From Alphaproteobacteria bacterium 46_93_T64 (GTDB taxonomy: Bacteria; Pseudomonadota; Alphaproteobacteria; Sneathiellales; Sneathiellaceae): a stretch of 64,000 nucleotides of DNA. Shown here piece by piece: positions 1-64,000 of this stretch; the stretch's first letter is position 1, and every line of letters starts with the position of its first letter. Under the pieces are notes generated by a model. That model was given only the letters and a program-made list of their open reading frames with translations, searched no databases and was not told the origin of the DNA. The translations under genes were made by a program, and so were the position numbers. Location of the stretch: assembly GCA_002163135.1 (NCBI GenBank), contig MAAN01000015.1:1-64000 (forward strand). The letters are read 5' to 3'.

Positions 1-184
1 TGTTGGTGTTGGTGTATTTGAGTACTAACTTATTAACATTGCAAAAAAGAAATATCAGTCTCTATCATAGCTTTCACTAATTACTTTTTAAACAAACATA
101 TTCATCTCTTTTTTACGGAACCATGATTACATCTCCTCTAAATACTTGGGTAGTAGTAAATAATGTGTGCACACGCTCAACAAA
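1..184. other. Window-edge intergenic sequence
   Basis: AT-rich sequence before the first recognisable gene. On the plus strand one frame reads a few residues (VGVGVFEY) and then stops, so this could be the very end of an upstream gene, but that is too short to judge. I see no RNA gene or repeat. Confidence 0.3.
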
Positions 185-218
185 AGAATGCCTCGTGAGT
201 AGTTCAACGAGGCATTCT
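185..218 (-). terminator. Intrinsic terminator of the PEP-CTERM-like gene
   Basis: A perfect 12-bp inverted repeat (AGAATGCCTCGT paired with ACGAGGCATTCT) encloses a 10-nt loop. On the minus strand it is followed by TTTTG. It lies just downstream of the minus-strand gene ending at 255, so it most likely ends that transcript. Confidence 0.8.
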
Positions 219-254
219 AAATGATATTGATAGATATGTGTGGTTTGCTATATT

Positions 255-893
255 TTAAATTGCTTGTTTTCTGCGGCGACTTAGCCAGTTAAGACCAAAT
301 AAGGCAGCGCCAAATAAAGCTATTGCTGGAGGAAGAGGGATTGCTGTAACAGTCAATGTATCAATGTAGAATTCTTCATCCACATAGGAGAATTCGAATT
401 TTGTGCCTGTGACACCTGAAAAAGCTGCCCATGAAGCAAGATCTAAGCCGCCAAGAGCTGTTGCAGCACCATCGACTTTAAGGATTAGTGTCTCACCTAG
501 ATCAAACAATGCCGTTCCGTGAACCGCATCCCTGAAACTGATTGAAGCAATTGTAACACTTCGGTCAAAAATAAGTTCAAGAGTTTCCGTTACTGTAACA
601 TTATCATCAGAAGGAACTACGCATTGAAGTGTGGCTGTTAGGCCAGTATGGCAAACACCTAATCCACCGCCGCCGTCCAGATAAGCTGCTGCAGGTCCTG
701 CTCCACCGGTCCAGTATCCTCTGGCGTCAACTGTGATACCGCCGTCAGTGAAAGTTAAGGGTTGCCCGCCCATTTCGCCCATATTCGCAGGTTTGGCTTC
801 TTCGACGAAATCAAAGATGGCTGCTTTTGAAACCCCGACAGACAATAAGCTAGCGAGTAATGCTGCTCCTACAATCACGAGTAATCGTTTCAT
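255..893 (-). CDS. PEP-CTERM (VPLPA-type) sorting-domain protein
   Basis: A 212-residue secreted protein of unknown function. Residues 1-24 form a signal peptide (basic start, hydrophobic core, cleavage near SKA). The last 30 residues have the tripartite layout of an exosortase substrate: the motif IPLPPA, a hydrophobic segment (IALFGAALFGLNWL) and a basic tail (SRRRKQ). In known systems an exosortase cleaves at the motif and attaches or exports the protein in step with exopolysaccharide synthesis. The middle is Gly/Ala/Thr-rich, probably beta-sandwich, with two cysteines, and matches no family I know. Exosortase itself is not in the window, but polysaccharide genes follow directly. A ribosome-binding site (GGAGAT) precedes the ATG. 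The sorting signal is clear; the biological role is unknown. Confidence 0.82.
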   Translation of the reverse strand: MKRLLVIVGAALLASLLSVGVSKAAIFDFVEEAKPANMGEMGGQPLTFTDGGITVDARGYWTGGAGPAAAYLDGGGGLGVCHTGLTATLQCVVPSDDNVTVTETLELIFDRSVTIASISFRDAVHGTALFDLGETLILKVDGAATALGGLDLASWAAFSGVTGTKFEFSYVDEEFYIDTLTVTAIPLPPAIALFGAALFGLNWLSRRRKQAI

Positions 894-1290
894 TTTTTAT
901 CTCCAAAGAAGAGTTAGACAAATAACTCGCCCTCCCTCTGCAAAGGTCTTTAGTCCGCAAAACTAGCTGTGCACATTTTCATTACTAGCCTTGTTAAGGT
1001 CGCCAATTTGTCCAGAAAGGCGTATTGAAGCTACATAACGAGAATTGGCAAAGCTTGTATCGACCAATGCGAAAATCAAAATATCCGATTTCGTGCTATT
1101 TAGCTATAGATTATTGCTAATTTAGAGCATCCTAATACGATGGTATGGTTAACGTATTGGAAAATGGTGTGATAAATTTATCTAAAGTTGTATGTAGTTT
1201 TGGAATATTCGTAAGGGTTGCTACGGAGATTAGGCGGATTTTAGGTTTTTTACCGAATCGTAGACTTTAAGGAAGATCTATTTACATCCT
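894..1290. other. 397-bp intergenic region
   Basis: This stretch separates the PEP-CTERM-like gene from the sugar phosphotransferase gene, both on the minus strand. It should hold the promoter of the former. I found no convincing ORF, RNA gene, strong inverted repeat or mobile element. It is AT-rich, like the flanking noncoding DNA. Confidence 0.4.
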
Positions 1291-2748
1291 TTAATACGCA
1301 TTTTTGTTCATAAATCCCACGAAGGCTGTCATCGTTAGGATCTGTAGATCAAAAAACAAAGACCAGTTTTCGCAGTAGTATGTGTCATGTTCAACACGGG
1401 CTTCCATCTTTTCCAATGTATCAGTTTCCCCGCGGTGACCATTAACTTGTGCCCAACCCGTAATCCCGGGTTTGACCCGATGGCGAGCGAAGTATCCGTC
1501 AATGAGCTCGGAATATTCTTCATTATGATCCACAGCATGAGGGCGGGGCCCTACCAGAGACATGGTGCCTAGAAAAACGTTTAGAAGCTGGGGTAGTTCA
1601 TCCAAGCTGGTTTTACGTATGAAATTTCCCACATGCGTGATGCGCGGGTCGTCGCGGGTTGCTTGATGGGTCACGTCATTCGGAAGTTGCTCATGATACA
1701 TAGAGCGAAATTTATAAATCTCGAACTCTTGATTATTGTACCCAAATCGCTTCTGCTTAAATAGCACTGGGCCCTTACTTTCCAATCGAATAGCCAAAGC
1801 GATGCAGAAGAAGACTGGAATAAACATAACCAAAAGCAAGCTACCTAATATTTTGTCTTCAAGCCATTTTATCAAACCACCCCATCCAGAGAGCGCAGAG
1901 TCAATAACCTCGATCATCGGGATGGCGCCAAAATGATTGGGGGAAGGTTTGTTTGGAAAACGAAACCCCACAAGGTCTGATACCAGATGAATATGAGCAG
2001 GAAGCTCTCTCAGTTGGTGGACAATATTAACTTGTCGCTCGTCTGCATTCCAGGGCAACGCAACGATGATATCGTCCACATTATTCTTACGGCAGAATTT
2101 CTTAAGGTCCTGAATATTGCCCATTATGGGGAAATTCTTCAGATTGCCATGTATTCTTGTTTGCCTATCATCAAACACACCAACGATACGGTTTATGGGA
2201 GAAATATATCCATTGGTTAGTTGCTTGATCAGGTGGCCAGCTTGTTTGCCGGAACCAAGAATAACGATGTTGCGGCTGATAATGCCTCGTTTTGCCAGCA
2301 GAGAAATTACGCCAAATCCAACAAGGCGGAAAACAACCAGGAAAACAAAACTTGTTAAGAAAAATGTATACATCCAGATCCGAGAGAACTCATCAGATAT
2401 TTTTAAGGAAAAAGCGAGAGCCAGTAATAGTAAGAAAGTTATCAAACATGACGCGCCCAATCGTGAAATCGTTCGAAGCGGGGTCATTATTGCGGTGAAT
2501 GCGTAAATACCCGCATACCGGCCAACAAAAAAATAGGAGCTAAATATAAAGAAAATGGCAAATAAGTATATTTCACGTATATAAAGGGGGCTACCTATGA
2601 TCGTGGCGAAAGCTATAAATCCTGCACTTGCTATAAGAATAGTGTCCAGGAAACTAAATAGACCCGACATAACATTCGAAGAGATGGGATAGCTTTGTGC
2701 CTGCCTTTTCTGCGGTTGTATGTTTTGTAGTTTACCTATCTTGTTCAT
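1291..2748 (-). CDS. Undecaprenyl-phosphate glucose phosphotransferase (WcaJ/PssY type)
   Basis: This is a polyprenyl-phosphate hexose-1-phosphate transferase. It moves a sugar phosphate from a nucleotide sugar to undecaprenyl phosphate, the first membrane step in exopolysaccharide synthesis. The order is four N-terminal membrane helices, a central Rossmann-like domain (start [16 protein letters not shown]), a fifth membrane segment ([15 protein letters not shown]) and the C-terminal catalytic domain with KFRSMYHE, the [11 protein letters not shown] active-site Asp-Glu pair and VGPRPHAV. The frame can also open at a TTG at 2799 (502 residues). I prefer the ATG at 2748 because it has a purine-rich GGGA/GGA stretch upstream and the TTG has none. 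It probably supplies lipid-linked sugar to the surface polymer whose other genes lie nearby. Confidence 0.9.
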
Positions 2749-2933
2749 TCGATTCCGTTTTCCCGGCAGGTTTTTCAACCATTTAGTGAAGTAGCTCAAT
2801 TATTCATGACACTTTTTGATGAACGAATGATTACCACATATTGTTTTGAGTGCTCGTATCCATTAAAATCAATGTCTAATATTATCTATTAGCATTTCTG
2901 CGGGATAAGAGAAGCTCTTATGGAGTTTTCCCC

Positions 2934-3323
2934 TTAATTTTTCCAAAGGTAAAAGCGGGTCAATGTGAAGTTCCAAATAAAGGAAGCGCCAGTGGCGATA
3001 ATTTTTGCAGCGCCAACATGTATATAAGGGTCGAGTATAAACAGTAGTGTTGTTGCCAATATAAACCCGCCAATGGAAATAACCGTAAAATGTATCCATT
3101 CGCTAAGAATTTTGTGGCCAGAGTTCTGATCTGAGAAAGTCCAGTTTTTGTTGATGATGTAGCTAACAGTGACTGCAATCAGAAATGCTACAGTATTGGC
3201 AACCGCAAAATGAACGCTCACGACATAAATCAGCGTAAAAAAAATCGCGAAATCTATGCCTGTATTTAGGATGCCGGTAATAGCAAACTTGAAGGCTTGC
3301 CGAGATATAGTTGTTGTGTTCAT
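2934..3323 (-). CDS. GtrA family membrane protein
   Basis: A 129-residue protein with four predicted membrane helices, matching the GtrA/DPMS3 family in length and pattern (early F-x-I-T-G-I-x-N-T-G-I-D-F and late SFIWNFTLTRFYLW). GtrA proteins are thought to flip or support polyprenyl-phosphate-linked sugars across the inner membrane for lipopolysaccharide, O-antigen or wall glycosylation. The gene is divergent from the GT2 gene at 3462, whose product is the usual GtrB-type partner, so the two probably work together. The ATG start sits 138 bp from the GT2 start, leaving room for a shared promoter region. Confidence 0.9.
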   Translation of the reverse strand: MNTTTISRQAFKFAITGILNTGIDFAIFFTLIYVVSVHFAVANTVAFLIAVTVSYIINKNWTFSDQNSGHKILSEWIHFTVISIGGFILATTLLFILDPYIHVGAAKIIATGASFIWNFTLTRFYLWKN

Positions 3324-3461
3324 CGTTTGGTTTATGGTTTTTACTAGGTTAAAAGCGGTTGATGTCAGTTATCGTTTATAGGAAAAATGCATAGCATTTA
3401 CAACTATCGGCGGATTGAGGTAAGTTGCGGACATATTTAGGTTCATTTTTTAAGGGTTTTT

Positions 3462-4445
3462 ATGTCAGTTCCTGATCTGAGCGTTGTAATTCCCATATAC
3501 AACGAAGAAGCTGTTTTGTTGGAGTTTCAACTGCGCATAAATTCTGTTTTGAGCAAATTGGATTTGAGCTATGAGCTTCTTTACGTAAATGATGGAAGCA
3601 CCGACAATACGCTTAATTTGTTGCAGCAGTTAAAAACCGAAGACACAAATGTTTGTTTTATCAATCTTAGCCGTAATTTTGGTAAAGAAGCAGCTGTAAC
3701 TGCAGGCATCGATAATGCTGCAGGCAGGGCCATCATAATTATTGATGCCGATTTGCAGGACCCTCCTGAACTCATACCAGAATTGATCAAGCCATGGCGC
3801 GACGACGGAATTGATGTTGTCTACGCTCGGCGAAGGAGCAGGGCCGGTGAAAGCTGGATAAAGAAAACAACCGCGTCTTTCTTCTATCGCGTAATGGGTC
3901 AAATTGGACCCGTTGCACTGCCAAGGGACACTGGTGATTTCAGGTTAATGTCTCGGCGGTCTGTTGAAGCCTTGAAGACTTTACGGGAGCAACACCGGTT
4001 TATGAAAGGCCTGTTTGCCTGGGTTGGCTTCCCGCAACAAGAAGTTCTCTATGATAGGGACAAGCGTTTTGCGGGGGAAACCAAATGGAATTATTTCAAG
4101 CTCTGGAATTTTTCGCTGGATGGGATAACCGGCTTTACGACGGCACCGCTTAAGCTGGCAACCTACCTGGGTTTCATCATTGCCACTTTTGCAGGCATCT
4201 TAGGGCTAAAAATTATCTTTGAGACTTTAGTGAACGGGGCGGATGTCCCGGGGTATCCTTCAGTGATGGTGGTTATTCTATTCTTGGGGGGAACCCAGCT
4301 TATGTTCATGGGGATATTGGGTGAGTATGTAGGGCGTATATTTAACGAATCCAAAAATCGCCCACTTTACCTAATTCAGGATTTCGAGAAATCGAATGAC
4401 CTGCAAAAATTTGACGAGAAAATGGCAGTTGTAAATGAAGAATAA
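3462..4445 (+). CDS. GT2 polyprenyl-phosphate glycosyltransferase (GtrB/DPM1-like)
   Basis: A 327-residue enzyme that charges polyprenyl phosphate with a sugar from a nucleotide donor. The catalytic domain starts at VVIPIYNEE (about residue 8), carries NDGSTDNT near 43-50 and the metal-binding DADLQD at 95-100, and ends in two membrane helices (about 231-255 and 266-290), the GtrB layout. A good ribosome-binding site (AAGGG) sits 6 nt before the ATG. The stop (TAA at 4443-4445) lies in the same reading frame as the next gene, so this protein and the GT39 protein are separated by a single in-frame stop. The lipid-linked sugar it makes is the expected donor for that GT39 enzyme. Confidence 0.92.
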   Translation: MSVPDLSVVIPIYNEEAVLLEFQLRINSVLSKLDLSYELLYVNDGSTDNTLNLLQQLKTEDTNVCFINLSRNFGKEAAVTAGIDNAAGRAIIIIDADLQDPPELIPELIKPWRDDGIDVVYARRRSRAGESWIKKTTASFFYRVMGQIGPVALPRDTGDFRLMSRRSVEALKTLREQHRFMKGLFAWVGFPQQEVLYDRDKRFAGETKWNYFKLWNFSLDGITGFTTAPLKLATYLGFIIATFAGILGLKIIFETLVNGADVPGYPSVMVVILFLGGTQLMFMGILGEYVGRIFNESKNRPLYLIQDFEKSNDLQKFDEKMAVVNEE

Positions 4446-4469
4446 TACCGTTTCTGGATTTTCATTGCT

Positions 4470-5939
4470 TTGCATTTGTCGATTTGGACATTGGTTCCGT
4501 CTTTAGTTAATCATAATCTTCCCATAGATGTTGTTGAGGGGCTCGCTTGGGGAAATGAGGGGATGTGGGGGTATCATAAGCATCCGCCGTTGTCTCCATG
4601 GTTGATGGACCTATTTGCAACTTTATCTGGATCTTCAGACTGGGCTCAATATTTGTTGTCTCAACTTTCGGTTTGTGCGGCGTTTATCGGAATGTGGCTT
4701 CTTGCGCGAGAATTTTTGTCACCTCTCAAAGCGCTGATATCTGTATTGTTGCTGGAGGGGGTTTATTATCACGGATATGCCAGCCCAGAATTTAACGCGA
4801 ATATTGTTCTCCTGCCTTTCTGGTCTATCGCTATTTTGTCGTTCTATAAGGCGATCGAGACGAGGAAAGTCACTTGGTGGATTGTCTTGGGAGCAGCCGC
4901 AGCGCTTGCTGTTCTTGGAAAATACTTCACTGGATTTTTACTTGTTTCAATGTTCGCTTACATGATAGCGACAGCCAAAGGTCGCCAGCAATTTTTGACT
5001 ATCGGACCCTATGCTGCCCTTGGAATAATGCTCTTGATATTGACGCCTCATTTCGTCTGGATGGTCGAAGCGGATTTCTCCACATTAAGCTATGGCGTCA
5101 ATAGAGCATCCGGAAGCGGCGATGTTGGGCTTAAAAATCATTTTCTTTATCCACTCAAGTTTCTGATTTCTCAACTAGTTTTGTTGATCCCGTTATTGTT
5201 GATGCTCGCAGCCTTCGGATTGAAAAGAGATAAAGCTGACGCCTCTAAAAGTAATGCCGCATTGCTCTCCTTTATGGCTTTTGGGCCGCCTTTACTGATT
5301 TTACTTCTGTCTGCCATTTTGGGCTGGAAATTGAGATCCATGTGGGGGGCTCCTTTGTTTTTAATGAGCGGCGTTTTGTTGGTGTCTTTCCTTAACCCTA
5401 TGATTACGCTCTCTAAAATGGGACGCTTCAAGGCAGTATTTTTGTTTTTCGCACTGATCGGCCCTGTGGCCTACATTGCCGTATATGCCGTTCGTCCATT
5501 GGTAAAAGAAGGAGGGAAACGGACACAATTTCCGGGTTCCGAAATTGCATTGCGAATTTCCAAACACTGGCAAGAGCAATATCCAGATAAGGCGTTGCAA
5601 TATGTCATGGGGGATGTTTGGCGGGCTGGAAATGTTGCTTACTATCACAATAAAGTTGAATTCGCGGCGCCAAACGCTGAGTCTCAACGAACAATTTCTG
5701 CCTTTATAGACGGTAGTACACAAATTTCTCCTTGGGTGAATCCTGAAGACTTTAAAGAAAAGGGCGGGGTCATCGTCTGGAAGGGTACATCTTTGCCGGT
5801 GGACTCAAACCCTAAGTTTCTGTCCCTTAAAAGTGCGTATCCTGAATTAGTGGTAATGAAACCTCTCCAGCTTTCATGGGATTCATGGTTTAGTGACGAA
5901 GAACTGACGCTGAACTGGGCCGTTCTACCTCCAAAGTAA
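4470..5939 (+). CDS. GT39 family (ArnT/PMT-like) membrane glycosyltransferase
   Basis: A large multi-pass protein (489 residues from TTG at 4470) related to dolichyl-phosphate-mannose mannosyltransferases and ArnT. It would use a polyprenyl-linked sugar to glycosylate a periplasmic acceptor. It has a first-loop acidic motif (LPIDVVEGLAWG), the HKHPPLSPWL segment typical of this subfamily, about ten membrane helices and a small periplasmic C-terminal domain. The start is doubtful: TTG 4470 has no ribosome-binding site and leaves a first helix of only about 12 residues. Translation of the eight codons just after the GT2 stop (YRFWIFIA) would complete that helix. Initiation at ATT 4458 or 4464, readthrough of the GT2 stop, or a sequence error are all possible. 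Confidence 0.85.
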   Translation: MHLSIWTLVPSLVNHNLPIDVVEGLAWGNEGMWGYHKHPPLSPWLMDLFATLSGSSDWAQYLLSQLSVCAAFIGMWLLAREFLSPLKALISVLLLEGVYYHGYASPEFNANIVLLPFWSIAILSFYKAIETRKVTWWIVLGAAAALAVLGKYFTGFLLVSMFAYMIATAKGRQQFLTIGPYAALGIMLLILTPHFVWMVEADFSTLSYGVNRASGSGDVGLKNHFLYPLKFLISQLVLLIPLLLMLAAFGLKRDKADASKSNAALLSFMAFGPPLLILLLSAILGWKLRSMWGAPLFLMSGVLLVSFLNPMITLSKMGRFKAVFLFFALIGPVAYIAVYAVRPLVKEGGKRTQFPGSEIALRISKHWQEQYPDKALQYVMGDVWRAGNVAYYHNKVEFAAPNAESQRTISAFIDGSTQISPWVNPEDFKEKGGVIVWKGTSLPVDSNPKFLSLKSAYPELVVMKPLQLSWDSWFSDEELTLNWAVLPPK

Positions 5940-5971
5940 CTAAATCAGAGAATTATTACGGGTTAGTATAA

Positions 5972-6343
5972 ATGGTTATAGCCAAAAATATTTATCTTGT
6001 GGGATGGCTCGTATTGGGCATCGCGATCACGGTCGGATCTTTGATCCCGATTGAAGCCGTTCCTCAATCGGTGTCGTTGCTTAGCGACAAAATACAGCAT
6101 GGTGTAGCTTATTTTTGTTTGGGAGCCCTGGGGTGGCAGGCCGCGACAAGCCGCGCAGCCTTGATAATTTTTGTCTCCATATCGTTAGGGTTGGGTGTGG
6201 CGATCGAATTTTTGCAACCCTTGTCCGGACGCCATTTCGAATGGGCGGATATGGCTGCGAATTCCACTGGACTGATCATTGCAATCATTCTTTTTGGAAG
6301 TATTGAATACAGAAATACACATAAAAGTAGAATAAAATTGTAA
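5972..6343 (+). CDS. VanZ-like family membrane protein
   Basis: A 123-residue protein with four predicted membrane helices. The pattern SLIPIEAVPQ, then SDKIQHGVAYFCLGALG, then EFLQPLSGRHFEWADMAANS matches the VanZ-like family, in which the DK-x-x-H and DM-x-x-N motifs are typical. VanZ in enterococci gives low-level teicoplanin resistance; the role in Gram-negative bacteria is not settled. It follows the GT39 gene by 32 bp and is probably cotranscribed with it, which suggests a cell-envelope role. The function here is unproven. Confidence 0.8.
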   Translation: MVIAKNIYLVGWLVLGIAITVGSLIPIEAVPQSVSLLSDKIQHGVAYFCLGALGWQAATSRAALIIFVSISLGLGVAIEFLQPLSGRHFEWADMAANSTGLIIAIILFGSIEYRNTHKSRIKL

Positions 6344-6409
6344 TTTAGCAACTTATAGTTATATCCCGGTTTCCCCTTGATATTATTAAGATGAAACTGG
6401 AGTTATAAA

Positions 6410-7087
6410 ATGAAGCTAGATAAACGACTGCTTATCGCAGGCGCGGTAGGATTAGCAGCAATTGCATTGGCTGGCGGCGGGTTTCTGGCCAATCAAATGA
6501 TAAGCAATAATTTCGGTGACGTCCTAACTGCAACAATTACAAAAGCAAGTAGCAGTAAAATAGTTGTAGGCGAGAGCAGCCTAAATATTTTTACGGGAAC
6601 TGGCCGCGTTAAGTCTATTGCGATCAAAGATGGTCAAAGCGCTAATCAGAATTTATTCGAATCCAGTGACATCGAATTTTCATACGCTCCGACAAGTCTC
6701 CTGTTCGGACCATTGAGAATTCAAAAAATTTCTACGGGACCCCTTAAAATAGTAAGTAATATTTCCGGATCTAAATCAAGTATGGCAGCACTTGTTCTCG
6801 CCATAAAAGCAAAACTTGCAGCTAAAACACCTTCTTCAAACGGAACAAAAATAATTGTAGAAGAATTGAATATTGGCAAGGGTCGCATAAAAATTGGAAT
6901 TTCGATGTTTGGTCGGAAAACCCAGAAAGAGGTTGCGTTTCCTGCAATAAGACTAGCAAGCCTTGGCGGAAAAGAGAATGGTATTTCGCCTGTAAAATTG
7001 GCGCAAACCGTTCTTTATAGTGTTGGCAAGAATGCGGTGAATATGACCAGTAGTATGGTATCTAGCGTCTACCGTAAAAAAAAATAA
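6410..7087 (+). CDS. Membrane-anchored periplasmic protein, AsmA-like features, function unknown
   Basis: A 225-residue protein with an N-terminal membrane anchor (about residues 7-28, LLIAGAVGLAAIALAGGGFL) and a beta-rich periplasmic part. The stretch FSYAPTSLLFGPLRIQKI followed by a second similar strand pair (IIVEELNIGKGRIKIGI) resembles the repeated strands of AsmA/DUF748-type proteins. It is far shorter than AsmA. A clear ribosome-binding site (CTGGAG) precedes the ATG. It follows the VanZ-like gene by 66 bp on the same strand and may belong to the envelope block. The family link is a weak pattern match only. Confidence 0.6.
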   Translation: MKLDKRLLIAGAVGLAAIALAGGGFLANQMISNNFGDVLTATITKASSSKIVVGESSLNIFTGTGRVKSIAIKDGQSANQNLFESSDIEFSYAPTSLLFGPLRIQKISTGPLKIVSNISGSKSSMAALVLAIKAKLAAKTPSSNGTKIIVEELNIGKGRIKIGISMFGRKTQKEVAFPAIRLASLGGKENGISPVKLAQTVLYSVGKNAVNMTSSMVSSVYRKKK

Positions 7088-7218
7088 GTGATCTAATTGG
7101 GAAATGTGTCGATAAATGAGGAGATTGCAGAAAAATAACCCATAACTGCAGACTTGTCTTGCTCTCTACCGTTCAGATGACTAAATGTAGAGAAACTGCC
7201 AACTAGCAAGGTAAAAGC

Positions 7219-7500
7219 ATGTATTCTGTGGTCTCTCTCATTAGTATGGTCATTCAGATCTTTATTTGGCTGCTTATTGCGAACGCAATTTTAAGCTGGC
7301 TAGTCGCCTTTAATGTGGTCAATTCGCAGAATCAGTTCGTCGCGACGGTCGGCCAATTTCTTTATAAAATTACGGAACCAATTTTAAGACCTATTCGGGG
7401 AATCATTCCGCAATTTGGAGGAATTGACATTTCACCAATCGTTTTAATTTTACTTCTGATATTTGCCCAAAACCTGATGTTTGAATTTATAGCGGGGTAA
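7219..7500 (+). CDS. YggT family integral membrane protein
   Basis: A 93-residue protein with two hydrophobic segments (about 5-30 and 68-90) separated by the family signature ITEPILRPIRGIIPQFGGIDISPI. YggT proteins are small inner-membrane proteins of poorly known function, sometimes linked to osmotic stress and, in Gram-positive relatives, to cell division. The stop overlaps the next start by one base (TAATG), so YggT and YggU are translationally coupled, the conserved order in many proteobacteria. Confidence 0.92.
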   Translation: MYSVVSLISMVIQIFIWLLIANAILSWLVAFNVVNSQNQFVATVGQFLYKITEPILRPIRGIIPQFGGIDISPIVLILLLIFAQNLMFEFIAG

Positions 7501-7820
7501 TGAACGAGCCTTATGAGCTTTGTGGGGCTGGCGTCAAACTTTTGGTGCGACTGTCTCCGGGTTCTTCCGCAAACCGGATGGATGGCTTGTACCATCAAGC
7601 TGACGGGGCGTGCAGGTTACGGGTAAAAGTGACAGCCGTTCCTGAAAAAGGAAAAGCAAACAAGGCGCTGACAAAAGTGCTGTCGAAGAAATTGAAGATA
7701 CCGGCACGTGATATGGAATTGATCTCGGGCCAAACAGATCGCAATAAAACAATCCTGATTACCGGCAATGCGGACCAGGTAATGAGTGAGTTGAAGTTGA
7801 GGTTCGCTGAGTTTAGCTGA
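7500..7820 (+). CDS. YggU/DUF167 family protein
   Basis: A 106-residue member of the DUF167 family. Diagnostic stretches are [38 protein letters not shown] and [13 protein letters not shown]. The family forms a small alpha/beta fold; no biochemical role is established. The start codon overlaps the YggT stop, and folD follows within 20 bases, so the three genes look like one operon. Confidence 0.92.
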
Positions 7821-7836
7821 GAAGGCCCGATTGCCA

Positions 7837-8724
7837 ATGTCTGCGAATATTATTGATGGTAAAGAGTTTGCGCTGAAAGTGCGTACACGTGTTGCAGAAC
7901 AAGTCACAATACTTAAAGCAGATCATGGTTTGACGCCAGGGTTAGCTGTTGTTCTCGCAGGGGATGATCCTGCTAGTCACGTATATGTTCGCAATAAGAA
8001 TAAATCCACCCTTGCAGCCGGCATGAAATCTGAGGAAATCAGATTGGCCGACACTGTCTCTCAAGAAGAAGTATTGGCCGTCGTCGAAAGACTGAATGCA
8101 GATCCCTCAATTCATGGAATTTTAGTGCAATTACCCCTGCCATCACAAGTGGATGAAACAGCAGTAATCGATGCCATTGATCCTGCAAAAGATGTAGACG
8201 GATTTCATGTTGTAAATACAGGACGCCAAGCCGTTGGACTTGATGCCATGGTACCATGTACGCCTCTCGGCTGTATCATGATGCTGAAAGATCAGCTCGG
8301 CGACTTATCAGGTTTGAATGCTGTTGTGGTCGGCCGATCGAACATTGTAGGTAAACCCATGGCGAGTTTGCTTCTTGGCGAAAACTGCACTGTTACAATT
8401 TCTCATTCCAGAACCAAAGATCTTCCCGCAGTTTGCCGAAGCGCCGATATTCTGGTGGCTGCCGTTGGCCGATCTGAAATGATAAAAGGCGATTGGGTCA
8501 AACCCGGCGCAACAGTCATTGATGTTGGGATTAACAGAATTGAACTTGATACGGGGAAAACCCGTTTGGTCGGTGACGTTTGTTTTTCTGAAGCGGTTGA
8601 AGTTGCGGGTGCTATCACTCCGGTTCCAGGGGGAGTTGGCCCAATGACAATTGCTTGCCTGCTTGCTAATACAGTAACGGCAGCTTGCAGGATCGCAGGT
8701 GTGTCCGAGCCGGAAATTGGGTAA
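7837..8724 (+). CDS. folD: Bifunctional methylenetetrahydrofolate dehydrogenase/cyclohydrolase FolD
   Basis: FolD interconverts 5,10-methylene-, 5,10-methenyl- and 10-formyl-tetrahydrofolate with NADP in the cytosol, supplying one-carbon units for purines and formyl-methionine. It shows Y-x-x-x-K (YVRNKNKS, catalytic lysine), [39 protein letters not shown] (nucleotide-binding loop) and the C-terminal [19 protein letters not shown]. Length (295 residues) is normal. I chose ATG 7837 because relatives start at [13 protein letters not shown] at 7831 is closer to the GAGAAGG ribosome-binding site and would add two residues. It forms an operon with yggT-yggU. Confidence 0.97.
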
Positions 8725-8734
8725 TTAGGTCGTC

Positions 8735-9043
8735 ATGCGACAGTTAGATCCAGTCAACCCAACTCAATTTTTGAAATCGGCTGCGCTTGGCGCCTTAACT
8801 GGCATTGTGTTTGCTGTTGTGTTGGTTGCCCTGCCAGGGGCTGCCCTCATTTTCGTTGTGGGGGTTCTGGAGCTACCTTGGGATTTAAGTTGGTTTCCGG
8901 GTATCTTCACGATTATGACACTGGGCGGGGCTGCTGGGGCATTTTTCGCCGTTATTCTATTTATTAAAGATAGACATGTCCCGTATGTGGAAGAAGTTCA
9001 GGATTTTGAAGAAGAAAGTGAAAACGATCGATTCAAAAGATAG
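8735..9043 (+). CDS. Small two-helix membrane protein, function unknown
   Basis: A 102-residue protein with two strong membrane helices (about 15-42 and 52-76, both rich in Gly/Ala/Val) and an acidic cytoplasmic tail (VEEVQDFEEESEND). I do not recognise a family. It starts 10 bases after folD and ends just before a strong terminator, so it is the last gene of the yggT-yggU-folD operon. Confidence 0.65.
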   Translation: MRQLDPVNPTQFLKSAALGALTGIVFAVVLVALPGAALIFVVGVLELPWDLSWFPGIFTIMTLGGAAGAFFAVILFIKDRHVPYVEEVQDFEEESENDRFKR

Positions 9044-9061
9044 CGGATTTTGATATGCAAT

Positions 9062-9098
9062 AAAAAAGGGGCACTGCAATGACTGCCGCGCCCCTTTT
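9062..9098. terminator. Bidirectional terminator between the folD operon and argG
   Basis: AAAAGGGGC pairs with GCCCCTTTT around a 17-nt loop. It has an A run on one side and a T run on the other, so it can end transcription from both converging directions. It sits between the plus-strand gene ending at 9043 and the true argG end at 9118. Confidence 0.75.
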
Positions 9099-9117
9099 CT
9101 GTTTCTAATTGGCTCGA

Positions 9118-10325
9118 TTAGCCTTTTTGGCGGTGGAGCAGACGCAAACGTAAAGCGTTCAGCTTGATAAAGCCCTCCGCATCGCGTTGGTCGTAAACTG
9201 TATCTTCTTCGAAGGTCACGGTTCCATGGAATACAAAGAGAATTTACTCTTGCGTCCGACAACACTGGCGCGACCCTTGTAAAGTTTCAAGCGAACAACA
9301 CCGCAAACTTTTTCCTGACTTTTGTCGATCAAAGCCTGAAGCATTTCCCGTTCAGGAGAGAACCATAGGCCATTATAAATCAGCTCAGCATACCGTGGCA
9401 TGATATCATCTTTAAGATGCATGGCGCCGCGGTCGAGGGTAATTTGCTCAATGCCGCGATGGGCTTCAAGCATAATGGTTCCGCCTGGTGTTTCATAAAT
9501 GCCGCGAGATTTCATGCCAACAAAACGGCCTTCAACCAAATCGAGGCGGCCAATGCCATTATCACCAGCTAGTTTGTTTAGCGCTGTTAATATATTAGCC
9601 GGGCTCAAACGTTTTCCGTCTAGGCCGATTGGGTCGCCTTTTTCATATTCGATCTCAATGTAAGTTGGCTCATCCGGTGCATCCTCCGGAGAGACAGAGC
9701 GTGAATACACATATTCGCCGGCTTCTTCCCAAGGATCTTCAAGGGCTTTACCTTCAGCGGATACATGCAGCATGTTCGCATCAACAGAGAAAGGAGCTTC
9801 GCCGCGTTTGTCTTTCGGGATCGGAATTTGATGCTTTTCAGCATATTCGATCAATTTTGTCCGTGAGTTCAAGTCCCATTCGCGCCAAGGGGCGATAACC
9901 TTGATGTCCGGGTTAAGAGCATAATAACCAAGCTCAAAACGAACCTGATCATTACCTTTACCTGTCGCGCCATGGGCAACGGCATCGGCCCCAACTTCAC
10001 GGGCAATTTCGATTTGGCGTTTGGAAATAAGCGGACGGGCAATTGACGTGCCGAGCAGATACTGTCCTTCATAAACCGCATTGGCGCGGAACATAGGGAA
10101 GACAAAATCGCCGACAAATTCTTCGCGAAGGTCATCGATATAGATGTCTTTGATGCCCAGCATTTCCGCTTTTTGGCGGGCGGGCTCTAACTCTTCACCT
10201 TGTCCAAGGTCGGCGGTGAATGTCACAACTTCGCAGTTGTATGTAGTCTGCAACCATTTCAGGATTACAGAGGTGTCAAGGCCACCAGAATAGGCCAGAA
10301 CAACTTTTTTGATGTCTTGAGACAT
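9118..10325 (-). CDS. argG: Argininosuccinate synthase ArgG with an apparent 1-base frameshift
   Basis: ArgG joins citrulline and aspartate with ATP to make argininosuccinate, the seventh step of arginine synthesis. The N-terminal ATP loop AYSGGLDTS (about 10-18), the [13 protein letters not shown] motif and the [10 protein letters not shown] region are intact. The open frame from 10325 stops at 9216 after 369 residues, in SLYSMEP. In the next frame the sequence continues directly as [20 protein letters not shown] and ends at TAA (9118-9120), exactly the missing C-terminal helix. Adding one A to the GGAACC at about 9221-9226 restores SMETVTFEED and a 402-residue protein, the normal size. It is either a sequencing or assembly error or a recent lesion. 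The rest shows no decay, so I favour an error or a very recent mutation. Confidence 0.9.
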
Positions 10326-10502
10326 GGCAAAGAACCTTTAGTGGAAAACAAAGTATAAATGAATTCGAAGGCCGCAAAATAGGGGAAAAGAAACAGACCT
10401 GCAAGTGAAAGCGGTGAACTGCAATATGGCTGCGTCAATTGGTCTTCTAAACGAACGGAGAAGAGGCTGTTTCATTAGGTCCGCTTCGCCGTATTTAGTG
10501 TT

Positions 10503-11660
10503 CTAACTGCGGCCTGTTGCTTGGTAACGCGATGATGCCCGCTCTTTTGTACTGGCAGATTTAAGCTGCCCGCAGGCCGCCATGATATCTCTGCCACGTG
10601 GAACCCGCACTGGAGATGAATATCCAGCGTCATTCACGATTTTAGCAAATCTATGGATGGTGTTATTACTAGAGCAAATATAGTTGCTGCCGGGCCATGG
10701 GTTGAACGGGATAAGATTTACCTTGGCCGGTATATCTTTCAGCAAGCGGACCAATTCCCGGGCATCTGCTGGGGTGTCATTGATTCCATCAAGCATGACA
10801 TATTCAAATGTTATCCGCCGCGCGTTGTTGCTGGCGGGATAGTCTTTACAAGCCTGCAGCAATTCTTTGATAGGGTGGCGCTTGTTAATAGGGACCAGAA
10901 TATCACGAACATCATCAGTGACGGCATGCAGGGAAATCGCAAGATTAACACCGAGTTCTTCGCCGCATTGATAGATCTTCGGCACGACACCTGACGTAGA
11001 GAGTGTAATTCTGCGTTTGGACAGCGAAATACCTTCCCCGTCCATAATAATTTTTAGCGCCTTGGCCACATTGTCATAATTAAGTAGTGGCTCGCCCATT
11101 CCCATCATCACTATGTTGGAAATCATACGGTTGCCCTTAGGGCTCGGCCATTCGTTGATAGTGTCACGCGCGACCAGCATTTGAGAGACGATCTCACCTG
11201 CTGTCAGGTTGCGTACCAGCTTCATTGTACCTGTATGGCAAAAACTACATGTTAATGTGCAGCCGACCTGACTAGAGACGCAAAGAGCGCCACGATCTTC
11301 TTCGGGGATATGAACCGATTCGACTTCTTGGCCATCTTCAAACTTCACCAGCCACTTTCGCGTACCGTCGGTTGACTCTAGTAAACTGGTAATTTCAGGA
11401 CGCGCCACTGTGAATTTTTCAGGCATACGTGCCCGCATCTCTTTGGAGATCGATGTCATGTCGCTGAATTCACTGGCACCGCGATAATAAAGCCAGTGAA
11501 AAAGCTGCTTAGCCCGCATTTTAGCTGACTTTTCAGTCTCACCTTCAGCTACAAGAGCGGCTGCAATTTCGTCACGTGTGAGGCCTACAAGGTTCTTACG
11601 AATAGCCAAAAGCTCAGGCTGCCGGTCAACAGCCTCTACATCCGGAATTAGATATTCCAT
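10503..11660 (-). CDS. rlmN: Dual-specificity rRNA/tRNA methyltransferase RlmN
   Basis: A radical-SAM enzyme that methylates C2 of A2503 in 23S rRNA and A37 in some tRNAs. The 4Fe-4S cluster motif C-x3-C-x2-C is at Cys134, Cys138 and Cys141 (CTLTCSFC). The C-terminal catalytic cysteine is in MAACGQL, and the SAM-binding [12 protein letters not shown] and [12 protein letters not shown] segments are present. Length (385) is typical. It lies 177 bp upstream of argG on the same strand. Confidence 0.97.
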
Positions 11661-11737
11661 TGGTCAAATATACTTCTATCAAAAATATGGCGAGCGCCAT
11701 TTGCTCGCGTGTGTGTCTGGCGATATACGCCAAACCC

Positions 11738-12265
11738 TTAACTGCAGCTTTTTCTAATCTGCTTATGCGCCGCTGTAAAGCCTTGCAGTGAATAGCTGTC
11801 CGTTGTGAGTGTTCCGCGAGAGGATGTCCCTTTAAGGCTAACTTTTGATCCGCCGCGCATGGCTTTTATTAATTTAGCATCACTTTCGCCTTCGGGCACC
11901 CAGGCAACATCGTTATCTGTCGCCAATTTGAATTTACGTTTTCCAATGGCGAGTTCGACCGTAGACTTGTTCTTATAAGTGTAGCCGGTTACGTGGCTTA
12001 CTTCTTCCTTGGAGCGGGATTTAGGCCGATACGTGACCATCAAGTAAATGTCGCCGCGTTTTACGTTTTTGGGCAATGACTTGGTGGGTCGGGATAGAAT
12101 ATAGCAAACTTTTTGCCCGCTTTCGACCCAAGCGTAGGCGCTCCAGTCTTTGTAGGTGCCAAGAGAACGCGGGTCCCCTTTCGCAGCCGATGCAATATTT
12201 GCTGAAAAAAAGAAGGTCCCCAGAAGGGACGCAGCAATGAATTTAAACACGGTTTGTTTTTTCAT
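11738..12265 (-). CDS. IalB-like (invasion-associated locus B) secreted protein
   Basis: A 175-residue secreted protein. Residues 1-27 are a signal peptide (MKKQTVF, hydrophobic core, cleavage after SANIASA). The mature part has the small beta-barrel pattern of the IalB family: YKDWSAYAW, then KVCYILSRP, LMVTYRP and a C-terminal GFTAAHKQIRKSC, with two cysteines that probably form a disulfide. IalB was named in Bartonella, but homologues are common in free-living alphaproteobacteria with no known role. A longer frame opens at 12337, but that would bury the signal peptide, so I use ATG 12265. Confidence 0.75.
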   Translation of the reverse strand: MKKQTVFKFIAASLLGTFFFSANIASAAKGDPRSLGTYKDWSAYAWVESGQKVCYILSRPTKSLPKNVKRGDIYLMVTYRPKSRSKEEVSHVTGYTYKNKSTVELAIGKRKFKLATDNDVAWVPEGESDAKLIKAMRGGSKVSLKGTSSRGTLTTDSYSLQGFTAAHKQIRKSCS

Positions 12266-12339
12266 GGCGTTAGAGTATCGCTCTTTCGTTTCATTTTCCA
12301 GTGGCGTTGCAACTGCAACAGTTTTTTTGTGGGCCAAGC

Positions 12340-12882
12340 CTAACTTCTGAACCGATTAGTACGGTTAATAGGTTTGCCTTGTACATGTGCTGGCAGAGGA
12401 ACCGCTTTACCAAGTTCACCCGGTGCACGTTCTGCAAACCGGCCATGGGTGGTTATCCTGTCATACATGACGATTGCGCCGGCAGTTGCAACATTTAAAC
12501 AGAACTTTGTCGGAATTTTGATGAAGTAATCACATTTTTCCTGCATGGCTGGAGAAAGTGATCCACGTTCGCGGCCTAAAACATAGGCTGCGCTTAAAGG
12601 ATGGAAAAAGCTGGGCAGATCTTCTGCTTCATCCAGCAACTCAACGCCAACGATTTTGCACATACGTGGTAATTGCATATCTTCAATAGTATCAAAATCA
12701 TACCAAGGTATGTTTTTTGGGGCGACGCTGGTGTCGGATCTGGCTTTGCGAACCGAATACTCCGCTCCAATCGTAAAAACGAAGCTGGCGCCAAAGGCAT
12801 TTGCAGTTCTGAACAGGTTTCCAGCATTCATGGGTTTACTTACCCCCTCAATGCCTATTCCAAAATAGCCTCTACTCAACAT
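12340..12882 (-). CDS. TrmH/SpoU-family RNA methyltransferase
   Basis: A 180-residue SPOUT-fold methyltransferase that would 2'-O-methylate a ribose in tRNA or rRNA. The three family motifs are present: KPMNAGNLFRTANAFGA (motif 1, Asn and catalytic Arg), AYVLGRERGSLSP (motif 2) and IPTKFCLNVATAGAIVMYD (motif 3, knot). The short length, with no extra RNA-binding domain, resembles TrmL-like or YibK-like members, but the exact target base cannot be told. The frame extends to 12963, but this would overlap the divergent asparaginase start, and homology begins at MLSRGYFGIGIEG, so ATG 12882 is used. Confidence 0.85.
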   Translation of the reverse strand: MLSRGYFGIGIEGVSKPMNAGNLFRTANAFGASFVFTIGAEYSVRKARSDTSVAPKNIPWYDFDTIEDMQLPRMCKIVGVELLDEAEDLPSFFHPLSAAYVLGRERGSLSPAMQEKCDYFIKIPTKFCLNVATAGAIVMYDRITTHGRFAERAPGELGKAVPLPAHVQGKPINRTNRFRS

Positions 12883-12961
12883 TAATTTATTAACTCCAAA
12901 CAAAATTTTCGGATATGGTAGCGCAAATAAATACCCAATTTTTGTGTTCAGGACTATCCCC

Positions 12962-13993
12962 ATGATAAAGCAATTTGCAAATAATTCCAGCCAACCCCCG
13001 CTGCAGGTGAATGTTAGCAGGGGAACAATGGTTGAGAGCCGTCATATAATACACGCGGTTATAACCGATGCAGATGGCGGAATCGTTGGACAATGGGGAG
13101 ATATAGACAGCCCTGTTTATTTGCGATCTGCCATTAAGCTCATCCAAGCTTTACCACTTGTGGAAAGCGGTGCTGCGGAAGCGTTTAACGTATCAGAAAA
13201 AGAGTTATCTCTGGCTTGTGCCTCTCATACGGGGGAGGACATACATGTAAACGCTGTTACCGGCTGGCTTAAACGATTGGGACTATCCATTGCGGATTTG
13301 GAGTGCGGAAGTCATTGGCCAAGCTATCGCCCAGCTGAACGAGCTTTGGCGGCAAAAGGTTTGGAACCGACAACAGCCCATAACAATTGTTCTGGGAAGC
13401 ATTCCGGTTTTTTAGCAACGTCAGTACATCTTGGTGAAGATCATCGTGGGTACATAAACATTGATCATCCGGTGCAGCAGCGCATTGTGAAAGTGCTCGA
13501 AGATTTTACGGAACTGGATTTGAGCAATGCCCCCATGGGTATTGATGGATGTTCGATCCCGACACTCGGTATTCCGTTGCTCAACTCTGCTATGGCCATT
13601 GCTAAATTTGCAAATCCGGAAAAGTTATCAGCGGATCGCGCAAGTGCTTGCCGGAAAATACAGACAGCGATTGCGGCTCATCCTGAAATGATTGCAGGTT
13701 CGGACCGTTTATGTACAGCTCTCAATCGATCTGCAAAAGGCAAAGTCATAGCGAAAGTCGGGGCTGAGGGTGTTTATTTGGCGGCCCTTCCAACACTGGG
13801 TCTCGGCGTTGCACTTAAAACGGCAGATGGCACCACGCGTGGTGCAGAAGTTGCGCTGGGCGGTATATTGGAAAGATTAGGTCTGATGACTGAAGAAATG
13901 CACAATGAAATGGATGAATTCGTGCTCCCAACCATGTCCAACTGGAATAAAATCGAAGTTGGAGGCATGAAGCTTTCTGAAGAGATTTCCTGA
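12962..13993 (+). CDS. Rhizobial-type (class 3) L-asparaginase
   Basis: A 343-residue enzyme of the thermolabile asparaginase II family (Rhizobium etli ReAV type), which hydrolyses asparagine to aspartate and ammonia. Family active-site features are visible: LRSAIKLIQ (Ser-Lys pair), CASHTGED, NNCSGKHSG (Cys and Lys of the metal/active site) and MGIDGCSIPT (second Cys). It is unrelated to the E. coli AnsA/AnsB fold. A frame opens earlier at 12944, but ATG 12962 fits the N-terminus of relatives. Divergent from the RNA methyltransferase, with about 80 bp between starts. Confidence 0.9.
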   Translation: MIKQFANNSSQPPLQVNVSRGTMVESRHIIHAVITDADGGIVGQWGDIDSPVYLRSAIKLIQALPLVESGAAEAFNVSEKELSLACASHTGEDIHVNAVTGWLKRLGLSIADLECGSHWPSYRPAERALAAKGLEPTTAHNNCSGKHSGFLATSVHLGEDHRGYINIDHPVQQRIVKVLEDFTELDLSNAPMGIDGCSIPTLGIPLLNSAMAIAKFANPEKLSADRASACRKIQTAIAAHPEMIAGSDRLCTALNRSAKGKVIAKVGAEGVYLAALPTLGLGVALKTADGTTRGAEVALGGILERLGLMTEEMHNEMDEFVLPTMSNWNKIEVGGMKLSEEIS

Positions 13994-14090
13994 ATATCAG
14001 ATTTGACGTGGCCTCTGGTTCCGCGCTAGCTTAGGTGCAGCGCAATAACCAAGCCTGTCTAACGGGCGCAAAAAAAAGAATTGGAAGAAA

Positions 14091-15071
14091 ATGAAAGCAC
14101 TGGTTTGCAAAGAATTTGGTGATCCTGATATCCTCGTTATGGAAGATATTGCAGAACCAACAGTTACAGCTGGAATGGTCAAAATTGAAGTTCATTCCGT
14201 CGGATTGAACTTTCCAGATACTCTGATGATTGCTGGTAAGTACCAGATGAAACCTCCTTTCCCTTTCTCTCCTGGAATGGAAAGTTCAGGTATCATCACT
14301 GAGGTCGGTGAAGGTGTTGAAGGACTAGCTGTTGGCGACCGGGTCATGGCGAACCACGGCGTCGGTGGTTTTGCTGAATATGTGTTAGCGCCCGCGGAAG
14401 GTACCTACAAAATTCCGGAAAACATGCGTTACGATCAAGCTGCTGGCTTTCCTGTAACATATGGAACGACCTACCATGCTCTTGTCGATCGCGGAAATCT
14501 CGCTAAAGGTGAAGTGCTGCTCGTTCATGGTGCCGCAGGGGGCGTTGGTCTGAACGCTGTTGAGCTTGGTAAAGCGTTGGGTGCAACAGTGATCGGTACT
14601 GTGGGCTCAGATGAGAAGATGGATATTGTGCGCCAATATGGGGCAGACCATGTGATCAACTATTCCAAAGAAAGCATCAAGGACCGAGTGAAAGAACTTA
14701 CTGGCGGTAAGGGTGCTGACGTTATTTATGATCCTGTTGGCGGTGACGCTTTTGATCAGTCTATGCGTTGCATCAACTGGGAAGGTCGTTTGCTGGTCAT
14801 CGGTTTTGCATCTGGCCGCATCGCACAATTGCCAACAAACTTGGCACTTCTTAAAGGCTGTTCTGTCATCGGTGTTTTCTGGGGTGAATTTGCACGCCGT
14901 ACACCGGACAAAAACCGGGCAAACTTTAAAGCCATGCTTGATATGGTCGAAGCTGGTGAACTTAACCCACATGTTTCCACTCATTTCCCGCTTGAACAGG
15001 GTGCCGACGCTATGAAAGCGCTTCTGTCTCGTAAAACCACTGGTAAGGTTATCATTACGGTGAAGGACTAA
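14091..15071 (+). CDS. NADPH:quinone oxidoreductase family protein (Qor-like)
   Basis: A 326-residue zinc-free member of the medium-chain dehydrogenase superfamily, expected to reduce quinones or enoyl compounds with NADPH. The N-terminal GroES-like domain (ALVCKEFGDPDILVMEDI) is followed by a Rossmann domain with HGAAGGVGLNAVELGKALGA. The zinc-binding cysteine cluster of alcohol dehydrogenases is absent. GGAAG lies 5 nt before the ATG. A methyltransferase gene starts 3 nt after the stop, so the two form an operon. Confidence 0.88.
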   Translation: MKALVCKEFGDPDILVMEDIAEPTVTAGMVKIEVHSVGLNFPDTLMIAGKYQMKPPFPFSPGMESSGIITEVGEGVEGLAVGDRVMANHGVGGFAEYVLAPAEGTYKIPENMRYDQAAGFPVTYGTTYHALVDRGNLAKGEVLLVHGAAGGVGLNAVELGKALGATVIGTVGSDEKMDIVRQYGADHVINYSKESIKDRVKELTGGKGADVIYDPVGGDAFDQSMRCINWEGRLLVIGFASGRIAQLPTNLALLKGCSVIGVFWGEFARRTPDKNRANFKAMLDMVEAGELNPHVSTHFPLEQGADAMKALLSRKTTGKVIITVKD

Positions 15072-15074
15072 CAC

Positions 15075-16322
15075 GTGGCAAAGGGGAGTGCAGGGCGGGA
15101 TAAGGCCGTTTCGGATCAGTATGAAGATTTTCCCTACCCTCCCCGAAATCCAGAAGATGAACGGGACCGTCTGATTACAGGCAGTCCCAGTCATTTAGAT
15201 GAAGTTAATCATTACATTTTTGCAGGGCAGCGCGATTTCTCGAAACCCTTTCGCGCATTGGTCGCGGGCGGTGGAACCGGTGACGCACTTATAATGCTGG
15301 CCCAACAACTGGCAGATCGCGGAGAGGCCGGACATGTAACTTATTTGGACGTGTCACAAGCCAGCCGTTCGGTCGCTGAAGCACGGGCAGCGAGCCGCGG
15401 CCTCACCAATATTGAATTTCTCACAGGATCATTACTTGATCTGCCGAATATGGGGCCGGAGCCTTTCGACTACATCGATTGTTGCGGTGTTCTGCATCAT
15501 CTGGAAAATCCAGAAGAGGGATTGGCTGCGCTGGATGCAGTCCTTGTCGATGATGGCGGTATGGGTTTGATGCTGTATGCGACGCTTGGGCGGACCGGTG
15601 TGTATCATGTTCAAAATGCGCTGAAAATTCTTGTGGGAGATGAGCCTCAAAAAAATCAGGTGCCTCTCGCTAAGAAATTTGTGGCCGGCCTTCCCAAAAC
15701 AAATTGGCTTAATCGTAATCCTTTTGTCGGGGATCATAAGATGGGCGAGGATGCAGCCTTTTTCGATCTCTTGTTGCATCCGCGAGATAGAAGCTATCTG
15801 GTGCCGGAAGTTATCGATTTACTGTCGAGTTCCCGTATGTCGCTTGTGACATTTTTGGAGCCTGTCAAATATGACCCCGCTGTTTTCCTTAAAGATAAAG
15901 ACCTGATAAAGCGGCTAAAAAAGCTGTCGGACATTGATAAAGCAACGTTAGCTGAAAATATTACCGGTAGTTTGAAGACACATCTATTTTACGCGCAGAA
16001 GAGTTCAAGTTCTAAAACAATCGCAAAAATTGGGCCTGAAATGGTCCCTGTTCTAAAAGATGGTAACCCTGCAGAAACGTTGGCAAACGCTTTCAAAGGT
16101 AAGAAGAAATTTGCAGTTACTTTCGACGGTGAAAAGATCGAATTTGACCTACCTGAACGCATCTCTGAGATTATCGGCTTATGTGATGGACAGCGATCGT
16201 TACGAGATATGCAAAAAATGCTCGACCTTAATTGGGAAGGGATGAGATCCGCCTTTGCCCCGATTTTCAAACTTCTTAACGGATGGAATATCCTCTGGCT
16301 TAAGGACGGCGCAAAAAAATAA
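15075..16322 (+). CDS. Class I SAM-dependent methyltransferase with extra C-terminal domain
   Basis: A 415-residue protein starting at GTG, 3 nt after the oxidoreductase gene. The SAM-binding loop is ALVAGGGTGDALIMLAQQL (about 58-76) and the post-II region YIDCCGVLHHLENPEEGL (about 138-155) resembles Tpr-methyltransferase-like proteins of alphaproteobacteria. The last 60 residues (ERISEIIGLCDGQRSLRDM and onward) form a small helical domain reminiscent of PqqD-like or winged-helix modules that read a substrate protein; this is my inference. The substrate is unknown. The N-terminal DFPYPPRNPEDER is a typical start for the family. Confidence 0.78.
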   Translation: MAKGSAGRDKAVSDQYEDFPYPPRNPEDERDRLITGSPSHLDEVNHYIFAGQRDFSKPFRALVAGGGTGDALIMLAQQLADRGEAGHVTYLDVSQASRSVAEARAASRGLTNIEFLTGSLLDLPNMGPEPFDYIDCCGVLHHLENPEEGLAALDAVLVDDGGMGLMLYATLGRTGVYHVQNALKILVGDEPQKNQVPLAKKFVAGLPKTNWLNRNPFVGDHKMGEDAAFFDLLLHPRDRSYLVPEVIDLLSSSRMSLVTFLEPVKYDPAVFLKDKDLIKRLKKLSDIDKATLAENITGSLKTHLFYAQKSSSSKTIAKIGPEMVPVLKDGNPAETLANAFKGKKKFAVTFDGEKIEFDLPERISEIIGLCDGQRSLRDMQKMLDLNWEGMRSAFAPIFKLLNGWNILWLKDGAKK

Positions 16323-16539
16323 CGCCATTTCTACGTTTATTGTGCACTTGCGAAGAAAAATAAGGGTTCTACGCAATATTTGGCAGAATTTGGTTTCCCT
16401 TGCGTCAATATTTTGCCTATGATCTCGACGAAATTCATGCCGAACCAGTTTAAGTTCAAACGTTAAGTAGACAAATTGGTGCGCCCAATGAATGGGAAAC
16501 GGCATACCTTTACGTAACAGGCAAGGTAGGAGTCATTTA

Positions 16540-17238
16540 ATGGCAAACAAGAATTACGCAGATGCAAGTAGCGCCCTTGAGGGTGTGCTTTTTGATGGAA
16601 TGACCATCGCAGCTGGCGGTTTTGGTCTTTGTGGTATCCCAGAAAACTTGATCGCAGCTATCCGCGATTCCGGTGTTAAAGACCTCACCGTTTATTCAAA
16701 CAATGCAGGTGTTGATGAGTTCGGTTTGGGTGTTTTACTACAAACCAAGCAGGTCAAGAAAATGGTGTCTTCCTATGTTGGGGAAAACGCCGAGTTCATG
16801 CGCCAATATCTGTCAGGTGAGCTGGAGCTTGAATTTAATCCGCAGGGGACACTGGCCGAGCGTATGCGCGCTGGCGGTGCAGGTATTCCCGGATTTTATA
16901 CAAAAACAGGCGTTGGAACCTTGGTTGCTGAAGGCAAAGAAGAGAAAATCTTCGATGGCGAAACCTACATTATGGAGCGCGGCATTGTTGTTGACCTTTC
17001 GATTGTGAAAGCATGGAAAGGGGACGCGCACGGAAACCTGATTTACAGGAAAACCGCTCGCAACTTTAATCCGTTAGCTGCAACGTGCGGCAAAATAACA
17101 ATTGCTGAGGTTGAAGAAATTGTGCCGATTGGATCAATTGATCCGGACAATATCCACACACCAAGTATCTATGTGCAGCGCATCGTTAAAGGTGAGCATG
17201 AGAAGCGCATTGAACAACGTACAATTCGTGAAGCTTGA
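16540..17238 (+). CDS. scoA: 3-oxoacid CoA-transferase subunit A
   Basis: The alpha subunit of a family I CoA transferase (succinyl-CoA:3-ketoacid or acetoacetate type), which moves CoA between acids in ketone-body and short-chain acid use. The 232-residue product has the signature [13 protein letters not shown] and the [12 protein letters not shown] segment of ScoA proteins. A strong ribosome-binding site (GTAGGAG) lies before ATG 16540; the frame also runs upstream to 16492, but without such a site. Subunit B starts 15 nt downstream. The substrate preference (acetoacetate or another 3-oxoacid) is inferred from overall similarity. Confidence 0.92.
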
Positions 17239-17253
17239 TAGGAGGACAGACAT

Positions 17254-17883
17254 ATGCCTTGGGATCGTAATCAAATGGCTGCACGGGCAGCACAAGAACT
17301 TGAAGACGGAACATATGTAAATCTCGGTATCGGGATTCCAACACTTGTATCCAACTATATTCCAGAAGGCGTCGATGTGACGCTGCAATCGGAAAACGGC
17401 ATGCTTGGCATGGGACCGTTCCCGACTGAGGATGACATTGATGCGGATCTGATCAACGCAGGTAAGCAAACAATTACTGAACTTGACCGGACAAGTTATT
17501 TTAATTCAGCAGACAGCTTCGCAATGATCCGCGGCGGTCATATCGCACTTTCTATTTTGGGTGCGATGGAAGTCTCTGAAACGGGCGATTTGGCGAACTG
17601 GATGATTCCCGGAAAGCTCGTTAAAGGCATGGGCGGGGCTATGGATTTGGTTGCTGGCGTAAAGCGCGTTGTGATTATCATGGATCACACCAATAAAGCG
17701 GGCGAGACCAAGCTTCTTAAAAATTGCACGCTGCCACTTACAGGTAAGGCTGTCGTAGATCGGGTTATTTCTAACCTTGGTGTTTTTGACATTGTCGAAG
17801 GCGGATTGAAGGTTGTGGAACTTGCAGATGGCGTTTCAATGGACGAAGTTCGCGAAAAAACCAACGCGACACTTGTTGGATAA
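17254..17883 (+). CDS. scoB: 3-oxoacid CoA-transferase subunit B
   Basis: The beta subunit, 209 residues, carrying the catalytic glutamate in [11 protein letters not shown] (SENG motif) that forms the glutamyl-CoA intermediate. Other marks are [11 protein letters not shown] near the start and [14 protein letters not shown]. The ribosome-binding site is strong (AGGAGG). Together with ScoA it makes the active heteromer. The operon ends in a strong terminator 20 nt after the stop. Confidence 0.94.
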
Positions 17884-17902
17884 GCTATTGAAAATATAAC
17901 GG

Positions 17903-17935
17903 AAAAGGGTGGTCTCAATGATCGCCCTTTTTTAT
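17903..17935 (+). terminator. Intrinsic terminator of the scoAB operon
   Basis: AAAAGGGTGGTC pairs with GATCGCCCTTTT through 12 bp with two G-U wobbles around a TCAAT loop, followed by a T run. Confidence 0.85.
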
Positions 17936-18029
17936 TTTGTTGCCTTAAGGTTCACTCCGGCTCTCCGCGCATTGCTGCATTGCAAACTTAACTCTTGGGA
18001 ATTGTTAGCATGCGAACTATTGTCAGCTG

Positions 18030-18950
18030 ATGTCTTCTATACGAACTATGCTCCGGCCCGTTACTGAGGCCCCAGCGGCCTTGCAAGCCGCACTTCTGAT
18101 GATTATTGGGTGTGTTTTTCTCGCTGTATTAAGCGGTTTAATCCGTCAACTCTCTGACAGCGGAATGCATGTGATGGAAATCGTATTCCTCCGCAATGTG
18201 GCGGGTTTGCTTGTTTTGCTGCCGTGGTTTCTGAAAAATGGCCCAAGCGCTATGAAAACGAAGCGGCCAGGCCTATATTTTGTCCGTGGATTTTTTGGAT
18301 TTGCCTCCATGGTCGCATGGTTCATCGCTGTTACAACAATCCCGCTGGCAGAAGCTGTGGCGTTGAATTTTACGGCCCCAATTTTTGGAACGTTGCTTGC
18401 AATATTCATCTTAAAGGAAGTTGTGCGTCTTCGGCGCTGGATGGCCATTCTGGTTGGTTTTGCGGGGGCTATGGTTATCTTGCGGCCCGGTACTCTTGAA
18501 ATGAATTTTGGAACCTATGCCGCTCTTTTTGCTGCGGGCACAATGGCGTGTTCCATCACCTGTGTGAAGATGCTTTCCAGTACGGAAAGTACCCCGGCAA
18601 TCGTCGCTTGGACGCAAATTATCATTATTCCTATGTCTCTAATTCCAGCAATTTTCGTGTGGACGATGCCTACTCTTGAACAGTTGTTGATCGTTGCCGC
18701 AATTGGCTTTAGCGCGACAATGGGACATTTGTTTTTTACGCGTGCTTATTCACTTGCAGACGCTACCTATGTCATGCCCTTTGATTTTTCGCGTCTGGTT
18801 TTTTCTGCAATTATCGGGTTTGTATTTTTTGCGCAGGAACCCGATATTTATGTTTGGATTGGGGCGGCAATCATCTTTGCGTCATCGGTCTATATTGCCA
18901 TGCGAGAAGCAAAATTAAGTAAAAATGAGGAAATGTCCAAGGCCTCCTAA
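18030..18950 (+). CDS. EamA/DMT family transporter (first of a tandem pair)
   Basis: A 306-residue inner-membrane protein with ten predicted helices in two EamA repeats, the drug/metabolite transporter layout. Substrates in this family include amino acids, carnitine-like compounds and nucleobases; none can be assigned here. Family marks include FLRNVAGLLVLLPW in repeat 1, LAEAVALNFTAPIFGTLLAI and PFDFSRLVFSAIIGFVFF in repeat 2. The ATG has only a weak ribosome-binding site. A paralogue follows 38 bp downstream. Confidence 0.88.
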   Translation: MSSIRTMLRPVTEAPAALQAALLMIIGCVFLAVLSGLIRQLSDSGMHVMEIVFLRNVAGLLVLLPWFLKNGPSAMKTKRPGLYFVRGFFGFASMVAWFIAVTTIPLAEAVALNFTAPIFGTLLAIFILKEVVRLRRWMAILVGFAGAMVILRPGTLEMNFGTYAALFAAGTMACSITCVKMLSSTESTPAIVAWTQIIIIPMSLIPAIFVWTMPTLEQLLIVAAIGFSATMGHLFFTRAYSLADATYVMPFDFSRLVFSAIIGFVFFAQEPDIYVWIGAAIIFASSVYIAMREAKLSKNEEMSKAS

Positions 18951-18987
18951 CAGAGCCAGATTACTCAGCTGAAAGTGAAACTGAATT

Positions 18988-19926
18988 ATGCAAAACAGCG
19001 CATTTAAGACGTTGAGATCGCAAAGTTTTTGGGACGAAGTTCCGAACAATGTAAAAGGCGCTTGCTGGATGTTGGCAGGTTCTGTCTTGTTCTCTTTTAT
19101 GAGTGTTGGGGTCAAGTATGTCGGCCAAGGCATGGACAGCTTTGAAATAGGATTTCTAAGGGCATTCTTGGGCCTAATAGTCATAGTCCCATTTGTACTC
19201 TATCGAGGCATCGGCTCTCTTCGAACCAGTATATTTAAAATGCATTTGTTCCGTTCCTGTGTTGGAATTACAGCAATGCTTGCCACTTTTTATTCCATCA
19301 CACATATGCCCCTTGCAGATGCGACAGCCCTTACATTTACACGTCCCCTTTTCCTGATCGTTTTGGCCTTTTTGTTTTTGGGTGAAATTATCAGGTGGCG
19401 AAGAGGTTTAGCGACCTTGGTAGGTTTTGCAGGTGTGCTGATTATGGTGCAAGCACAGGCAGAAATGGGTTTTGCCACGGCTGTTGGTTTGTTTGCAGCG
19501 TTCATGGTGGCCTGTGTCTCAGTGATCATAAAAAAGCTCACTGTTACGGAACATCCAACAACCATTATGTTCTATTTTGGTCTTATAGGCTCTGTGATTG
19601 CCTTTGTACCAGCCAGCCAAGTCTGGATAACACCAACGTGGGAGCAATTGGCTGTCCTAATAGCTGTGTCAATCGTCGGGACTGGCGGTAATTTTTGTAT
19701 GATCCGTGCCTTCGGCATAGGGGAGGCAACCGCTGTCTCGCCCTTTGATTATACTCGGCTTATTTTCTCCGGTATTTTGGCATATTTTATCTTTAGTGAA
19801 GTACCAACTCTTGGCATGATTGCTGGCGCGTTCATAATTGTTGGATCCAGTATTTATATTATGCAGCGAGAAGCGCGCGTGAAGGCGCGCACCAAAGCAA
19901 GCGAAAGCGTCTCACGCGACGCGTAG
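18988..19926 (+). CDS. EamA/DMT family transporter (second of a tandem pair)
   Basis: A 312-residue paralogue of the preceding transporter with the same ten-helix, two-repeat form. Matching blocks include FLRAFLGLIVIVPFVL, LADATALTFTRPLFLIVLAF and PFDYTRLIFSGILAYFIF. The pair probably arose by tandem duplication; the two have diverged well beyond a recent copy. The basic C-terminal tail overlaps the convergent fghA gene by 15 bases. The substrate is unknown. Confidence 0.88.
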   Translation: MQNSAFKTLRSQSFWDEVPNNVKGACWMLAGSVLFSFMSVGVKYVGQGMDSFEIGFLRAFLGLIVIVPFVLYRGIGSLRTSIFKMHLFRSCVGITAMLATFYSITHMPLADATALTFTRPLFLIVLAFLFLGEIIRWRRGLATLVGFAGVLIMVQAQAEMGFATAVGLFAAFMVACVSVIIKKLTVTEHPTTIMFYFGLIGSVIAFVPASQVWITPTWEQLAVLIAVSIVGTGGNFCMIRAFGIGEATAVSPFDYTRLIFSGILAYFIFSEVPTLGMIAGAFIIVGSSIYIMQREARVKARTKASESVSRDA

Positions 19927-20760
19927 GCTTTTAGAGTGATGACGCAAGTGATCTTCCATAAAAGTTGCCATTAGATAATAGCTATGATCATAACCTTCTT
20001 GCATACGGACTGATACGGGTTGTCCGGCCGCCTTGCAGGCCTGCTCGAACAGCTCAGGCTTGAGTTGATCTTTTAGAAACGGATCAGCTGTTCCTTGATC
20101 AATGAGGATTTCGCCTGCGAACGATTTACCGGAGACGACCAAATCAGTCGCATCGTAATCTCGCCAAGTTTCAGTGTTTTCTCCGAGATATCCGGTGAAA
20201 ATTTTCTGGCCCCACTCGCATTGCATTGGCGCACATATTGGAGCAAATGCAGATACGGATTTGTATGTACCAGGATTTCTGAGAGCAATGGTAAGGGCTC
20301 CATGACCCCCCATGGAATGACCAAAAATACCGGCGTTGGTCGTATCTATGTTAAAATTACTAGCAATGAATTCTGGAAGTTCACTTACTATGTAATCATA
20401 CATTTTGTAAGCACCGGACCAAGGGTCTTCAGTAGCATTCAGATAAAAACCTGCGCCGGATCCGAAATCATAGGCTTCATCTTCTCCTGGGTAGTTGGTT
20501 CCGCGCGGACTTGTATCCGGGCAGACAATGGCAATCCCGAGTTCTTCCGCAACTCGTTGGAAACCGCCTTTGGTTGTCACATTTTCCTGCGTGCAGGTGA
20601 GACCTGAGAGATAATAAAGGACAGGAACCGGCTCGGTTTTCGATTTGCTTGGCATAAAGACGCTGAGTTCCATCTCAGTAGGTGTAACTTTTGATGCATG
20701 TGTGTAGACACCTTGTGTGCCGCCAAACGTTTTTTGCTCGCTTAATGTTTCAAGCGTCAT
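19912..20760 (-). CDS. fghA: S-formylglutathione hydrolase
   Basis: A 282-residue serine esterase that hydrolyses S-formylglutathione to formate and glutathione, the second step of glutathione-dependent formaldehyde detoxification. It has the esterase D signature: GLTCTQENVTTKGG (oxyanion region), the nucleophile in FGHSMGGHGALT, the acid Asp in DQGTADPFL and the His in GYDHSYYLMATF. It follows the class III alcohol dehydrogenase gene by 23 bp on the same strand, the classic pairing. Confidence 0.96.
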   Translation of the reverse strand: MTLETLSEQKTFGGTQGVYTHASKVTPTEMELSVFMPSKSKTEPVPVLYYLSGLTCTQENVTTKGGFQRVAEELGIAIVCPDTSPRGTNYPGEDEAYDFGSGAGFYLNATEDPWSGAYKMYDYIVSELPEFIASNFNIDTTNAGIFGHSMGGHGALTIALRNPGTYKSVSAFAPICAPMQCEWGQKIFTGYLGENTETWRDYDATDLVVSGKSFAGEILIDQGTADPFLKDQLKPELFEQACKAAGQPVSVRMQEGYDHSYYLMATFMEDHLRHHSKSLRVA

Positions 20761-20783
20761 AATCCGGATCCTGTACTTAAATA

Positions 20784-21893
20784 TTAATAGATAACGACAG
20801 AGCGGATACTATGTCCGCCATGCATCAAATCAAAACCCTTATTAATCTCTTCAAGCGGCATGGTATGGGTGATCAGATCATCAATGTTGATCTTGCCATC
20901 CATATACCAATCAACAATTTTGGGGACATCCGTCCGTCCTTTTGCGCCGCCAAATGCAGTGCCGCGCCAGACGCGTCCTGTAACCAGTTGGAAGGGGCGT
21001 GTGGAGATTTCTTGGCCTGCACCAGCAACACCAATAATCGTGCTTTCACCCCATCCTTTATGGCAGCATTCCAGTGCTTGACGCATGGTAGTTGTGCTGC
21101 CGATACATTCAAATGAATGATCTGCACCACCGTCGGTTAAATCAACAAGATAGGGAACAAGGTCGCCTTCAACTTCTGATGGATTGACAAAGTGGGTCAT
21201 TCCGAATTTTTCGGCAAGCTCTTTCCGGTTGTTGTTCAGATCGACACCGACGATTTTGTTTGCGCCGACCATTCTCGCGCCTTGCAGAACATTTAGGCCA
21301 ATTCCGCCAAGCCCAAATACAATCACATTGTCGCCGGGGCGAACTTTCGCAGTATTAATGACAGCACCAACGCCAGTGGTCACGCCGCAGCCGATATAAC
21401 AAACCTTGTCAAAGGGGGCGTCTTCGCGGATTTTCGCGAGGGCGATTTCCGGCAAAACTGTATAGTTGGAGAAGGTGGAACACCCCATATAATGATAGAT
21501 CGGATCCCCATCAATGGAGAAACGAGTGGTCCCATCAGGCATGAGGCCTTGACCTTGTGTTTCGCGAATTGCTTGGCAAAGATTTGTACGGCCAGATGTA
21601 CAGTAGCTGCATTGGCGGCATTCCGGTGTGTATAACGGAATGACATGATCGCCTGCTTTAACGGATGTAACGCCGGCGCCAACTTCTACAACAATACCAG
21701 CGCCTTCATGGCCTAGAATGGCAGGGAAGATGCCTTCCGGATCATCACCGGAGCGTGTAAATTCATCCGTGTGGCAAATTCCGGTTGCCTTGATTTCCAC
21801 CAGAACTTCGCCAGCACGTGGGCCCTGAAGTTGTATAGTTTCAATGCTAAGCGGGGCGCCTGCTTTAAAGGCAATAGCAGCTTTTGTATCCAT
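20784..21893 (-). CDS. frmA: S-(hydroxymethyl)glutathione dehydrogenase / class III alcohol dehydrogenase
   Basis: A 369-residue zinc enzyme that oxidises the formaldehyde-glutathione adduct to S-formylglutathione with NAD. Catalytic zinc ligands are in [12 protein letters not shown] and GHEGAG; the structural zinc cysteines are in [15 protein letters not shown]; the NAD fold has [20 protein letters not shown]. Length and motifs are those of FrmA/AdhC. The start has an excellent ribosome-binding site (GGGAG, 7 nt spacing), which can pair with an upstream CTCCCTC-type partner. First gene of the frmA-fghA operon. Confidence 0.96.
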
Positions 21894-21900
21894 AGAAAAT

Positions 21901-21950
21901 CTCCCTCGGTCTTATAGTTTTGCGGATAGTAACCGAATAAACAGAGGGAG
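21901..21950 (-). promoter_or_regulatory. Possible 5'-leader hairpin that masks the frmA ribosome-binding site
   Basis: In the frmA leader the ribosome-binding site region (CTCCCTC on the plus strand, 21901-21907) is an exact 7-base complement of GAGGGAG at 21944-21950. A second pairing, CGGT 21907-21910 with ACCG 21932-21935, can form inside it. Such a structure could hide the ribosome-binding site. The loop is long, so the stability is uncertain, and a chance match cannot be excluded. Confidence 0.35.
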
Positions 21951-21970
21951 GGAACGCGGAAAAAAGAGGA

Positions 21971-22354
21971 TTAAGAGGATTGTTGGTCTGACGTTTCTTT
22001 TTCAAGAAATTGCCGAGCTTTTTCCAAATGATCATCTGTAATGTGTTTTCTTACAGTGGCCATGGCTGCCATTAAAACACTGGCATCATCGGTGAAACCA
22101 AGACCCGCAATAAAGTCGGGAATGACATCGGCGGGCATGATGAAGTAGGCCAGAGCTCCAAATAAAACGGCTTTTACAAAAGCGGGACTTTTTCCGTCCA
22201 TTGCGCAGTAGAAACTGGCTGTAACATCCTCAGAAAATGGAATTTTCCCAAGGTTACTACGTAGCTTTTGACCAAATTCACGCATAACAACGCGTTTGTC
22301 GTTTTGCATTTTTTCTGCGTCAAACGCAGAGATATCTTCATCATCATTTACCAT
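21971..22354 (-). CDS. YkvA/DUF1232 family protein
   Basis: A 127-residue protein with the DUF1232 core, a short hydrophobic helix with the signature [27 protein letters not shown]. Members are small membrane-associated proteins of unknown function. A frame opens 14 codons earlier, at 22396, but the ATG at 22354 starts the conserved acidic N-terminus (MVNDDED). It lies upstream of frmA on the same strand with 77 bp between them, and is divergent from the SDR gene. Confidence 0.85.
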
Positions 22355-22475
22355 AGAGCTGTATATGAGCCTCTTTTGGGATGTTTGCAACTGCATGCAC
22401 TTTTCTTTTGAAGGCCGCCAGTGTATTCAAGGGCATCAAAATCATAAATCAAGTTGGAAAAACTGGAGACGGAAA

Positions 22476-23237
22476 ATGGATATTAGCGGTAAAGCTGCCA
22501 TTGTAACAGGCGGTGCATCAGGGTTGGGCGCAGCAACAGCACGCGCACTCGCGGCTGCCGGCGCAAAAGTAGCAATTTTCGACATGAACGAAGAACTGGC
22601 CAAAACTGTTGCCTCCGAAATTGGTGGTGTTGCTGTTTCTGTAAACGTGTCAGACGATGCATCCGTTGATGCTGCCTTTACAGCCGCTCGTGAAGCACAT
22701 GGTCCAGCTCGTATTCTGATTAACTGCGCTGGTATTGGCCCCGCGGCGAAAACAGTTTCAAGCAAAGGTATGCATGCGCTGGATAAGTTCGAGCAAGTCA
22801 TCAATGTCAATCTGATCGGAACATTTAACTGCATCCGCCGAGCCGCTTTTGACATGGCTAATGAAGAGCCAATGGAAGGCGGGGAGCGCGGTGTTTGTAT
22901 TAATACAGCCTCTGTTGCGGCCTATGACGGACAAATTGGCCAAGCAGCTTATGCTGCGTCAAAAGGTGGCATTGTTGGCATGACGTTGCCAATCGCTCGC
23001 GATTTGTCGAGTGTTGGTGTTCGGATTATGACAATCGCACCGGGTCTGTTTAAAACACCCTTGCTTCTAGGTTTACCGCAAGAAGTGCAAGACAGCTTGG
23101 GCGCAACTGTTCCATTCCCGAGCCGTTTGGGTGAGCCATCAGAATATGCAAAGCTTGTGCAGCATATTTGTGAAAATCAGATGTTAAACGGTGAAGTGAT
23201 CCGCCTTGACGGCGCAATTCGTATGGCACCTCGCTAG
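22476..23237 (+). CDS. SDR dehydrogenase, 3-hydroxyacyl-CoA dehydrogenase type II (HSD10) like
   Basis: A 253-residue short-chain dehydrogenase. The NAD loop is [15 protein letters not shown], the active site is S-x12-Y-x3-K ([21 protein letters not shown] region), and the C-terminal part [17 protein letters not shown] followed by [14 protein letters not shown] is the pattern of human HSD17B10 and bacterial 3-hydroxy-2-methylbutyryl-CoA dehydrogenases of isoleucine breakdown. The ribosome-binding site (GGAG) and homology both fix the ATG at 22476; the frame opens 60 codons earlier without similarity. No neighbouring gene confirms the pathway. Confidence 0.88.
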
Positions 23238-23258
23238 AGAGTTCTAGTTGGGCGGCTC

Positions 23259-23552
23259 TTACGGGTCGCCCACTTTATCCATAAAGGCGGCAAGTTTGAA
23301 ATCCTTATCGGTTAGTCCACCGACATCATGAGTGCATAAAGTTATATCGACCCGGTTATAGACATTAAACCACTCCGGATGGTGGTTCATTTTCTCGGCT
23401 TTTAGGGCAACTCGGGTCATGAACGCAAAAGCCTGATTGAAGCTTTTAAACTTGAATGCTTTCTCTATAGCCTCCTTATCAGCGGCAAGGTACCAGCCCT
23501 TCAGTTCAGCCAAACTATTCTGAATAACTTCCATTTCAAGTTTTTCGGTCAT
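23259..23552 (-). CDS. phhB: Pterin-4a-carbinolamine dehydratase
   Basis: A 97-residue enzyme that dehydrates 4a-hydroxytetrahydrobiopterin to recycle the cofactor of phenylalanine hydroxylase. The catalytic motif [22 protein letters not shown] (His-His-Pro-Glu-Trp) and the terminal [14 protein letters not shown] are complete. No phenylalanine hydroxylase gene is in the window. The 3' end overlaps a small GC-rich hairpin shared with the convergent SDR gene. Confidence 0.94.
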
Positions 23553-23626
23553 TTTTCCCTAGTCTCCCATAGTTATACTTGTATATGTAGTTTAAGGGAT
23601 AACTGTCCAGTAACCGGAGATTTTAT

Positions 23627-24100
23627 GTGATAAATATCTTGTTCGTATGCATGGGAAATATCTGTCGCTCTCCGACAGCTGAAATCATATTTGGTGCTCA
23701 CGTGGCGCGTGAGGGATTGAGTGACTTAATCTCGGTAGATAGCGCCGGAACCGGAAATTGGCATGTGGGAAACCCACCCGATGACAGGGCCATTAATATT
23801 GCCAAATTGCTAGGACATGAAATAGGTCATTTAGAAGCACGTCAGGTTCGGATCAATGATTTCGGTAAATTTGATTACATCCTTGCCATGGATAAAAGTA
23901 ACCTATACGACCTGACAGCAATGGCCCCGGAGAGCTTCGGCGGACATCTCTCCTTGTTGTTAGATTTCAGTGATGAGGAAAGCGGTGACGTGCCAGATCC
24001 CTACTATGGAGACTTGTCTGATTACGATCGGGTGATTGAAATGGTGGACCCCGCGTCGGCTGGCCTTTTGCGGCATATCAGAAACAAACACGAATTTTAA
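23627..24100 (+). CDS. Low molecular weight protein tyrosine phosphatase
   Basis: A 157-residue phosphatase. The P-loop is at the N-terminus (VCMGNICRSPTAE, Cys and Arg of C-x5-R-S), and the general acid Asp is in DPYYGD (about 127-132). This family dephosphorylates tyrosines, often on bacterial tyrosine kinases of polysaccharide synthesis, but no such kinase lies nearby. Starts at GTG with CCGGAGA upstream. The speE gene follows by 15 bp. Confidence 0.93.
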   Translation: MINILFVCMGNICRSPTAEIIFGAHVAREGLSDLISVDSAGTGNWHVGNPPDDRAINIAKLLGHEIGHLEARQVRINDFGKFDYILAMDKSNLYDLTAMAPESFGGHLSLLLDFSDEESGDVPDPYYGDLSDYDRVIEMVDPASAGLLRHIRNKHEF

Positions 24101-24115
24101 ACTTCAGGCGATAAA

Positions 24116-25003
24116 ATGAGCAAAGTTAGTGAAGAAAGCCGCAATTGGTGGCACGAAGAAACCGAAGGTATTGCTTTTACCCATGCGCTAGATATGGAAC
24201 TTTTGCATGAAGAGCAGAGTAAGTACCAAAAAATCGGAATCTATAATCACGAGACGTTCGGTCGTATCCTGACGCTTGATGATCTGGTGCAAGCATCAGA
24301 AGCTGACGAATTTATGTATCATGAAATGGCTGTGCATGTGCCGTTGTTGGGTCGTGATTGGAACGATGTCAGTGTCTTGATTGTAGGTGGCGGTGACGGT
24401 GGTATCCTTCGTGAAGTTCTGGTGCATGATTTTGTAAGCCGTGCGGTGATGGTTGAAATTGATGAGCGGGTAGTCGAACTTTCCAAAGAATATCTGAATA
24501 TCCACGGAAACTATGACGATCCGAGGGCTGAACTGATCATCGGAGATGCCGCAGATTATATGAAAAATGCCAGAGCGATTGGCGATAAGTTCGATTTGAT
24601 CATTCTGGATTTGAGCGAGCCTGTGGGGCCATCTTCGTCTGTGTTTACAGAGGAATTTTGTGAAGATTTCTCAAATTGTATAACTGATCGCGGCGTCGTT
24701 CTGGACAGTGACAGCATTTTTGTTGGTAAAGATCGTGCATATTTCTTGCAGGAACTCTGCGGTGATAAAGACCAGAATCTGGTCAGCATCATGCAGAATA
24801 AACATCTGTTGCCACATGTGTCTGGCTATCGTTCTATCGTGCAGCTTTATCCGGCAGCTGAATTCGGATTTTTCCTCTATAGCCGAGATGGGCATAACTA
24901 TTCAAAACCTGTGAAGCAACATACCGGACGACACTACAATCCCGAACTGCACACTGCATCTTTTGCACTTCCTACATGGTGGCGTACGAATTTAGGCTTT
25001 TAA
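24116..25003 (+). CDS. speE: Spermidine synthase (polyamine aminopropyltransferase)
   Basis: A 295-residue enzyme that transfers an aminopropyl group from decarboxylated SAM to putrescine. Diagnostic stretches are YQKIGIYNHETFGRILTLDD, DEFMYHEMAVHVPL, the Rossmann loop VGGGDGGILREVL and LDLSEPVGPSS, where the Asp matches the catalytic acid. The usual D-S-S-D-P-x-G-P is read here as DLSEPVGP, a modest variation. It follows the phosphatase gene in the same operon and overlaps the convergent thpR gene by 4 bases. Confidence 0.92.
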   Translation: MSKVSEESRNWWHEETEGIAFTHALDMELLHEEQSKYQKIGIYNHETFGRILTLDDLVQASEADEFMYHEMAVHVPLLGRDWNDVSVLIVGGGDGGILREVLVHDFVSRAVMVEIDERVVELSKEYLNIHGNYDDPRAELIIGDAADYMKNARAIGDKFDLIILDLSEPVGPSSSVFTEEFCEDFSNCITDRGVVLDSDSIFVGKDRAYFLQELCGDKDQNLVSIMQNKHLLPHVSGYRSIVQLYPAAEFGFFLYSRDGHNYSKPVKQHTGRHYNPELHTASFALPTWWRTNLGF

Positions 25004-25560
25004 GAGGCCGTTGGCTCTAAGGAAAGTGGCTCCAGATCGAAAATTATTTCTTCTTCGTAGTGGGGCCCGCCTTGACCGAGAACGCTGGAGAATAAAGAAA
25101 AATGATCCACATGGAATGGCCGTGTTCTGAAAAGTGAATATTCAGACAGATATTCACGGACTTTTTCGTACGGAGAACGATGAATACGGGCGAGCGTTAT
25201 ATGCGGTTTGAACCGTCTATCTTCGAGGGATATGCCTGAGGCCGATAACGCCTGTGTTATCTTTTGCTGCAGATGTTGTAATTGCGGGTTAGACGAAAAA
25301 CCAGCCCATAGCACTCTGGGGCGTCTGTCATTTCCGAAGACACCAATGCCTTCTATTTGCAGGTCGAATACAGGTGCTTTAATTCGACCTAAGGCAATAC
25401 CGGCATCCCCCATATCAGGCATCGATATTTCACCTAAGAAAGCCAGTGTCAGATGAGCGTTTTCAGGTTTTGACCACTTGGCATCAGGAACCCCAAAGTG
25501 CAGCGCGCCCATTTGCTGCTTGATATCTTCTGGAAGATCAATGGCAACAAACAGGCGCAT
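25000..25560 (-). CDS. thpR: RNA 2',3'-cyclic phosphodiesterase ThpR
   Basis: A 186-residue 2H phosphoesterase. Both H-x-T-x motifs are seen: HLTLAFLG (about 37) and HITLARI (about 124). ThpR opens 2',3'-cyclic phosphates on RNA ends and joins tRNA halves in reverse in vitro. AAGGAG lies 8 nt before ATG 25560, which is preferred over a start three codons upstream. Its ribosome-binding site overlaps the stop of the upstream aldo/keto reductase gene, so the two are cotranscribed. Confidence 0.94.
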   Translation of the reverse strand: MRLFVAIDLPEDIKQQMGALHFGVPDAKWSKPENAHLTLAFLGEISMPDMGDAGIALGRIKAPVFDLQIEGIGVFGNDRRPRVLWAGFSSNPQLQHLQQKITQALSASGISLEDRRFKPHITLARIHRSPYEKVREYLSEYSLFRTRPFHVDHFSLFSSVLGQGGPHYEEEIIFDLEPLSLEPTAS

Positions 25561-25572
25561 TGCGAACACTCC

Positions 25573-26616
25573 TTATGGGCAAGGATAGGGATGACTGTTA
25601 TGGATATTCTCTATAGATTTAAGAATGTCATCTGACAGCTCAATGTCAATACTGGCAATATTTGATGACAGTTGATCAAGGTTCGTTGCACCAATGATGT
25701 TTGATGTTACAAAACGCCGAGAATTGACATAAGCCAAAGCCATCTGCGCTGGATCAAGGCCGTGTTCATTTGCCAATGCCACATATTCTGTTGTTACCTT
25801 GTGGGCTACTTCAGTCGTATAGCGTTGAAAACGAGTGAAGGAGGCAAACCGCGAGCCTTTAGGCAATTTTCCGCCTAAATACTTACCGCTTAACATTCCC
25901 ATACCAAGCGGGGAATAGGCAAGCAGGCCACATTTTTCTCGAATTGAGACCTCTGCAAGTCCCACCTCGTAGGATCTGTTTAATAGGCTATATGGGTTTT
26001 GTACTGACGCTATTCGCGGCAGGTTGTGTTTGTCGGCCAAATGCAAGTACCGCATTGTTCCCCATGCACTTTCGTTAGAAAGGCCCACATGGCGGATTTT
26101 CCCACTTTTTACGATATCATCGAGTGCTTGCAACGATTCCAATAATTCGATGGCATCTTCGTCTTCCACGTGGATGTACCCAAGTTTACCAAAATAATTG
26201 GTAGAGCGTTCAGGCCAGTGGAGTTGATACAAGTCGATATAGTCAGTTTGAAGGCGTTTCAGGCTATTATCAACGGCGGCTTTCAAGTGGCGGCCATGCA
26301 ACCGCGAAACTTCTCCGTTTCCACGAAAATATGTATTGTCAGATTTGCCGACTGCTTTGGTTGCAAGAACAACCTTATCCCGTCCGCCGCGCGTGGCAAG
26401 CCAACTTCCGATATATTCTTCGGTTTTACCTGCTGTCTCTTCTTTGGGTGGGACTGGGTACATTTCAGCGGTATCAATAAAATTAACGCCATTATCCAAC
26501 GCGTAATCCAGTTGCGCGTGGGCGTCGCTTTCCGTGTTCTGCTCTCCCCATGTCATGGAGCCAAGACAGATAACGCTAACATCAAGGTCAGTACGACCCA
26601 GTTTTCTATATTGCAT
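25573..26616 (-). CDS. Aldo/keto reductase (Tas-like)
   Basis: A 347-residue TIM-barrel NADPH reductase close to E. coli Tas. Seen are the start MQYRKLGRTDLDVSVICLGSMTWG-type segment, the catalytic Asp and Tyr in FIDTAEMYP, the His in YQLHWPER and the cofactor-binding IIGATNLDQLSSNI. The substrate is unknown. The frame extends 12 codons upstream, but AGGA precedes ATG 26616. Middle gene of a minus-strand cluster, between the TesA-like esterase and thpR. Confidence 0.92.
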   Translation of the reverse strand: MQYRKLGRTDLDVSVICLGSMTWGEQNTESDAHAQLDYALDNGVNFIDTAEMYPVPPKEETAGKTEEYIGSWLATRGGRDKVVLATKAVGKSDNTYFRGNGEVSRLHGRHLKAAVDNSLKRLQTDYIDLYQLHWPERSTNYFGKLGYIHVEDEDAIELLESLQALDDIVKSGKIRHVGLSNESAWGTMRYLHLADKHNLPRIASVQNPYSLLNRSYEVGLAEVSIREKCGLLAYSPLGMGMLSGKYLGGKLPKGSRFASFTRFQRYTTEVAHKVTTEYVALANEHGLDPAQMALAYVNSRRFVTSNIIGATNLDQLSSNIASIDIELSDDILKSIENIHNSHPYPCP

Positions 26617-26662
26617 TCGTGATTTCCTGAGGTGATTTGAGTTTGCGCTCAAAAGTTATTTG

Positions 26663-27328
26663 TTATTTATTTTTTATGAATGATACCAGATGAGGGACCA
26701 TTTTTTTAACAATGATGGCAACGCCTTCACTGTTTGGATGGATAGCGTCAGATTGATTAAGGTCGGCCATTGCAGCGACACCTTCCAGAAAGAAAGGATA
26801 GAAGGCGAGGTTATGTTTCCTTGCGAGTTCAGGGAAAATTTCGTCAAATTCCTGTTGGTAGACTGGGCCCATGTTCGGAGGGGCACGCATACCGGTAAAG
26901 AAAATAGGGATATTTTTTGCGCGGATCTTTGTAATGATAGCGTCCAGATTTTTCCGTGTGATAGACGGATCGATCCCACGAAGAGCATCATTCGCACCGA
27001 GTTCCAAGAGAACAAAATCTGCTCCATTGGCGAGAGCCCAGTCTAGTCGTTGAAGACCGCCCGTGGACGTATCGCCTGAAACACCCGCATTCTCAACTTT
27101 AATGGCAAGTCCTTCATCACGGAGGGCTCGTTCCAGCTGGACCGGGAAAGCATGGGCCTGAGATAAGCCGTATCCGGCGGTTAAACTATCACCAAAGGCC
27201 ACCATTTTTTGTGTTTCTGTTGCATAAACAGGTGCAATCAGAAAAAAAGCAGCCAGCATTATGCTAAGCATGTTGAAATGGCGGACAGATTTGCCATATG
27301 GCATAAGAACCGATTTTTGCTGCTGCAT
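26663..27328 (-). CDS. tesA: Arylesterase / TesA-like SGNH hydrolase
   Basis: A secreted lipase-like hydrolase of about 220 residues. An N-terminal hydrophobic segment ending in APVYA is a signal peptide. The SGNH blocks are FGDSLTAGYGL (Ser nucleophile), a Gly in GVSGDTS, LGANDALRG (Asn) and DAIHPNSEGV (Asp-His). E. coli TesA is a periplasmic thioesterase/lysophospholipase, and its gene is likewise divergent from ybbA-ybbP, as here. The start is uncertain: ATG at 27349, 27328 and 27304 are all possible, none with a strong ribosome-binding site. Confidence 0.92.
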   Translation of the reverse strand: MQQQKSVLMPYGKSVRHFNMLSIMLAAFFLIAPVYATETQKMVAFGDSLTAGYGLSQAHAFPVQLERALRDEGLAIKVENAGVSGDTSTGGLQRLDWALANGADFVLLELGANDALRGIDPSITRKNLDAIITKIRAKNIPIFFTGMRAPPNMGPVYQQEFDEIFPELARKHNLAFYPFFLEGVAAMADLNQSDAIHPNSEGVAIIVKKMVPHLVSFIKNK

Positions 27329-27339
27329 TGGAATAACTT

Positions 27340-28059
27340 GTGACCTCATCGCCAATCATATCACTTGAAAATATCTACCTTACACTTAATTCGGATGCCG
27401 GCCCTGTCAATATCTTACGTGGTATAGACTTGAATGTATCTGAAGGTGAGACAGTTGGAATTGTTGGTCCGTCAGGATCAGGCAAGTCAACATTAATGTC
27501 AATCATGGCAGGTTTGGAAAAACCAAGTGACGGATTAGTGACTATCTGCAATTCAGCTTTTTCGACAAAGAGTGAAGATGATATGGCACGTTTTCGCCGG
27601 GATAACATTGGCATTGTTTTCCAGTCCTTTCATCTTGTTCCGACAATGACAGCGATCGAAAATGTTGCAATTCCACTGGAGCTTGCAGGACGTTCAGATG
27701 CCTTCAAAGTTGCAAAAGAAAAGTTAGTGGCAGTTGGCCTAGGTGCCCGTTCAGCTCATTATCCAACACAACTGTCCGGGGGCGAACAACAGCGCGTGGC
27801 ACTAGCCCGTGCGGTAGCGACAGAACCCAGAATTTTACTCGCGGACGAGCCTACCGGAAATCTGGACGGGGTAACCGGTGATTTGATCATCAAGCAGTTG
27901 TTTGATCTCCATGATGGGCATAACACGACTATGGTTTTGATTACCCACGATGAAAGTTTAGCGGCCCGGTGTGATCGTACGATCCGAATTGAAGATGGTC
28001 GAATTGTTAGTCAAAAAATTGACCAGAAATCAGTGGTGCTTGAAGGGCAATCCACATGA
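27340..28059 (+). CDS. ybbA: ABC transporter ATP-binding protein YbbA (LolD/MacB type)
   Basis: A 239-residue ATPase of the MacB/LolD group. Walker A is GPSGSGKST (about 43-51), the signature is LSGGEQQRVALARA, and Walker B is ILLADEPTGNLD, ending with the H-loop LITHDE. It starts at GTG, almost back-to-back with the divergent tesA, and overlaps ybbP by 4 bases (ATGA). With YbbP it forms a mechanotransmission-type ABC complex rather than a classic importer; a role in releasing a substrate to the periplasmic esterase has been proposed for the conserved triad. Confidence 0.94.
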   Translation: MTSSPIISLENIYLTLNSDAGPVNILRGIDLNVSEGETVGIVGPSGSGKSTLMSIMAGLEKPSDGLVTICNSAFSTKSEDDMARFRRDNIGIVFQSFHLVPTMTAIENVAIPLELAGRSDAFKVAKEKLVAVGLGARSAHYPTQLSGGEQQRVALARAVATEPRILLADEPTGNLDGVTGDLIIKQLFDLHDGHNTTMVLITHDESLAARCDRTIRIEDGRIVSQKIDQKSVVLEGQST

Positions 28060-30605
28060 GTAATTCCGGCGGAGAAAGTCTAGGGCTTGCCATTAAGTAT
28101 GCGCGCCGTGAAATGCGAGGGGGCCTTAAAGGCTTCCGTATTTTCATTGCCTGCCTGATCCTCGGCGTTGCGGCTATTGCCGGCGTGGGCACTCTTTCCA
28201 GTTCCATCAACGAAGGTCTGCGGGCTAACGGACGTGTTATTCTAGGCGGTGATATCGATGTTCGTCTGACAGCACGCGAGGCATCAGACGCCGAATTTGC
28301 GTGGTTGAGCGCTAAAGGGGCTGTGAGCTCCATGCAAGTGCTGCGCGCTATGGTCCATGGAACTGATAGCGGGGAGCGGCTACTCAGCGAACTTAAGGCG
28401 GTAGATAACGCTTACCCGCTTTTTGGTCAGTTAGACTATGAAGATTTAGCGGGGGATCAGAGTACAAATGTGCCTGAAGCCCTGAAACAACAAGGCGGCG
28501 TATTTGGCGCGCTTGTTGAGGAACTTCTGTTGGATCGGTTAGGTGTAAAAAACGGAGCATCTTTGACGGTTGGGAGCCTCACTCTTGAGATAAGAGGCAT
28601 AATCAAAACTGAACCTGATAAAGCAAGCCAAGGAATGGCGCTGGGGCCACGTGTGATTGTTTCTACGGAAGCCCTTGCCATGACAGGCCTTGTACAGCCG
28701 GGAAGTCTTCTGCGGTATCATTACAGACTTAAACTCGGCCAAAACCTCACAACTGACGATTTTCGGAATCACGCAAAGTTGGAGCAAACCGAAGCAGGGT
28801 GGCGCATCACTGACGCCTCGAATGGTGCCCCTGGCATTAAACGGTTTGTTGAACGTGTGGCCATGTTCCTGACGCTTGTCGGTCTTACTGCATTGGTTGT
28901 TGGCGGTGTCGGTGTGGGGAATGCCGTGCGCGCCTATCTCGAAGGCAAAATCGAAACGATTGCGACACTTAAATGTCTTGGAGCAACAAGCGGACTTATT
29001 TTCCGTATCCATTATATTCAAGTAATGTTTTTGGCATTTGTTGGCTCGTTAGTTGGATTATTCCTTGGTTTTGGTGGCGCGGTTCTGGCGTCGCAGTTTT
29101 TAGCGCAAGCACTTCCTGTTCCAGCTGTAGTTACATTTCAGGCAGGCCCCCTTATTTTGGCATCCGCGTATGGCCTGCTAACAGCAACGCTATTTGCTGT
29201 CTGGCCTTTGGCGAGTGCGCGCGAAACATCTGCGGCCTCGCTCTTTCGGGATATCGTAGGGAAAAAGAAAAGGCCACGCCCGTTTTATCTAGCCATCATT
29301 GCTCTAACTTTTGCAGCTCTGGTTGCCTTAGCGATTGTCACTGTTGAAGAGCAGGCTTTCGCACTCGTATTTGTGATCGCTGCGAGTGCAGTCTTTGTCG
29401 TTTTGTACGGCGTTGGAGTATTAGTGCAATGGCTTGCGAAACGAGCGCCCAGAACTTCAATCCCCACGTTGCGTTTGGCACTGGCAAATCTACATCGACC
29501 GGGATCGGCAACCGCAAGTGTTGTCTTATCCATGGGGTTGGGACTGACATTGTTTGTCACGGTCGCCTTGATCGAAGGTAATTTGCGGGAACAAGTGCAG
29601 GGTCAATTACCTGAAAACGCGCCTGCCTTTTTCTTTATTGATATTCAAAACACACAGCTGGATCAATTTGTCGAAAAAGCAGAGGCTGTAATTGGCGTAA
29701 GTGACGTTAATCATGTGCCTAATTTACGCGGCCGTATTGTTCGGGTGAAAGATGTTCCTGCGGCAAAAGTAAAAGTTTCCAGTGACGTGAAATGGGTATT
29801 GCGCGGCGATCGCGGACTTACCTACGCCAAAGAAGTGCCGGTGAATGCAACCATTGTCAAAGGTGACTGGTGGCCAGATGACTACTCTGGTGAACCACTT
29901 ATCAGTTTATCGGAAGATGCCGCGATCGGGATGGATATCGGTGTAGGCGATAAAATGACGATTAACGTCATGGGCCGCGAAATTACAGCGAAAATTGCTA
30001 ACCTGCGTAAAGTCGACTGGAGTACACTTGCCATCAATTTTGTGATTGTGTTTGATCATCACACTTTGGCGGCGGCTCCGCACAGTCATTTGGCAACAGC
30101 GAAAGCATCGGATCAATCTGAAACGAAGCTATTCCGTGCAATAACAGAGACTTTTCCGAATATTTCGGTTGTTCGGATGAAGGAAGCCCTGCAAACGGTC
30201 GCTAAAATTCTCGAGCAACTATCATCGGCTGTTACAGCAACGGCCTCTGTGACTTTAGTATCTGGTATTTTGGTTCTGGCGGGTGCTTTTGCTGCGGGCC
30301 ATAGAAAACGTGTTTACGATTCAGTTATCCTAAAAGTTCTGGGTGCAACCCGGCGGGATATCTTCAAGATCTTTCTTCTTGAATATGCATTGCTCGGCAT
30401 GGTCACATCTTTGATTGCTGCAGGTGCCGGATGGTTAGGTGCTTATATGGTGATTACCGAAGTGCTGGAAGCAAAATGGACAAACTTACCGCTTACAGTG
30501 ATTGGAACCGTTGTTGTGAGTGTAGGAGTTACAATCCTGTTTGGCCTATTTGGATCCTGGAGGGCGCTTGGAGAGAAGCCAGCTCCGGTTTTGAGATCTG
30601 AATAA
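28056..30605 (+). CDS. ybbP: FtsX-family ABC permease YbbP
   Basis: An 849-residue inner-membrane protein with the YbbP layout. A first helix (about 25-50) is followed by a large periplasmic MacB-like domain, three helices, a central pair, a second periplasmic domain and three C-terminal helices. FtsX motifs are seen at KIETIATLKCLGATSGLIF (about 300-318) and VYDSVILKVLGATRRDIF (about 750-767), the coupling regions that contact the ATPase. Translationally coupled to ybbA. The substrate is not known. Confidence 0.93.
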   Translation: MSNSGGESLGLAIKYARREMRGGLKGFRIFIACLILGVAAIAGVGTLSSSINEGLRANGRVILGGDIDVRLTAREASDAEFAWLSAKGAVSSMQVLRAMVHGTDSGERLLSELKAVDNAYPLFGQLDYEDLAGDQSTNVPEALKQQGGVFGALVEELLLDRLGVKNGASLTVGSLTLEIRGIIKTEPDKASQGMALGPRVIVSTEALAMTGLVQPGSLLRYHYRLKLGQNLTTDDFRNHAKLEQTEAGWRITDASNGAPGIKRFVERVAMFLTLVGLTALVVGGVGVGNAVRAYLEGKIETIATLKCLGATSGLIFRIHYIQVMFLAFVGSLVGLFLGFGGAVLASQFLAQALPVPAVVTFQAGPLILASAYGLLTATLFAVWPLASARETSAASLFRDIVGKKKRPRPFYLAIIALTFAALVALAIVTVEEQAFALVFVIAASAVFVVLYGVGVLVQWLAKRAPRTSIPTLRLALANLHRPGSATASVVLSMGLGLTLFVTVALIEGNLREQVQGQLPENAPAFFFIDIQNTQLDQFVEKAEAVIGVSDVNHVPNLRGRIVRVKDVPAAKVKVSSDVKWVLRGDRGLTYAKEVPVNATIVKGDWWPDDYSGEPLISLSEDAAIGMDIGVGDKMTINVMGREITAKIANLRKVDWSTLAINFVIVFDHHTLAAAPHSHLATAKASDQSETKLFRAITETFPNISVVRMKEALQTVAKILEQLSSAVTATASVTLVSGILVLAGAFAAGHRKRVYDSVILKVLGATRRDIFKIFLLEYALLGMVTSLIAAGAGWLGAYMVITEVLEAKWTNLPLTVIGTVVVSVGVTILFGLFGSWRALGEKPAPVLRSE

Positions 30606-30680
30606 TGTTGATTTCACTTGAAATTTTCCACGTTTACTCCAATATCTAGATTAAATTCAATTCGTGTAGGACAGATAAAA

Positions 30681-31388
30681 ATGGCAACCGACTATTCAAG
30701 GCTCAATACAGCTTCATCACATACGATGGATCAAGCTGCTCTTGATGAGGGTCTTCGCTCTCACATGCTGAAGGTCTATAACTATATGGCTTCAGGTTTG
30801 GCACTGAGCGGTGCCGCAGCGGCATTTACGGCTTCTAATGAAACACTGTATAACGCGGTTTTTGGAACACCTCTTCAGTGGGTTGTTATGTTCGCGCCGT
30901 TATTGATTTTATTCGGCATGGCGAAAGCAAACGTCCAAACTACCAAAATTTTGTACTGGGTAATGGTTACAACTTTTGGCGTGTCCATTGCGTACATTTT
31001 TCAAGTTTATACGGCTGAAAGTGTTGTTCGGGTATTCTTTATAACTGCGGCAACATTCGGTTCCGCGAGTTTGTATGGCTACGTCACGAAGAGAGACCTT
31101 ACTGGTATGGGCTCTTTCATGATGATGGGTCTGATTGGGATCATTATTGCTTCTGTCGTGAATATCTTCCTTGCCTCAAGCATGCTGCATTTTGTGGTAT
31201 CAATCTTGGGTGTCTTGATCTTCACAGGCCTTACAGCGTTTGACACGCAGCGGATCAAATCTGAATATTACCAAGGTCACAGTGAAGAAGTTCTTGAAAA
31301 AGGAGCCATTATGGGCGCTGTTTCAATGTATCTGAACTTCTTGAACCTGTTCATGATGCTGCTGAGCCTGCTTGGCAATCGCGACTAA
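30681..31388 (+). CDS. Bax inhibitor-1 (BI-1)/YccA family protein
   Basis: A 235-residue protein with seven predicted membrane helices. It has the family's DEGLRSHMLKVYNYMASGL start and the C-terminal LTAFDTQRIKSEYYQ, whose Asp pair region is linked to pH-sensitive calcium leak in BI-1 homologues. In E. coli the relative YccA modulates the FtsH protease. AGGACA precedes ATG 30681; an upstream frame (30618) lacks homology. A strong terminator follows. Confidence 0.93.
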   Translation: MATDYSRLNTASSHTMDQAALDEGLRSHMLKVYNYMASGLALSGAAAAFTASNETLYNAVFGTPLQWVVMFAPLLILFGMAKANVQTTKILYWVMVTTFGVSIAYIFQVYTAESVVRVFFITAATFGSASLYGYVTKRDLTGMGSFMMMGLIGIIIASVVNIFLASSMLHFVVSILGVLIFTGLTAFDTQRIKSEYYQGHSEEVLEKGAIMGAVSMYLNFLNLFMMLLSLLGNRD

Positions 31389-31410
31389 GAGTGCCGACAT
31401 AAATTATTCG

Positions 31411-31439
31411 AAAAGCCCGGCCTTAGTGCCGGGCTTTTT
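31411..31439 (+). terminator. Intrinsic terminator after the BI-1 gene
   Basis: A perfect GC-rich stem (AAAAGCCCGGC with GCCGGGCTTTT) around a CTTAGT loop with a T run, 22 bp after the stop codon. Confidence 0.92.
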
Positions 31440-31539
31440 GTTTGAAAACAACGATAATTAAATTTCACTTGGCAGCTTAGTTCAACCTGCTAAAATAGTT
31501 GGAAAGCAAACATAATACTTATTCGAAAGTAACGACCCT

Positions 31540-33018
31540 ATGCGCATTCTTATCGCAATGATGAAACACGAAACCAATACTTTTTCGCCTATTCCAGCAG
31601 ATTGGAAAAGGTTTGAAGATTGGGGTGTTCATTTTGGGGATGACGCCCGCGCTACTTATGAAGGCACGGCCATGCCTATGGGTGCCTATATAGAACTTGC
31701 CAAATCCATTGGGGCTGAAATCGTAACGCCAGTTGCTGCCGAAGCGATGCCCTCAGGTCTGGTAACGGCGGAAGCCTATAACAAATTGTCCGATCCGATT
31801 TTGGATGAAGTTCGAAATGGTGTTGATGCTGTCATGCTTGATCTGCACGGTGCTATGGTGTCCGAAGAAACACCAGACGGTGAGGGGACATTGCTGGAGC
31901 GTATTCGGGCCATCGATCCGGATCTCCCAATTGCTGTGACGCTGGACCTTCATTGTAATCTCACAGATAAAATGGCGAGCAATTGTACAACGCTTATCGG
32001 CTATAAAACATACCCGCACGTTGATATGTATGAAGTTGGCATGCAAATTGGTCAGTCGCTTCTGGATACTCTGGATGCCAAAATAGAACCCGTCATGTCA
32101 TGGGGAAATACACCGGTTCTGAGTCAAACTTTGTGTCAGGGTACAGATGATGAACCCATGGCAACCCTTATCCGCTTATGCCTAGAAGCGGAGCAAGAGC
32201 CGGGCATTATCGCCGCAACTGCGTTCGGCGGATTTGCACTGGCCGATATCAAGCAAGCTGGCAATTCGGTTATCATTGTTGCCGATGGCGATCAGGCGAA
32301 AGCCGATGAAGTCCGCGACCGTATTCTTGCGAAGGCTTGGGAACTTCGTGAAGACTTTATTTATAAACATGCCCCGCTGGAAGAGCGTGTGGCAGAAGCA
32401 AAGACAATTACGGACGGCCCCGTTATTTTACTAGATCATGCTGATAACTGCGGATCAGGTGCGACGCAGGATGTGATGACTGTTATCGCAGAAATCCTGC
32501 GCCAAGGTTTGGAAGATGTGGCCGTAGGTGCTGTCTGGGACCCTGCCGCAGTTGCTGAAATGCAAAAAACAGGTATCGGCAACAAGATCACTCTGAAGCT
32601 CGGTGGTAAGACGGATATGCCTAGTATTGGTGAAGTCGGTGAGCCTCTTGAACTTACTGGTACGGTGAAAGTTCTCACTAACGGAGAATGGACAGTACGC
32701 GGTCCTATGTATACCGGGATTAAGGTGTTTATGGGACCGACGGCAGTTCTAGACACAGGTAATATGGAAATTGTGATTGTTTCAAACCATCATGAACCAT
32801 GGGACCAAGGTGTTTTCACATCCGTAGGAATTCAGCCAGAATACAAAAGATATCTTGTTCTGAAAAGTCGCATTCACTACCGGGCCGGATTTGCTAAACT
32901 GGCTAAAGCGACAATGACGTTGGACGGAAAGGGTGTTACCACATCAGATAATAATCTGCTGGAATATAAAAACGTCCGTCGCCCGATTTACCCACTGGAC
33001 CTGATTAACGAGGCATAA
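31540..33018 (+). CDS. M81 family metallopeptidase (MlrC-like)
   Basis: A 492-residue zinc peptidase-like protein related to MlrC, which in sphingomonads cleaves linearised microcystin. It has the N-terminal HETNTFSP block, DLHGAMVSEETPDGEG and LDLHCNLTDKM (metal ligands), IGYKTYPHVDMYE, and the C-terminal DHADNCGSGATQD. Most bacteria with this gene do not see microcystin, so the natural substrate is probably another peptide or amide. The TPR gene starts 2 bp after the stop, so the two are one operon. Confidence 0.92.
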   Translation: MRILIAMMKHETNTFSPIPADWKRFEDWGVHFGDDARATYEGTAMPMGAYIELAKSIGAEIVTPVAAEAMPSGLVTAEAYNKLSDPILDEVRNGVDAVMLDLHGAMVSEETPDGEGTLLERIRAIDPDLPIAVTLDLHCNLTDKMASNCTTLIGYKTYPHVDMYEVGMQIGQSLLDTLDAKIEPVMSWGNTPVLSQTLCQGTDDEPMATLIRLCLEAEQEPGIIAATAFGGFALADIKQAGNSVIIVADGDQAKADEVRDRILAKAWELREDFIYKHAPLEERVAEAKTITDGPVILLDHADNCGSGATQDVMTVIAEILRQGLEDVAVGAVWDPAAVAEMQKTGIGNKITLKLGGKTDMPSIGEVGEPLELTGTVKVLTNGEWTVRGPMYTGIKVFMGPTAVLDTGNMEIVIVSNHHEPWDQGVFTSVGIQPEYKRYLVLKSRIHYRAGFAKLAKATMTLDGKGVTTSDNNLLEYKNVRRPIYPLDLINEA

Positions 33019-33020
33019 TC

Positions 33021-34340
33021 ATGCAAGACCTCTATGGCAACAAAATCACCACTCATTCCGAAAAAACCGTTGATGCGGTTAACCGGTTTTCTGAAAGCCT
33101 GATCGGGTTTGGCGTAGATTTTGGGGTCATCTTTGAGGCATCAGACGGAGATCCTGATTGCGCAATTGCAAATTCACTGGCGGGCTTACTGGGATTGTTC
33201 CTTGAAACACCGGATCGCCTAGAGATAGCAGATAAATATTTTGTCCGTGCTAAGAACACGATGTCGAAGGCTTCTGAGCGGGAACAGATCTTTGTCTCGG
33301 CTTTGCTGGCTAGTCGGGATCAGGATGTCGCAACATCACTTAAGTGCCACCGCGAACTTGCTGAAAAATATCCACGCGATCTACTGTCAGCCAAAATTGG
33401 TCAAACTCAGTATTTCAATCTGGGTGATGATGATGGGATGTTGTGGCTTGCAGATCGGGTTATAGATGCCCATCGTGATACAGCTTATGCCCATGGTATG
33501 CGCGCTTTCGGTCTGGAGCAAATGAGCCAGCTTGGGGAGGCTGAAGAAGAGGCCCGAAGAGCTACGCACATGAGAAAGTGCGATCCTTGGGCGCATCACG
33601 CGGCCGCGCATGTCATGATTACAGAAGGTCGGCATGACGAAGGCATTAGCTGGATGAACAACCTTTCTGATCAATGGGATGGCTGCAACTCATTCATGTA
33701 CACCCATAATTGGTGGCATCTGGCTTTGTTCCATCTTGAGCTTGAAGAATTTTCGCAAGCGTTGGACTTGTACGACACTCATATTTGGGGGCGTGACAAA
33801 ACCTACAGTCAGGACCAGATCAACGCAATTTCCATGCTGTGGCGTCTGGAAATCGCTGGCGTGGATGTGGGTGACCGCTGGGAAAATGTTGCTGATTTTG
33901 TTGCGGCTCGCACCTTCGTTAATGATCAACCATTTCTGGATATGCAGTATGTCTTTGCTTTGGCAAGAGCTGGGCGAGAAGAAGCATTGAACAGATTAAT
34001 GGCAAGCATGGAGATGATGCGACGTGAATCTCCATTATTCACCCGTACTGCGTGGGCCGAGGTAGCGATACCTGCGGCAAAAGCATTTGTGGCTTATGCC
34101 AAGGGCGACTTTAAATTGTGCCTAGCGCTTCTTGCACCAGCGCGTGCTCAGCTTCAGTCTATTGGCGGCAGTCATGCACAACGCGATTTGTTCGAACAGG
34201 TCTGGATCCAGAGTTTGTTGAAAGAGAAAGATTTTGGCACGGCTCTTCCGCTTATTCAGGCGCGTCTTGATTTTAGAAAACCGGTGAAGCTGGATATGTC
34301 ATTGATGCATATGGCGAAGAGTGCTTCTTTACTCGCCTAG
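33021..34340 (+). CDS. TTC38-like tetratricopeptide repeat protein
   Basis: A 439-residue all-helical protein related to eukaryotic TTC38 and its bacterial homologues. The signature is HHAAAHVMITEGRHDEG followed by HNWWHLALFHLELEEF (about 191-247) and the YDTHIWG block. These proteins carry degenerate TPR-type helix pairs; the conserved His-rich motifs are more than a plain scaffold needs and hint at a bound ligand or metal (inference). No signal peptide, so cytosolic. Tight coupling to the MlrC-like gene suggests a shared pathway. The stop overlaps the convergent DUF2794 gene by 4 bases. Confidence 0.85.
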   Translation: MQDLYGNKITTHSEKTVDAVNRFSESLIGFGVDFGVIFEASDGDPDCAIANSLAGLLGLFLETPDRLEIADKYFVRAKNTMSKASEREQIFVSALLASRDQDVATSLKCHRELAEKYPRDLLSAKIGQTQYFNLGDDDGMLWLADRVIDAHRDTAYAHGMRAFGLEQMSQLGEAEEEARRATHMRKCDPWAHHAAAHVMITEGRHDEGISWMNNLSDQWDGCNSFMYTHNWWHLALFHLELEEFSQALDLYDTHIWGRDKTYSQDQINAISMLWRLEIAGVDVGDRWENVADFVAARTFVNDQPFLDMQYVFALARAGREEALNRLMASMEMMRRESPLFTRTAWAEVAIPAAKAFVAYAKGDFKLCLALLAPARAQLQSIGGSHAQRDLFEQVWIQSLLKEKDFGTALPLIQARLDFRKPVKLDMSLMHMAKSASLLA

Positions 34341-34711
34341 TCTACTGATTGCAGGCGTTTTTTATCAAATACTTTAAGAACTTGTTCCAGATCCTTGCCT
34401 CGTTTTAAAGTGCGCCCTGATTGACTAAGCACTGAAAATGCGCCTTGTTTATTGGCAAGTCTGGGCTCTTTATAGATACGGAAAATGGGCTTATCGGTAG
34501 TTCTGTGAAAAATGGCAAAGCTGCAAGTGGTCTTGGTTTGGCCAATAGCGTAATCGCGCCATTCTGATTTGGCGACCATTAGCCCGTATACTTGTAATAT
34601 CTGGCTAAGTTCTTTTCGATTGAAGAATATCGGAGCGGGTGTTTTTGGCGCATTGATGCTACGCCCTGTCTGGCTTAAGGGGTGATTGATTAGTTCAACA
34701 ACTTCGCTCAT
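34337..34711 (-). CDS. DUF2794 family protein
   Basis: A 124-residue protein with the alphaproteobacterial DUF2794 pattern: FFNRKELSQILQVYGLMVAKSEWRDYAI, then FRIYKEPRL and a C-terminal SQSGRTLKRGKDLEQVLKV. The family has no known function and is nearly confined to alphaproteobacteria, which supports the taxonomic guess. I use ATG 34711; the frame also opens 18 codons upstream with a Cys-rich unconserved stretch. Confidence 0.85.
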   Translation of the reverse strand: MSEVVELINHPLSQTGRSINAPKTPAPIFFNRKELSQILQVYGLMVAKSEWRDYAIGQTKTTCSFAIFHRTTDKPIFRIYKEPRLANKQGAFSVLSQSGRTLKRGKDLEQVLKVFDKKRLQSVD

Positions 34712-34778
34712 CGGCCCATCCACTTCGTAATAATTTATTTTCTCGCATATACACGAACACGTCAAGTTTTGTGATATT

Positions 34779-34784
34779 TATAAT
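34779..34784 (+). promoter_or_regulatory. Possible -10 element of msrB
   Basis: A perfect TATAAT hexamer lies 57 bases before the msrB start, in an AT-rich stretch between divergent genes. I see no matching -35 box at normal spacing, so this is only suggestive. Confidence 0.3.
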
Positions 34785-34841
34785 GCTCTTCCTTATATAT
34801 ATGTAGGATGGCGAAATAATCTATTAAAGTGGAGATTAGCG

Positions 34842-35237
34842 GTGGACAAGGTTACGAAGACAGATGCTGAATGGAAAGCACAGCTGAGCCATGAACAATA
34901 CAAAGTAACCCGTAAAAAAGGGACGGAACGTGCTTTTAGCGGCGCGTACGACAGCAACAAGAAAGAGGGCGTCTACGCCTGTATTTGCTGCGGTGAACCT
35001 TTGTTTGATTCAAATACAAAATTTGATTCAGGTACAGGATGGCCCAGTTTTTTCAAACCACTAAGTGAAGAAATGGTAGGCGAGATCTCGGATCGCAGTT
35101 TCTTTATGCGCCGCACCGAAGTGATCTGCAATAAATGTGATGCGCATTTAGGACACGTTTTTCCAGACGGGCCAGCCCCGACAGGTCTTAGATATTGCCT
35201 CAACTCTGCCGCGTTGAATTTTAAAGAAAAAGAGTAA
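34842..35237 (+). CDS. msrB: Peptide-methionine (R)-S-oxide reductase MsrB
   Basis: A 131-residue repair enzyme that reduces methionine-R-sulfoxide in proteins. The catalytic Cys119 is in [10 protein letters not shown], and two C-x2-C pairs (Cys47/50 and Cys96/99) form the structural zinc site. The GTGWPSF block is complete. It starts at GTG with GGAG upstream. No resolving cysteine pattern beyond this is evident. Cytosolic, no signal peptide. Convergent with the peptide transporter operon. Confidence 0.95.
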
Positions 35238-35244
35238 CTTCAGT

Positions 35245-36240
35245 TTACACAGATGCTGCTCGTGCCATCATTTCTTTAGAAAAATGACAAGCGGCAAAAT
35301 GATCGGGGGAGACTTCTTTTAACATCGGTGTCTCTCGTTTGCAGCGATCATCAACCATGGGGCAACGATCCTGAAAGGCGCAGCCGTTACGTTTTTCAGT
35401 TTGACCTGTAACTGAACCACTTAAACGAATGCGATCACGTTTTTTGCCGGCCGCCGGTTTTGGAACGGCATCCAGAAGAATACCCGTATATGGGTGGGCT
35501 GGCGCGGCGAACAGATCTTCTGTGCGCCCTTTCTCGACGATGGATCCCAGATACATAACCGCAACTTCATCACAAAGATATTCGACGACGGCCAAATCAT
35601 GGCTAATAAACATGTAGGTGACACCAAAGCTATCTTGCAAATCACGCAGCAAGTTTAGCACTTGCGCCTGAACAGAGACATCAAGAGCTGAGACGGGTTC
35701 ATCCGCCACGATGAGTTCAGGACGCGTTATCAATGCACGTGCAATGGCAATTCGTTGGCGCTGTCCGCCGGAAAACTCATGTGGATATTTACCAACATCT
35801 GTTGGTTTTAGGCCCACTGAGGATAAGACTTCTGCAACCCGTTCCTCTTTTTCGCGTTTAGGCAAATTTCCAATGGCTGCCAGAGGCTCGGCCACAATGC
35901 GTCCAACGTTGTGGTGAGGATCAAGAGATCCGTATGGGTCCTGAAACACCATTTGGAAATGTTGACGTAGGGGCCGCAATTCGTTGAAACTTTTCCCAAC
36001 AACCTCCTCTCCCAGAATTTGGACAGAGCCGGAGTCAGTTTCTTCCAACGCCATAACATTCCGAGCCAAAGTGGATTTACCACAGCCACTTTCGCCAACA
36101 ATGCCAAAACTTTTGCCTTCTTTGATTTCAAAGCTGACACCGTTTAGCGCATAAACAAATTTCGGCGCTGCAAATAGGCTTTCTTTTGGCAACGGGTAGT
36201 GGCGAACCAGATCAGTGACTTTCAGGACGGTTTTACTCAT
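35245..36240 (-). CDS. Peptide ABC transporter ATP-binding protein DppF/OppF type
   Basis: A 331-residue ATPase. Walker A is GESGCGKST, the signature FSGGQRQRIAIARAL, Walker B LIVADEPVSALD. The C-terminal oligopeptide domain has the cysteine-bearing CAFQDRCPMVDDRCKRE stretch typical of Dpp/Opp ATPases. It is the last gene of a four-gene importer operon and overlaps the DppD-type gene by 4 bases. It should energise uptake of short peptides together with DppD. Confidence 0.92.
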   Translation of the reverse strand: MSKTVLKVTDLVRHYPLPKESLFAAPKFVYALNGVSFEIKEGKSFGIVGESGCGKSTLARNVMALEETDSGSVQILGEEVVGKSFNELRPLRQHFQMVFQDPYGSLDPHHNVGRIVAEPLAAIGNLPKREKEERVAEVLSSVGLKPTDVGKYPHEFSGGQRQRIAIARALITRPELIVADEPVSALDVSVQAQVLNLLRDLQDSFGVTYMFISHDLAVVEYLCDEVAVMYLGSIVEKGRTEDLFAAPAHPYTGILLDAVPKPAAGKKRDRIRLSGSVTGQTEKRNGCAFQDRCPMVDDRCKRETPMLKEVSPDHFAACHFSKEMMARAASV

Positions 36241-37232
36241 TTGTACAATCCCTCGCCTCTGGCTTCGATCGCTTGGTCAAGATGATGGCAAGATACTTTG
36301 TGTGCAGCTTCAAGGCTGAAGGCTACAGGGACAGTGTTACGGCACTCAGATGTCGCCAACGGACATCGATCTGTGAACGTGCAACCAGTTGGCAGGTTAA
36401 TTAGATCGGGAACAGTGCCCGGAATTGTCGTGAGGCGTCCATTACGACCCATGCCAAGTTTTGGCATGGCAGCAAACAGCCCTTGTGTATAGGGGTGCGT
36501 CAGGTTACCAAAAATTTGATCGGTAGCCCCGCTTTCAACAACTGTCCCGCCATACATTACCAATACTTTGTCAGTGTTTTCGGCAATAACGCCCAAATCA
36601 TGGGAAATGAGGATTAGGGACATGCCTTCTTCTTTAACCAGATTTTGGATAAGTTCCAGAATCTGGTCCTGAATGGTGACATCAAGCGCAGTTGTGGGCT
36701 CATCCGCAATTAGGATGTCAGGCGAGCATGAAAGCGCGATAGCGATCATAACACGTTGACGTTGACCGCCTGAAAGTTGATGGGGGTAATTTCTAACGCG
36801 CTCCGACGGGTTGGGAATACCAACGCGTTCCATTAGATTTACAGCTTCGGTAAAGGCGTCCTTTTTGGAAAGACCGCGATGCAGGCGTAACGGTTCCATG
36901 ATTTGCCGGCCGACAGTATGTACTGGGTTCAATGACGTCATGGGTTCTTGAAAAATCATGGCCATCCGGTTTCCACGGATTTTACACATTTCTTTTTCCG
37001 ATTTGACGAGCAGGTCTTCCCCGTTCATCAGAATTTCGCCGCTCGTGGTACCATTTTCAGGCAGCAATCCCATAAGTGCGAGTGCTGTCATGGATTTACC
37101 GCAACCACTTTCCCCAACAATACCGAGGGTTTGGCCTTTTTCAAGGATGATGTCCAAATTACGCACGGCTCGCGCTGGCCCCATCGCAGTGGACAGAGAA
37201 ACATCGAGCTCTTTTACTTCCAACAAAGCCAT
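36237..37232 (-). CDS. Peptide ABC transporter ATP-binding protein DppD/OppD type
   Basis: A 331-residue ATPase partner of DppF. Walker A is GESGCGKSM, the signature LSGGQRQRVMIAIAL, Walker B ILIADEPTTALD, with the oligopeptide C-terminal domain (CTFTDRCPLATSEC). Overlap with the downstream gene and one base between it and the permease gene upstream show one transcript. Confidence 0.92.
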   Translation of the reverse strand: MALLEVKELDVSLSTAMGPARAVRNLDIILEKGQTLGIVGESGCGKSMTALALMGLLPENGTTSGEILMNGEDLLVKSEKEMCKIRGNRMAMIFQEPMTSLNPVHTVGRQIMEPLRLHRGLSKKDAFTEAVNLMERVGIPNPSERVRNYPHQLSGGQRQRVMIAIALSCSPDILIADEPTTALDVTIQDQILELIQNLVKEEGMSLILISHDLGVIAENTDKVLVMYGGTVVESGATDQIFGNLTHPYTQGLFAAMPKLGMGRNGRLTTIPGTVPDLINLPTGCTFTDRCPLATSECRNTVPVAFSLEAAHKVSCHHLDQAIEARGEGLYK

Positions 37233-37233
37233 A

Positions 37234-38085
37234 CTAGCGTTTCCTGCTCAAACGTGGGTCAAGTACATCGCGCAGACCATCCCCAAGGAGGTTGAGGCCA
37301 AAGACGGCGAGTGCGATTGCAGCCCCCGGATAGACGGCTTGCATAGGTTGCAAGAACATTAATGTTTGTGCTTCATTGAGCATCCGACCCCAAGATGGAT
37401 GGGGGGGCTGGGTTCCAAGGCCAAGATAGGACAAGGCCGCCTCTGCAAGAATGGCAATGGCAAACTGGATTGTTGCCTGAACGATCAAAATTGACAGTAT
37501 GTTGGGAAGGACATGTTCCATCGTGATGCGGAATTTGCCTTTACCCGACGCACGCGCTGCCATGACATATTCTCTGGTCCAGATGGCGTTGGCCGTCCCT
37601 CGTGTTATTCGAGCGAAAACGGGGACATTATAGATACCGATGGCAATGATGGAGTTCACACCGCCTGGGCCTAAAATGGCTGTGATCATAATGGCGGACA
37701 AAATCGCTGGAAAAGCAAAAGAGAAATCGCTGAAGCGCATGATCAATTCTTCTGTCCAGCCCCGACGTGCAGAGGCAATAAGACCCAAACCGACACCTGC
37801 GAACAAACCGATTGAGACCGCTACAACACCAACTGTGATCGAATTTTGCGTTCCAGCCATCAGCAGTGAAAGTATATCGCGTCCGAACAGATCGGTCCCA
37901 AACCAATGTTCAGCTGAGGGAAGCAAAAATCTGTTTTTAATCGAAATGTCGTAAACTTCACCCGGCGTCCAGACTAGGGATACAACTGCGCACAGAAGCA
38001 AGAACGCGGTAATCGTACCGCCAACTACAAAGCTTCTGCTACGGGTGCAACGGGCAAAAAATGATTGCGAAGACGAACTACTCAT
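37234..38085 (-). CDS. Peptide ABC transporter permease DppC type
   Basis: A 283-residue inner-membrane permease with six helices. An N-terminal OppC segment (HWFGTDLFGRDILSLLMAGTQ) precedes the BPD transport core. The EAA loop, YVMAARASGKGKFRITMEHVLPN, contacts the ATPases. Overlaps the DppB gene by 4 bases. Confidence 0.92.
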   Translation of the reverse strand: MSSSSSQSFFARCTRSRSFVVGGTITAFLLLCAVVSLVWTPGEVYDISIKNRFLLPSAEHWFGTDLFGRDILSLLMAGTQNSITVGVVAVSIGLFAGVGLGLIASARRGWTEELIMRFSDFSFAFPAILSAIMITAILGPGGVNSIIAIGIYNVPVFARITRGTANAIWTREYVMAARASGKGKFRITMEHVLPNILSILIVQATIQFAIAILAEAALSYLGLGTQPPHPSWGRMLNEAQTLMFLQPMQAVYPGAAIALAVFGLNLLGDGLRDVLDPRLSRKR

Positions 38086-39032
38086 ATATCGTGGGCCTTC
38101 AAGCGCGGATCAATTACCGCATAAAGAATATCGACAACAAAATTGGTGATAACCACCATGGCGGCCAGCAAAAGAACAACGTTTTCAACAACGATAGTGT
38201 CACGATTGTTGATGGCTTTTAGAACCGTTGATCCAAGTCCGGGCATGTGAAATACATTTTCTACGATCACAGTTCCTGCCAGCAAATTGGCGAACTGCAA
38301 ACCCATAACAGTCAAGACCGGGATCATGGCATTACGAAGAACATGTAGCCAAAGAGTTGACCGTTGACTCAGTCCTTTTGCCCGTGCGGTTCTAACAAAA
38401 TCTTCGCGAAACACTTCCAGAACAGATGATCGTGTTATCCGCGCTAAGATCGCACCTTGTACAGTTGCAAGGGCAACAGCAGGAAGAATTAGAGCTCTAA
38501 TGCACACCCAGAAACCTTCGTCCCATCCAGGAAAACCACCCGCAGGAAACCAGCGTAATTCAACGGCAAAGTATAAAATAAGAAGAACGGCAAGCCAAAA
38601 GTTGGGGACTGAGATGCCAAGCTGGCTAATACCCATCAGCGAAATGTCACCTGCCTTGTTGTGGTTGGCCGCTGCGTAGAGTCCGATTACGAGTGCCAGC
38701 GTAACACTCATTATCATAGACATAATTGCAAGTGGGATGGTGATCCATAGGGCGCCTTCAACAAGTTCCCAAACTGGAACTTTATAGGCATAACTATTCC
38801 CAAGTTCACCCTGAAGCATGCCGAATATCCAATCGAAATAACGATCCAAAGCGGGCTGATCCAATCCTAGCTCTTTGGTCAAGGCGAGGACGGCTTCATC
38901 GGTTGCTTCGACGCCAAGGATTACGAGCGCTGGGTCCCCGGGTAAAATCTCCATTACAATAAAAATAACGATGGACGCGCCAACCAGTGTCGCAAGAAGC
39001 GTCAAAAATCGTTTCGCGAAAAATACACTCAT
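38082..39032 (-). CDS. Peptide ABC transporter permease DppB type
   Basis: A 316-residue inner-membrane permease, first gene of the operon. It has the OppB start (FAKRFLTLLATLVGASIVIFIVMEILPGDPA), six helices and the EAA loop FVRTARAKGLSQRSTLWLHVLRNAMIP. No substrate-binding protein gene precedes it: the 242 bp upstream are noncoding and the next gene, on the other strand, concerns copper. The binding protein must be encoded elsewhere. Confidence 0.92.
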   Translation of the reverse strand: MSVFFAKRFLTLLATLVGASIVIFIVMEILPGDPALVILGVEATDEAVLALTKELGLDQPALDRYFDWIFGMLQGELGNSYAYKVPVWELVEGALWITIPLAIMSMIMSVTLALVIGLYAAANHNKAGDISLMGISQLGISVPNFWLAVLLILYFAVELRWFPAGGFPGWDEGFWVCIRALILPAVALATVQGAILARITRSSVLEVFREDFVRTARAKGLSQRSTLWLHVLRNAMIPVLTVMGLQFANLLAGTVIVENVFHMPGLGSTVLKAINNRDTIVVENVVLLLAAMVVITNFVVDILYAVIDPRLKAHDI

Positions 39033-39274
39033 ATCGCTGTCAGACTACCCCAGAATTTATCCAGTTTATTGGAATTGTTGTTTTCGTTTTTATCGTGCTA
39101 CATTATTCCGACAATTGTTTGTAGTCAATCATTCTTGACGGAATGCATGTTAGTACCAATTGTTCTATACACAGCGCTCATACTATAGCTTGCATCAAGC
39201 TTATGCAAATATGGGAGGGCCATTAAGCGTATATTTTTCTTGCTGAGAAAGAGGCTCTGGCATAGGTTCCGCTC

Positions 39275-39727
39275 ATGATCTGCATTGATTCCAGAAATAG
39301 ACGTCAAGTAAAGGCACCTCGTTTGATTTTGTCTTTCGCGACTTTGCGTAAAAAAAGCGCAGCTGTTGCAGCGTTGCTTGCAATATTGCTGAACCTCCTC
39401 GTTCCTATTACCCACGGTTTAATTTCATCGGCAGAAGCTTTTGAAGTGTTGGAAATATGCACGAAAAACGGTGTTGAACTGGTTCGCGTGTTTGAGGCCG
39501 ACGCGGAGGCGAAAAATTCGGGCAAGGCTTGCCCTGCTTGTGCGGATTGTCCTCTTTGCTGGTTTGGGAAAGAAAGTCAGGCTCACACTCCTCAAAATGA
39601 AACCTGGGAGCATTACACTGCTCTTGTGAAGTCCGAAGATTTTTGGAGTTTTAAGCAAGCACCTAAACAAGACAATTTGTGGAAATGGCCATCATCAAGA
39701 GCACCGCCCGCAATTTATTCAGTATAA
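39275..39727 (+). CDS. DUF2946-like cysteine-rich periplasmic protein, copper cluster
   Basis: A 150-residue protein with an N-terminal membrane anchor or signal (about 29-52, AAVAALLAILLNLLVPITHGL), then EICTKNGVELV and a Cys cluster ACPACADCPLCWF (four Cys in 10 residues), as in DUF2946 proteins. DUF2946 genes often sit next to copper-handling genes. Here a SCO and a PCuAC gene follow on the same strand, supporting a role in copper binding or delivery. The function is inferred from motif and neighbours. Confidence 0.72.
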   Translation: MICIDSRNRRQVKAPRLILSFATLRKKSAAVAALLAILLNLLVPITHGLISSAEAFEVLEICTKNGVELVRVFEADAEAKNSGKACPACADCPLCWFGKESQAHTPQNETWEHYTALVKSEDFWSFKQAPKQDNLWKWPSSRAPPAIYSV

Positions 39728-39823
39728 TATAGATTCAGAATAATTGATTAATCAGACCAAAAATGATGATTAATCTCGTTTTAAAATCCCGGTTTCGACC
39801 GGTTGATGTTTCATGGTGAAAAA

Positions 39824-40435
39824 ATGAACAAATTCTTTGCATTTGCTGTTGGTGGTCTCGTTCTAATCGGGTTGGTTGTTGCTGGTTTCGTAATATCTCA
39901 ATCGATGTTTGGATCGAATTCAAAAAATAGATCTGGGATTATTGTTGGCGCCCCGCAAATTGGTGGCGCATTTACACTAACCAACAATAAAGGTGAAACG
40001 GTCACGGAGAAGGATTTCGAAGGAAAACTAATGCTGGTTTTCTTCGGCTATACTTTCTGTCCCGATGTTTGCCCGACGGAAATGAATGTATTTGGAAATG
40101 TAGTTCAAGGGCTGGGTGAGGCGGCAAAAGAAATCACACCGGTTTTTATTACTGTTGACCCTACGCGGGACACAGTCGCGGTTATGGATGAATTTGTTCA
40201 AGCCTTTCATCCGTCCATTGTTGGTCTGACAGGAACTGAAGAGCAAATTAATGTGGTTAAAAAAGCGTACCGCGCTTATGGGCAGGCCGCTAATAAAAAG
40301 GATGATCCTGATTATTATTTGGTCGATCATACCTCTTTTACCTACCTGATGGACAAAGACGGCAGTCTCGCTACCGTTTTCTCATATGGAACATCATCCG
40401 AAGAAATCATCAAAAAAATCAAAGAGACACTTTAG
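39824..40435 (+). CDS. SCO1/SenC/PrrC family copper chaperone
   Basis: A 203-residue thioredoxin-fold protein tethered by one N-terminal helix (about 3-26). It has the copper-binding C-x3-C in FCPDVCPTEMN and the conserved His in YLVDHTSFTYLMD. SCO proteins prepare the CuA centre of cytochrome c oxidase. ATG 39824 has GGTGA upstream; an upstream TTG at 39803 is less likely. The next gene begins at or within 16 bases after the stop and encodes PCuAC, the usual copper donor to SCO/CuA. Confidence 0.93.
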   Translation: MNKFFAFAVGGLVLIGLVVAGFVISQSMFGSNSKNRSGIIVGAPQIGGAFTLTNNKGETVTEKDFEGKLMLVFFGYTFCPDVCPTEMNVFGNVVQGLGEAAKEITPVFITVDPTRDTVAVMDEFVQAFHPSIVGLTGTEEQINVVKKAYRAYGQAANKKDDPDYYLVDHTSFTYLMDKDGSLATVFSYGTSSEEIIKKIKETL

Positions 40436-40450
40436 GTGAAAGATATAATA

Positions 40451-41002
40451 ATGATGAACTTTACAAAACTAGCAGTCATTTCCGCCTTGTTTGGAATGGC
40501 TATGTCAGGACTTGGTGTAAGCAATGCTTTGGCTGACGGTATGCACAAAAGTATCATGGTTGAAAATGCATGGACGCGCGCACGTGGCGCGACGGCTAAA
40601 GTTGCGGGCGCATTTATGACGCTACACAATACAGCAAAAGAAGATGATAGATTTATTTCTGCCAGTTCTTCAATTGCGGATCGCGTTGAAATTCACACGA
40701 CAAAAATGACAGATGGTGTGATGAAGATGATCCAGGTGAAAGAAGGTGTTATTGTTAAAGCTGGCAAACATGTGGAATTTAAACCAGGTAGCTACCACGT
40801 GATGTTTCTCGGCTTAAAAGGCAAACTCGCTGAAGGAACAACTTTTCCTGTAACACTGACTTTTGAAAAATCAGGTAATATCGAGGTTACCGTTGCTGTT
40901 AAGAGCGCGGGTGCCATGGGGAATATGAGCCATGGCAAAGACATGATGAAGCAGGATGCCATGAAAAAGCATGACAGTATGGAAATGAAGAAAAAGCAAT
41001 AA
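40451..41002 (+). CDS. Periplasmic copper chaperone PCuAC (DUF461)
   Basis: A secreted copper chaperone of about 183 residues that supplies Cu(I) to SCO and the CuA site of cytochrome oxidase. A signal peptide ends at SNALA. The copper motif H-x-n-M-x-n-H-x-M is seen as EIHTTKM, VMKMIQV and SYHVMFLGLK. The C-terminal 30 residues are rich in Met, His and Lys (MSHGKDMMKQ, MEMKKKQ), a second probable copper site. The start is ambiguous among GTG 40436 and ATG 40451/40454. A strong terminator follows. Confidence 0.92.
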   Translation: MMNFTKLAVISALFGMAMSGLGVSNALADGMHKSIMVENAWTRARGATAKVAGAFMTLHNTAKEDDRFISASSSIADRVEIHTTKMTDGVMKMIQVKEGVIVKAGKHVEFKPGSYHVMFLGLKGKLAEGTTFPVTLTFEKSGNIEVTVAVKSAGAMGNMSHGKDMMKQDAMKKHDSMEMKKKQ

Positions 41003-41011
41003 TCGCTTAAT

Positions 41012-41042
41012 AAAAAGGGGAGGCAGATTACCTCCCCTTTTT
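41012..41042. terminator. Bidirectional terminator after the copper cluster
   Basis: AAAAAGGGGAGG pairs perfectly with CCTCCCCTTTTT over 12 bp around a CAGATTA loop. It lies between two convergent genes and works for both strands. Confidence 0.93.
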
Positions 41043-41043
41043 A

Positions 41044-41883
41044 TTAGAATTGCGCCGTCGCCATTACGGCAAGCTCGCCTGCCGGGCCTTTCGCCCAGAC
41101 CTGACATTGAGTGTCATCAATTTTCTTTCCGCATATTTCAAAATTGGCGACATCGAATATCGGGCTGGAGTTTCTAAACTCAAATTTTTTGAGACTTTTG
41201 CCGTTCATGTTTTCGATAGCAAGCTTCATGAGCAATGTGCCGATGAGCGGGCCATGTACGATCAACCCCGGATACCCTTCAACGCCAGTAACATAGTCAC
41301 GGTCATAGTGTATACGATGCCCATTATAGGTAAGCGCTGAATAGCGAAAAAGCATTACCGGATCTGGCGATATAATTTGGGTCCAAGTAGCATCGGTTGG
41401 CGCTGGTTCTGGCTGCCTTGCCGGCGCGTTTGCAACCGCAGCCTCCCGATACACGATGTCATGTTCTTCATGGATGTAACGACCCCCATCCCCGACCAGT
41501 TCGTGCTCCACGGTAACGAAGACCAATTTGCCTGTCCGACCCTCTTTTTCCACAATGGACTTAACTGTTGAAATTTTTTCTATTGTGTCGGTAGCTTTGA
41601 TTGGGCGATCAAAAGTTAGTCTGCCACCAGCCCACATGCGGCGCGGAAGATCAACAGGCGGTAAAAAACTTCCCTTATAACTGTGACCATCTTCTGCCAA
41701 ATTTGATTGGCGATCTGTTGGCAGAAAGTACATCCAGTGGCCTCCCGCAGGAACAAAAGGAGATGCCGGCATCTCCTCATCCATGAGAGCTGCAAAACCA
41801 TCCAGAGATTGTTGGTGAATGATTTCCGTGCGTTTTTCGCTGTTGCCGATCCAGTCGGACAGATTTTTATTATTTTTTGTCAT
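41044..41883 (-). CDS. HTD2/MaoC-type hydratase (mesaconyl-C4-CoA hydratase-like)
   Basis: A 279-residue double hot-dog fold protein. The N-terminal part (DWIGNSEKRTEIIHQQSLDGFAALMD) matches the FAS1-like dehydratase/HTD2 family, and the C-terminal hot dog has FRYSALTYNGHRIHYDRDY and VHGPLIGTLLM, the catalytic His/Asp-like pattern of MaoC hydratases. Relatives hydrate mesaconyl-C4-CoA or act on 3-hydroxyacyl thioesters. No pathway genes flank it, so the substrate is open. Confidence 0.82.
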   Translation of the reverse strand: MTKNNKNLSDWIGNSEKRTEIIHQQSLDGFAALMDEEMPASPFVPAGGHWMYFLPTDRQSNLAEDGHSYKGSFLPPVDLPRRMWAGGRLTFDRPIKATDTIEKISTVKSIVEKEGRTGKLVFVTVEHELVGDGGRYIHEEHDIVYREAAVANAPARQPEPAPTDATWTQIISPDPVMLFRYSALTYNGHRIHYDRDYVTGVEGYPGLIVHGPLIGTLLMKLAIENMNGKSLKKFEFRNSSPIFDVANFEICGKKIDDTQCQVWAKGPAGELAVMATAQF

Positions 41884-41977
41884 TTCTACCGATTGCTGTA
41901 TTTTCTAGGAAAGCAGAGCATACGAGAGTTGAAGTGGATCGTAAATGATGCACTGAATATTAGGTCATGTAACATCG

Positions 41978-42925
41978 ATGGTACGCCAAATGGATATATA
42001 TAAACTGCCAGCCCTAGATCTATCGGACGCAGCAGATGTAGAGGCAGCGGCGAAGCTGATTTTTCAGGAGAGCTTAGCGCACCTGCGTATAAATTTCGAT
42101 CATTTCGTAAAATCCAAAGACGAAGCCGCGTTGATGCAACTTCGGATCGGAATGCGCCGTACGCGCGTGGCACTGCGCCTGTTTAGAGAGATTATTCCAA
42201 TAGAGACCCGCAAAAAGTTCAGTCGTGAATTTCGTCATTTCGGGAAAATGTTCGGCAATGCCCGTGATATGGATGTGTTCTTGCGGGGGATGCTAAAAGA
42301 AGACCATGTGCACCTCGAAATGCAGACTGAATATGAACGTTTGCGCGTTCTAGCCCAATCCCTGCGGACGTCTGAGTATGAACGAATTCATGCAGAAATA
42401 ACTGCTGAGCGATTTGAGGATCTTTTGAGTGCCTTTACAAGCTGGCATCAACAAAACTGGTCGTTGGATCTTGATACTTCTGGTGAAGCCCTCCTGCAGG
42501 GAAATCTTGGCTCCTTTGCTGTGGGCTCGATCGCAACGGCGAAAAAGGAATTTCTTGAAAAGGGAGCCGTGATTGAGAATTGCTCCACAGAAGAACTGCA
42601 TAAAATTAGAAAATATGTGAAAAGAGCGCGTTATTATTTACGGTTTTTTTCATCCCTGCTAGATCGATCCAAAATTGATGAGGGGTATGGTCTTTTGGCG
42701 CAGATGCAGGATGATTTAGGTCATGTAAATGATGTGAAAGATGGCTTGCGGCTTACAAGCAAGCTATGCGCTGAAGTTCCCGCTATTCATATTTCGCGCT
42801 CCCTGAAACTCTGCGCTGTTCTAATCGAAAATGCAGGGCACGAAGTGGAGGCGCATTTGTTGAGTTATCAGGAACATTATAAACCATACGAAAGCTTTGT
42901 GATTACTGAGTTAGATTTGCTTTAG
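41978..42925 (+). CDS. CHAD domain protein
   Basis: A 315-residue helical protein with a CHAD domain (conserved His and basic residues; ALMQLRIGMRRTRVALRLF at the start and LHKIRKYVKRARYYLRFF later). CHAD domains bind polyphosphate and are often fused to a CYTH triphosphatase domain; here CHAD stands alone and no CYTH gene is adjacent. Many Arg/Lys residues fit polyphosphate binding. The start could also be ATG 41990. Overlaps the convergent desaturase-family gene by 4 bases. Confidence 0.85.
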   Translation: MVRQMDIYKLPALDLSDAADVEAAAKLIFQESLAHLRINFDHFVKSKDEAALMQLRIGMRRTRVALRLFREIIPIETRKKFSREFRHFGKMFGNARDMDVFLRGMLKEDHVHLEMQTEYERLRVLAQSLRTSEYERIHAEITAERFEDLLSAFTSWHQQNWSLDLDTSGEALLQGNLGSFAVGSIATAKKEFLEKGAVIENCSTEELHKIRKYVKRARYYLRFFSSLLDRSKIDEGYGLLAQMQDDLGHVNDVKDGLRLTSKLCAEVPAIHISRSLKLCAVLIENAGHEVEAHLLSYQEHYKPYESFVITELDLL

Positions 42926-43722
42926 GAGCGAAACGGCAAAAGGATCATCCAAAGAATATTCTGTATTTTTCTGCGTTGATATTCGGGCAGCCCAATGGTC
43001 ATCCCCACTTGGCCAGCGTCAGGTTCTGTTTTGTAGGTTCCGAAAATTTTATCCCAAATAGATAAATTGAATCCAAAATTACGATTGAATTCAGGATGTA
43101 CGGTAGAATGGTGAACCCTGTGCATGTCAGGTGTCACAATTAACAGCCGTAAGACCCGATCGATTGATTTAGGAAGTTTGGCGTTTGCATGGTTGAACAT
43201 GGCCATTGTACTCAAAATAATCTCAAACAGGATTACGGCAATAACCGGCGGACCTAGTAGGAAGACAATGCCAAGTTTAATCCCCATGGACAGGCAAATT
43301 TCGATGGGGTGAAAGCGAGCGCCAGTTGTTACATCATAGTCCAGATCTGCGTGGTGCATTTTATGAAGCCGCCACAATACTGGGACATGATGGAACAGGA
43401 CATGCTGGCCATAAATGATCAGATCTTGAAGAACTATCGCGACAATAATGGCGGCCCATAAGGGAAGAGAAATCCAGTTTAATAAGCCCCAGCCGTTTTC
43501 AGTGCAACTCGCGGCCAGACCAACCGCTAAAATCGGGAAAATAACCCGTAAGATGAAGGAATTTAAGAATGTCAGTCCCAGATTATTCGCCCAACGCCAC
43601 AGTTTGGATACTAGAAGCGGCCGCCTTGGCCTAACTACTTCCCATATTCCCACAAGAACGAGGGCGGAGAAAAAGAAACTCATCCGGATAGTTGGCTCAT
43701 TTTCTAGAATAAATTCAATCAT
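42922..43722 (-). CDS. Sterol desaturase / fatty acid hydroxylase family protein
   Basis: A 266-residue membrane protein with four or more helices and the His boxes that hold a di-iron centre: HVLFHHVPVLWRLHKMHH, then HRVHHS near the C-terminus. This family hydroxylates or desaturates lipid alkyl chains in the membrane. Relatives in alphaproteobacteria are often near lipid or carotenoid genes, which is not the case here. ATG 43722 is used; an upstream TTG frame extends to 43755. Confidence 0.9.
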   Translation of the reverse strand: MIEFILENEPTIRMSFFFSALVLVGIWEVVRPRRPLLVSKLWRWANNLGLTFLNSFILRVIFPILAVGLAASCTENGWGLLNWISLPLWAAIIVAIVLQDLIIYGQHVLFHHVPVLWRLHKMHHADLDYDVTTGARFHPIEICLSMGIKLGIVFLLGPPVIAVILFEIILSTMAMFNHANAKLPKSIDRVLRLLIVTPDMHRVHHSTVHPEFNRNFGFNLSIWDKIFGTYKTEPDAGQVGMTIGLPEYQRRKIQNILWMILLPFRS

Positions 43723-43822
43723 GATTTTTGGCTCTGTAAACTGGACTTGCTTCAATATATAGACATTATCTTCAAGTCGGTATCAACTATTTGTGCAGTG
43801 TGAAATGGAAGCAGGGATTGTT

Positions 43823-44440
43823 ATGAACTATTTGGAAAATGGCAATGTAGAGTGCTCGAACAAACTAATCCTTGCCCATGGTGCGGGCGCCGCAATGGAT
43901 AGCCCGTTTATGGACTATTTTGCAGAAAAGCTTGGTTCTGACGGTTGTCATGTAATCCGCTTTGAATTTCCATATATGCAGATCAGGCGTGAACAGGGGG
44001 GGCGGCGGCCACCAGACAGACAGCCAAAGTTACTGGATTGCTGGCGGCAACTAATCGAAGAATTTGGACCTGCTGAAAATTTGATTGTTGGAGGGAAATC
44101 TATGGGGGGACGTATGGCCTCTCTGCTTGCGGATGAGTGTAATGTCCGCGGTCTAGTCTGTCTTGGGTACCCTTTCTACGGTTTTGGGAAACCCGACAAG
44201 CCGCGGGTCGAACATTTGGAAAATATCAAAACGCCGACACTCATTGTTCAAGGTACGCGTGACACCATGGGAAATCAGGAGTCAGTCGCTGGATACGCTC
44301 TTTCGCCTGAAATCGAGGTGAAGTGGATGGCAGATGGCGACCACAGTTTTAAGCCCCGAAAAACATCTGGCTTAACCGAGCAGGGAAATTGGGATAACGC
44401 CTGCTCTGCGGTCATAGATTTTATGAACGGTCTTACTTAA
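43823..44440 (+). CDS. Small alpha/beta hydrolase (KANL3/Tex30-like)
   Basis: A 205-residue alpha/beta-hydrolase-fold protein. The oxyanion region is ILAHGAGAAMDSPFM, the nucleophile elbow is GGKSMGGRMAS (about 98-108), the acid is in VQGTRDTMG and the His in GDHSFKPRK. It belongs to the small KAT8-complex-subunit-like hydrolase group of bacteria; the substrate is unknown. Starts at ATG 43823 are preferred over GTG 43793 because of the GGG-containing leader. Convergent with the truncated dehydrogenase gene, 5 bp apart. Confidence 0.85.
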   Translation: MNYLENGNVECSNKLILAHGAGAAMDSPFMDYFAEKLGSDGCHVIRFEFPYMQIRREQGGRRPPDRQPKLLDCWRQLIEEFGPAENLIVGGKSMGGRMASLLADECNVRGLVCLGYPFYGFGKPDKPRVEHLENIKTPTLIVQGTRDTMGNQESVAGYALSPEIEVKWMADGDHSFKPRKTSGLTEQGNWDNACSAVIDFMNGLT

Positions 44441-44445
44441 TCACG

Positions 44446-44997
44446 CTAATTTTGGAGAGCGAGAACTTGTGATTGGCCAGCGCCAATATCTCCTTCGTGG
44501 CTCACTTTATGGGCAAGGCACTGAAGAATTGGTAACGCTCGCTCATAGTCCTCCGTTCGTCCGCCAACAATGATCTCAAGTGCGCCTTTATCTGCTGCGG
44601 CCTCGTCGCCGTTCATTGGAGCGTCCAACCATCTCGCCCCTTTGCTGCGAGCTAGAGTTGCGTAGTTTTTTGTATCCACTACCGCCGTTTGTCCCATGTC
44701 GATAATGAGGGTCCCTGCAGCTAAATGCTCCATCAAAGAGGCTTCACCTTGTAAAACTGTATCTACATCTTCGGCATTTCGAAGCATTAAGATAATGATC
44801 CCAGCGGCGGTTTTTCCTGCAATTTCAGAAGGAGACGTACATAGATTAATTCCTGCACGGGCAATTTCGTACCGCATTGCAGGAAGATCATGATACGCGT
44901 AAGTTGTTGCTCCGGCTGATTTAATTCGTTGCGCCATGTGCTTTCCCATGGAGCCTAAGCCAATAAATCCGACGGTAGTTCCGTGTAGAGTTGACAA
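44446..44997 (-). CDS. Truncated beta-hydroxyacid dehydrogenase (3-HIBDH family, N-terminal domain only)
   Basis: The 183-residue product has the complete NAD-binding domain of 3-hydroxyisobutyrate/6-phosphogluconate-type dehydrogenases: GFIGLGSMGKHMAQRI (about 10-25), LRNAEDVDTVL and the substrate-side ARWLDAPMNGDEAAADKGALEI. It ends right after GAGQSQVLALQN, where normal relatives (about 290 residues) enter the long helix with the catalytic Lys and the helical C-terminal domain. No continuation is found in other frames, because the convergent hydrolase gene begins 5 bp away. Either a degraded gene or a domain with a new use. Confidence 0.8.
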   Translation of the reverse strand: MSTLHGTTVGFIGLGSMGKHMAQRIKSAGATTYAYHDLPAMRYEIARAGINLCTSPSEIAGKTAAGIIILMLRNAEDVDTVLQGEASLMEHLAAGTLIIDMGQTAVVDTKNYATLARSKGARWLDAPMNGDEAAADKGALEIIVGGRTEDYERALPILQCLAHKVSHEGDIGAGQSQVLALQN

Positions 44998-45071
44998 GAT
45001 CCCCTCCCCATTAGATTTAACTTAATAAGGACAATATTATAAAAATAGGGAATTTGCCAACAGAATATTAT

Positions 45072-45479
45072 CTATAGGCGAACAAACCGTGTGGCTGCGC
45101 CCCTTTCGATAGCGGCCGCAGAAAGTCTATCCACATCAAGTCCGTGTCGTAAAATTTCCAGCATCCGCAACTCTTCCTGACTGAGTTGGCCGTCGCATAC
45201 TGCGATATCACAAGCTAATGCATAGGCTGTATCATGCAGTTTCTTCGGCAAAACAGCTTTGATTTTGGTGGCAATACTCGATAGTTCATCGGCTCCGCCC
45301 AAAAGCTCCATACCGCTTTTGGCATCTGCCAATAAATGCTCTTCGTTATACTCGGAAAATACAGGTAGGGTTTTGACAATATCGCCAATTGTTTTGAATT
45401 CGCGATCTGTCATATCTCCGTCAGCCGCGGATACGATCACCATGGTTGAGATCAAAGCGGTATGAAGGGTAAGGGACAT
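45072..45479 (-). CDS. TerB family tellurite resistance-like protein
   Basis: A 135-residue helical protein of the TerB/DjlA-N family, with VIVSAADGDMTDREFKTIGDIV and CDIAVCDGQLSQEELRMLEIL, the paired acidic helices that bind metal ions. No other ter genes are present, so tellurite resistance is unlikely to be its role. GGAGA lies before the ATG. It follows the DinG-like gene by 48 bp on the same strand. Confidence 0.88.
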   Translation of the reverse strand: MSLTLHTALISTMVIVSAADGDMTDREFKTIGDIVKTLPVFSEYNEEHLLADAKSGMELLGGADELSSIATKIKAVLPKKLHDTAYALACDIAVCDGQLSQEELRMLEILRHGLDVDRLSAAAIERGAATRFVRL

Positions 45480-45527
45480 GAACTGTATTCTCCTGTTAAA
45501 TGGATTTGTTACTACAGGATATGGGTA

Positions 45528-48317
45528 TCACTTGGCTTTATCCAATGAAATTTTCTTATACTCAGTTTCTTTTGCAGCAATAAAGTTTCTAGTGAGGGCA
45601 ATCGCTTCTTTTAGTCCCATCCGTTCAATAACAACATCAGGAGGAAATGCAGTCGTTAGCCTCGTTGGCATCATGCTATCCAGCATAATAAAAACACCAA
45701 AATCTGTTTCTCGCCTAAGCAGGCGGCCATAAGCCTGTTTTAACTTGAGACGCGTGAGCATGTCATCGTAACGGCTGCCGCCAAATGCTTTTTTCCGTGC
45801 CTTGTGCTTAAGATCTGGGCGGGGCCAAGGGACACGATCAAATACAATCAACCGCAGAGAGCGACCAGGAACATCAACTCCGTCACGAACAGCGTCGGTA
45901 CCAAGAAGCACTGAGTCTTCTTCTTCCCGAAAGATATCGACTAAAGACGCAGTATCCATCGCGTCTTGATGCTGCGCAAACAGGTCTATTCCGGCTGCGG
46001 ACAACGGCTCTGAAATATTTTTGTAAACTTCCCGAAGCCTCCAGATAGCGGTAAACAATCCAATGCCACCGCCGCCAGCGGCCATAAATAACTCTCTGTA
46101 GGCGCTGGCTACTTCTTTTAGATGATCTCGTCTGACATCGGTGATGACAATTACGCGCGTCTGTTCCTTGAAATCAAACGGCGATGCGAGTTTTGTTCTC
46201 GTTGGCGGTAAAATTAGATGATTGGCTCCAGTGCGCATATCGGCACTTTGCCAGTCTTGATCTTCATCGGATTGATCGCGAAGTGTAGCCGAGGTAATCA
46301 CCGCGCCGTGGGATGGTTTTAGCAAAATTTCTGCAAATGGTTTTGTCGGGTCAATCCAGCTTCGATAATATCCCAGATCAATTTCACGGCCTGCAGATTT
46401 TTCGATGGATAGCCAGTCAACAAAATTGTCTGGCGTTGGGCTCGTTAAATCTTTCAAGATGTTTTGCCAAGGCTTGATCATCATGGTTGTTCTACGAGAC
46501 AGGCCCTGAACCGCAGCTTCAATGCGCTGGCGGGTTGCGGTGTCCAGCTCTTCCGCTTCATCTTCAAGCTTGGTGACTAGAGATTTTGCAAGCTTCAATA
46601 AAGGATTTGCGAGCCCTGCCAATGCTTTTTCAAGTTTGTAGGCGGCTTTTTCAAGTTCGGGTACGAATTCGGTTGCAGGGCATTCAACTGAATATGGACT
46701 GTCTGGGGACCCACATCTGGCAAGAACTTGCGTCTTTACCAAGTGAAGAAATTCTTCCATTGGCCCGGACGGTAGGCCGTCATCCAATCGTTTTATCCAA
46801 CCGTCTGTCGGTAAGGCATGACTTGCTTGGATGGCCTGTTGTAAAGATTTTAATCCGGCCTCATCTTCTCCCAAAAGGTCGGATATGCGTTTTTCGAGGC
46901 CGCGCATGCGCCCTTTCCTTGCTGTATTGCTGCCGGAAACCCATCGCCGAAGTTCGCTGCCTTCAAGGCCAGTCAAATGGGCGGAGAAAGCGCTGTCGGC
47001 AGCGTTGAACAGATGATGGCCTTCGTCGAATATATGGCGTTTGGGAAGATGCGGATCATCGGGCCGGGAGGCGGCATTGATCATAACAAGAGCATGATTG
47101 GCAATAACGATTTCAGCTTTACGTGCTTTTCTCGTGGATTTTTCGATGAAACATTTTCTGTAATGTGGGCAAGCAGAGTAAATGCATTCACCGCGGCGAT
47201 CTGCCAGTCGCATTATTCTGTTCGCCCCAACAAGTTCCATGAGCCAACTTGGAAAGTCGCCGCCCATATCACCGTCGCGAGACGCTGTAATCCATCTGGC
47301 AACAATGCCGAGAACAATTTTATCGCCCGGCCGTGCAGCCCCGCCCTGAAGTGCTTCTTCGAAGTTAAGAAGACACAAATAGTTTTCGCGGCCTTTCCGG
47401 ATAACCGCTTTGCTTTCTTTCTCGGCCTTGTCGGGATACAGGCTGTCCAGTTCTTCATCAATTTGACGTTGCAGGTTTTTAGTATACGTGGAAATCCAGA
47501 CGGCGGCCCCGTTCTTTTCGGCCCAAAGGCTGGCAGGGGCAATGTAGCCAAGCGTTTTACCGGTTCCGGTTCCGGCTTCAGCTAAAACAACATTGGGGCT
47601 ATCTTCGCGGTCTCTTGGCAAAAACGCTTTGGATACGAACGCTGCGAAATCTGATTGCTGTGGCCTTGCCTCGGCACCTTCATGAAGAAGCTCTTTCAGA
47701 CGAGTACGCGCTTCTTGTTCTCCAACAGCTTCATCATCTGCAGGTGGCTCCGGTGCAAAATCCGGCCAATCTGAAAGCCGTTTCCAGATGTCCATACCAC
47801 CAAGTGGCCCTAATCCATCTGCGAGACCAAGGGCTGCTAAAACGGATGGCCCCCAATTCCAGCCGCTACGTCCCATGCTCATAGCGATACGCGACGCTTG
47901 CTTTTTCTCCTCGATGGGAAGTCGCGTTAGATGCTTGAGCATATGGGTCATGGCTTCATACAGAGTGAGAGCCTGATCTTCAGCGTTATCAGCAACGGAA
48001 AGGTTAAGTGCTTTTGCGATCCCTCGCGGTGTGGGGAGGCACTGTTTAGCAGGAAATGTGAATGCAAACAGTTCTAGAATATCAAAGGCTGTAAAGGGAT
48101 TTAACCCTAGCCGTCTGGCGACGGACAGTCGATGGACGAGTAACACGGGTGCTTCGTTTACTTTCAGGCGCGCGGCTTCAATTGATTCTTCTTCGATTTC
48201 ACCATCTGAAGATAACCAAACCGTTCTGTCGCCTGTTACGACTAAAACAGGCGCGTCAGGCAGTCTTATTTCACCGCCACTACTGGATATTTCCTGTTCT
48301 GGATGATTTTCTGACAT
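45528..48317 (-). CDS. DinG/Rad3-like ATP-dependent DNA helicase
   Basis: A 929-residue superfamily 2 helicase with an iron-sulfur domain, probably acting in DNA repair or R-loop removal. Walker A is EAGTGTGKT (about 247-255), the four Fe-S cysteines fit Cys315, Cys378, Cys383 and Cys389, the DEAH box is DEGH (431-434), and motif VI lies in LKQAYGRLLRRETDFG. An N-terminal region of about 240 residues precedes the helicase and is not typical of E. coli DinG; it could be a degenerate nuclease-like or other domain. The lysK gene is divergent. Confidence 0.9.
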   Translation of the reverse strand: MSENHPEQEISSSGGEIRLPDAPVLVVTGDRTVWLSSDGEIEEESIEAARLKVNEAPVLLVHRLSVARRLGLNPFTAFDILELFAFTFPAKQCLPTPRGIAKALNLSVADNAEDQALTLYEAMTHMLKHLTRLPIEEKKQASRIAMSMGRSGWNWGPSVLAALGLADGLGPLGGMDIWKRLSDWPDFAPEPPADDEAVGEQEARTRLKELLHEGAEARPQQSDFAAFVSKAFLPRDREDSPNVVLAEAGTGTGKTLGYIAPASLWAEKNGAAVWISTYTKNLQRQIDEELDSLYPDKAEKESKAVIRKGRENYLCLLNFEEALQGGAARPGDKIVLGIVARWITASRDGDMGGDFPSWLMELVGANRIMRLADRRGECIYSACPHYRKCFIEKSTRKARKAEIVIANHALVMINAASRPDDPHLPKRHIFDEGHHLFNAADSAFSAHLTGLEGSELRRWVSGSNTARKGRMRGLEKRISDLLGEDEAGLKSLQQAIQASHALPTDGWIKRLDDGLPSGPMEEFLHLVKTQVLARCGSPDSPYSVECPATEFVPELEKAAYKLEKALAGLANPLLKLAKSLVTKLEDEAEELDTATRQRIEAAVQGLSRRTTMMIKPWQNILKDLTSPTPDNFVDWLSIEKSAGREIDLGYYRSWIDPTKPFAEILLKPSHGAVITSATLRDQSDEDQDWQSADMRTGANHLILPPTRTKLASPFDFKEQTRVIVITDVRRDHLKEVASAYRELFMAAGGGGIGLFTAIWRLREVYKNISEPLSAAGIDLFAQHQDAMDTASLVDIFREEEDSVLLGTDAVRDGVDVPGRSLRLIVFDRVPWPRPDLKHKARKKAFGGSRYDDMLTRLKLKQAYGRLLRRETDFGVFIMLDSMMPTRLTTAFPPDVVIERMGLKEAIALTRNFIAAKETEYKKISLDKAK

Positions 48318-48345
48318 ATCGGTGAGTTAAATTCATTCCCTATCG

Positions 48346-48374
48346 TTGACGCAATCACTTTGTACGCTTAAATT
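48346..48374 (+). promoter_or_regulatory. Probable sigma-70-type promoter of lysK
   Basis: TTGACG, a 17-bp spacer and TAAATT lie 30 bp before the lysK start in the divergent intergenic region. The -35 matches five of six consensus bases and the -10 four of six. Confidence 0.5.
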
Positions 48375-48403
48375 CCGCCGATCACAAATATGGAGAGTAA
48401 AAA

Positions 48404-49993
48404 ATGTCAACGGATGCTGAAATCGCATTGTCAAGTAACTCCTGGGCGTTCGCCGAGGCGAAGAAACTTGCGGATCGCTATGCGAAAGAGGCGCCTTCGA
48501 AGGGATATGTTCTGTTCGAAACAGGCTATGGTCCTTCAGGCTTGCCCCATCTTGGGACATTTGGAGAGGTTGCACGTACTTCATGGGTAATGCACGCGTT
48601 TTCACTTTTGTCCGATATACCAGCGAAACTAATCGCGTTTTCTGATGATATGGACGGACTTCGTAAAGTTCCTGCAAATATTCCAAACGCAGAGTTGCTG
48701 ACAGAAAATCTGGATAAGCCACTGACAGATGTCCCAGACCCATTTGGTACTCATGACAGTTTTGGTGCTCATAACAATGCACGACTTGTCGCTTTCTTGG
48801 ACCAGTTCGGGTTCAAATACGAATTTAAATCGTCAACCGAAGCGTATAAATCAGGTGAGTTTGATGAAACGCTAAAGCTTGTGTTGCAAAAATATGATCA
48901 AGTGATCAACGTTATTTTGCCAACACTGGGCCCAGAACGTCAGGCGACTTATTCGCCGTTTTTGCCAATCTGCCCACGTACTGGCAAGGTACTTCAAGTG
49001 CCTATCATCGCACGTGATGTGGACGCCGCAACTATTACGTATAATGATCCCGAAACCGGTGACGAAGTAACGCTTCCTGTAACGGGTGGCCACTGTAAAT
49101 TGCAGTGGAAAGTTGACTGGGCCATGCGCTGGCATGCGTTGGAAGTTGATTACGAAATGGCCGGTAAAGATTTGATCGACAGTGTTACGCTCTCGAGCAA
49201 AATTGTACGGATTTTGGGTAAAAAGCCACCTGAAGGGTTCAATTACGAACTATTCCTGGATCAGGATGGTAAGAAGATTTCCAAATCCAAAGGCAATGGT
49301 ATCACTATCGAGGAATGGCTGACATATGCGTCGCCTGAAAGCCTGTCCTTGTACATGTATCAAAACCCGAAGAAAGCCAAACGCCTGCATTTTGATGTGA
49401 TTCCAAAGGCTGTAGACGAGTATTATACGTTCTTGTCAAAATACCCGACTTTGGAGCCGAAACAGCAGTTTGGTAATCCTGTATGGCATCTTCATAACGG
49501 AAATCCACCAGCGGCAAATATGCCGATTTCATTTGGAATGCTTTTGAATTTGGCGGCTGTTGCAAATGCCGATGATCCATCAGTGTTGTGGGGCTTTATT
49601 ACGCGGTATGCAGATGGTGCAACATCGGAAGGTCATCCGGCGCTGGATAAGCTCGTTGGATATGCGATCAGCTACTATCATGATTTTGTAAAACCTGCGA
49701 AAAAATACCGACTGCCTAATGAACAAGAATCCACGGCTATGAAGCAGCTTGTCGAATTGCTAAAAACAGCTGACGAGCAAGCAGAAACCGGTGACATTCA
49801 GAACATGGTTTTCCAGGTTGGGAATGACAACGGTTTTGAAAATCTGCGTGAATGGTTCAAAGCGTTGTATGAAACATTGCTTGGACAGTCACAAGGTCCT
49901 CGAATGGGTACGTTTATCGCCCTGTACGGTGTAAACGAGACCATTACTTTGATCGACAAAGTGCTGGCTGGTGTAGATTTAGCTGCCGAATAG
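48404..49993 (+). CDS. lysK: Class I lysyl-tRNA synthetase
   Basis: A 529-residue synthetase of the class I (archaeal-type) LysRS, not the class II LysS of most bacteria. The HIGH-type motif is [11 protein letters not shown] (about 43-53) and the KMSKS-type motif is [10 protein letters not shown] (about 289-298). It charges tRNA-Lys in translation. Class I LysRS is found in many alphaproteobacteria, spirochaetes and archaea, so its presence supports the lineage. GGAGAG precedes the ATG and a hairpin terminator follows. Confidence 0.97.
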
Positions 49994-50024
49994 GCCTCTA
50001 CATCAGAATAAACCTATGATTTAC

Positions 50025-50052
50025 AAACCCTGCCTTAGTGGCGGGGTTTGTT
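50025..50052 (+). terminator. Intrinsic terminator of lysK
   Basis: AAACCCTGCC pairs with GGCGGGGTTT (one G-U) around a TTAGT loop, followed by GTTATTT. The T run is short but the position, 32 bp after the stop, fits. Confidence 0.7.
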
Positions 50053-50116
50053 ATTTATAATCTTCATTACACAAAAGCTACTTGCGATGTGAAAAAGGCG
50101 CTAATACTCTAACTGT

Positions 50117-51292
50117 ATGACTATAAAAATCAAAAATCGGCAAGCCAGGCGACATTGGCTAAATTCTCAAGGTCTTGCATCCACGCCAACTGGTACATTG
50201 GATGCCTTGCAAATAATCAAAGATTTGGGGTTTGTTCAGCTGGATACGATCCAGAATGTGACGCGTGCCCATCACCATATTATATGGAGCCGGAACCAGA
50301 ATTATCGTGAGCCCATGCTGGATGAGCTTCTTGCAAAAGACAGCTCTTTATTTGAGCATTTCACCCATGACGCATCTGTGCTTCCTATGGAATTTTATCC
50401 AATGTGGCGTCGGCAGTTTAAACGGATGGAACGACGGGTAAATAAATCCAACTATTATCGTGCAGGAAAAAATGACGACGTCCAAAGGGTGGTTAAAGAT
50501 CGAATAACAGAGGAAGGTCCGCTTTCAACCCACGCTTTTGATACGAAGATTGTCGGTGAAAAGAAAATGTGGTCTCGTCCGCCCCATAAGCTTGCCCTTG
50601 ATCATATGTGGTATTCAGGGGAACTGGCTACGTCACATCGCGAGAATTTCAAGAAATTCTATGATTTGGCAGAACGCGTGGTTCCTGCGGAAATCTATGC
50701 TCAAAATCATGCTGATGATGTTCAACTGGATTGGCTTTGCCGTGCCGCGCTCGACCGACTTGGTTTTGCAACAATCGGCGAAATTCAAAAATTCTGGGAC
50801 GCTGCGGATCTTAGTGAGGTCAAAGACTGGATTAATCGTAATCAGAATGATTTACAAATCGTTGAGCTTCAAGGAGCAGATGGAAGTTGGACAGAAGCCT
50901 ATGCGTTTGCTGATTTCGAGGATCGTCTGGACACAGAATCGTCTGTGTCATCGCGCCTGCGGATAATTAGTCCGTTTGATCCGGCAGTGAGAGACAGGGT
51001 GCGTCTCTCTCGTTTGTTTGGCTTTGATTACAAGATCGAGATTTTTGTTCCCGCAGCGAAACGAAAGTGGGGATACTACGTGTATCCGTTACTTGAAGGG
51101 GACCGGTTCGTCGGACGCATAGAGGTGAAGGCGGATCGTAAAGCCGGATTTTTAAGTGTTGAAAATCTGTGGCAGGAAACGGGTGTGCGCTGGACGGGGG
51201 GCCGACAGAACAAATTGGATGCAGAGCTTGAGAGGCTTGGGCGATTTATCGGGGTGCGCGAAATCAAGTGGGTAAACAGTTCAGTAACATAA
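50117..51292 (+). CDS. YcaQ/AlkZ-type winged-helix DNA glycosylase
   Basis: A 391-residue protein of the crosslink-repair glycosylase family (DUF1006, HTH_42). The active-site region is VQLDTIQNVTRAHHHIIWSR, with the Q-hydrophobic-D catalytic pattern known from YcaQ and AlkZ, and the C-terminal winged helices end with a basic tail. E. coli YcaQ unhooks interstrand crosslinks and N7-alkyl adducts. No toxin or antibiotic gene lies nearby, so it is more likely a housekeeping YcaQ-type than a self-resistance enzyme. Convergent with the aminotransferase gene. Confidence 0.88.
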   Translation: MTIKIKNRQARRHWLNSQGLASTPTGTLDALQIIKDLGFVQLDTIQNVTRAHHHIIWSRNQNYREPMLDELLAKDSSLFEHFTHDASVLPMEFYPMWRRQFKRMERRVNKSNYYRAGKNDDVQRVVKDRITEEGPLSTHAFDTKIVGEKKMWSRPPHKLALDHMWYSGELATSHRENFKKFYDLAERVVPAEIYAQNHADDVQLDWLCRAALDRLGFATIGEIQKFWDAADLSEVKDWINRNQNDLQIVELQGADGSWTEAYAFADFEDRLDTESSVSSRLRIISPFDPAVRDRVRLSRLFGFDYKIEIFVPAAKRKWGYYVYPLLEGDRFVGRIEVKADRKAGFLSVENLWQETGVRWTGGRQNKLDAELERLGRFIGVREIKWVNSSVT

Positions 51293-51295
51293 AAA

Positions 51296-51318
51296 AAGAG
51301 CCCTGAAACAGGGCTCTT
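51296..51318. terminator. Terminator between convergent genes
   Basis: AAGAGCCCTG pairs perfectly with CAGGGCTCTT around a 3-nt AAA loop. On the minus strand it is followed by a long T run, so it is strongest for the aminotransferase gene. Confidence 0.85.
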
Positions 51319-51346
51319 GATTTGTCATTACGAATTTATATCAGGA

Positions 51347-52192
51347 TTAGAAAACCTGACTGGATTTTGAGAAGTCCATATACATATCGCGAAGTTTGGC
51401 AGCGACTGGACCTGGCTGCATTTCTTTATCTTCAACACGTGTAACCGGCATAATTTTACCATAGTTTCCGCTATTAAAGACCTCGTCTGCATCCATGATA
51501 TCTTTTTGGTTAAGATAGGTTTCAGAAACTTCGATGCCAGCGGCATCAGCGAGTTTCATAACCCGCGAGCGGGTAATACCGGCAAGGAAGCAGCCCGTTG
51601 GCGCTGGTGTAAAGGCAACGCCGTCTTTTACTGTCCAGATGTTGGATGTGGCAAATTCGGCAACATTGTTATTGGGATCCATCATGATCGCATTATCAAA
51701 GCCGAGCGTACGGGCTTCGGCGATTGCGCGTCCAGAATTTGGATATAAACAAGATGCTTTCGCATCTGTTGGTGCCATGTCACTTGCCGGTCTGCGAAGT
51801 CGTGAGAAATGAGCGGAAAAACCATCAGCTTCGGGCATGGGGCTGTCATAAACGGCCAGAACAAACTCTGCGCTGTCCGGATCCGGATCAATAAAGCCAC
51901 CACGTGCAAAATACATTGGGCGAATATAAAGCTCGGATTCCTTTGGAAGTTTCTTGATGGCGGTTTTACAAAGTTCGATAATTTCACCGCTCTCCATTGT
52001 CGGGTTCATACCAAGCGAAAGAGCTGACCGTCCAAGACGTTCACAGTGAAGATCAAGATCCGGCGCCATTCCTTGATAAGAACGAGCACCATCAAAAACG
52101 GATGATGACATCCAAAACGCGTGATCCGCCGGGCCGATTAATCGAGGGTTTTCGTCGTACCAATCACCGTTGTAAAAATAGACGCCTGCCAT
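51347..52192 (-). CDS. Class IV aminotransferase, branched-chain aminotransferase-like
   Basis: A 281-residue PLP enzyme of fold type IV. The PLP lysine is in TDAKASCLYPN, the phosphate site in GITRSRVMKLAD, and the glutamate of EFATSNIWTV is the usual cofactor-ring ligand. The N-terminal HAFWMSSSVFDGARSY is typical of IlvE-like proteins. It could transaminate branched-chain amino acids or D-alanine/aminodeoxychorismate-type substrates; the overall pattern favours the IlvE group, but I cannot decide on the substrate. Confidence 0.85.
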   Translation of the reverse strand: MAGVYFYNGDWYDENPRLIGPADHAFWMSSSVFDGARSYQGMAPDLDLHCERLGRSALSLGMNPTMESGEIIELCKTAIKKLPKESELYIRPMYFARGGFIDPDPDSAEFVLAVYDSPMPEADGFSAHFSRLRRPASDMAPTDAKASCLYPNSGRAIAEARTLGFDNAIMMDPNNNVAEFATSNIWTVKDGVAFTPAPTGCFLAGITRSRVMKLADAAGIEVSETYLNQKDIMDADEVFNSGNYGKIMPVTRVEDKEMQPGPVAAKLRDMYMDFSKSSQVF

Positions 52193-52367
52193 GATCTAAT
52201 TTTCCTGTTTGTTTCAAATGAAAATACTTGTCTACCCACTTATCAGATATGGCATCTGGGACGCAAGACAAGTAAATCGTTGTCTTGAAATTGGTCTTTG
52301 TTCTTGCTGTTCAAGGGAAGTCAAATCAGTTAAGTTCTGCAAAATTTCATAAGAGTGTGAGGGCGCA

Positions 52368-52715
52368 ATGACCATAATATATCACATGGCTGACAAGCAC
52401 GCATGGGCCGACGCGGTGGAAAAGGGATCTTATCCCGGAACGCTCATGGATCAAGCTGATGGATTTATTCATATGTCTACGTCGGAGACAATTGAAGGTA
52501 GCGCCGCGAAGCACCGAAAAGGTGAAGAAAATCTGCTTCTTTTGTTTATTGATTCTGATGTTCTGGGAGAAAAATTAATATGGGAACCTGCACGCGGCGG
52601 GATCCTATTTCCTCACCTGTATGAGGATTTGAAACCGGCGCTGGTCGCAAAGGTAGTGCCATTGCCGCTTGATGCTGACGGGTTGCACATCTTTCCAAAA
52701 CTGGATGAAGTCTAA
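52368..52715 (+). CDS. DUF952 family protein
   Basis: A 115-residue protein with the DUF952 pattern: IYHMADKHAWADAV, GFIHMSTSETIEGSA and LIWEPARGGILFPHLYEDL. The fold is ADP-ribosyltransferase-like in outline, but the function is unknown. The stop overlaps the pyrD start by one base (TAATG), so the two are translationally coupled, a pairing common in alphaproteobacteria. Confidence 0.92.
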   Translation: MTIIYHMADKHAWADAVEKGSYPGTLMDQADGFIHMSTSETIEGSAAKHRKGEENLLLLFIDSDVLGEKLIWEPARGGILFPHLYEDLKPALVAKVVPLPLDADGLHIFPKLDEV

Positions 52716-53782
52716 TGGCGGGTTTTTATAAAGCACTTTCAGGTGCTCTGTTTTTAATGGACCCGGAAAAAGCCCACAATTTGTCTTTGATGGGACTTAA
52801 AAGCGGGTTTATGCCTTTAAAATCCGCGAATGTTGATCCCTCTCTTGCAATTGATCGTTTTGGACTTTCGTTCCCAAATCCTATTGGACTGTCAGCAGGA
52901 TATGACAAGAACGGCGATGCACTGGATGCACTTTTGGGACTTGGTTTTGGGTTTGTCGAAGCGGGTAGCGTCACGCCAAAGCCACAAGTAGGAAATCCCA
53001 AACCTCGAATATTCAGGCTGAAAGAAGATGCCGCTGTGATTAATCGGTTGGGGTTTAACAATAAGGGACTAGAGGCTGCGAAAAAGAACTTTGAAGCGCC
53101 GCGCCGCGCTGGAGTAGTTGGCGCAAATCTGGGCGCAAATAAAGATAGTGACGACCGTATCGCGGATTACGTCACAGGACTTAAAGTTTTAGCGCCGTTG
53201 GCCGATTATATTACGGTCAACATTTCATCACCGAATACTCCGGGTCTTAGGGCCTTGCAGGGGCGGGGAGAGCTTGAAGAATTGCTGGGTCGGGTGATGA
53301 CTGCTCGCACAGAGCTTGATACAGAACGGGACCAGAATATTCCGCTGCTCCTGAAAATCGCTCCGGATCTGACGGATGAAGATAAGGATGATATCGCTGC
53401 CGTCGCGTTGTCTACTGGATTGGATGGTTTAATCATCAGCAACACGACTATCACGCGGCCAGAGAGTTTGCACAATAAACAAAAGGTGGAGATCGGCGGT
53501 CTTAGCGGCGCACCGCTTAAATCTCTTTCACTCAAATTGCTGTCTGAAATGTACAAGCACACAGACGGCAAAATCCCATTAGTTGGCGTGGGTGGCATTG
53601 CTACCGCAGAAGATGCGTTTGAGCGCATCAAGGCTGGAGCATCATTGGTGCAGTTTTATTCGGCCATGGTTTATGAAGGACCCTATCTTGCCCATAAAAT
53701 GGCTGTTGGATTGGCGGCGTTGCTTAAAGGCAATGGCTTTAAATCCGTGGAAGAGGCCATCGGAGCAACGCATCGCCCCTAG
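52715..53782 (+). CDS. pyrD: Quinone-dependent dihydroorotate dehydrogenase (class 2)
   Basis: A 355-residue flavoenzyme that oxidises dihydroorotate to orotate at the inner membrane and passes electrons to ubiquinone in pyrimidine synthesis. The N-terminal amphipathic helix region (MAGFYKALSGALFLMDPEKAH) is present. FMN and active-site parts are AGYDKNGDALDALL, SVTPKPQVGNPKPRIFRL, NRLGFNNKG, NISSPNTPGLR (catalytic Ser region) and IPLVGVGGIATAEDA. Overlaps DUF952 upstream and the convergent regulator by 4 bases. Confidence 0.96.
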   Translation: MAGFYKALSGALFLMDPEKAHNLSLMGLKSGFMPLKSANVDPSLAIDRFGLSFPNPIGLSAGYDKNGDALDALLGLGFGFVEAGSVTPKPQVGNPKPRIFRLKEDAAVINRLGFNNKGLEAAKKNFEAPRRAGVVGANLGANKDSDDRIADYVTGLKVLAPLADYITVNISSPNTPGLRALQGRGELEELLGRVMTARTELDTERDQNIPLLLKIAPDLTDEDKDDIAAVALSTGLDGLIISNTTITRPESLHNKQKVEIGGLSGAPLKSLSLKLLSEMYKHTDGKIPLVGVGGIATAEDAFERIKAGASLVQFYSAMVYEGPYLAHKMAVGLAALLKGNGFKSVEEAIGATHRP

Positions 53783-54327
53783 AAGCTTGGCGGCGTACAG
53801 GCGCTTACGACGACTGCCGGTTCATCACCAATGCATTTGAAACGGTGAGGTTGATGGCTTTCAAAGTAAAAGGCATCCCCTTCCTTTAAGATGCGTCTTT
53901 CGGCACCGACGGTTACTTCCAATTTTCCTTTGACAACGATACCTGCTTCTTCGCCTTGATGGGTCAGCATATTTCGGCCTGTATCCGCGCCGGGATTATA
54001 GGTTTCATGCAAAACTTGCAAAGATTTTCCCGTAAGATCGCGCCCAATTTGTTTGTATTGGATTTTACCTTCTGAAATACGTGCAAGATCTGCTTCGTCG
54101 AAGAATATTTTCCGCCGCGATGAGAAGTCGTTGGCGAAAAATTCCGACATGGCAATAGGAAAACCATCCAACACTTTTTTAAGTGATCCGATGGACGGGC
54201 TCGTTCGATTTTGTTCAATCATTGAAATGGTCCCGTTGGTGACGCCTGCACGCTTTGCAAGCTCCCGCTGAGATATCCCATGTTGTGCGCGAAGGGCACT
54301 TAAACGGGCGCCGACATCAATATCCAT
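53779..54327 (-). CDS. XRE-family transcriptional regulator with cupin domain
   Basis: A 182-residue regulator. Residues 6-60 are a helix-turn-helix (LSALRAQHGISQRELAKRAGVTNGTISMIEQ) and residues 105-180 a cupin barrel (GEEAGIVVKGKLEVTVG, FYFESHQPHRFKC). PuuR-type members sense polyamines or amino acids. It is divergent from the omega-aminotransferase/alanine dehydrogenase operon, so it probably controls that operon and itself, perhaps in response to an amine or omega-amino acid. The 3' end overlaps pyrD by 4 bases. Confidence 0.9.
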   Translation of the reverse strand: MDIDVGARLSALRAQHGISQRELAKRAGVTNGTISMIEQNRTSPSIGSLKKVLDGFPIAMSEFFANDFSSRRKIFFDEADLARISEGKIQYKQIGRDLTGKSLQVLHETYNPGADTGRNMLTHQGEEAGIVVKGKLEVTVGAERRILKEGDAFYFESHQPHRFKCIGDEPAVVVSACTPPSF

Positions 54328-54342
54328 CTACTCAATCCTTGA

Positions 54343-54363
54343 TTCTAAAACTCATGTTTAGAA
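54343..54363. promoter_or_regulatory. Inverted repeat, candidate operator for the XRE-cupin regulator
   Basis: TTCTAAA and TTTAGAA form a perfect 7-bp inverted repeat with a 7-nt spacer, 16 bp upstream of the regulator start. A nearly palindromic GTTTAGAATTTTAAAC overlaps its right arm. Position and symmetry suit a dimeric helix-turn-helix protein. Confidence 0.5.
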
Positions 54364-54485
54364 TTTTAAACACAGTAATCACGAAAGGAAAGGGAAAGGC
54401 GCAGAAAACAAGCTTTTGTTTTTGTGCTTGTGTAGTTTCCTAGCCTTGATAACGTCTCGGCAACAAATCAATTTGGGAGACAAAA

Positions 54486-55805
54486 ATGTCGAATTCTTCA
54501 GCAAATAATCTGGATGCTTTCTGGATGCCGTTTACGGCGAACCGTCAATTTAAATCCAATCCACGGATGTTGGTTGATGCGAAAGATATGCATTATACAA
54601 ATGCAGAAGGTCAAAAAATTCTAGATGGTACTGCCGGTCTTTGGTGCTGTAATGCGGGGCACGGTCGCCCACAAATTGTCGAAGCTGTTAGCAAGCAAAT
54701 CGCCAAGATGGATTACGCACCAGCGTTCCAGATGGGACATCCCAAAGCTTTTGAACTGGCAGCACGCCTTTCAGCGATGATGCCAAACGGCTTGGATCAT
54801 GTTTTCTTCACAAATTCTGGATCTGAAAGTGTTGATACGGCGCTCAAAATTGCGCTCGCCTACCACCAAGCACGTGGTGAGGGTTCAAGAACACGTCTTA
54901 TTGGCCGTGAACGTGGCTATCATGGTGTTGGCTTTGGCGGCATTTCTGTTGGCGGTATCGTTACAAATCGTAAACATTTTGGCACGCTGCTCGCAGGTGT
55001 TGATCATATGCCTCATACACATTTGCCTGAGAAAAATTCTTTCTCTCGCGGCATTCCTGAATATGGAACTGAGCTTGCGGATGAACTTGAACGTATTGTT
55101 ACTTTACATGATGCGTCGACTATCGCCGCAGTAATAGTTGAGCCTGTTGCCGGATCAACTGGTGTCATTCTGCCGCCAAAAGGCTATTTGGAACGTCTTC
55201 GCAAAATTTGCTCCAAGCACGGTATATTGCTAATTTTTGATGAAGTGATCACAGGCTTTGGTCGCCTTGGAAGCGCATTTGCCACAGATTACTTCGGTGT
55301 ACAGCCAGATATGATCACGATGGCTAAAGGCCTTACAAGCGGTGCAATCCCAATGGGTGCCGTGGTTTGCTCGAAAGACATCTACGATACATTTATGGAT
55401 GCGCCTGAGAACACGATTGAACTCTTCCACGGCTTTACATATTCAGGACATCCAGTTGCAGCCGCTGCGGGTCTTGCAACTTTGGATATTTATAAAGAAG
55501 AAGGGTTGTTCGAACGCGCGAATGCTCTAGCTCCTTATTGGGAAGATGCACTTCATTCCTTAAAAGATTGCCCAAATGTAATTGACCTTCGGAATTTGGG
55601 GCTTATCGGCGCAATTGAATTAGAGTCGATCCCAGGTAAGCCGACAGCCCGGGCTTTCGAGGCTTTCCTTAAATGCTACGAAAAAGGCGTTCTTATTCGT
55701 ACAACTGGTGACATTATTGCTCTTTCTCCACCGCTTATTGCGGAAAAGAAGCATGTAGACCAGATCTTTGACACCATTCGCACGGTTCTTGGCGAAATCG
55801 CCTGA
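54486..55805 (+). CDS. Omega-amino acid:pyruvate aminotransferase
   Basis: A 439-residue class III aminotransferase close to Pseudomonas beta-alanine:pyruvate transaminase. The N-terminus AFWMPFTANRQF is the family hallmark. PLP is held by NSGSESVDTALKIA (phosphate), RGYHGVGFGG, the Asp in LIFDEVITGFGRLG and the Lys in TMAKGLTSGAIPMG. It passes the amino group of beta-alanine, taurine or similar amines to pyruvate, forming alanine. The alanine dehydrogenase 29 bp downstream would regenerate pyruvate and release ammonia. Confidence 0.92.
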   Translation: MSNSSANNLDAFWMPFTANRQFKSNPRMLVDAKDMHYTNAEGQKILDGTAGLWCCNAGHGRPQIVEAVSKQIAKMDYAPAFQMGHPKAFELAARLSAMMPNGLDHVFFTNSGSESVDTALKIALAYHQARGEGSRTRLIGRERGYHGVGFGGISVGGIVTNRKHFGTLLAGVDHMPHTHLPEKNSFSRGIPEYGTELADELERIVTLHDASTIAAVIVEPVAGSTGVILPPKGYLERLRKICSKHGILLIFDEVITGFGRLGSAFATDYFGVQPDMITMAKGLTSGAIPMGAVVCSKDIYDTFMDAPENTIELFHGFTYSGHPVAAAAGLATLDIYKEEGLFERANALAPYWEDALHSLKDCPNVIDLRNLGLIGAIELESIPGKPTARAFEAFLKCYEKGVLIRTTGDIIALSPPLIAEKKHVDQIFDTIRTVLGEIA

Positions 55806-55834
55806 CCGGCATATATAAGCAGGAGAAGAGTACT

Positions 55835-56953
55835 ATGTTAATCGGTGTTCCAGCTGAGATTAAAACGCTTGAATCGCGTATCGGAATGACCCCGGGTGCA
55901 GTCCGCGAAGCAGTCGCGAACGGGCATGAAGTCGTTGTTCAAAAAGATGGTGGTTTAAAAATTGGCCTGACCAATGAGGATTATATCGGTGCAGGTGCAA
56001 AAATTGCTGATACAGCAGAAGAAATTTTTGCCAGTGCCGAAATGATCGTAAAGGTGAAAGAGCCACAACCACATGAATGCAAAATGCTGCGTGAAGGGCA
56101 ATTGCTGTTTACATATCTGCATTTAGCCCCAGATCCTGAACAAACGAAGGCTTTGCTTGAATCTGGTTGTACTGCGATCGCCTACGAAACTGTTACAAGC
56201 CCACGCGGTGGGTTGCCGCTTCTGGCACCAATGAGTGAAGTTGCCGGTCGTATGTCCATTCAGGCCGGCGCGCATTGTCTTGAAATGCGTCAGGGCGGCG
56301 AAGGTGTCCTGCTTGGCGGCGTACCGGGAGTTCCTGCGGCGCAAGTCGTCGTTCTTGGTGGCGGCGTTGTCGGTATTAACGCAGCGCGTATGGCGATGGG
56401 AATGGGAGCGAATGTAACTGTTCTCGATAATTCTCTTGGCCGTTTGGGAGAGCTTGATGGTCTATATGGTCCGCAACTTAAAACTATATATTCCAACACC
56501 GATACTGTTGATGAGTATGTAACCAACGCGGACCTTGTTATTGGAGCTGTTTTGATCCCGGGTGCTGCTGCACCGAAACTTGTTAAGCGTGAGCATTTGG
56601 CGAGAATGAAAAATGGCTCTGTCGTGGTTGATGTGGCAATTGATCAGGGTGGTTGCTTTGAAACATCAAAAGCAACAACGCATCTAGAGCCAACTTTCAA
56701 CGTTGATGGTGTTGTTCATTACTGCGTGGCGAATATGCCGGGCGGCGTGGCACGGACATCAACTTTTGCACTTAACAATGCGACACTGCCGTTCACAATT
56801 GCACTTGCTAACAAAGGTTACAAACAAGCGCTCGCAGATGATCCGTATTTGCTTGAAGGTTTGAACATACATGCTGGTCGTTTGACCAATAGTGCTGTTG
56901 CCCGTGATCTCGGACGTGATTTCATTTCCGCGACTGCTGCAATTGCTGCGTAA
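55835..56953 (+). CDS. ald: Alanine dehydrogenase
   Basis: A 372-residue NAD enzyme that oxidatively deaminates L-alanine to pyruvate and ammonia. It starts [20 protein letters not shown] with the substrate Arg, has the catalytic KVKEPQPHE Lys and the YLHLAPD His segments, and the NAD fold [21 protein letters not shown]. Strong AGGAGA ribosome-binding site. With the aminotransferase it completes an amine-to-ammonia route. Confidence 0.96.
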
Positions 56954-56966
56954 TAACCAGATTGAT

Positions 56967-56999
56967 GAAATCGGGCGGCGTCAAAACTCGCCCGATTTC
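56967..56999. terminator. Hairpin between convergent genes
   Basis: GAAATCGGGCG pairs perfectly with CGCCCGATTTC around an 11-nt loop. It follows ald by 13 bp and precedes the end of the convergent nitronate monooxygenase gene. T runs are short on both strands, so it may be only a moderate terminator. Confidence 0.6.
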
Positions 57000-57013
57000 C
57001 ATTAGATTAGAAC

Positions 57014-57898
57014 CTATGCGCCAAGCTTTGCCAATACGCCAGCAGCAGGCAAAATTTGATCGATCTGACCAACACCCTGTCCCGCGTACACTTTGAGGCC
57101 AGATGCTTTTTGGGGGCTGTCAATTCGTTTTGCACCACCGGAGACAAACTGATGGATACCTTTTTTCTTTGGTAGAATGACCCGGTAAGGTGTTCCGACA
57201 GGCCATCCGTAAGAATAAAAATGTCCGTGAACGGTATCGTCAGTACCAGCCTCTACCAATCGTTGTTTATAGATGTCATGGGCAAGCGATTCAGGCGTGG
57301 CAACGAAACTCGTTCCGACCCAAACACCTTGCGCACCAAGTTTCATGGCAGCTTTTACGCCCTCTGACGTCGCTATGCCGCCTGCAGCAAGTACGGGCAC
57401 CGGACCAACAGCTTTTATGATGGCAGGTAAAAGTGCCATGACACCAATGTTGCCCCTTACATGCCCTCCCGCTTCAATGCCCTGTGCGATAATGATGTCA
57501 GCGCCATCTTGCGCGGCTTTCTTTGCGTCTTTGACAGAGCCAACCTGAACCATTGTTGAAATGCCCGCTGCCTTTGCCCGCGGGATTACAGATGAGAAAT
57601 CTCCCCAAAACAGAGACAGGACTTTCGGTTTTTCTTCCAAGACAACAGAGAGTTGAGCTTCAAAACCATTGGGTCCAGGTCCCATGGGCACAAGATTAAT
57701 CCCGAACGGATTATCAGTGAGGCTGCGTGTTTCCTTGATCCAGCTACGGATGTCTTCGGCTGCCATGCGAATGCCCCCTAAGTGACCCAGGCCCCCTGCA
57801 TTGCTGACTGCCGCGGTTAGTTCCGGCCCTGCTATGCCTCCCATACCAGCTTGGAAGATCGTATTTTCAACACCGCATAAGGTCTGCAAGTTCGACAT
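57014..57898 (-). CDS. Nitronate monooxygenase family flavoprotein
   Basis: A 294-residue TIM-barrel FMN enzyme of the 2-nitropropane dioxygenase/NMO group. Marks are the N-terminal AGMGGIAGPELTAAVSNAGGLG, GIEAGGHVRG and LAAGGIATSEGVKAAMKLGAQGVWVGTSF (FMN phosphate site). It would oxidise alkyl nitronates such as propionate-3-nitronate or act as an enoyl reductase. It is divergent from a LysR-type gene, which probably regulates it. Confidence 0.88.
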   Translation of the reverse strand: MSNLQTLCGVENTIFQAGMGGIAGPELTAAVSNAGGLGHLGGIRMAAEDIRSWIKETRSLTDNPFGINLVPMGPGPNGFEAQLSVVLEEKPKVLSLFWGDFSSVIPRAKAAGISTMVQVGSVKDAKKAAQDGADIIIAQGIEAGGHVRGNIGVMALLPAIIKAVGPVPVLAAGGIATSEGVKAAMKLGAQGVWVGTSFVATPESLAHDIYKQRLVEAGTDDTVHGHFYSYGWPVGTPYRVILPKKKGIHQFVSGGAKRIDSPQKASGLKVYAGQGVGQIDQILPAAGVLAKLGA

Positions 57899-57948
57899 GT
57901 TTCGTATCCCAAGTAGGCTTCGGTAAAGTGAATTAAGAGATTGCCATG

Positions 57949-57965
57949 ATATTAGTCACTAATAT
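57949..57965. promoter_or_regulatory. 17-bp perfect palindrome in the LysR/NMO divergent region
   Basis: ATATTAGTCACTAATAT is a perfect palindrome centred at 57957, between the divergent nitronate monooxygenase and LysR genes. The position suits a LysR regulatory site. Confidence 0.5.
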
Positions 57966-57988
57966 ATATTAATAATAATGAATTATTT

Positions 57989-58003
57989 TGATATTTCATA
58001 TCA
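57989..58003. promoter_or_regulatory. 15-bp inverted repeat before the LysR gene
   Basis: TGATATTTCATATCA is a perfect inverted repeat 16 bp before the LysR start. It may be an autoregulatory site or an overlap with the promoter. Confidence 0.4.
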
Positions 58004-58018
58004 TGAATTGAGATGTAA

Positions 58019-58894
58019 ATGACAATCATTGATTTAAACGCGCTTGAAATTTTTAGTGCAGTTGTAAGTGAAGGAAGTGTATCAAAGGCTGCTGTGAAGC
58101 TTAATCGGGTGCAAAGCAATATCAGTACTCGAATTAAGCAGTTAGAAGAGCAATTGAATAAAAAACTCTTCCATCGTCACAATCGAAAACTAACTCTGAC
58201 TGCTGATGGTGAACTCCTGCTAACCTATGCCGATAAGTTGATCACTTTAAGCCTTGAAGCCAGTGAGGCGTTAAGTGAAGACACCCCCAAAGGGGTGTTT
58301 AGAATTGGCGCGATGGAGAGTACCGCCGCCGCTAGACTTCCAGAATTGCTTCGGAAATATAACGCAGCCTATCCAAATGTTCAGATTGAACTGGTGACCG
58401 ATACAGCGGGCGGCTTGATCCAGCGTTTGAAGAAAAGTGAAATTGAAGTTGCCTTTGTTGCGGAGCCAATTTTTGGTGAAGATCTGCAGACGCAAGCTGT
58501 ATTTGAAGAAGAACTGGTTCTCATCGTTCCAAGTTCTTTTTCCAAGGTCAGTAAATTTAAAGATCTCGACGGCAAGCCACTCATTGCTTTTGAACAGGGG
58601 TGTGCTTATAGGCGGTACCTCGAAAGCTGGCTATTTGATGAGGCTGTGGTTCCGGGTAGTATTTTTTCTGTCAGTTCTTATTTAGCGATTTTTGCATGTG
58701 TCGCAGCAGGAACGGGATTTGCTGTGGCACCAAAGTCTGTGTTAGATATCGTCGATACAAGTAGTCAATTTCAACAAATTCCGATGCCAAATCAGCTGTC
58801 ACATATTAAGACAATGTTGGTGAATAGAAAGGGTTATGGGTCCAAAAAATTGGACAGCCTTAAGGAGTTTTTGCCAAATTTTACCACGACTTGA
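58019..58894 (+). CDS. LysR-type transcriptional regulator
   Basis: A 291-residue regulator. The N-terminal winged helix (LNALEIFSAVVSEGSVSKAAVKLNRVQSNISTRIKQLE, about 5-43) is followed by a periplasmic-binding-like effector domain (FRIGAMESTAAARLPELLRKY onward). It resembles the PtxR/YwbI-like regulators near nitronate monooxygenase and transporter genes. It probably controls the divergent NMO gene. The sensor pair downstream lies 99 bp beyond its end on the same strand. Confidence 0.9.
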   Translation: MTIIDLNALEIFSAVVSEGSVSKAAVKLNRVQSNISTRIKQLEEQLNKKLFHRHNRKLTLTADGELLLTYADKLITLSLEASEALSEDTPKGVFRIGAMESTAAARLPELLRKYNAAYPNVQIELVTDTAGGLIQRLKKSEIEVAFVAEPIFGEDLQTQAVFEEELVLIVPSSFSKVSKFKDLDGKPLIAFEQGCAYRRYLESWLFDEAVVPGSIFSVSSYLAIFACVAAGTGFAVAPKSVLDIVDTSSQFQQIPMPNQLSHIKTMLVNRKGYGSKKLDSLKEFLPNFTTT

Positions 58895-58992
58895 TATTGT
58901 ATTAACTTTTTCATCACTGTTCTATGGAATAACTAGTAGCCGCGAGTAGCGTATCCAATAGTTTTCAATAACTTTTATATTTGGAGCGTTCT

Positions 58993-60180
58993 ATGCACAA
59001 GCTACTCTCACTGGCCTTGGTTGTGACCATTGTATCATTGCTACTATCCGCTCGGATCTCGAGTGCCACACCGATTTATATCGGCTTGGATGCTGATATG
59101 TCCTCTAGCGCCTCTCTTTCAGGGATTTCTATACAACGTGGTGCTTTGATTGCGATTGATGAAATTAACAAAAGTGGGGGTGTGTTAGGCCGCCCGCTTG
59201 AACTCTTAACAAAAGATCATCGCGGAAATCCAGCCCGAGGAAAAGACAATATTGAGGATCTCGCCGAACGTTCAGATCTTGTCGCAATTATCGGTGGTTT
59301 GCATACTCCAGTTGCTATGGCTGAGTTAGAAACTATTCATAATGAAGAAGTAATTTACCTTGGGGCGTGGGCCGCGGGCACGCCAGTTGTAAAAAATAAT
59401 TTTGATCCAAATTTCGTTTTTCGTGTATCGGTGCGCGACGAATTCGCAAGTGAATTTTTGTTAAATCAGGCGAAAATGAATGGCTATGTCTCTCCTTGTC
59501 TGCTCTTGGAAAATACGGGATGGGGAAGGTCAAACAAAAAAGGGTTTGATCAAGCTGCACAAAAGTTATCCATGAAAATTGAGGATACCCAGTGGTTTAA
59601 CTGGGGTGTGAAAGATTTATCTTCTGAACTGATCAGATTTAATAACTCGCGGTGCGATGTTGTCATGATGGTCGCAAATGCGAAGGAAGGTGGGGTCGCA
59701 GTCAATTCAATGCTTAATCTGCCAACAGACAATAGACTACCCATAATTTCTCACTGGGGTATCACTGGCGGAGATTTTCCGTCGATTGTTGGTCGAGATT
59801 TTGCTGAACTGAATTTGTCATTTTTACAAACCTATTCTTTTTTCAAGCCATCGTCTGAGAAAATGGCTATCAAATTTTTAGACGGATATTTTCAAAAATT
59901 TGCGACGTCAAAACAATTGAAGGACATTGTCGCACCTGTCGGTAGTGCACACGCATACGATCTGGTCCATTTGCTCACTCATGCCATTCGTCGGGCTGGC
60001 GTCACTGATCGCTTGGTTGTTCGTGAGGCGCTCGAGAATATGGAGCGGTATGAGGGATTGGTTCGGACATATGATCCGGCCTTCACGAAACAGCGTCATG
60101 ATGCGTTGGATATCAGTGATTTCTCTTTAGCAAGGTTCAATGCAGCGGGCGTCATTATTCCTGTGGAAGGGGCAAAGTGA
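58993..60180 (+). CDS. Periplasmic Leu/Ile/Val-type ligand-binding protein
   Basis: A 395-residue secreted protein of the type I periplasmic binding fold (Peripla_BP_6). The signal peptide ends at RISSA, with no lipobox. The fold starts at [17 protein letters not shown], then [23 protein letters not shown], and the ligand cleft region [16 protein letters not shown]. No permease or ATPase gene is near. Its stop overlaps the GTG start of a hybrid kinase by 4 bases, so it is most likely the ligand sensor for that kinase, as in LuxP-LuxQ or TorT-TorS. GGAG before ATG 58993 fixes the start. The ligand is unknown; branched-chain amino acids, amides or urea are typical for the fold. Confidence 0.85.
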
Positions 60181-63100
60181 CTAAAAGGGTTCCTCAAAGG
60201 GAGCCAGGAAGACCTTCTCGCTCTCTTTCCAGTTACTTAAATATAAGTGTAATTTTACCTGCCGCAATTGTAGTTGCTATTGCGTCAATTTCATCTGCAT
60301 TTTTTGTACGAGATAAAATGAAGGATGAGGTGACAGAGCAACTTTCTCGGCAAGTTGTCCATTCAACTGAGATTTTGACACTACGATTGAATTTGCTCGC
60401 TCAATCCGTACAGGCTGTTGCTGCTAACGATATTGTCGTCAATGGGATAATTGACGATGAAAACAGGCAAGGATATTTGCCAACATTTTTCAGGTCACTT
60501 CGCCTGTTGGATTCCCAAAGCGGAACAATTTTTCTCACGGATTACAAAGGTAGAATTGTCGTTCAAAGCAATGAGCAGACATCAGAATTTTTTTTAGATA
60601 CTGAAAAATGGTTGCCCTCCGTCATGAACGGGAAGCAAATATTCGAAATCAGTGAGCACGGATTAATGGTCGCTGTCCCCGTGATATATAACGACCTGAC
60701 TGAGGGTGCCGTGGTTGCTCAATACCGGCCAACGGGACTGAAGGATATTTTCAATTTACCTTCATTAACGGAACTAAATGCAATTGTAAGTCATCCGGGG
60801 CATCAAATACTGTTCTCCACCGTTCCTAATCTTGCTAGAAAAGCCGAAAATCATTATGCAAAACTGAAAGAGAATTGGCTTGTGGTTAGTCAGGAAATCA
60901 AAGGCTTTGAAAATCTTGAAGTAATTGTTGGTACGAGAAAAGAGGAGGCCTTTGCCCTTAGTAGGCAAACTGCGCAGATTTTCATATTATCTTCATTGCT
61001 GTCCATTTTGGTTTTATTGTTTGCGGCTAATATGATTTTGAAATTTGTCACCAATCCAATCAAGGCTTTGATCGATACAACGAACAATATTGGCAGTAGA
61101 GAATCTTCTAATGAAAGGGCGCAAATTTCCGGATCTCGGGAATTTCAAGATCTCGCGTCGACGTTTAATAAAATGGTTGATCGTATAGAAAGTACGACCT
61201 TATCATTAGAAGAAGAGGTGTCTCAATCGCGGCTACTGGGTGACAAACTAGCGATTAATCAGCGGAGCCTTGTAAGAGCGCAAAGAGTTGCCAAAATTGG
61301 GTATTGGAATTGGAATCTCCGAACCATGGAGGAAGAATGGTCTCCGCATTTGTACAAAATTTACGGCATAGATGACACCTGTAAGCCAGATTTTGAACTG
61401 TTTAAACGCTGCGTACATCCAGATGATGTCGACAGAGTAATTGCGACGCAGATTAAACATGTAGCGAATGGGGAGTCGTTCACTTCCGAATACAGGCTTG
61501 TTCATTCTAATGGAAATGTTCTGGATGTTATTTGCTTTGCTGATATGGAAAAAAATGAAGACGGCGAAGTTGAATTTGTAGCCGGCATCATTCAGGACAT
61601 TACGCAGCTTAGAAAAGCCGAGCGCAAACTAAAAAAATCACTGGATCAACTTCACGGCACGAACGAGACGCTGGAAAAACGAATACTAGATCGGACGGAG
61701 GAGTTAAGCGTTCAGAAGGAAAAGGCTGAAAATGCCAATCAGGCAAAAAGTGAATTTTTGGCGTCTATGAGCCATGAAATTCGAACGCCAATGACCGGTG
61801 TCATCGGTTTCGCAGATATGTTGCTTGAAGACAATCTGTCTGACGAAAGCCGGGATAAAGTCTTTCATATAAAGGATGCGACTAAATCTCTGCTCAGTAT
61901 CATCAACGATATTCTTGATATGTCGAAAATGGACGCTGGCAAGATGGAGCTGGAGAAACTGGATTTCCATCTACCTTCCTTAATACAACGAGTTATTCAA
62001 TTGTTTGAAGACAAGTTAAAGAGAATTGGAAACGTCCATATTGATTGGAAACTTGATGAAGATGTCCCTCATGAAATAAATGCGGACCCTACTCGTTTAA
62101 GGCAAATTATGGTAAATTTGGTGGGAAATGCAGTCAAGTTTACGCATCACGGACATATCCAAATTAAGGTCGAGATAGCTGCAAAAGATGATGGACGTGA
62201 AATGCTTCATTTTATTGTGAGTGATGACGGTATTGGAATGTCTGAAGACATTCTTGAGTCAATTTTTACCGATTTCAGTCAAGCTGATGCCTCCATAAGC
62301 CGAAAATACCAGGGCACCGGGTTGGGACTTGCCATATGCAAAAAACTTACTGAATTGAGTGGCGGTGAAATCGGGGTATCAAGTGAACCGGGTAGGGGAA
62401 GCAAATTTGCGTTCACTATTCCTTACGTAAAAGCAAAAACATCGGTCTCACCAGATAATAAGGTTATCTCTTCAGACGAATATAAAACGACTCGGTTCTT
62501 AAAAATCCTGGTGGCTGAAGACAATCAGGTGAACCAGATGATTATTGCTAATGTGATTGAGACGTATGGGCACAATCATAAAATCGCTGAGAATGGAGCC
62601 GAGGCTGTAAAAGCACTAAAGGTTGAAGATTTCGATCTGATTTTGATGGATGTCCGAATGCCTGAAATGAGCGGTCCTGATGCGACTAGAGTTATCAGGC
62701 AAATGGAATCTAAAAAATCGACTATCCCGATTATAGCGCTGACCGCAGATGCAATGGCAGGGCAACGACAAAGTTATTTCGATGCCGGAATGAATGAATG
62801 TGTGACGAAACCGTTTGAACGCGCGGATCTGTTGCTCGCGATAAATAAAGTGCTAGACGAGAAAATACATGTTCCAGTTTCCAAGGCCTTGGAGAGTGAA
62901 ATAAGTGCACTGGTTGTGCCCGATGGCTCAACACCAGAACCGATATTTAGAGAAGAAATTCCTATAGGCGATGAAAAGGAAATGCAAAACTTTGAAGCCT
63001 CGATCGGTACAGAATTGCTCGATACAATTTTGGAAACAGCATCGGAAAGTCACGCAAAACTTCTTGATGAATTGCGAGCGGGTGTTTCGCAATCTGATGT

Positions 63101-63299
63101 ATCCGTCGTCCATTCGGCGGCACACACGATAAAAGGGGCATCTGCGTCTCTATTCGGGATGCGTCTTGCTGAACTAGCCCATGAAATTCAGGAGAATGCT
63201 GAAGACATCGAACAAATTCGAGATATGCTTCCGCAGATCGAAAGAGCCACCCGCGACACTATTGCATGGTGGGATGCTAAGAGACTGCAAAAAGGCTAG
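60177..63299 (+). CDS. Hybrid sensor histidine kinase with PAS, receiver and Hpt domains
   Basis: A 1,040-residue membrane kinase. The order is membrane helix 1 (about 21-42), a 220-residue periplasmic sensor, helix 2 (about 268-290), a HAMP linker (about 291-345), a PAS domain (about 370-480), a coiled coil, the HisKA domain with the phospho-accepting His533 ([10 protein letters not shown]), the ATPase domain (Asn647/651 region, DDGIGM, GTGLGL), a receiver with Asp825 ([10 protein letters not shown]) and Lys878, and an Hpt domain with His983 ([11 protein letters not shown]). The phosphorelay His-Asp-His is therefore complete within one protein; only the final response regulator is missing from the window. 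Translationally coupled (GTGA) to the binding protein. Confidence 0.93.
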
Positions 63300-63300
63300 A

Positions 63301-64000
63301 TCAGGTCTGTGGCTGGCTGTATTTCGTTTGCTGATTGAGCCAATTTACCAAAGGGACTAATTGATCTGTATAGTTATGCCACCGCCCGATCTCTTGACTG
63401 TTCAAATGTTCTGGAACCCAATTTTCAGAAAATTCGAGATCGCAATATTTAAACAGTTTTTCGGTTGCTTTTTCAGGGTTTTGAACCAAACTTTCGTAGG
63501 TTTGAGAAAGTATTCTGTCCCCATACAGTTGGCCCCAATGGGCTAGCATTCTGTTATAATCAGCAAAAAATGCGGCTGCATCTCTCAAGTCATATGAATA
63601 GGAGTTTGCATGCTTGTAGCGCTGGAAATAGGCATATAGGCAATTGTCGAGTAGATGTCGCTGGCACGTAATGATTTTTACCTTCGGCAGTGCCTTAAAC
63701 ATAAGGCCTATATACGGAAAATTCGCCGGCATAGTATCAATGAAATAACGGGCTCCATTTGCTTCCTTCTTTATTGCGTCAATATATTTTTCCCCGATCA
63801 ATTGTATTTGACGGGCTGTTAGATGATCAATGAACGCGGGAAAAGGTTGCGTCAGGCCCAATTCGCCACGAGTTGATTTGACCGTGTCCTGCCAATCATG
63901 GCGTTCTCCTCCGGCGTATACATCAGGGTGATTTGCGAGGATGGATTCAGTCAAAGTCTTACCCGATCGCGTCATTCCGATAATGAAAATTGGTATGGGA
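63301..64000 (-). CDS. Sulfotransferase family protein (5' end outside the window)
   Basis: At least 232 residues, running off the window edge. The reading frame stays open through the last base; the 8 codons before the first Met read PIPIFIIG, so the P-loop for the PAPS phosphate is PIFIIGMTRSGKTLTESIL. The 3'-phosphate contact region is CQRHLLDNCLYAYFQRY, and a late LVQNPEKATEKLFKYCDLE is typical of TPR-linked sulfotransferases. The gene would transfer sulfate to a carbohydrate, peptide or lipid. Only one base separates its stop from the convergent kinase gene. Confidence 0.85.
   Translation of the reverse strand, partial: PIPIFIIGMTRSGKTLTESILANHPDVYAGGERHDWQDTVKSTRGELGLTQPFPAFIDHLTARQIQLIGEKYIDAIKKEANGARYFIDTMPANFPYIGLMFKALPKVKIITCQRHLLDNCLYAYFQRYKHANSYSYDLRDAAAFFADYNRMLAHWGQLYGDRILSQTYESLVQNPEKATEKLFKYCDLEFSENWVPEHLNSQEIGRWHNYTDQLVPLVNWLNQQTKYSQPQT

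Follow-up and report, generated by a model that had tools for sequence, protein, structure and literature searches.

A Peripla_BP_6 protein as the probable detachable ligand sensor of a double-Cache hybrid histidine kinase

In the window (the whole 64 kb stretch of DNA that was analysed), a periplasmic binding protein is encoded in overlap with a hybrid histidine kinase and, judging from its sequence and gene context, it most probably serves as a dedicated co-receptor of that kinase rather than as a transport protein. The shared operon, the lack of transporter genes and the existence of related pairs in distant bacteria together indicate that the binding protein is probably the kinase's detachable ligand sensor. 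Genomic comparison strongly supports the coupling of the two genes, with co-occurrence counts that speak against chance, and by analogy we propose that the pair works like LuxPQ, using another binding-protein family. The genes and domains concerned are the following.

57014-57898, minus strand: nitronate-monooxygenase-family (NMO) gene, divergent from the LysR gene
58019-58894, plus strand: LysR-type regulator, ending 98 nt before the binding-protein gene (best NCBIfam match PtrR)
58993-60180, plus strand: periplasmic binding protein of 395 aa (Peripla_BP_6), putatively a detachable ligand sensor for the kinase (ORF call, Pfam)
60177-63299, plus strand: hybrid histidine kinase, 1040 aa, GTG start (ORF call, Pfam)
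60309-60962, plus strand: periplasmic double-Cache sensor, kinase residues about 45-262 (model and fold matches; weak dCache_1 in relatives)
61038-61190, plus strand: HAMP domain, residues 288-338 (Pfam)
61335-61592, plus strand: PAS_3 domain, residues 387-472 (Pfam)
61743-62426, plus strand: HisKA and HATPase_c, residues 523-750, phospho-acceptor H533 (Pfam, motif inspection)
62505-62843, plus strand: receiver domain, residues 777-889, phospho-acceptor D825 (Pfam, motif inspection)
63027-63245, plus strand: Hpt domain, residues 951-1023, with H983 (Pfam; absent from the G007 orthologue)

The binding protein starts at ATG 58993 (the mechanical ORF begins at TTG 58981), and its N-terminus is a hydrophobic, signal-like helix. 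Pfam places it in Peripla_BP_6 (PF13458; E 5.3e-38, 132 bits vs a cut-off of 31.7, positions 1-328 of 343), a scan up to E 0.1 returned PF13458, PF01094 and PF13433 only, and in a fold search its model resembles type I binding proteins, with 4q6w as the top match (Z 42.1). The stop of the gene overlaps the GTG start of the kinase by 4 nt and, because one ORF ends at 60180 while the other starts with GTG at 60177, the four shared bases must be GTGA; the 4-base overlap reported in the preliminary description thus agrees with the ORF coordinates (58993-60180 and 60177-63299). The same description had found no transporter genes with the binding protein, and indeed none of the genome's 32 profile matches to BPD_transp_2 lies on contig C17, so that the adjoining livHMGF genes of a LivJ-type protein are missing. 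The permeases encoded elsewhere in the genome could use the binding protein, which might then still feed an unlinked branched-chain-type ABC transporter, while the double-Cache domain of the co-expressed kinase detects the same nutrient itself. We consider this quite unlikely, for reasons that lie in the wider family.

All the kinase domains named in the preliminary description (HAMP, PAS, HisKA, receiver and Hpt) have Pfam coordinates, with HisKA at residues 523-588 and HATPase_c at 637-750. The HisKA, receiver and Hpt domains each carry a phospho-acceptor residue (H533 in SHEIRTP, D825 in LILMDVRMP, H983 in HTIKG), which makes the protein a tripartite hybrid kinase. The claim of a self-contained phosphorelay holds as far as these three residues are concerned, but the Hpt domain is not a constant part of the system, since the G007 orthologue stops after the receiver. 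The periplasmic sensor, expected at about 220 residues and found at about 215, is not matched by any Pfam family in the window's protein, and dCache_1 is matched weakly in the sensors of relatives. Searching solved structures with only the sensor sequence was unproductive, and a profile search gave mostly HAMP-region matches; the fold search was more informative. The AlphaFold model of the sensor is a double Cache fold (pLDDT 83.7), and its fold matches (VIA) are headed by DctB (3by9, Z 17.1). Among the top matches are double-Cache domains that bind their ligands directly (DctB, PctA), which weighs against a co-receptor and is what direct sensing beside an unlinked transporter would lead one to expect.

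The LuxP/LuxQ-like architecture suggested earlier is consistent with the sensor model. LuxP-LuxQ likewise joins a periplasmic binding protein to a hybrid kinase with a double-Cache/PAS sensor, and LuxQ in complex (2hj9_C) matches the sensor with Z 13.8 and rmsd 3.9 over 182 aligned residues (VIA). However, LuxP belongs to another Pfam family than Peripla_BP_6, the Hpt domain here is in the kinase chain, AI-2 is an unlikely ligand, and the LuxQ model of NCBIfam matches the kinase part only (residues 512-889, 318.8 bits vs a cut-off of 1200). TorT-TorS also couples a binding protein to a tripartite hybrid kinase with receiver and Hpt domains, and the TorS model TIGR02956 is the top NCBIfam match (397.7 bits, under the cut-off of 676.5; residues 482-1013), but this match begins past the sensor, which is helical in TorS and a double Cache here, and TorT is of another binding-protein family. 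In PDB 5ERE, which we take to be Dret_0059 of Desulfohalobium retbaense, a structure reportedly published by Wu et al. in 2017 (cited in PMC8694187), a solute-binding domain is joined to a double Cache within a single polypeptide, whereas two genes are involved here; its residues 353-593 match the sensor with Z 15.0. The binding-protein profile matches 42 PDB sequences at E<=0.001, and 5ERE is not one of them. BasB of Halobacterium is, like the present protein, an orphan branched-chain-type binding protein, adjoining the transmembrane receptor BasT, which is an archaeal chemotaxis transducer and no kinase. The Bordetella citrate system BctC-BctE provides a case in which the ligand-loaded binding protein interacts with the sensor kinase, according to PMC9602780; there, unlike here, the binding protein is of the TctC family and still serves a transporter. 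Adjacency need not mean interaction, because in P. aeruginosa three solute-binding proteins (SBPs) encoded near AgtS or AruS failed to bind these sensors (PMC11113362), and this precedent also favours the reading of an unlinked transporter with a directly sensing kinase.

The wider family speaks for the co-receptor. A scan for the binding protein alone found 16 loci, at 15 of which a receptor with the same sensor follows, the other (L091) being a fragment only. Of 69 related binding proteins, 52 are immediately followed by a receptor whose sensor is homologous and 16 by livH; no case combines the two, and one lies at a contig end. These counts exclude the 62-residue fragment L091 and the duplicates L070 and L071 (of L076 and L077), omit 5 of 59 distinct hits (G486, G526, G533, G558 and G728), and come from scan patterns and a search profile derived from receptor-coupled members. 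One of the omitted hits, G526, shows a livH-like ORF. In a tree of 68 proteins, restricted, like all our trees, to those above chosen score limits and excluding L212, the receptor-coupled proteins form one side of a single branch (support 100/97), and they remain one clade after the addition of 4 diverged members (support 98); within this sample, coupling therefore arose once from transport proteins. The single switch and the distribution of livH, which adjoins 0/52 receptor-coupled but 16/16 transport-clade homologues, both argue against continued service to a transporter. Genes of the livHMGF type beside relatives, which the preliminary description had set against its own interpretation, do occur (16 of 69), but solely outside the receptor-coupled clade. 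Related pairs from the forward search are spread over several phyla, and the receptor outputs vary: most are kinases, either hybrid or paired with a regulator, and two are GGDEF enzymes, the output types including GGDEF and GGDEF-EAL. A DctP domain is fused to 26 of the 53 receptor-clade members, with no clean split on the tree between DctP-fused and plain co-receptors (2 changes). The receptor has a possible start at -4 in 23/52 cases, in a survey that favours -4 by construction, and in 50/52 there is one between -14 and +44 relative to the stop of the binding-protein gene.

The reverse search, starting from the sensor, gave 33 matches in 29 of 398 genomes of one phylum, and was insensitive in that it missed six known receptors in the same genomes (L202, L203, L204, L206, L207 and L208). 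The neighbour is a family binding protein for 27 matches, a diverged one for four, a core-less one for one (G482) and none for one (G478); thus a full binding protein of the Peripla_BP_6-family type adjoins 31/33 sensor matches, again at odds with a protein retained for transport. Mirror-tree analysis of 42 of the 52 pairs (nine lacking a kinase-core motif, including L084, and the broken L088 were excluded) gave r = 0.63 between binding protein and sensor vs 0.48 between binding protein and kinase core, partial correlations of 0.47 vs 0.11, and 0/1000 permutations as high, values that are confounded by shared descent and by sensor distances near saturation. Our literature search, which covered open-access papers, found no account of the receptor-coupled family.

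The genome is that of a Sneathiella-type alphaproteobacterium. Within its genus, the pair occurs in 4 of 24 genomes, always as an NMO/LysR-binding protein-kinase block and with the 4-nt overlap in all four; its absence is unsure in the 7/24 genomes that are less than 90% complete. The co-occurrence check proposed earlier comes out in favour of linkage wherever the pair is found. The pair does not stand alone, as it belongs to a widespread family. Closely kin binding protein, kinase and NMO genes share the same four genomes, with the LysR gene between them in a conserved position (292.7 bits to PtrR, under the NCBIfam cut-off of 400). NMO relatives of 59-81% identity are confined to these four of the 24 (the next are at 46% and 43%), the copy in G007 being truncated by the contig end. 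One could thus regard the four genes as a functional unit in which LysR and the NMO-type enzyme are target and effector, with a nitro compound or an NMO product as ligand. The genes flanking the block, ald and an SBP gene, are adjacent in five (G004, G011, G012, G015 and G023) of the 7/18 pair-less SBP loci examined, where ald directly precedes the SBP gene, which fits such a unit. In the other two (G001, G003), however, an aminotransferase gene rather than ald adjoins it, receptor loci outside the genus show no recurrent NMO gene cluster, LysR relatives of 55-58% exist without the pair (G004, G012), and we know of no direct route from a kinase to a LysR regulator; a four-gene unit is accordingly unlikely. 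As a general third component LysR was rejected outside the genus, the LysR upstream of a SAR324 pair showing no more than a distant similarity (30% over 72 aa). The downstream SBP gene (SBP_bac_6/8 in Pfam, presumably iron-type) was likewise rejected as a system part, as it occurs in 22/24 genus genomes.

The final response regulator had been placed outside the window, and within the 64 kb a locally built profile found no further ORF with a receiver domain (E<=1e-8). A NarL-type gene beyond it (C17:73258-73881, minus strand) was rejected as the kinase's partner because TGSN stands where the phospho-acceptor Asp should be (the G007 and G009 copies show comparable losses), because copies lie less than 5 kb from the SBP gene in the pair-less G011, G012, G015 and G023, and because the G005 pair has no adjoining NarL-type gene. 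A stand-alone receiver gene at C17:77231-77599 retains its Asp residues and is near the pair in G005, G007 and G009 too.

The label "Leu/Ile/Val-type" is correct as to Peripla_BP_6 membership but tells little about the ligand. In LivJ-type proteins the amino group of the ligand is bound by the acidic residue in GG(D/E)G; here the aligned position is W255, where two solved amino-acid-binding relatives have the D of GGDG (4gnr) and the E of GGEG (4n0q), and Trp is found there in 51/53 receptor-clade members and 16/16 transport homologues. On this alignment, the ligand is more likely something other than a free branched-chain amino acid. The putative cleft positions W126, W177, H254, W255, Q279, T280 and Y322 are kept in 50-53 of 53 receptor-clade members and 12-16 of 16 transport homologues, a conservation that makes it very improbable that solute binding was lost and that the protein assists the sensor without any ligand, as an accessory subunit or chaperone, even though L253 retains its fused DctP part and kinase with a binding domain that lacks the core. 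Sister transport loci carry a cytosine-deaminase-like amidohydrolase cluster in 6/16 cases and a gamma-glutamyltranspeptidase cluster in 6/16 (BLAST clusters); a small divergent gene at these loci was considered AtzH/HpxZ-like, an idea dropped because Pfam gives SnoaL_2 alone, and weakly. As a lead only, the ligand may be a planar or nitrogen-rich solute related to the cargo of the sister transporters. Possible, though doubtful as a whole, is a broader picture of a co-receptor family that evolved once and spans phyla, in which a transport-type binding protein was captured by a double-Cache sensor, outputs diversified, DctP fusions (26/53) provide a two-ligand input, and the ligand is a planar nitrogen-rich solute of the ureide, nucleobase or deazapurine class, no amino acid, held by the conserved tryptophans.

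If the binding protein is the co-receptor of the kinase, it would be secreted to the periplasm and hold a small solute in the cleft between its two lobes, and the closed (or open) protein would dock on the double-Cache sensor. Docking would shift the balance between kinase and phosphatase, whichever way control runs, and phosphate would pass from H533 to D825 to H983 within the kinase and on from H983 to an unlinked response regulator.

Only about ten SBP-activated kinases had been characterised by 2022, according to PMC9602780. With many natural pairs, one apparent origin and a living sister transport group, the family allows a comparative search for the residues that made a receptor subunit out of a transport protein; the receptor-coupled and transport groups differ at N86, L123, E173, W201, E232, L324, L328 and E348. 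Two-input sensing may naturally be looked for in the members fused to DctP. A membrane gene that we take to encode a queuosine-precursor transporter lies downstream in three closely related Alteromonadaceae.

The overlapping gene pair and its domains, as observed in the preliminary description, were confirmed by ORF calling and Pfam, with the bases GTGA common to the end of the first gene and the start of the second:

58993 (ATG)..60180, + strand, Peripla_BP_6 binding protein (BP)
60177 (GTG)..63299, + strand, hybrid histidine kinase (HK)

BP has a hydrophobic helix at its N-terminus, and its model (pLDDT 90.4) has a type I binding-protein fold by structure matching, the top match being 4q6w, a Bordetella protein with 3-hydroxybenzoate (Z 42.1, 20% identity). 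HK contains HAMP, PAS_3, HisKA, HATPase_c, receiver and Hpt domains, and the phosphorelay residues H533, D825 and H983 are all present. Its sensor part gave no Pfam match; weak dCache_1 matches, below the cut-off, occur in the sensors of several relatives. As modelled with AlphaFold (residues 11-338, 13 input sequences; pLDDT 83.7, pTM 0.66), the periplasmic sensor resembles double-Cache sensors, the closest fold match being DctB (3by9; Z 17.1, rmsd 2.8, 204 aligned), with PctA (5ltx, Z 15.3) and 5ERE (Z 15.0) as further double-Cache matches and LuxQ from the LuxP complex (2hj9_C) at Z 13.8. PMC8694187 records 5ERE as a solute-binding domain fused to a tandem PAS-like domain.

To find relatives, GTDB genomes were scanned with the BP alignment alone, the kinase forming no part of the query. 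The scan gave 16 loci in Alphaproteobacteria, Alteromonadaceae, Aromatoleum, Thiotrichaceae, Desulfobacter, SAR324 and Bdellovibrio; at 15 a gene for the same sensor comes next after the binding protein, and the 16th is a fragment. A profile of those 15 binding proteins (E ≤ 1e-70), which recovers transport proteins too, had matches in 12 of 385 class genomes and 46 of 398 phylum genomes. Gene neighbourhoods were inspected for 69 binding proteins, comprising the 15 and 54 of the 59 distinct profile matches, and the pairing recurs in other genomes: a receptor with a homologous sensor lies immediately downstream in 52, livH in 16, both in none, and the contig ends in one. The livH genes that had been named as evidence against coupling are thus found beside relatives, but beside none of the 52 receptor-coupled proteins. 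At one locus (L088:149-1300) the frame changes close to the end of the binding-protein gene, through decay or assembly error.

A single branch (support 100/97) splits receptor-coupled from transport proteins in a careful tree of 68 sequences. A quick tree, for which eight further Peripla_BP_6 proteins from the window's genome served as outgroup, gives the receptor-coupled proteins as one clade (SH-aLRT 97), with the transport proteins outside on two branches; when four diverged members were added, the receptor-coupled proteins were still one clade (support 98). Because the trees keep these proteins together, with the transport proteins outside, receptor coupling appears to have arisen once within this sample, out of transport proteins. 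The family of receptor-coupled binding proteins to which the pair belongs is widespread, and the proposal of a binding protein coupled to a kinase was right in kind. We found no description of this family in the open literature searched, where it is apparently undescribed. The likeness to LuxPQ lies in the mode of working proposed for the pair; HK falls outside both LuxQ and TorS, and BP comes from a binding-protein family other than those of LuxP and TorT.

By 2022 some ten kinases with a solute-binding protein as activator had been characterised (PMC9602780), and interaction need not follow from gene adjacency of binding protein and sensor (PMC11113362). A reverse search with a periplasmic sensor profile (E ≤ 1e-12, 398 genomes) found 33 places in 29 genomes. 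Receptors already paired in the neighbourhood survey make up 27; four adjoin diverged DctP-BP fusions scoring 176-210 bits; one (genome G482) adjoins a DctP-Peripla_BP_6 fusion (L253:4912-6612) that has lost the core of its binding domain and still adjoins a kinase with this type of sensor; and for one (G478) the 12 kb examined contain no binding protein. The profile missed L202, L203, L204, L206, L207 and L208, six paired receptors encoded in these 398 genomes, and therefore the search bounds exclusivity only for closer sensors. In a mirror-tree comparison of 42 of the 52 pairs, binding-protein distances follow those of the sensor (r 0.63) more closely than those of the kinase core (0.48); the partial correlations are 0.47 versus 0.11, and 0 of 1000 permutations reached such a value. 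Co-evolution of binding protein and sensor would fit this result, but shared descent confounds the comparison and the sensor distances are near saturation.

A kinase signature is present in 50 of the 52 receptors (23 by Pfam, the remainder by motif alone), while the C-terminal output is GGDEF at L208 and GGDEF-EAL at L207. Directly after the receptor, a receiver-bearing ORF occurs at 22 of 52 loci, or 21 once L084 is removed, because its ORF is the second part of its own broken kinase. Two in-frame stops interrupt that kinase (L084:2380-5277), through decay or assembly error. Ten following receiver ORFs were scanned, giving kinase domains in eight, SpoIIE in one and HD in one; that at L081 has GGDEF at its end. 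A DctP (TRAP-type) domain precedes the binding domain in the same chain in 26 of the 53 receptor-clade members (25 from the set of 52, and L212), and a kinase adjoins these fusions wherever the contig extends far enough:

L081:8990-11167, DctP-Peripla_BP_6 tandem fusion
L089:8918-11104, the same
L090:1142-3262, the same
23 of loci L179-L215, the same

The final response regulator had been placed outside the window, and indeed no further receiver ORF was detected within the 64 kb. On the gene content, the target regulator of HK in the genus is either unlinked or encoded by a gene that escaped recognition. The closest gene of NarL type beyond the window was ruled out as partner: its phospho-acceptor Asp is gone, copies exist in pair-less genomes, and it is absent beside the pair of G005.

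L069:13256-13882 (contig C17, about 73258-73881), - strand, NarL-type regulator with degenerate receiver, TGSN replacing the phospho-acceptor Asp

Several members of the genus keep this degenerate regulator close to this position. A stand-alone receiver gene (C17:77231-77599) is a lead as candidate partner.

The window's contig, C17, has 92,975 bases. The pair is present in four of 24 genus genomes (G000, the window's own, G005, G007 and G009), seven of the 24 being less than 90% complete, with identities to the window's proteins of 57-69% for BP and 46-62% for HK. All four share the order nitronate-monooxygenase-family gene (NMO, reverse), LysR, BP, HK, with the contig of G007 ending inside its NMO gene. 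Among the 24, NMO relatives at 59-81% identity are confined to these four (next best 46% and 43%). We read 7 of the 18 genus loci that have the flanking binding-protein (SBP) gene without the pair; directly before the SBP gene lies ald in five and an aminotransferase gene in two. Since the four-gene order is fixed and the flanking genes adjoin the SBP gene at pair-less loci, the four genes were probably gained or lost together. The space between HK and the SBP gene contains, in the window's genome, genes for a TPR-sulfotransferase and an RTX protein, among others. The sulfotransferase (650 aa; window 63301-63999, minus strand, continuing in L069:3302-8014) adjoins the 916-aa RTX-type protein, and the two occupy this place only here among the four. 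Two other Peripla_BP_6 proteins of G000 (C41:82937-83902 and C1:95333-96412) have no BPD_transp_2 permease inside 10 kb.

As to the ligand, the 'Leu/Ile/Val' of the preliminary description was taken from the family name. Residues W177, W255, Q279, T280 and Y322 are kept in both groups (16 of 16 transport proteins), as are the columns of W126 and H254 (12 of 16), whereas N86, L123, E173, W201, E232, L324, L328 and E348 mark receptor-only columns. The alignment puts W255 opposite the acidic residue of the GGDG motif of 4gnr (D) and the GGEG motif of 4n0q (E), a position that contacts the amino group in amino-acid binders; because W255 replaces this acidic position, a free amino acid seems less likely as the ligand. 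Amidohydrolase genes and gamma-glutamyltranspeptidase genes each occur at 6 of the 16 sister transport loci, and may weakly hint at C-N bond chemistry. Varying sets of cytosine-deaminase-like amidohydrolase, gamma-glutamyltranspeptidase, SnoaL-like and GntR genes surround LivJ-H-M at L193, L169, L196, L198 and L199. In three related Alteromonadaceae (L080, L082, L085), a membrane gene follows the kinase at a distance of about 70-120 nt; its product, presumably a queuosine-precursor transporter by its looks, offers a weak lead to the ligand.
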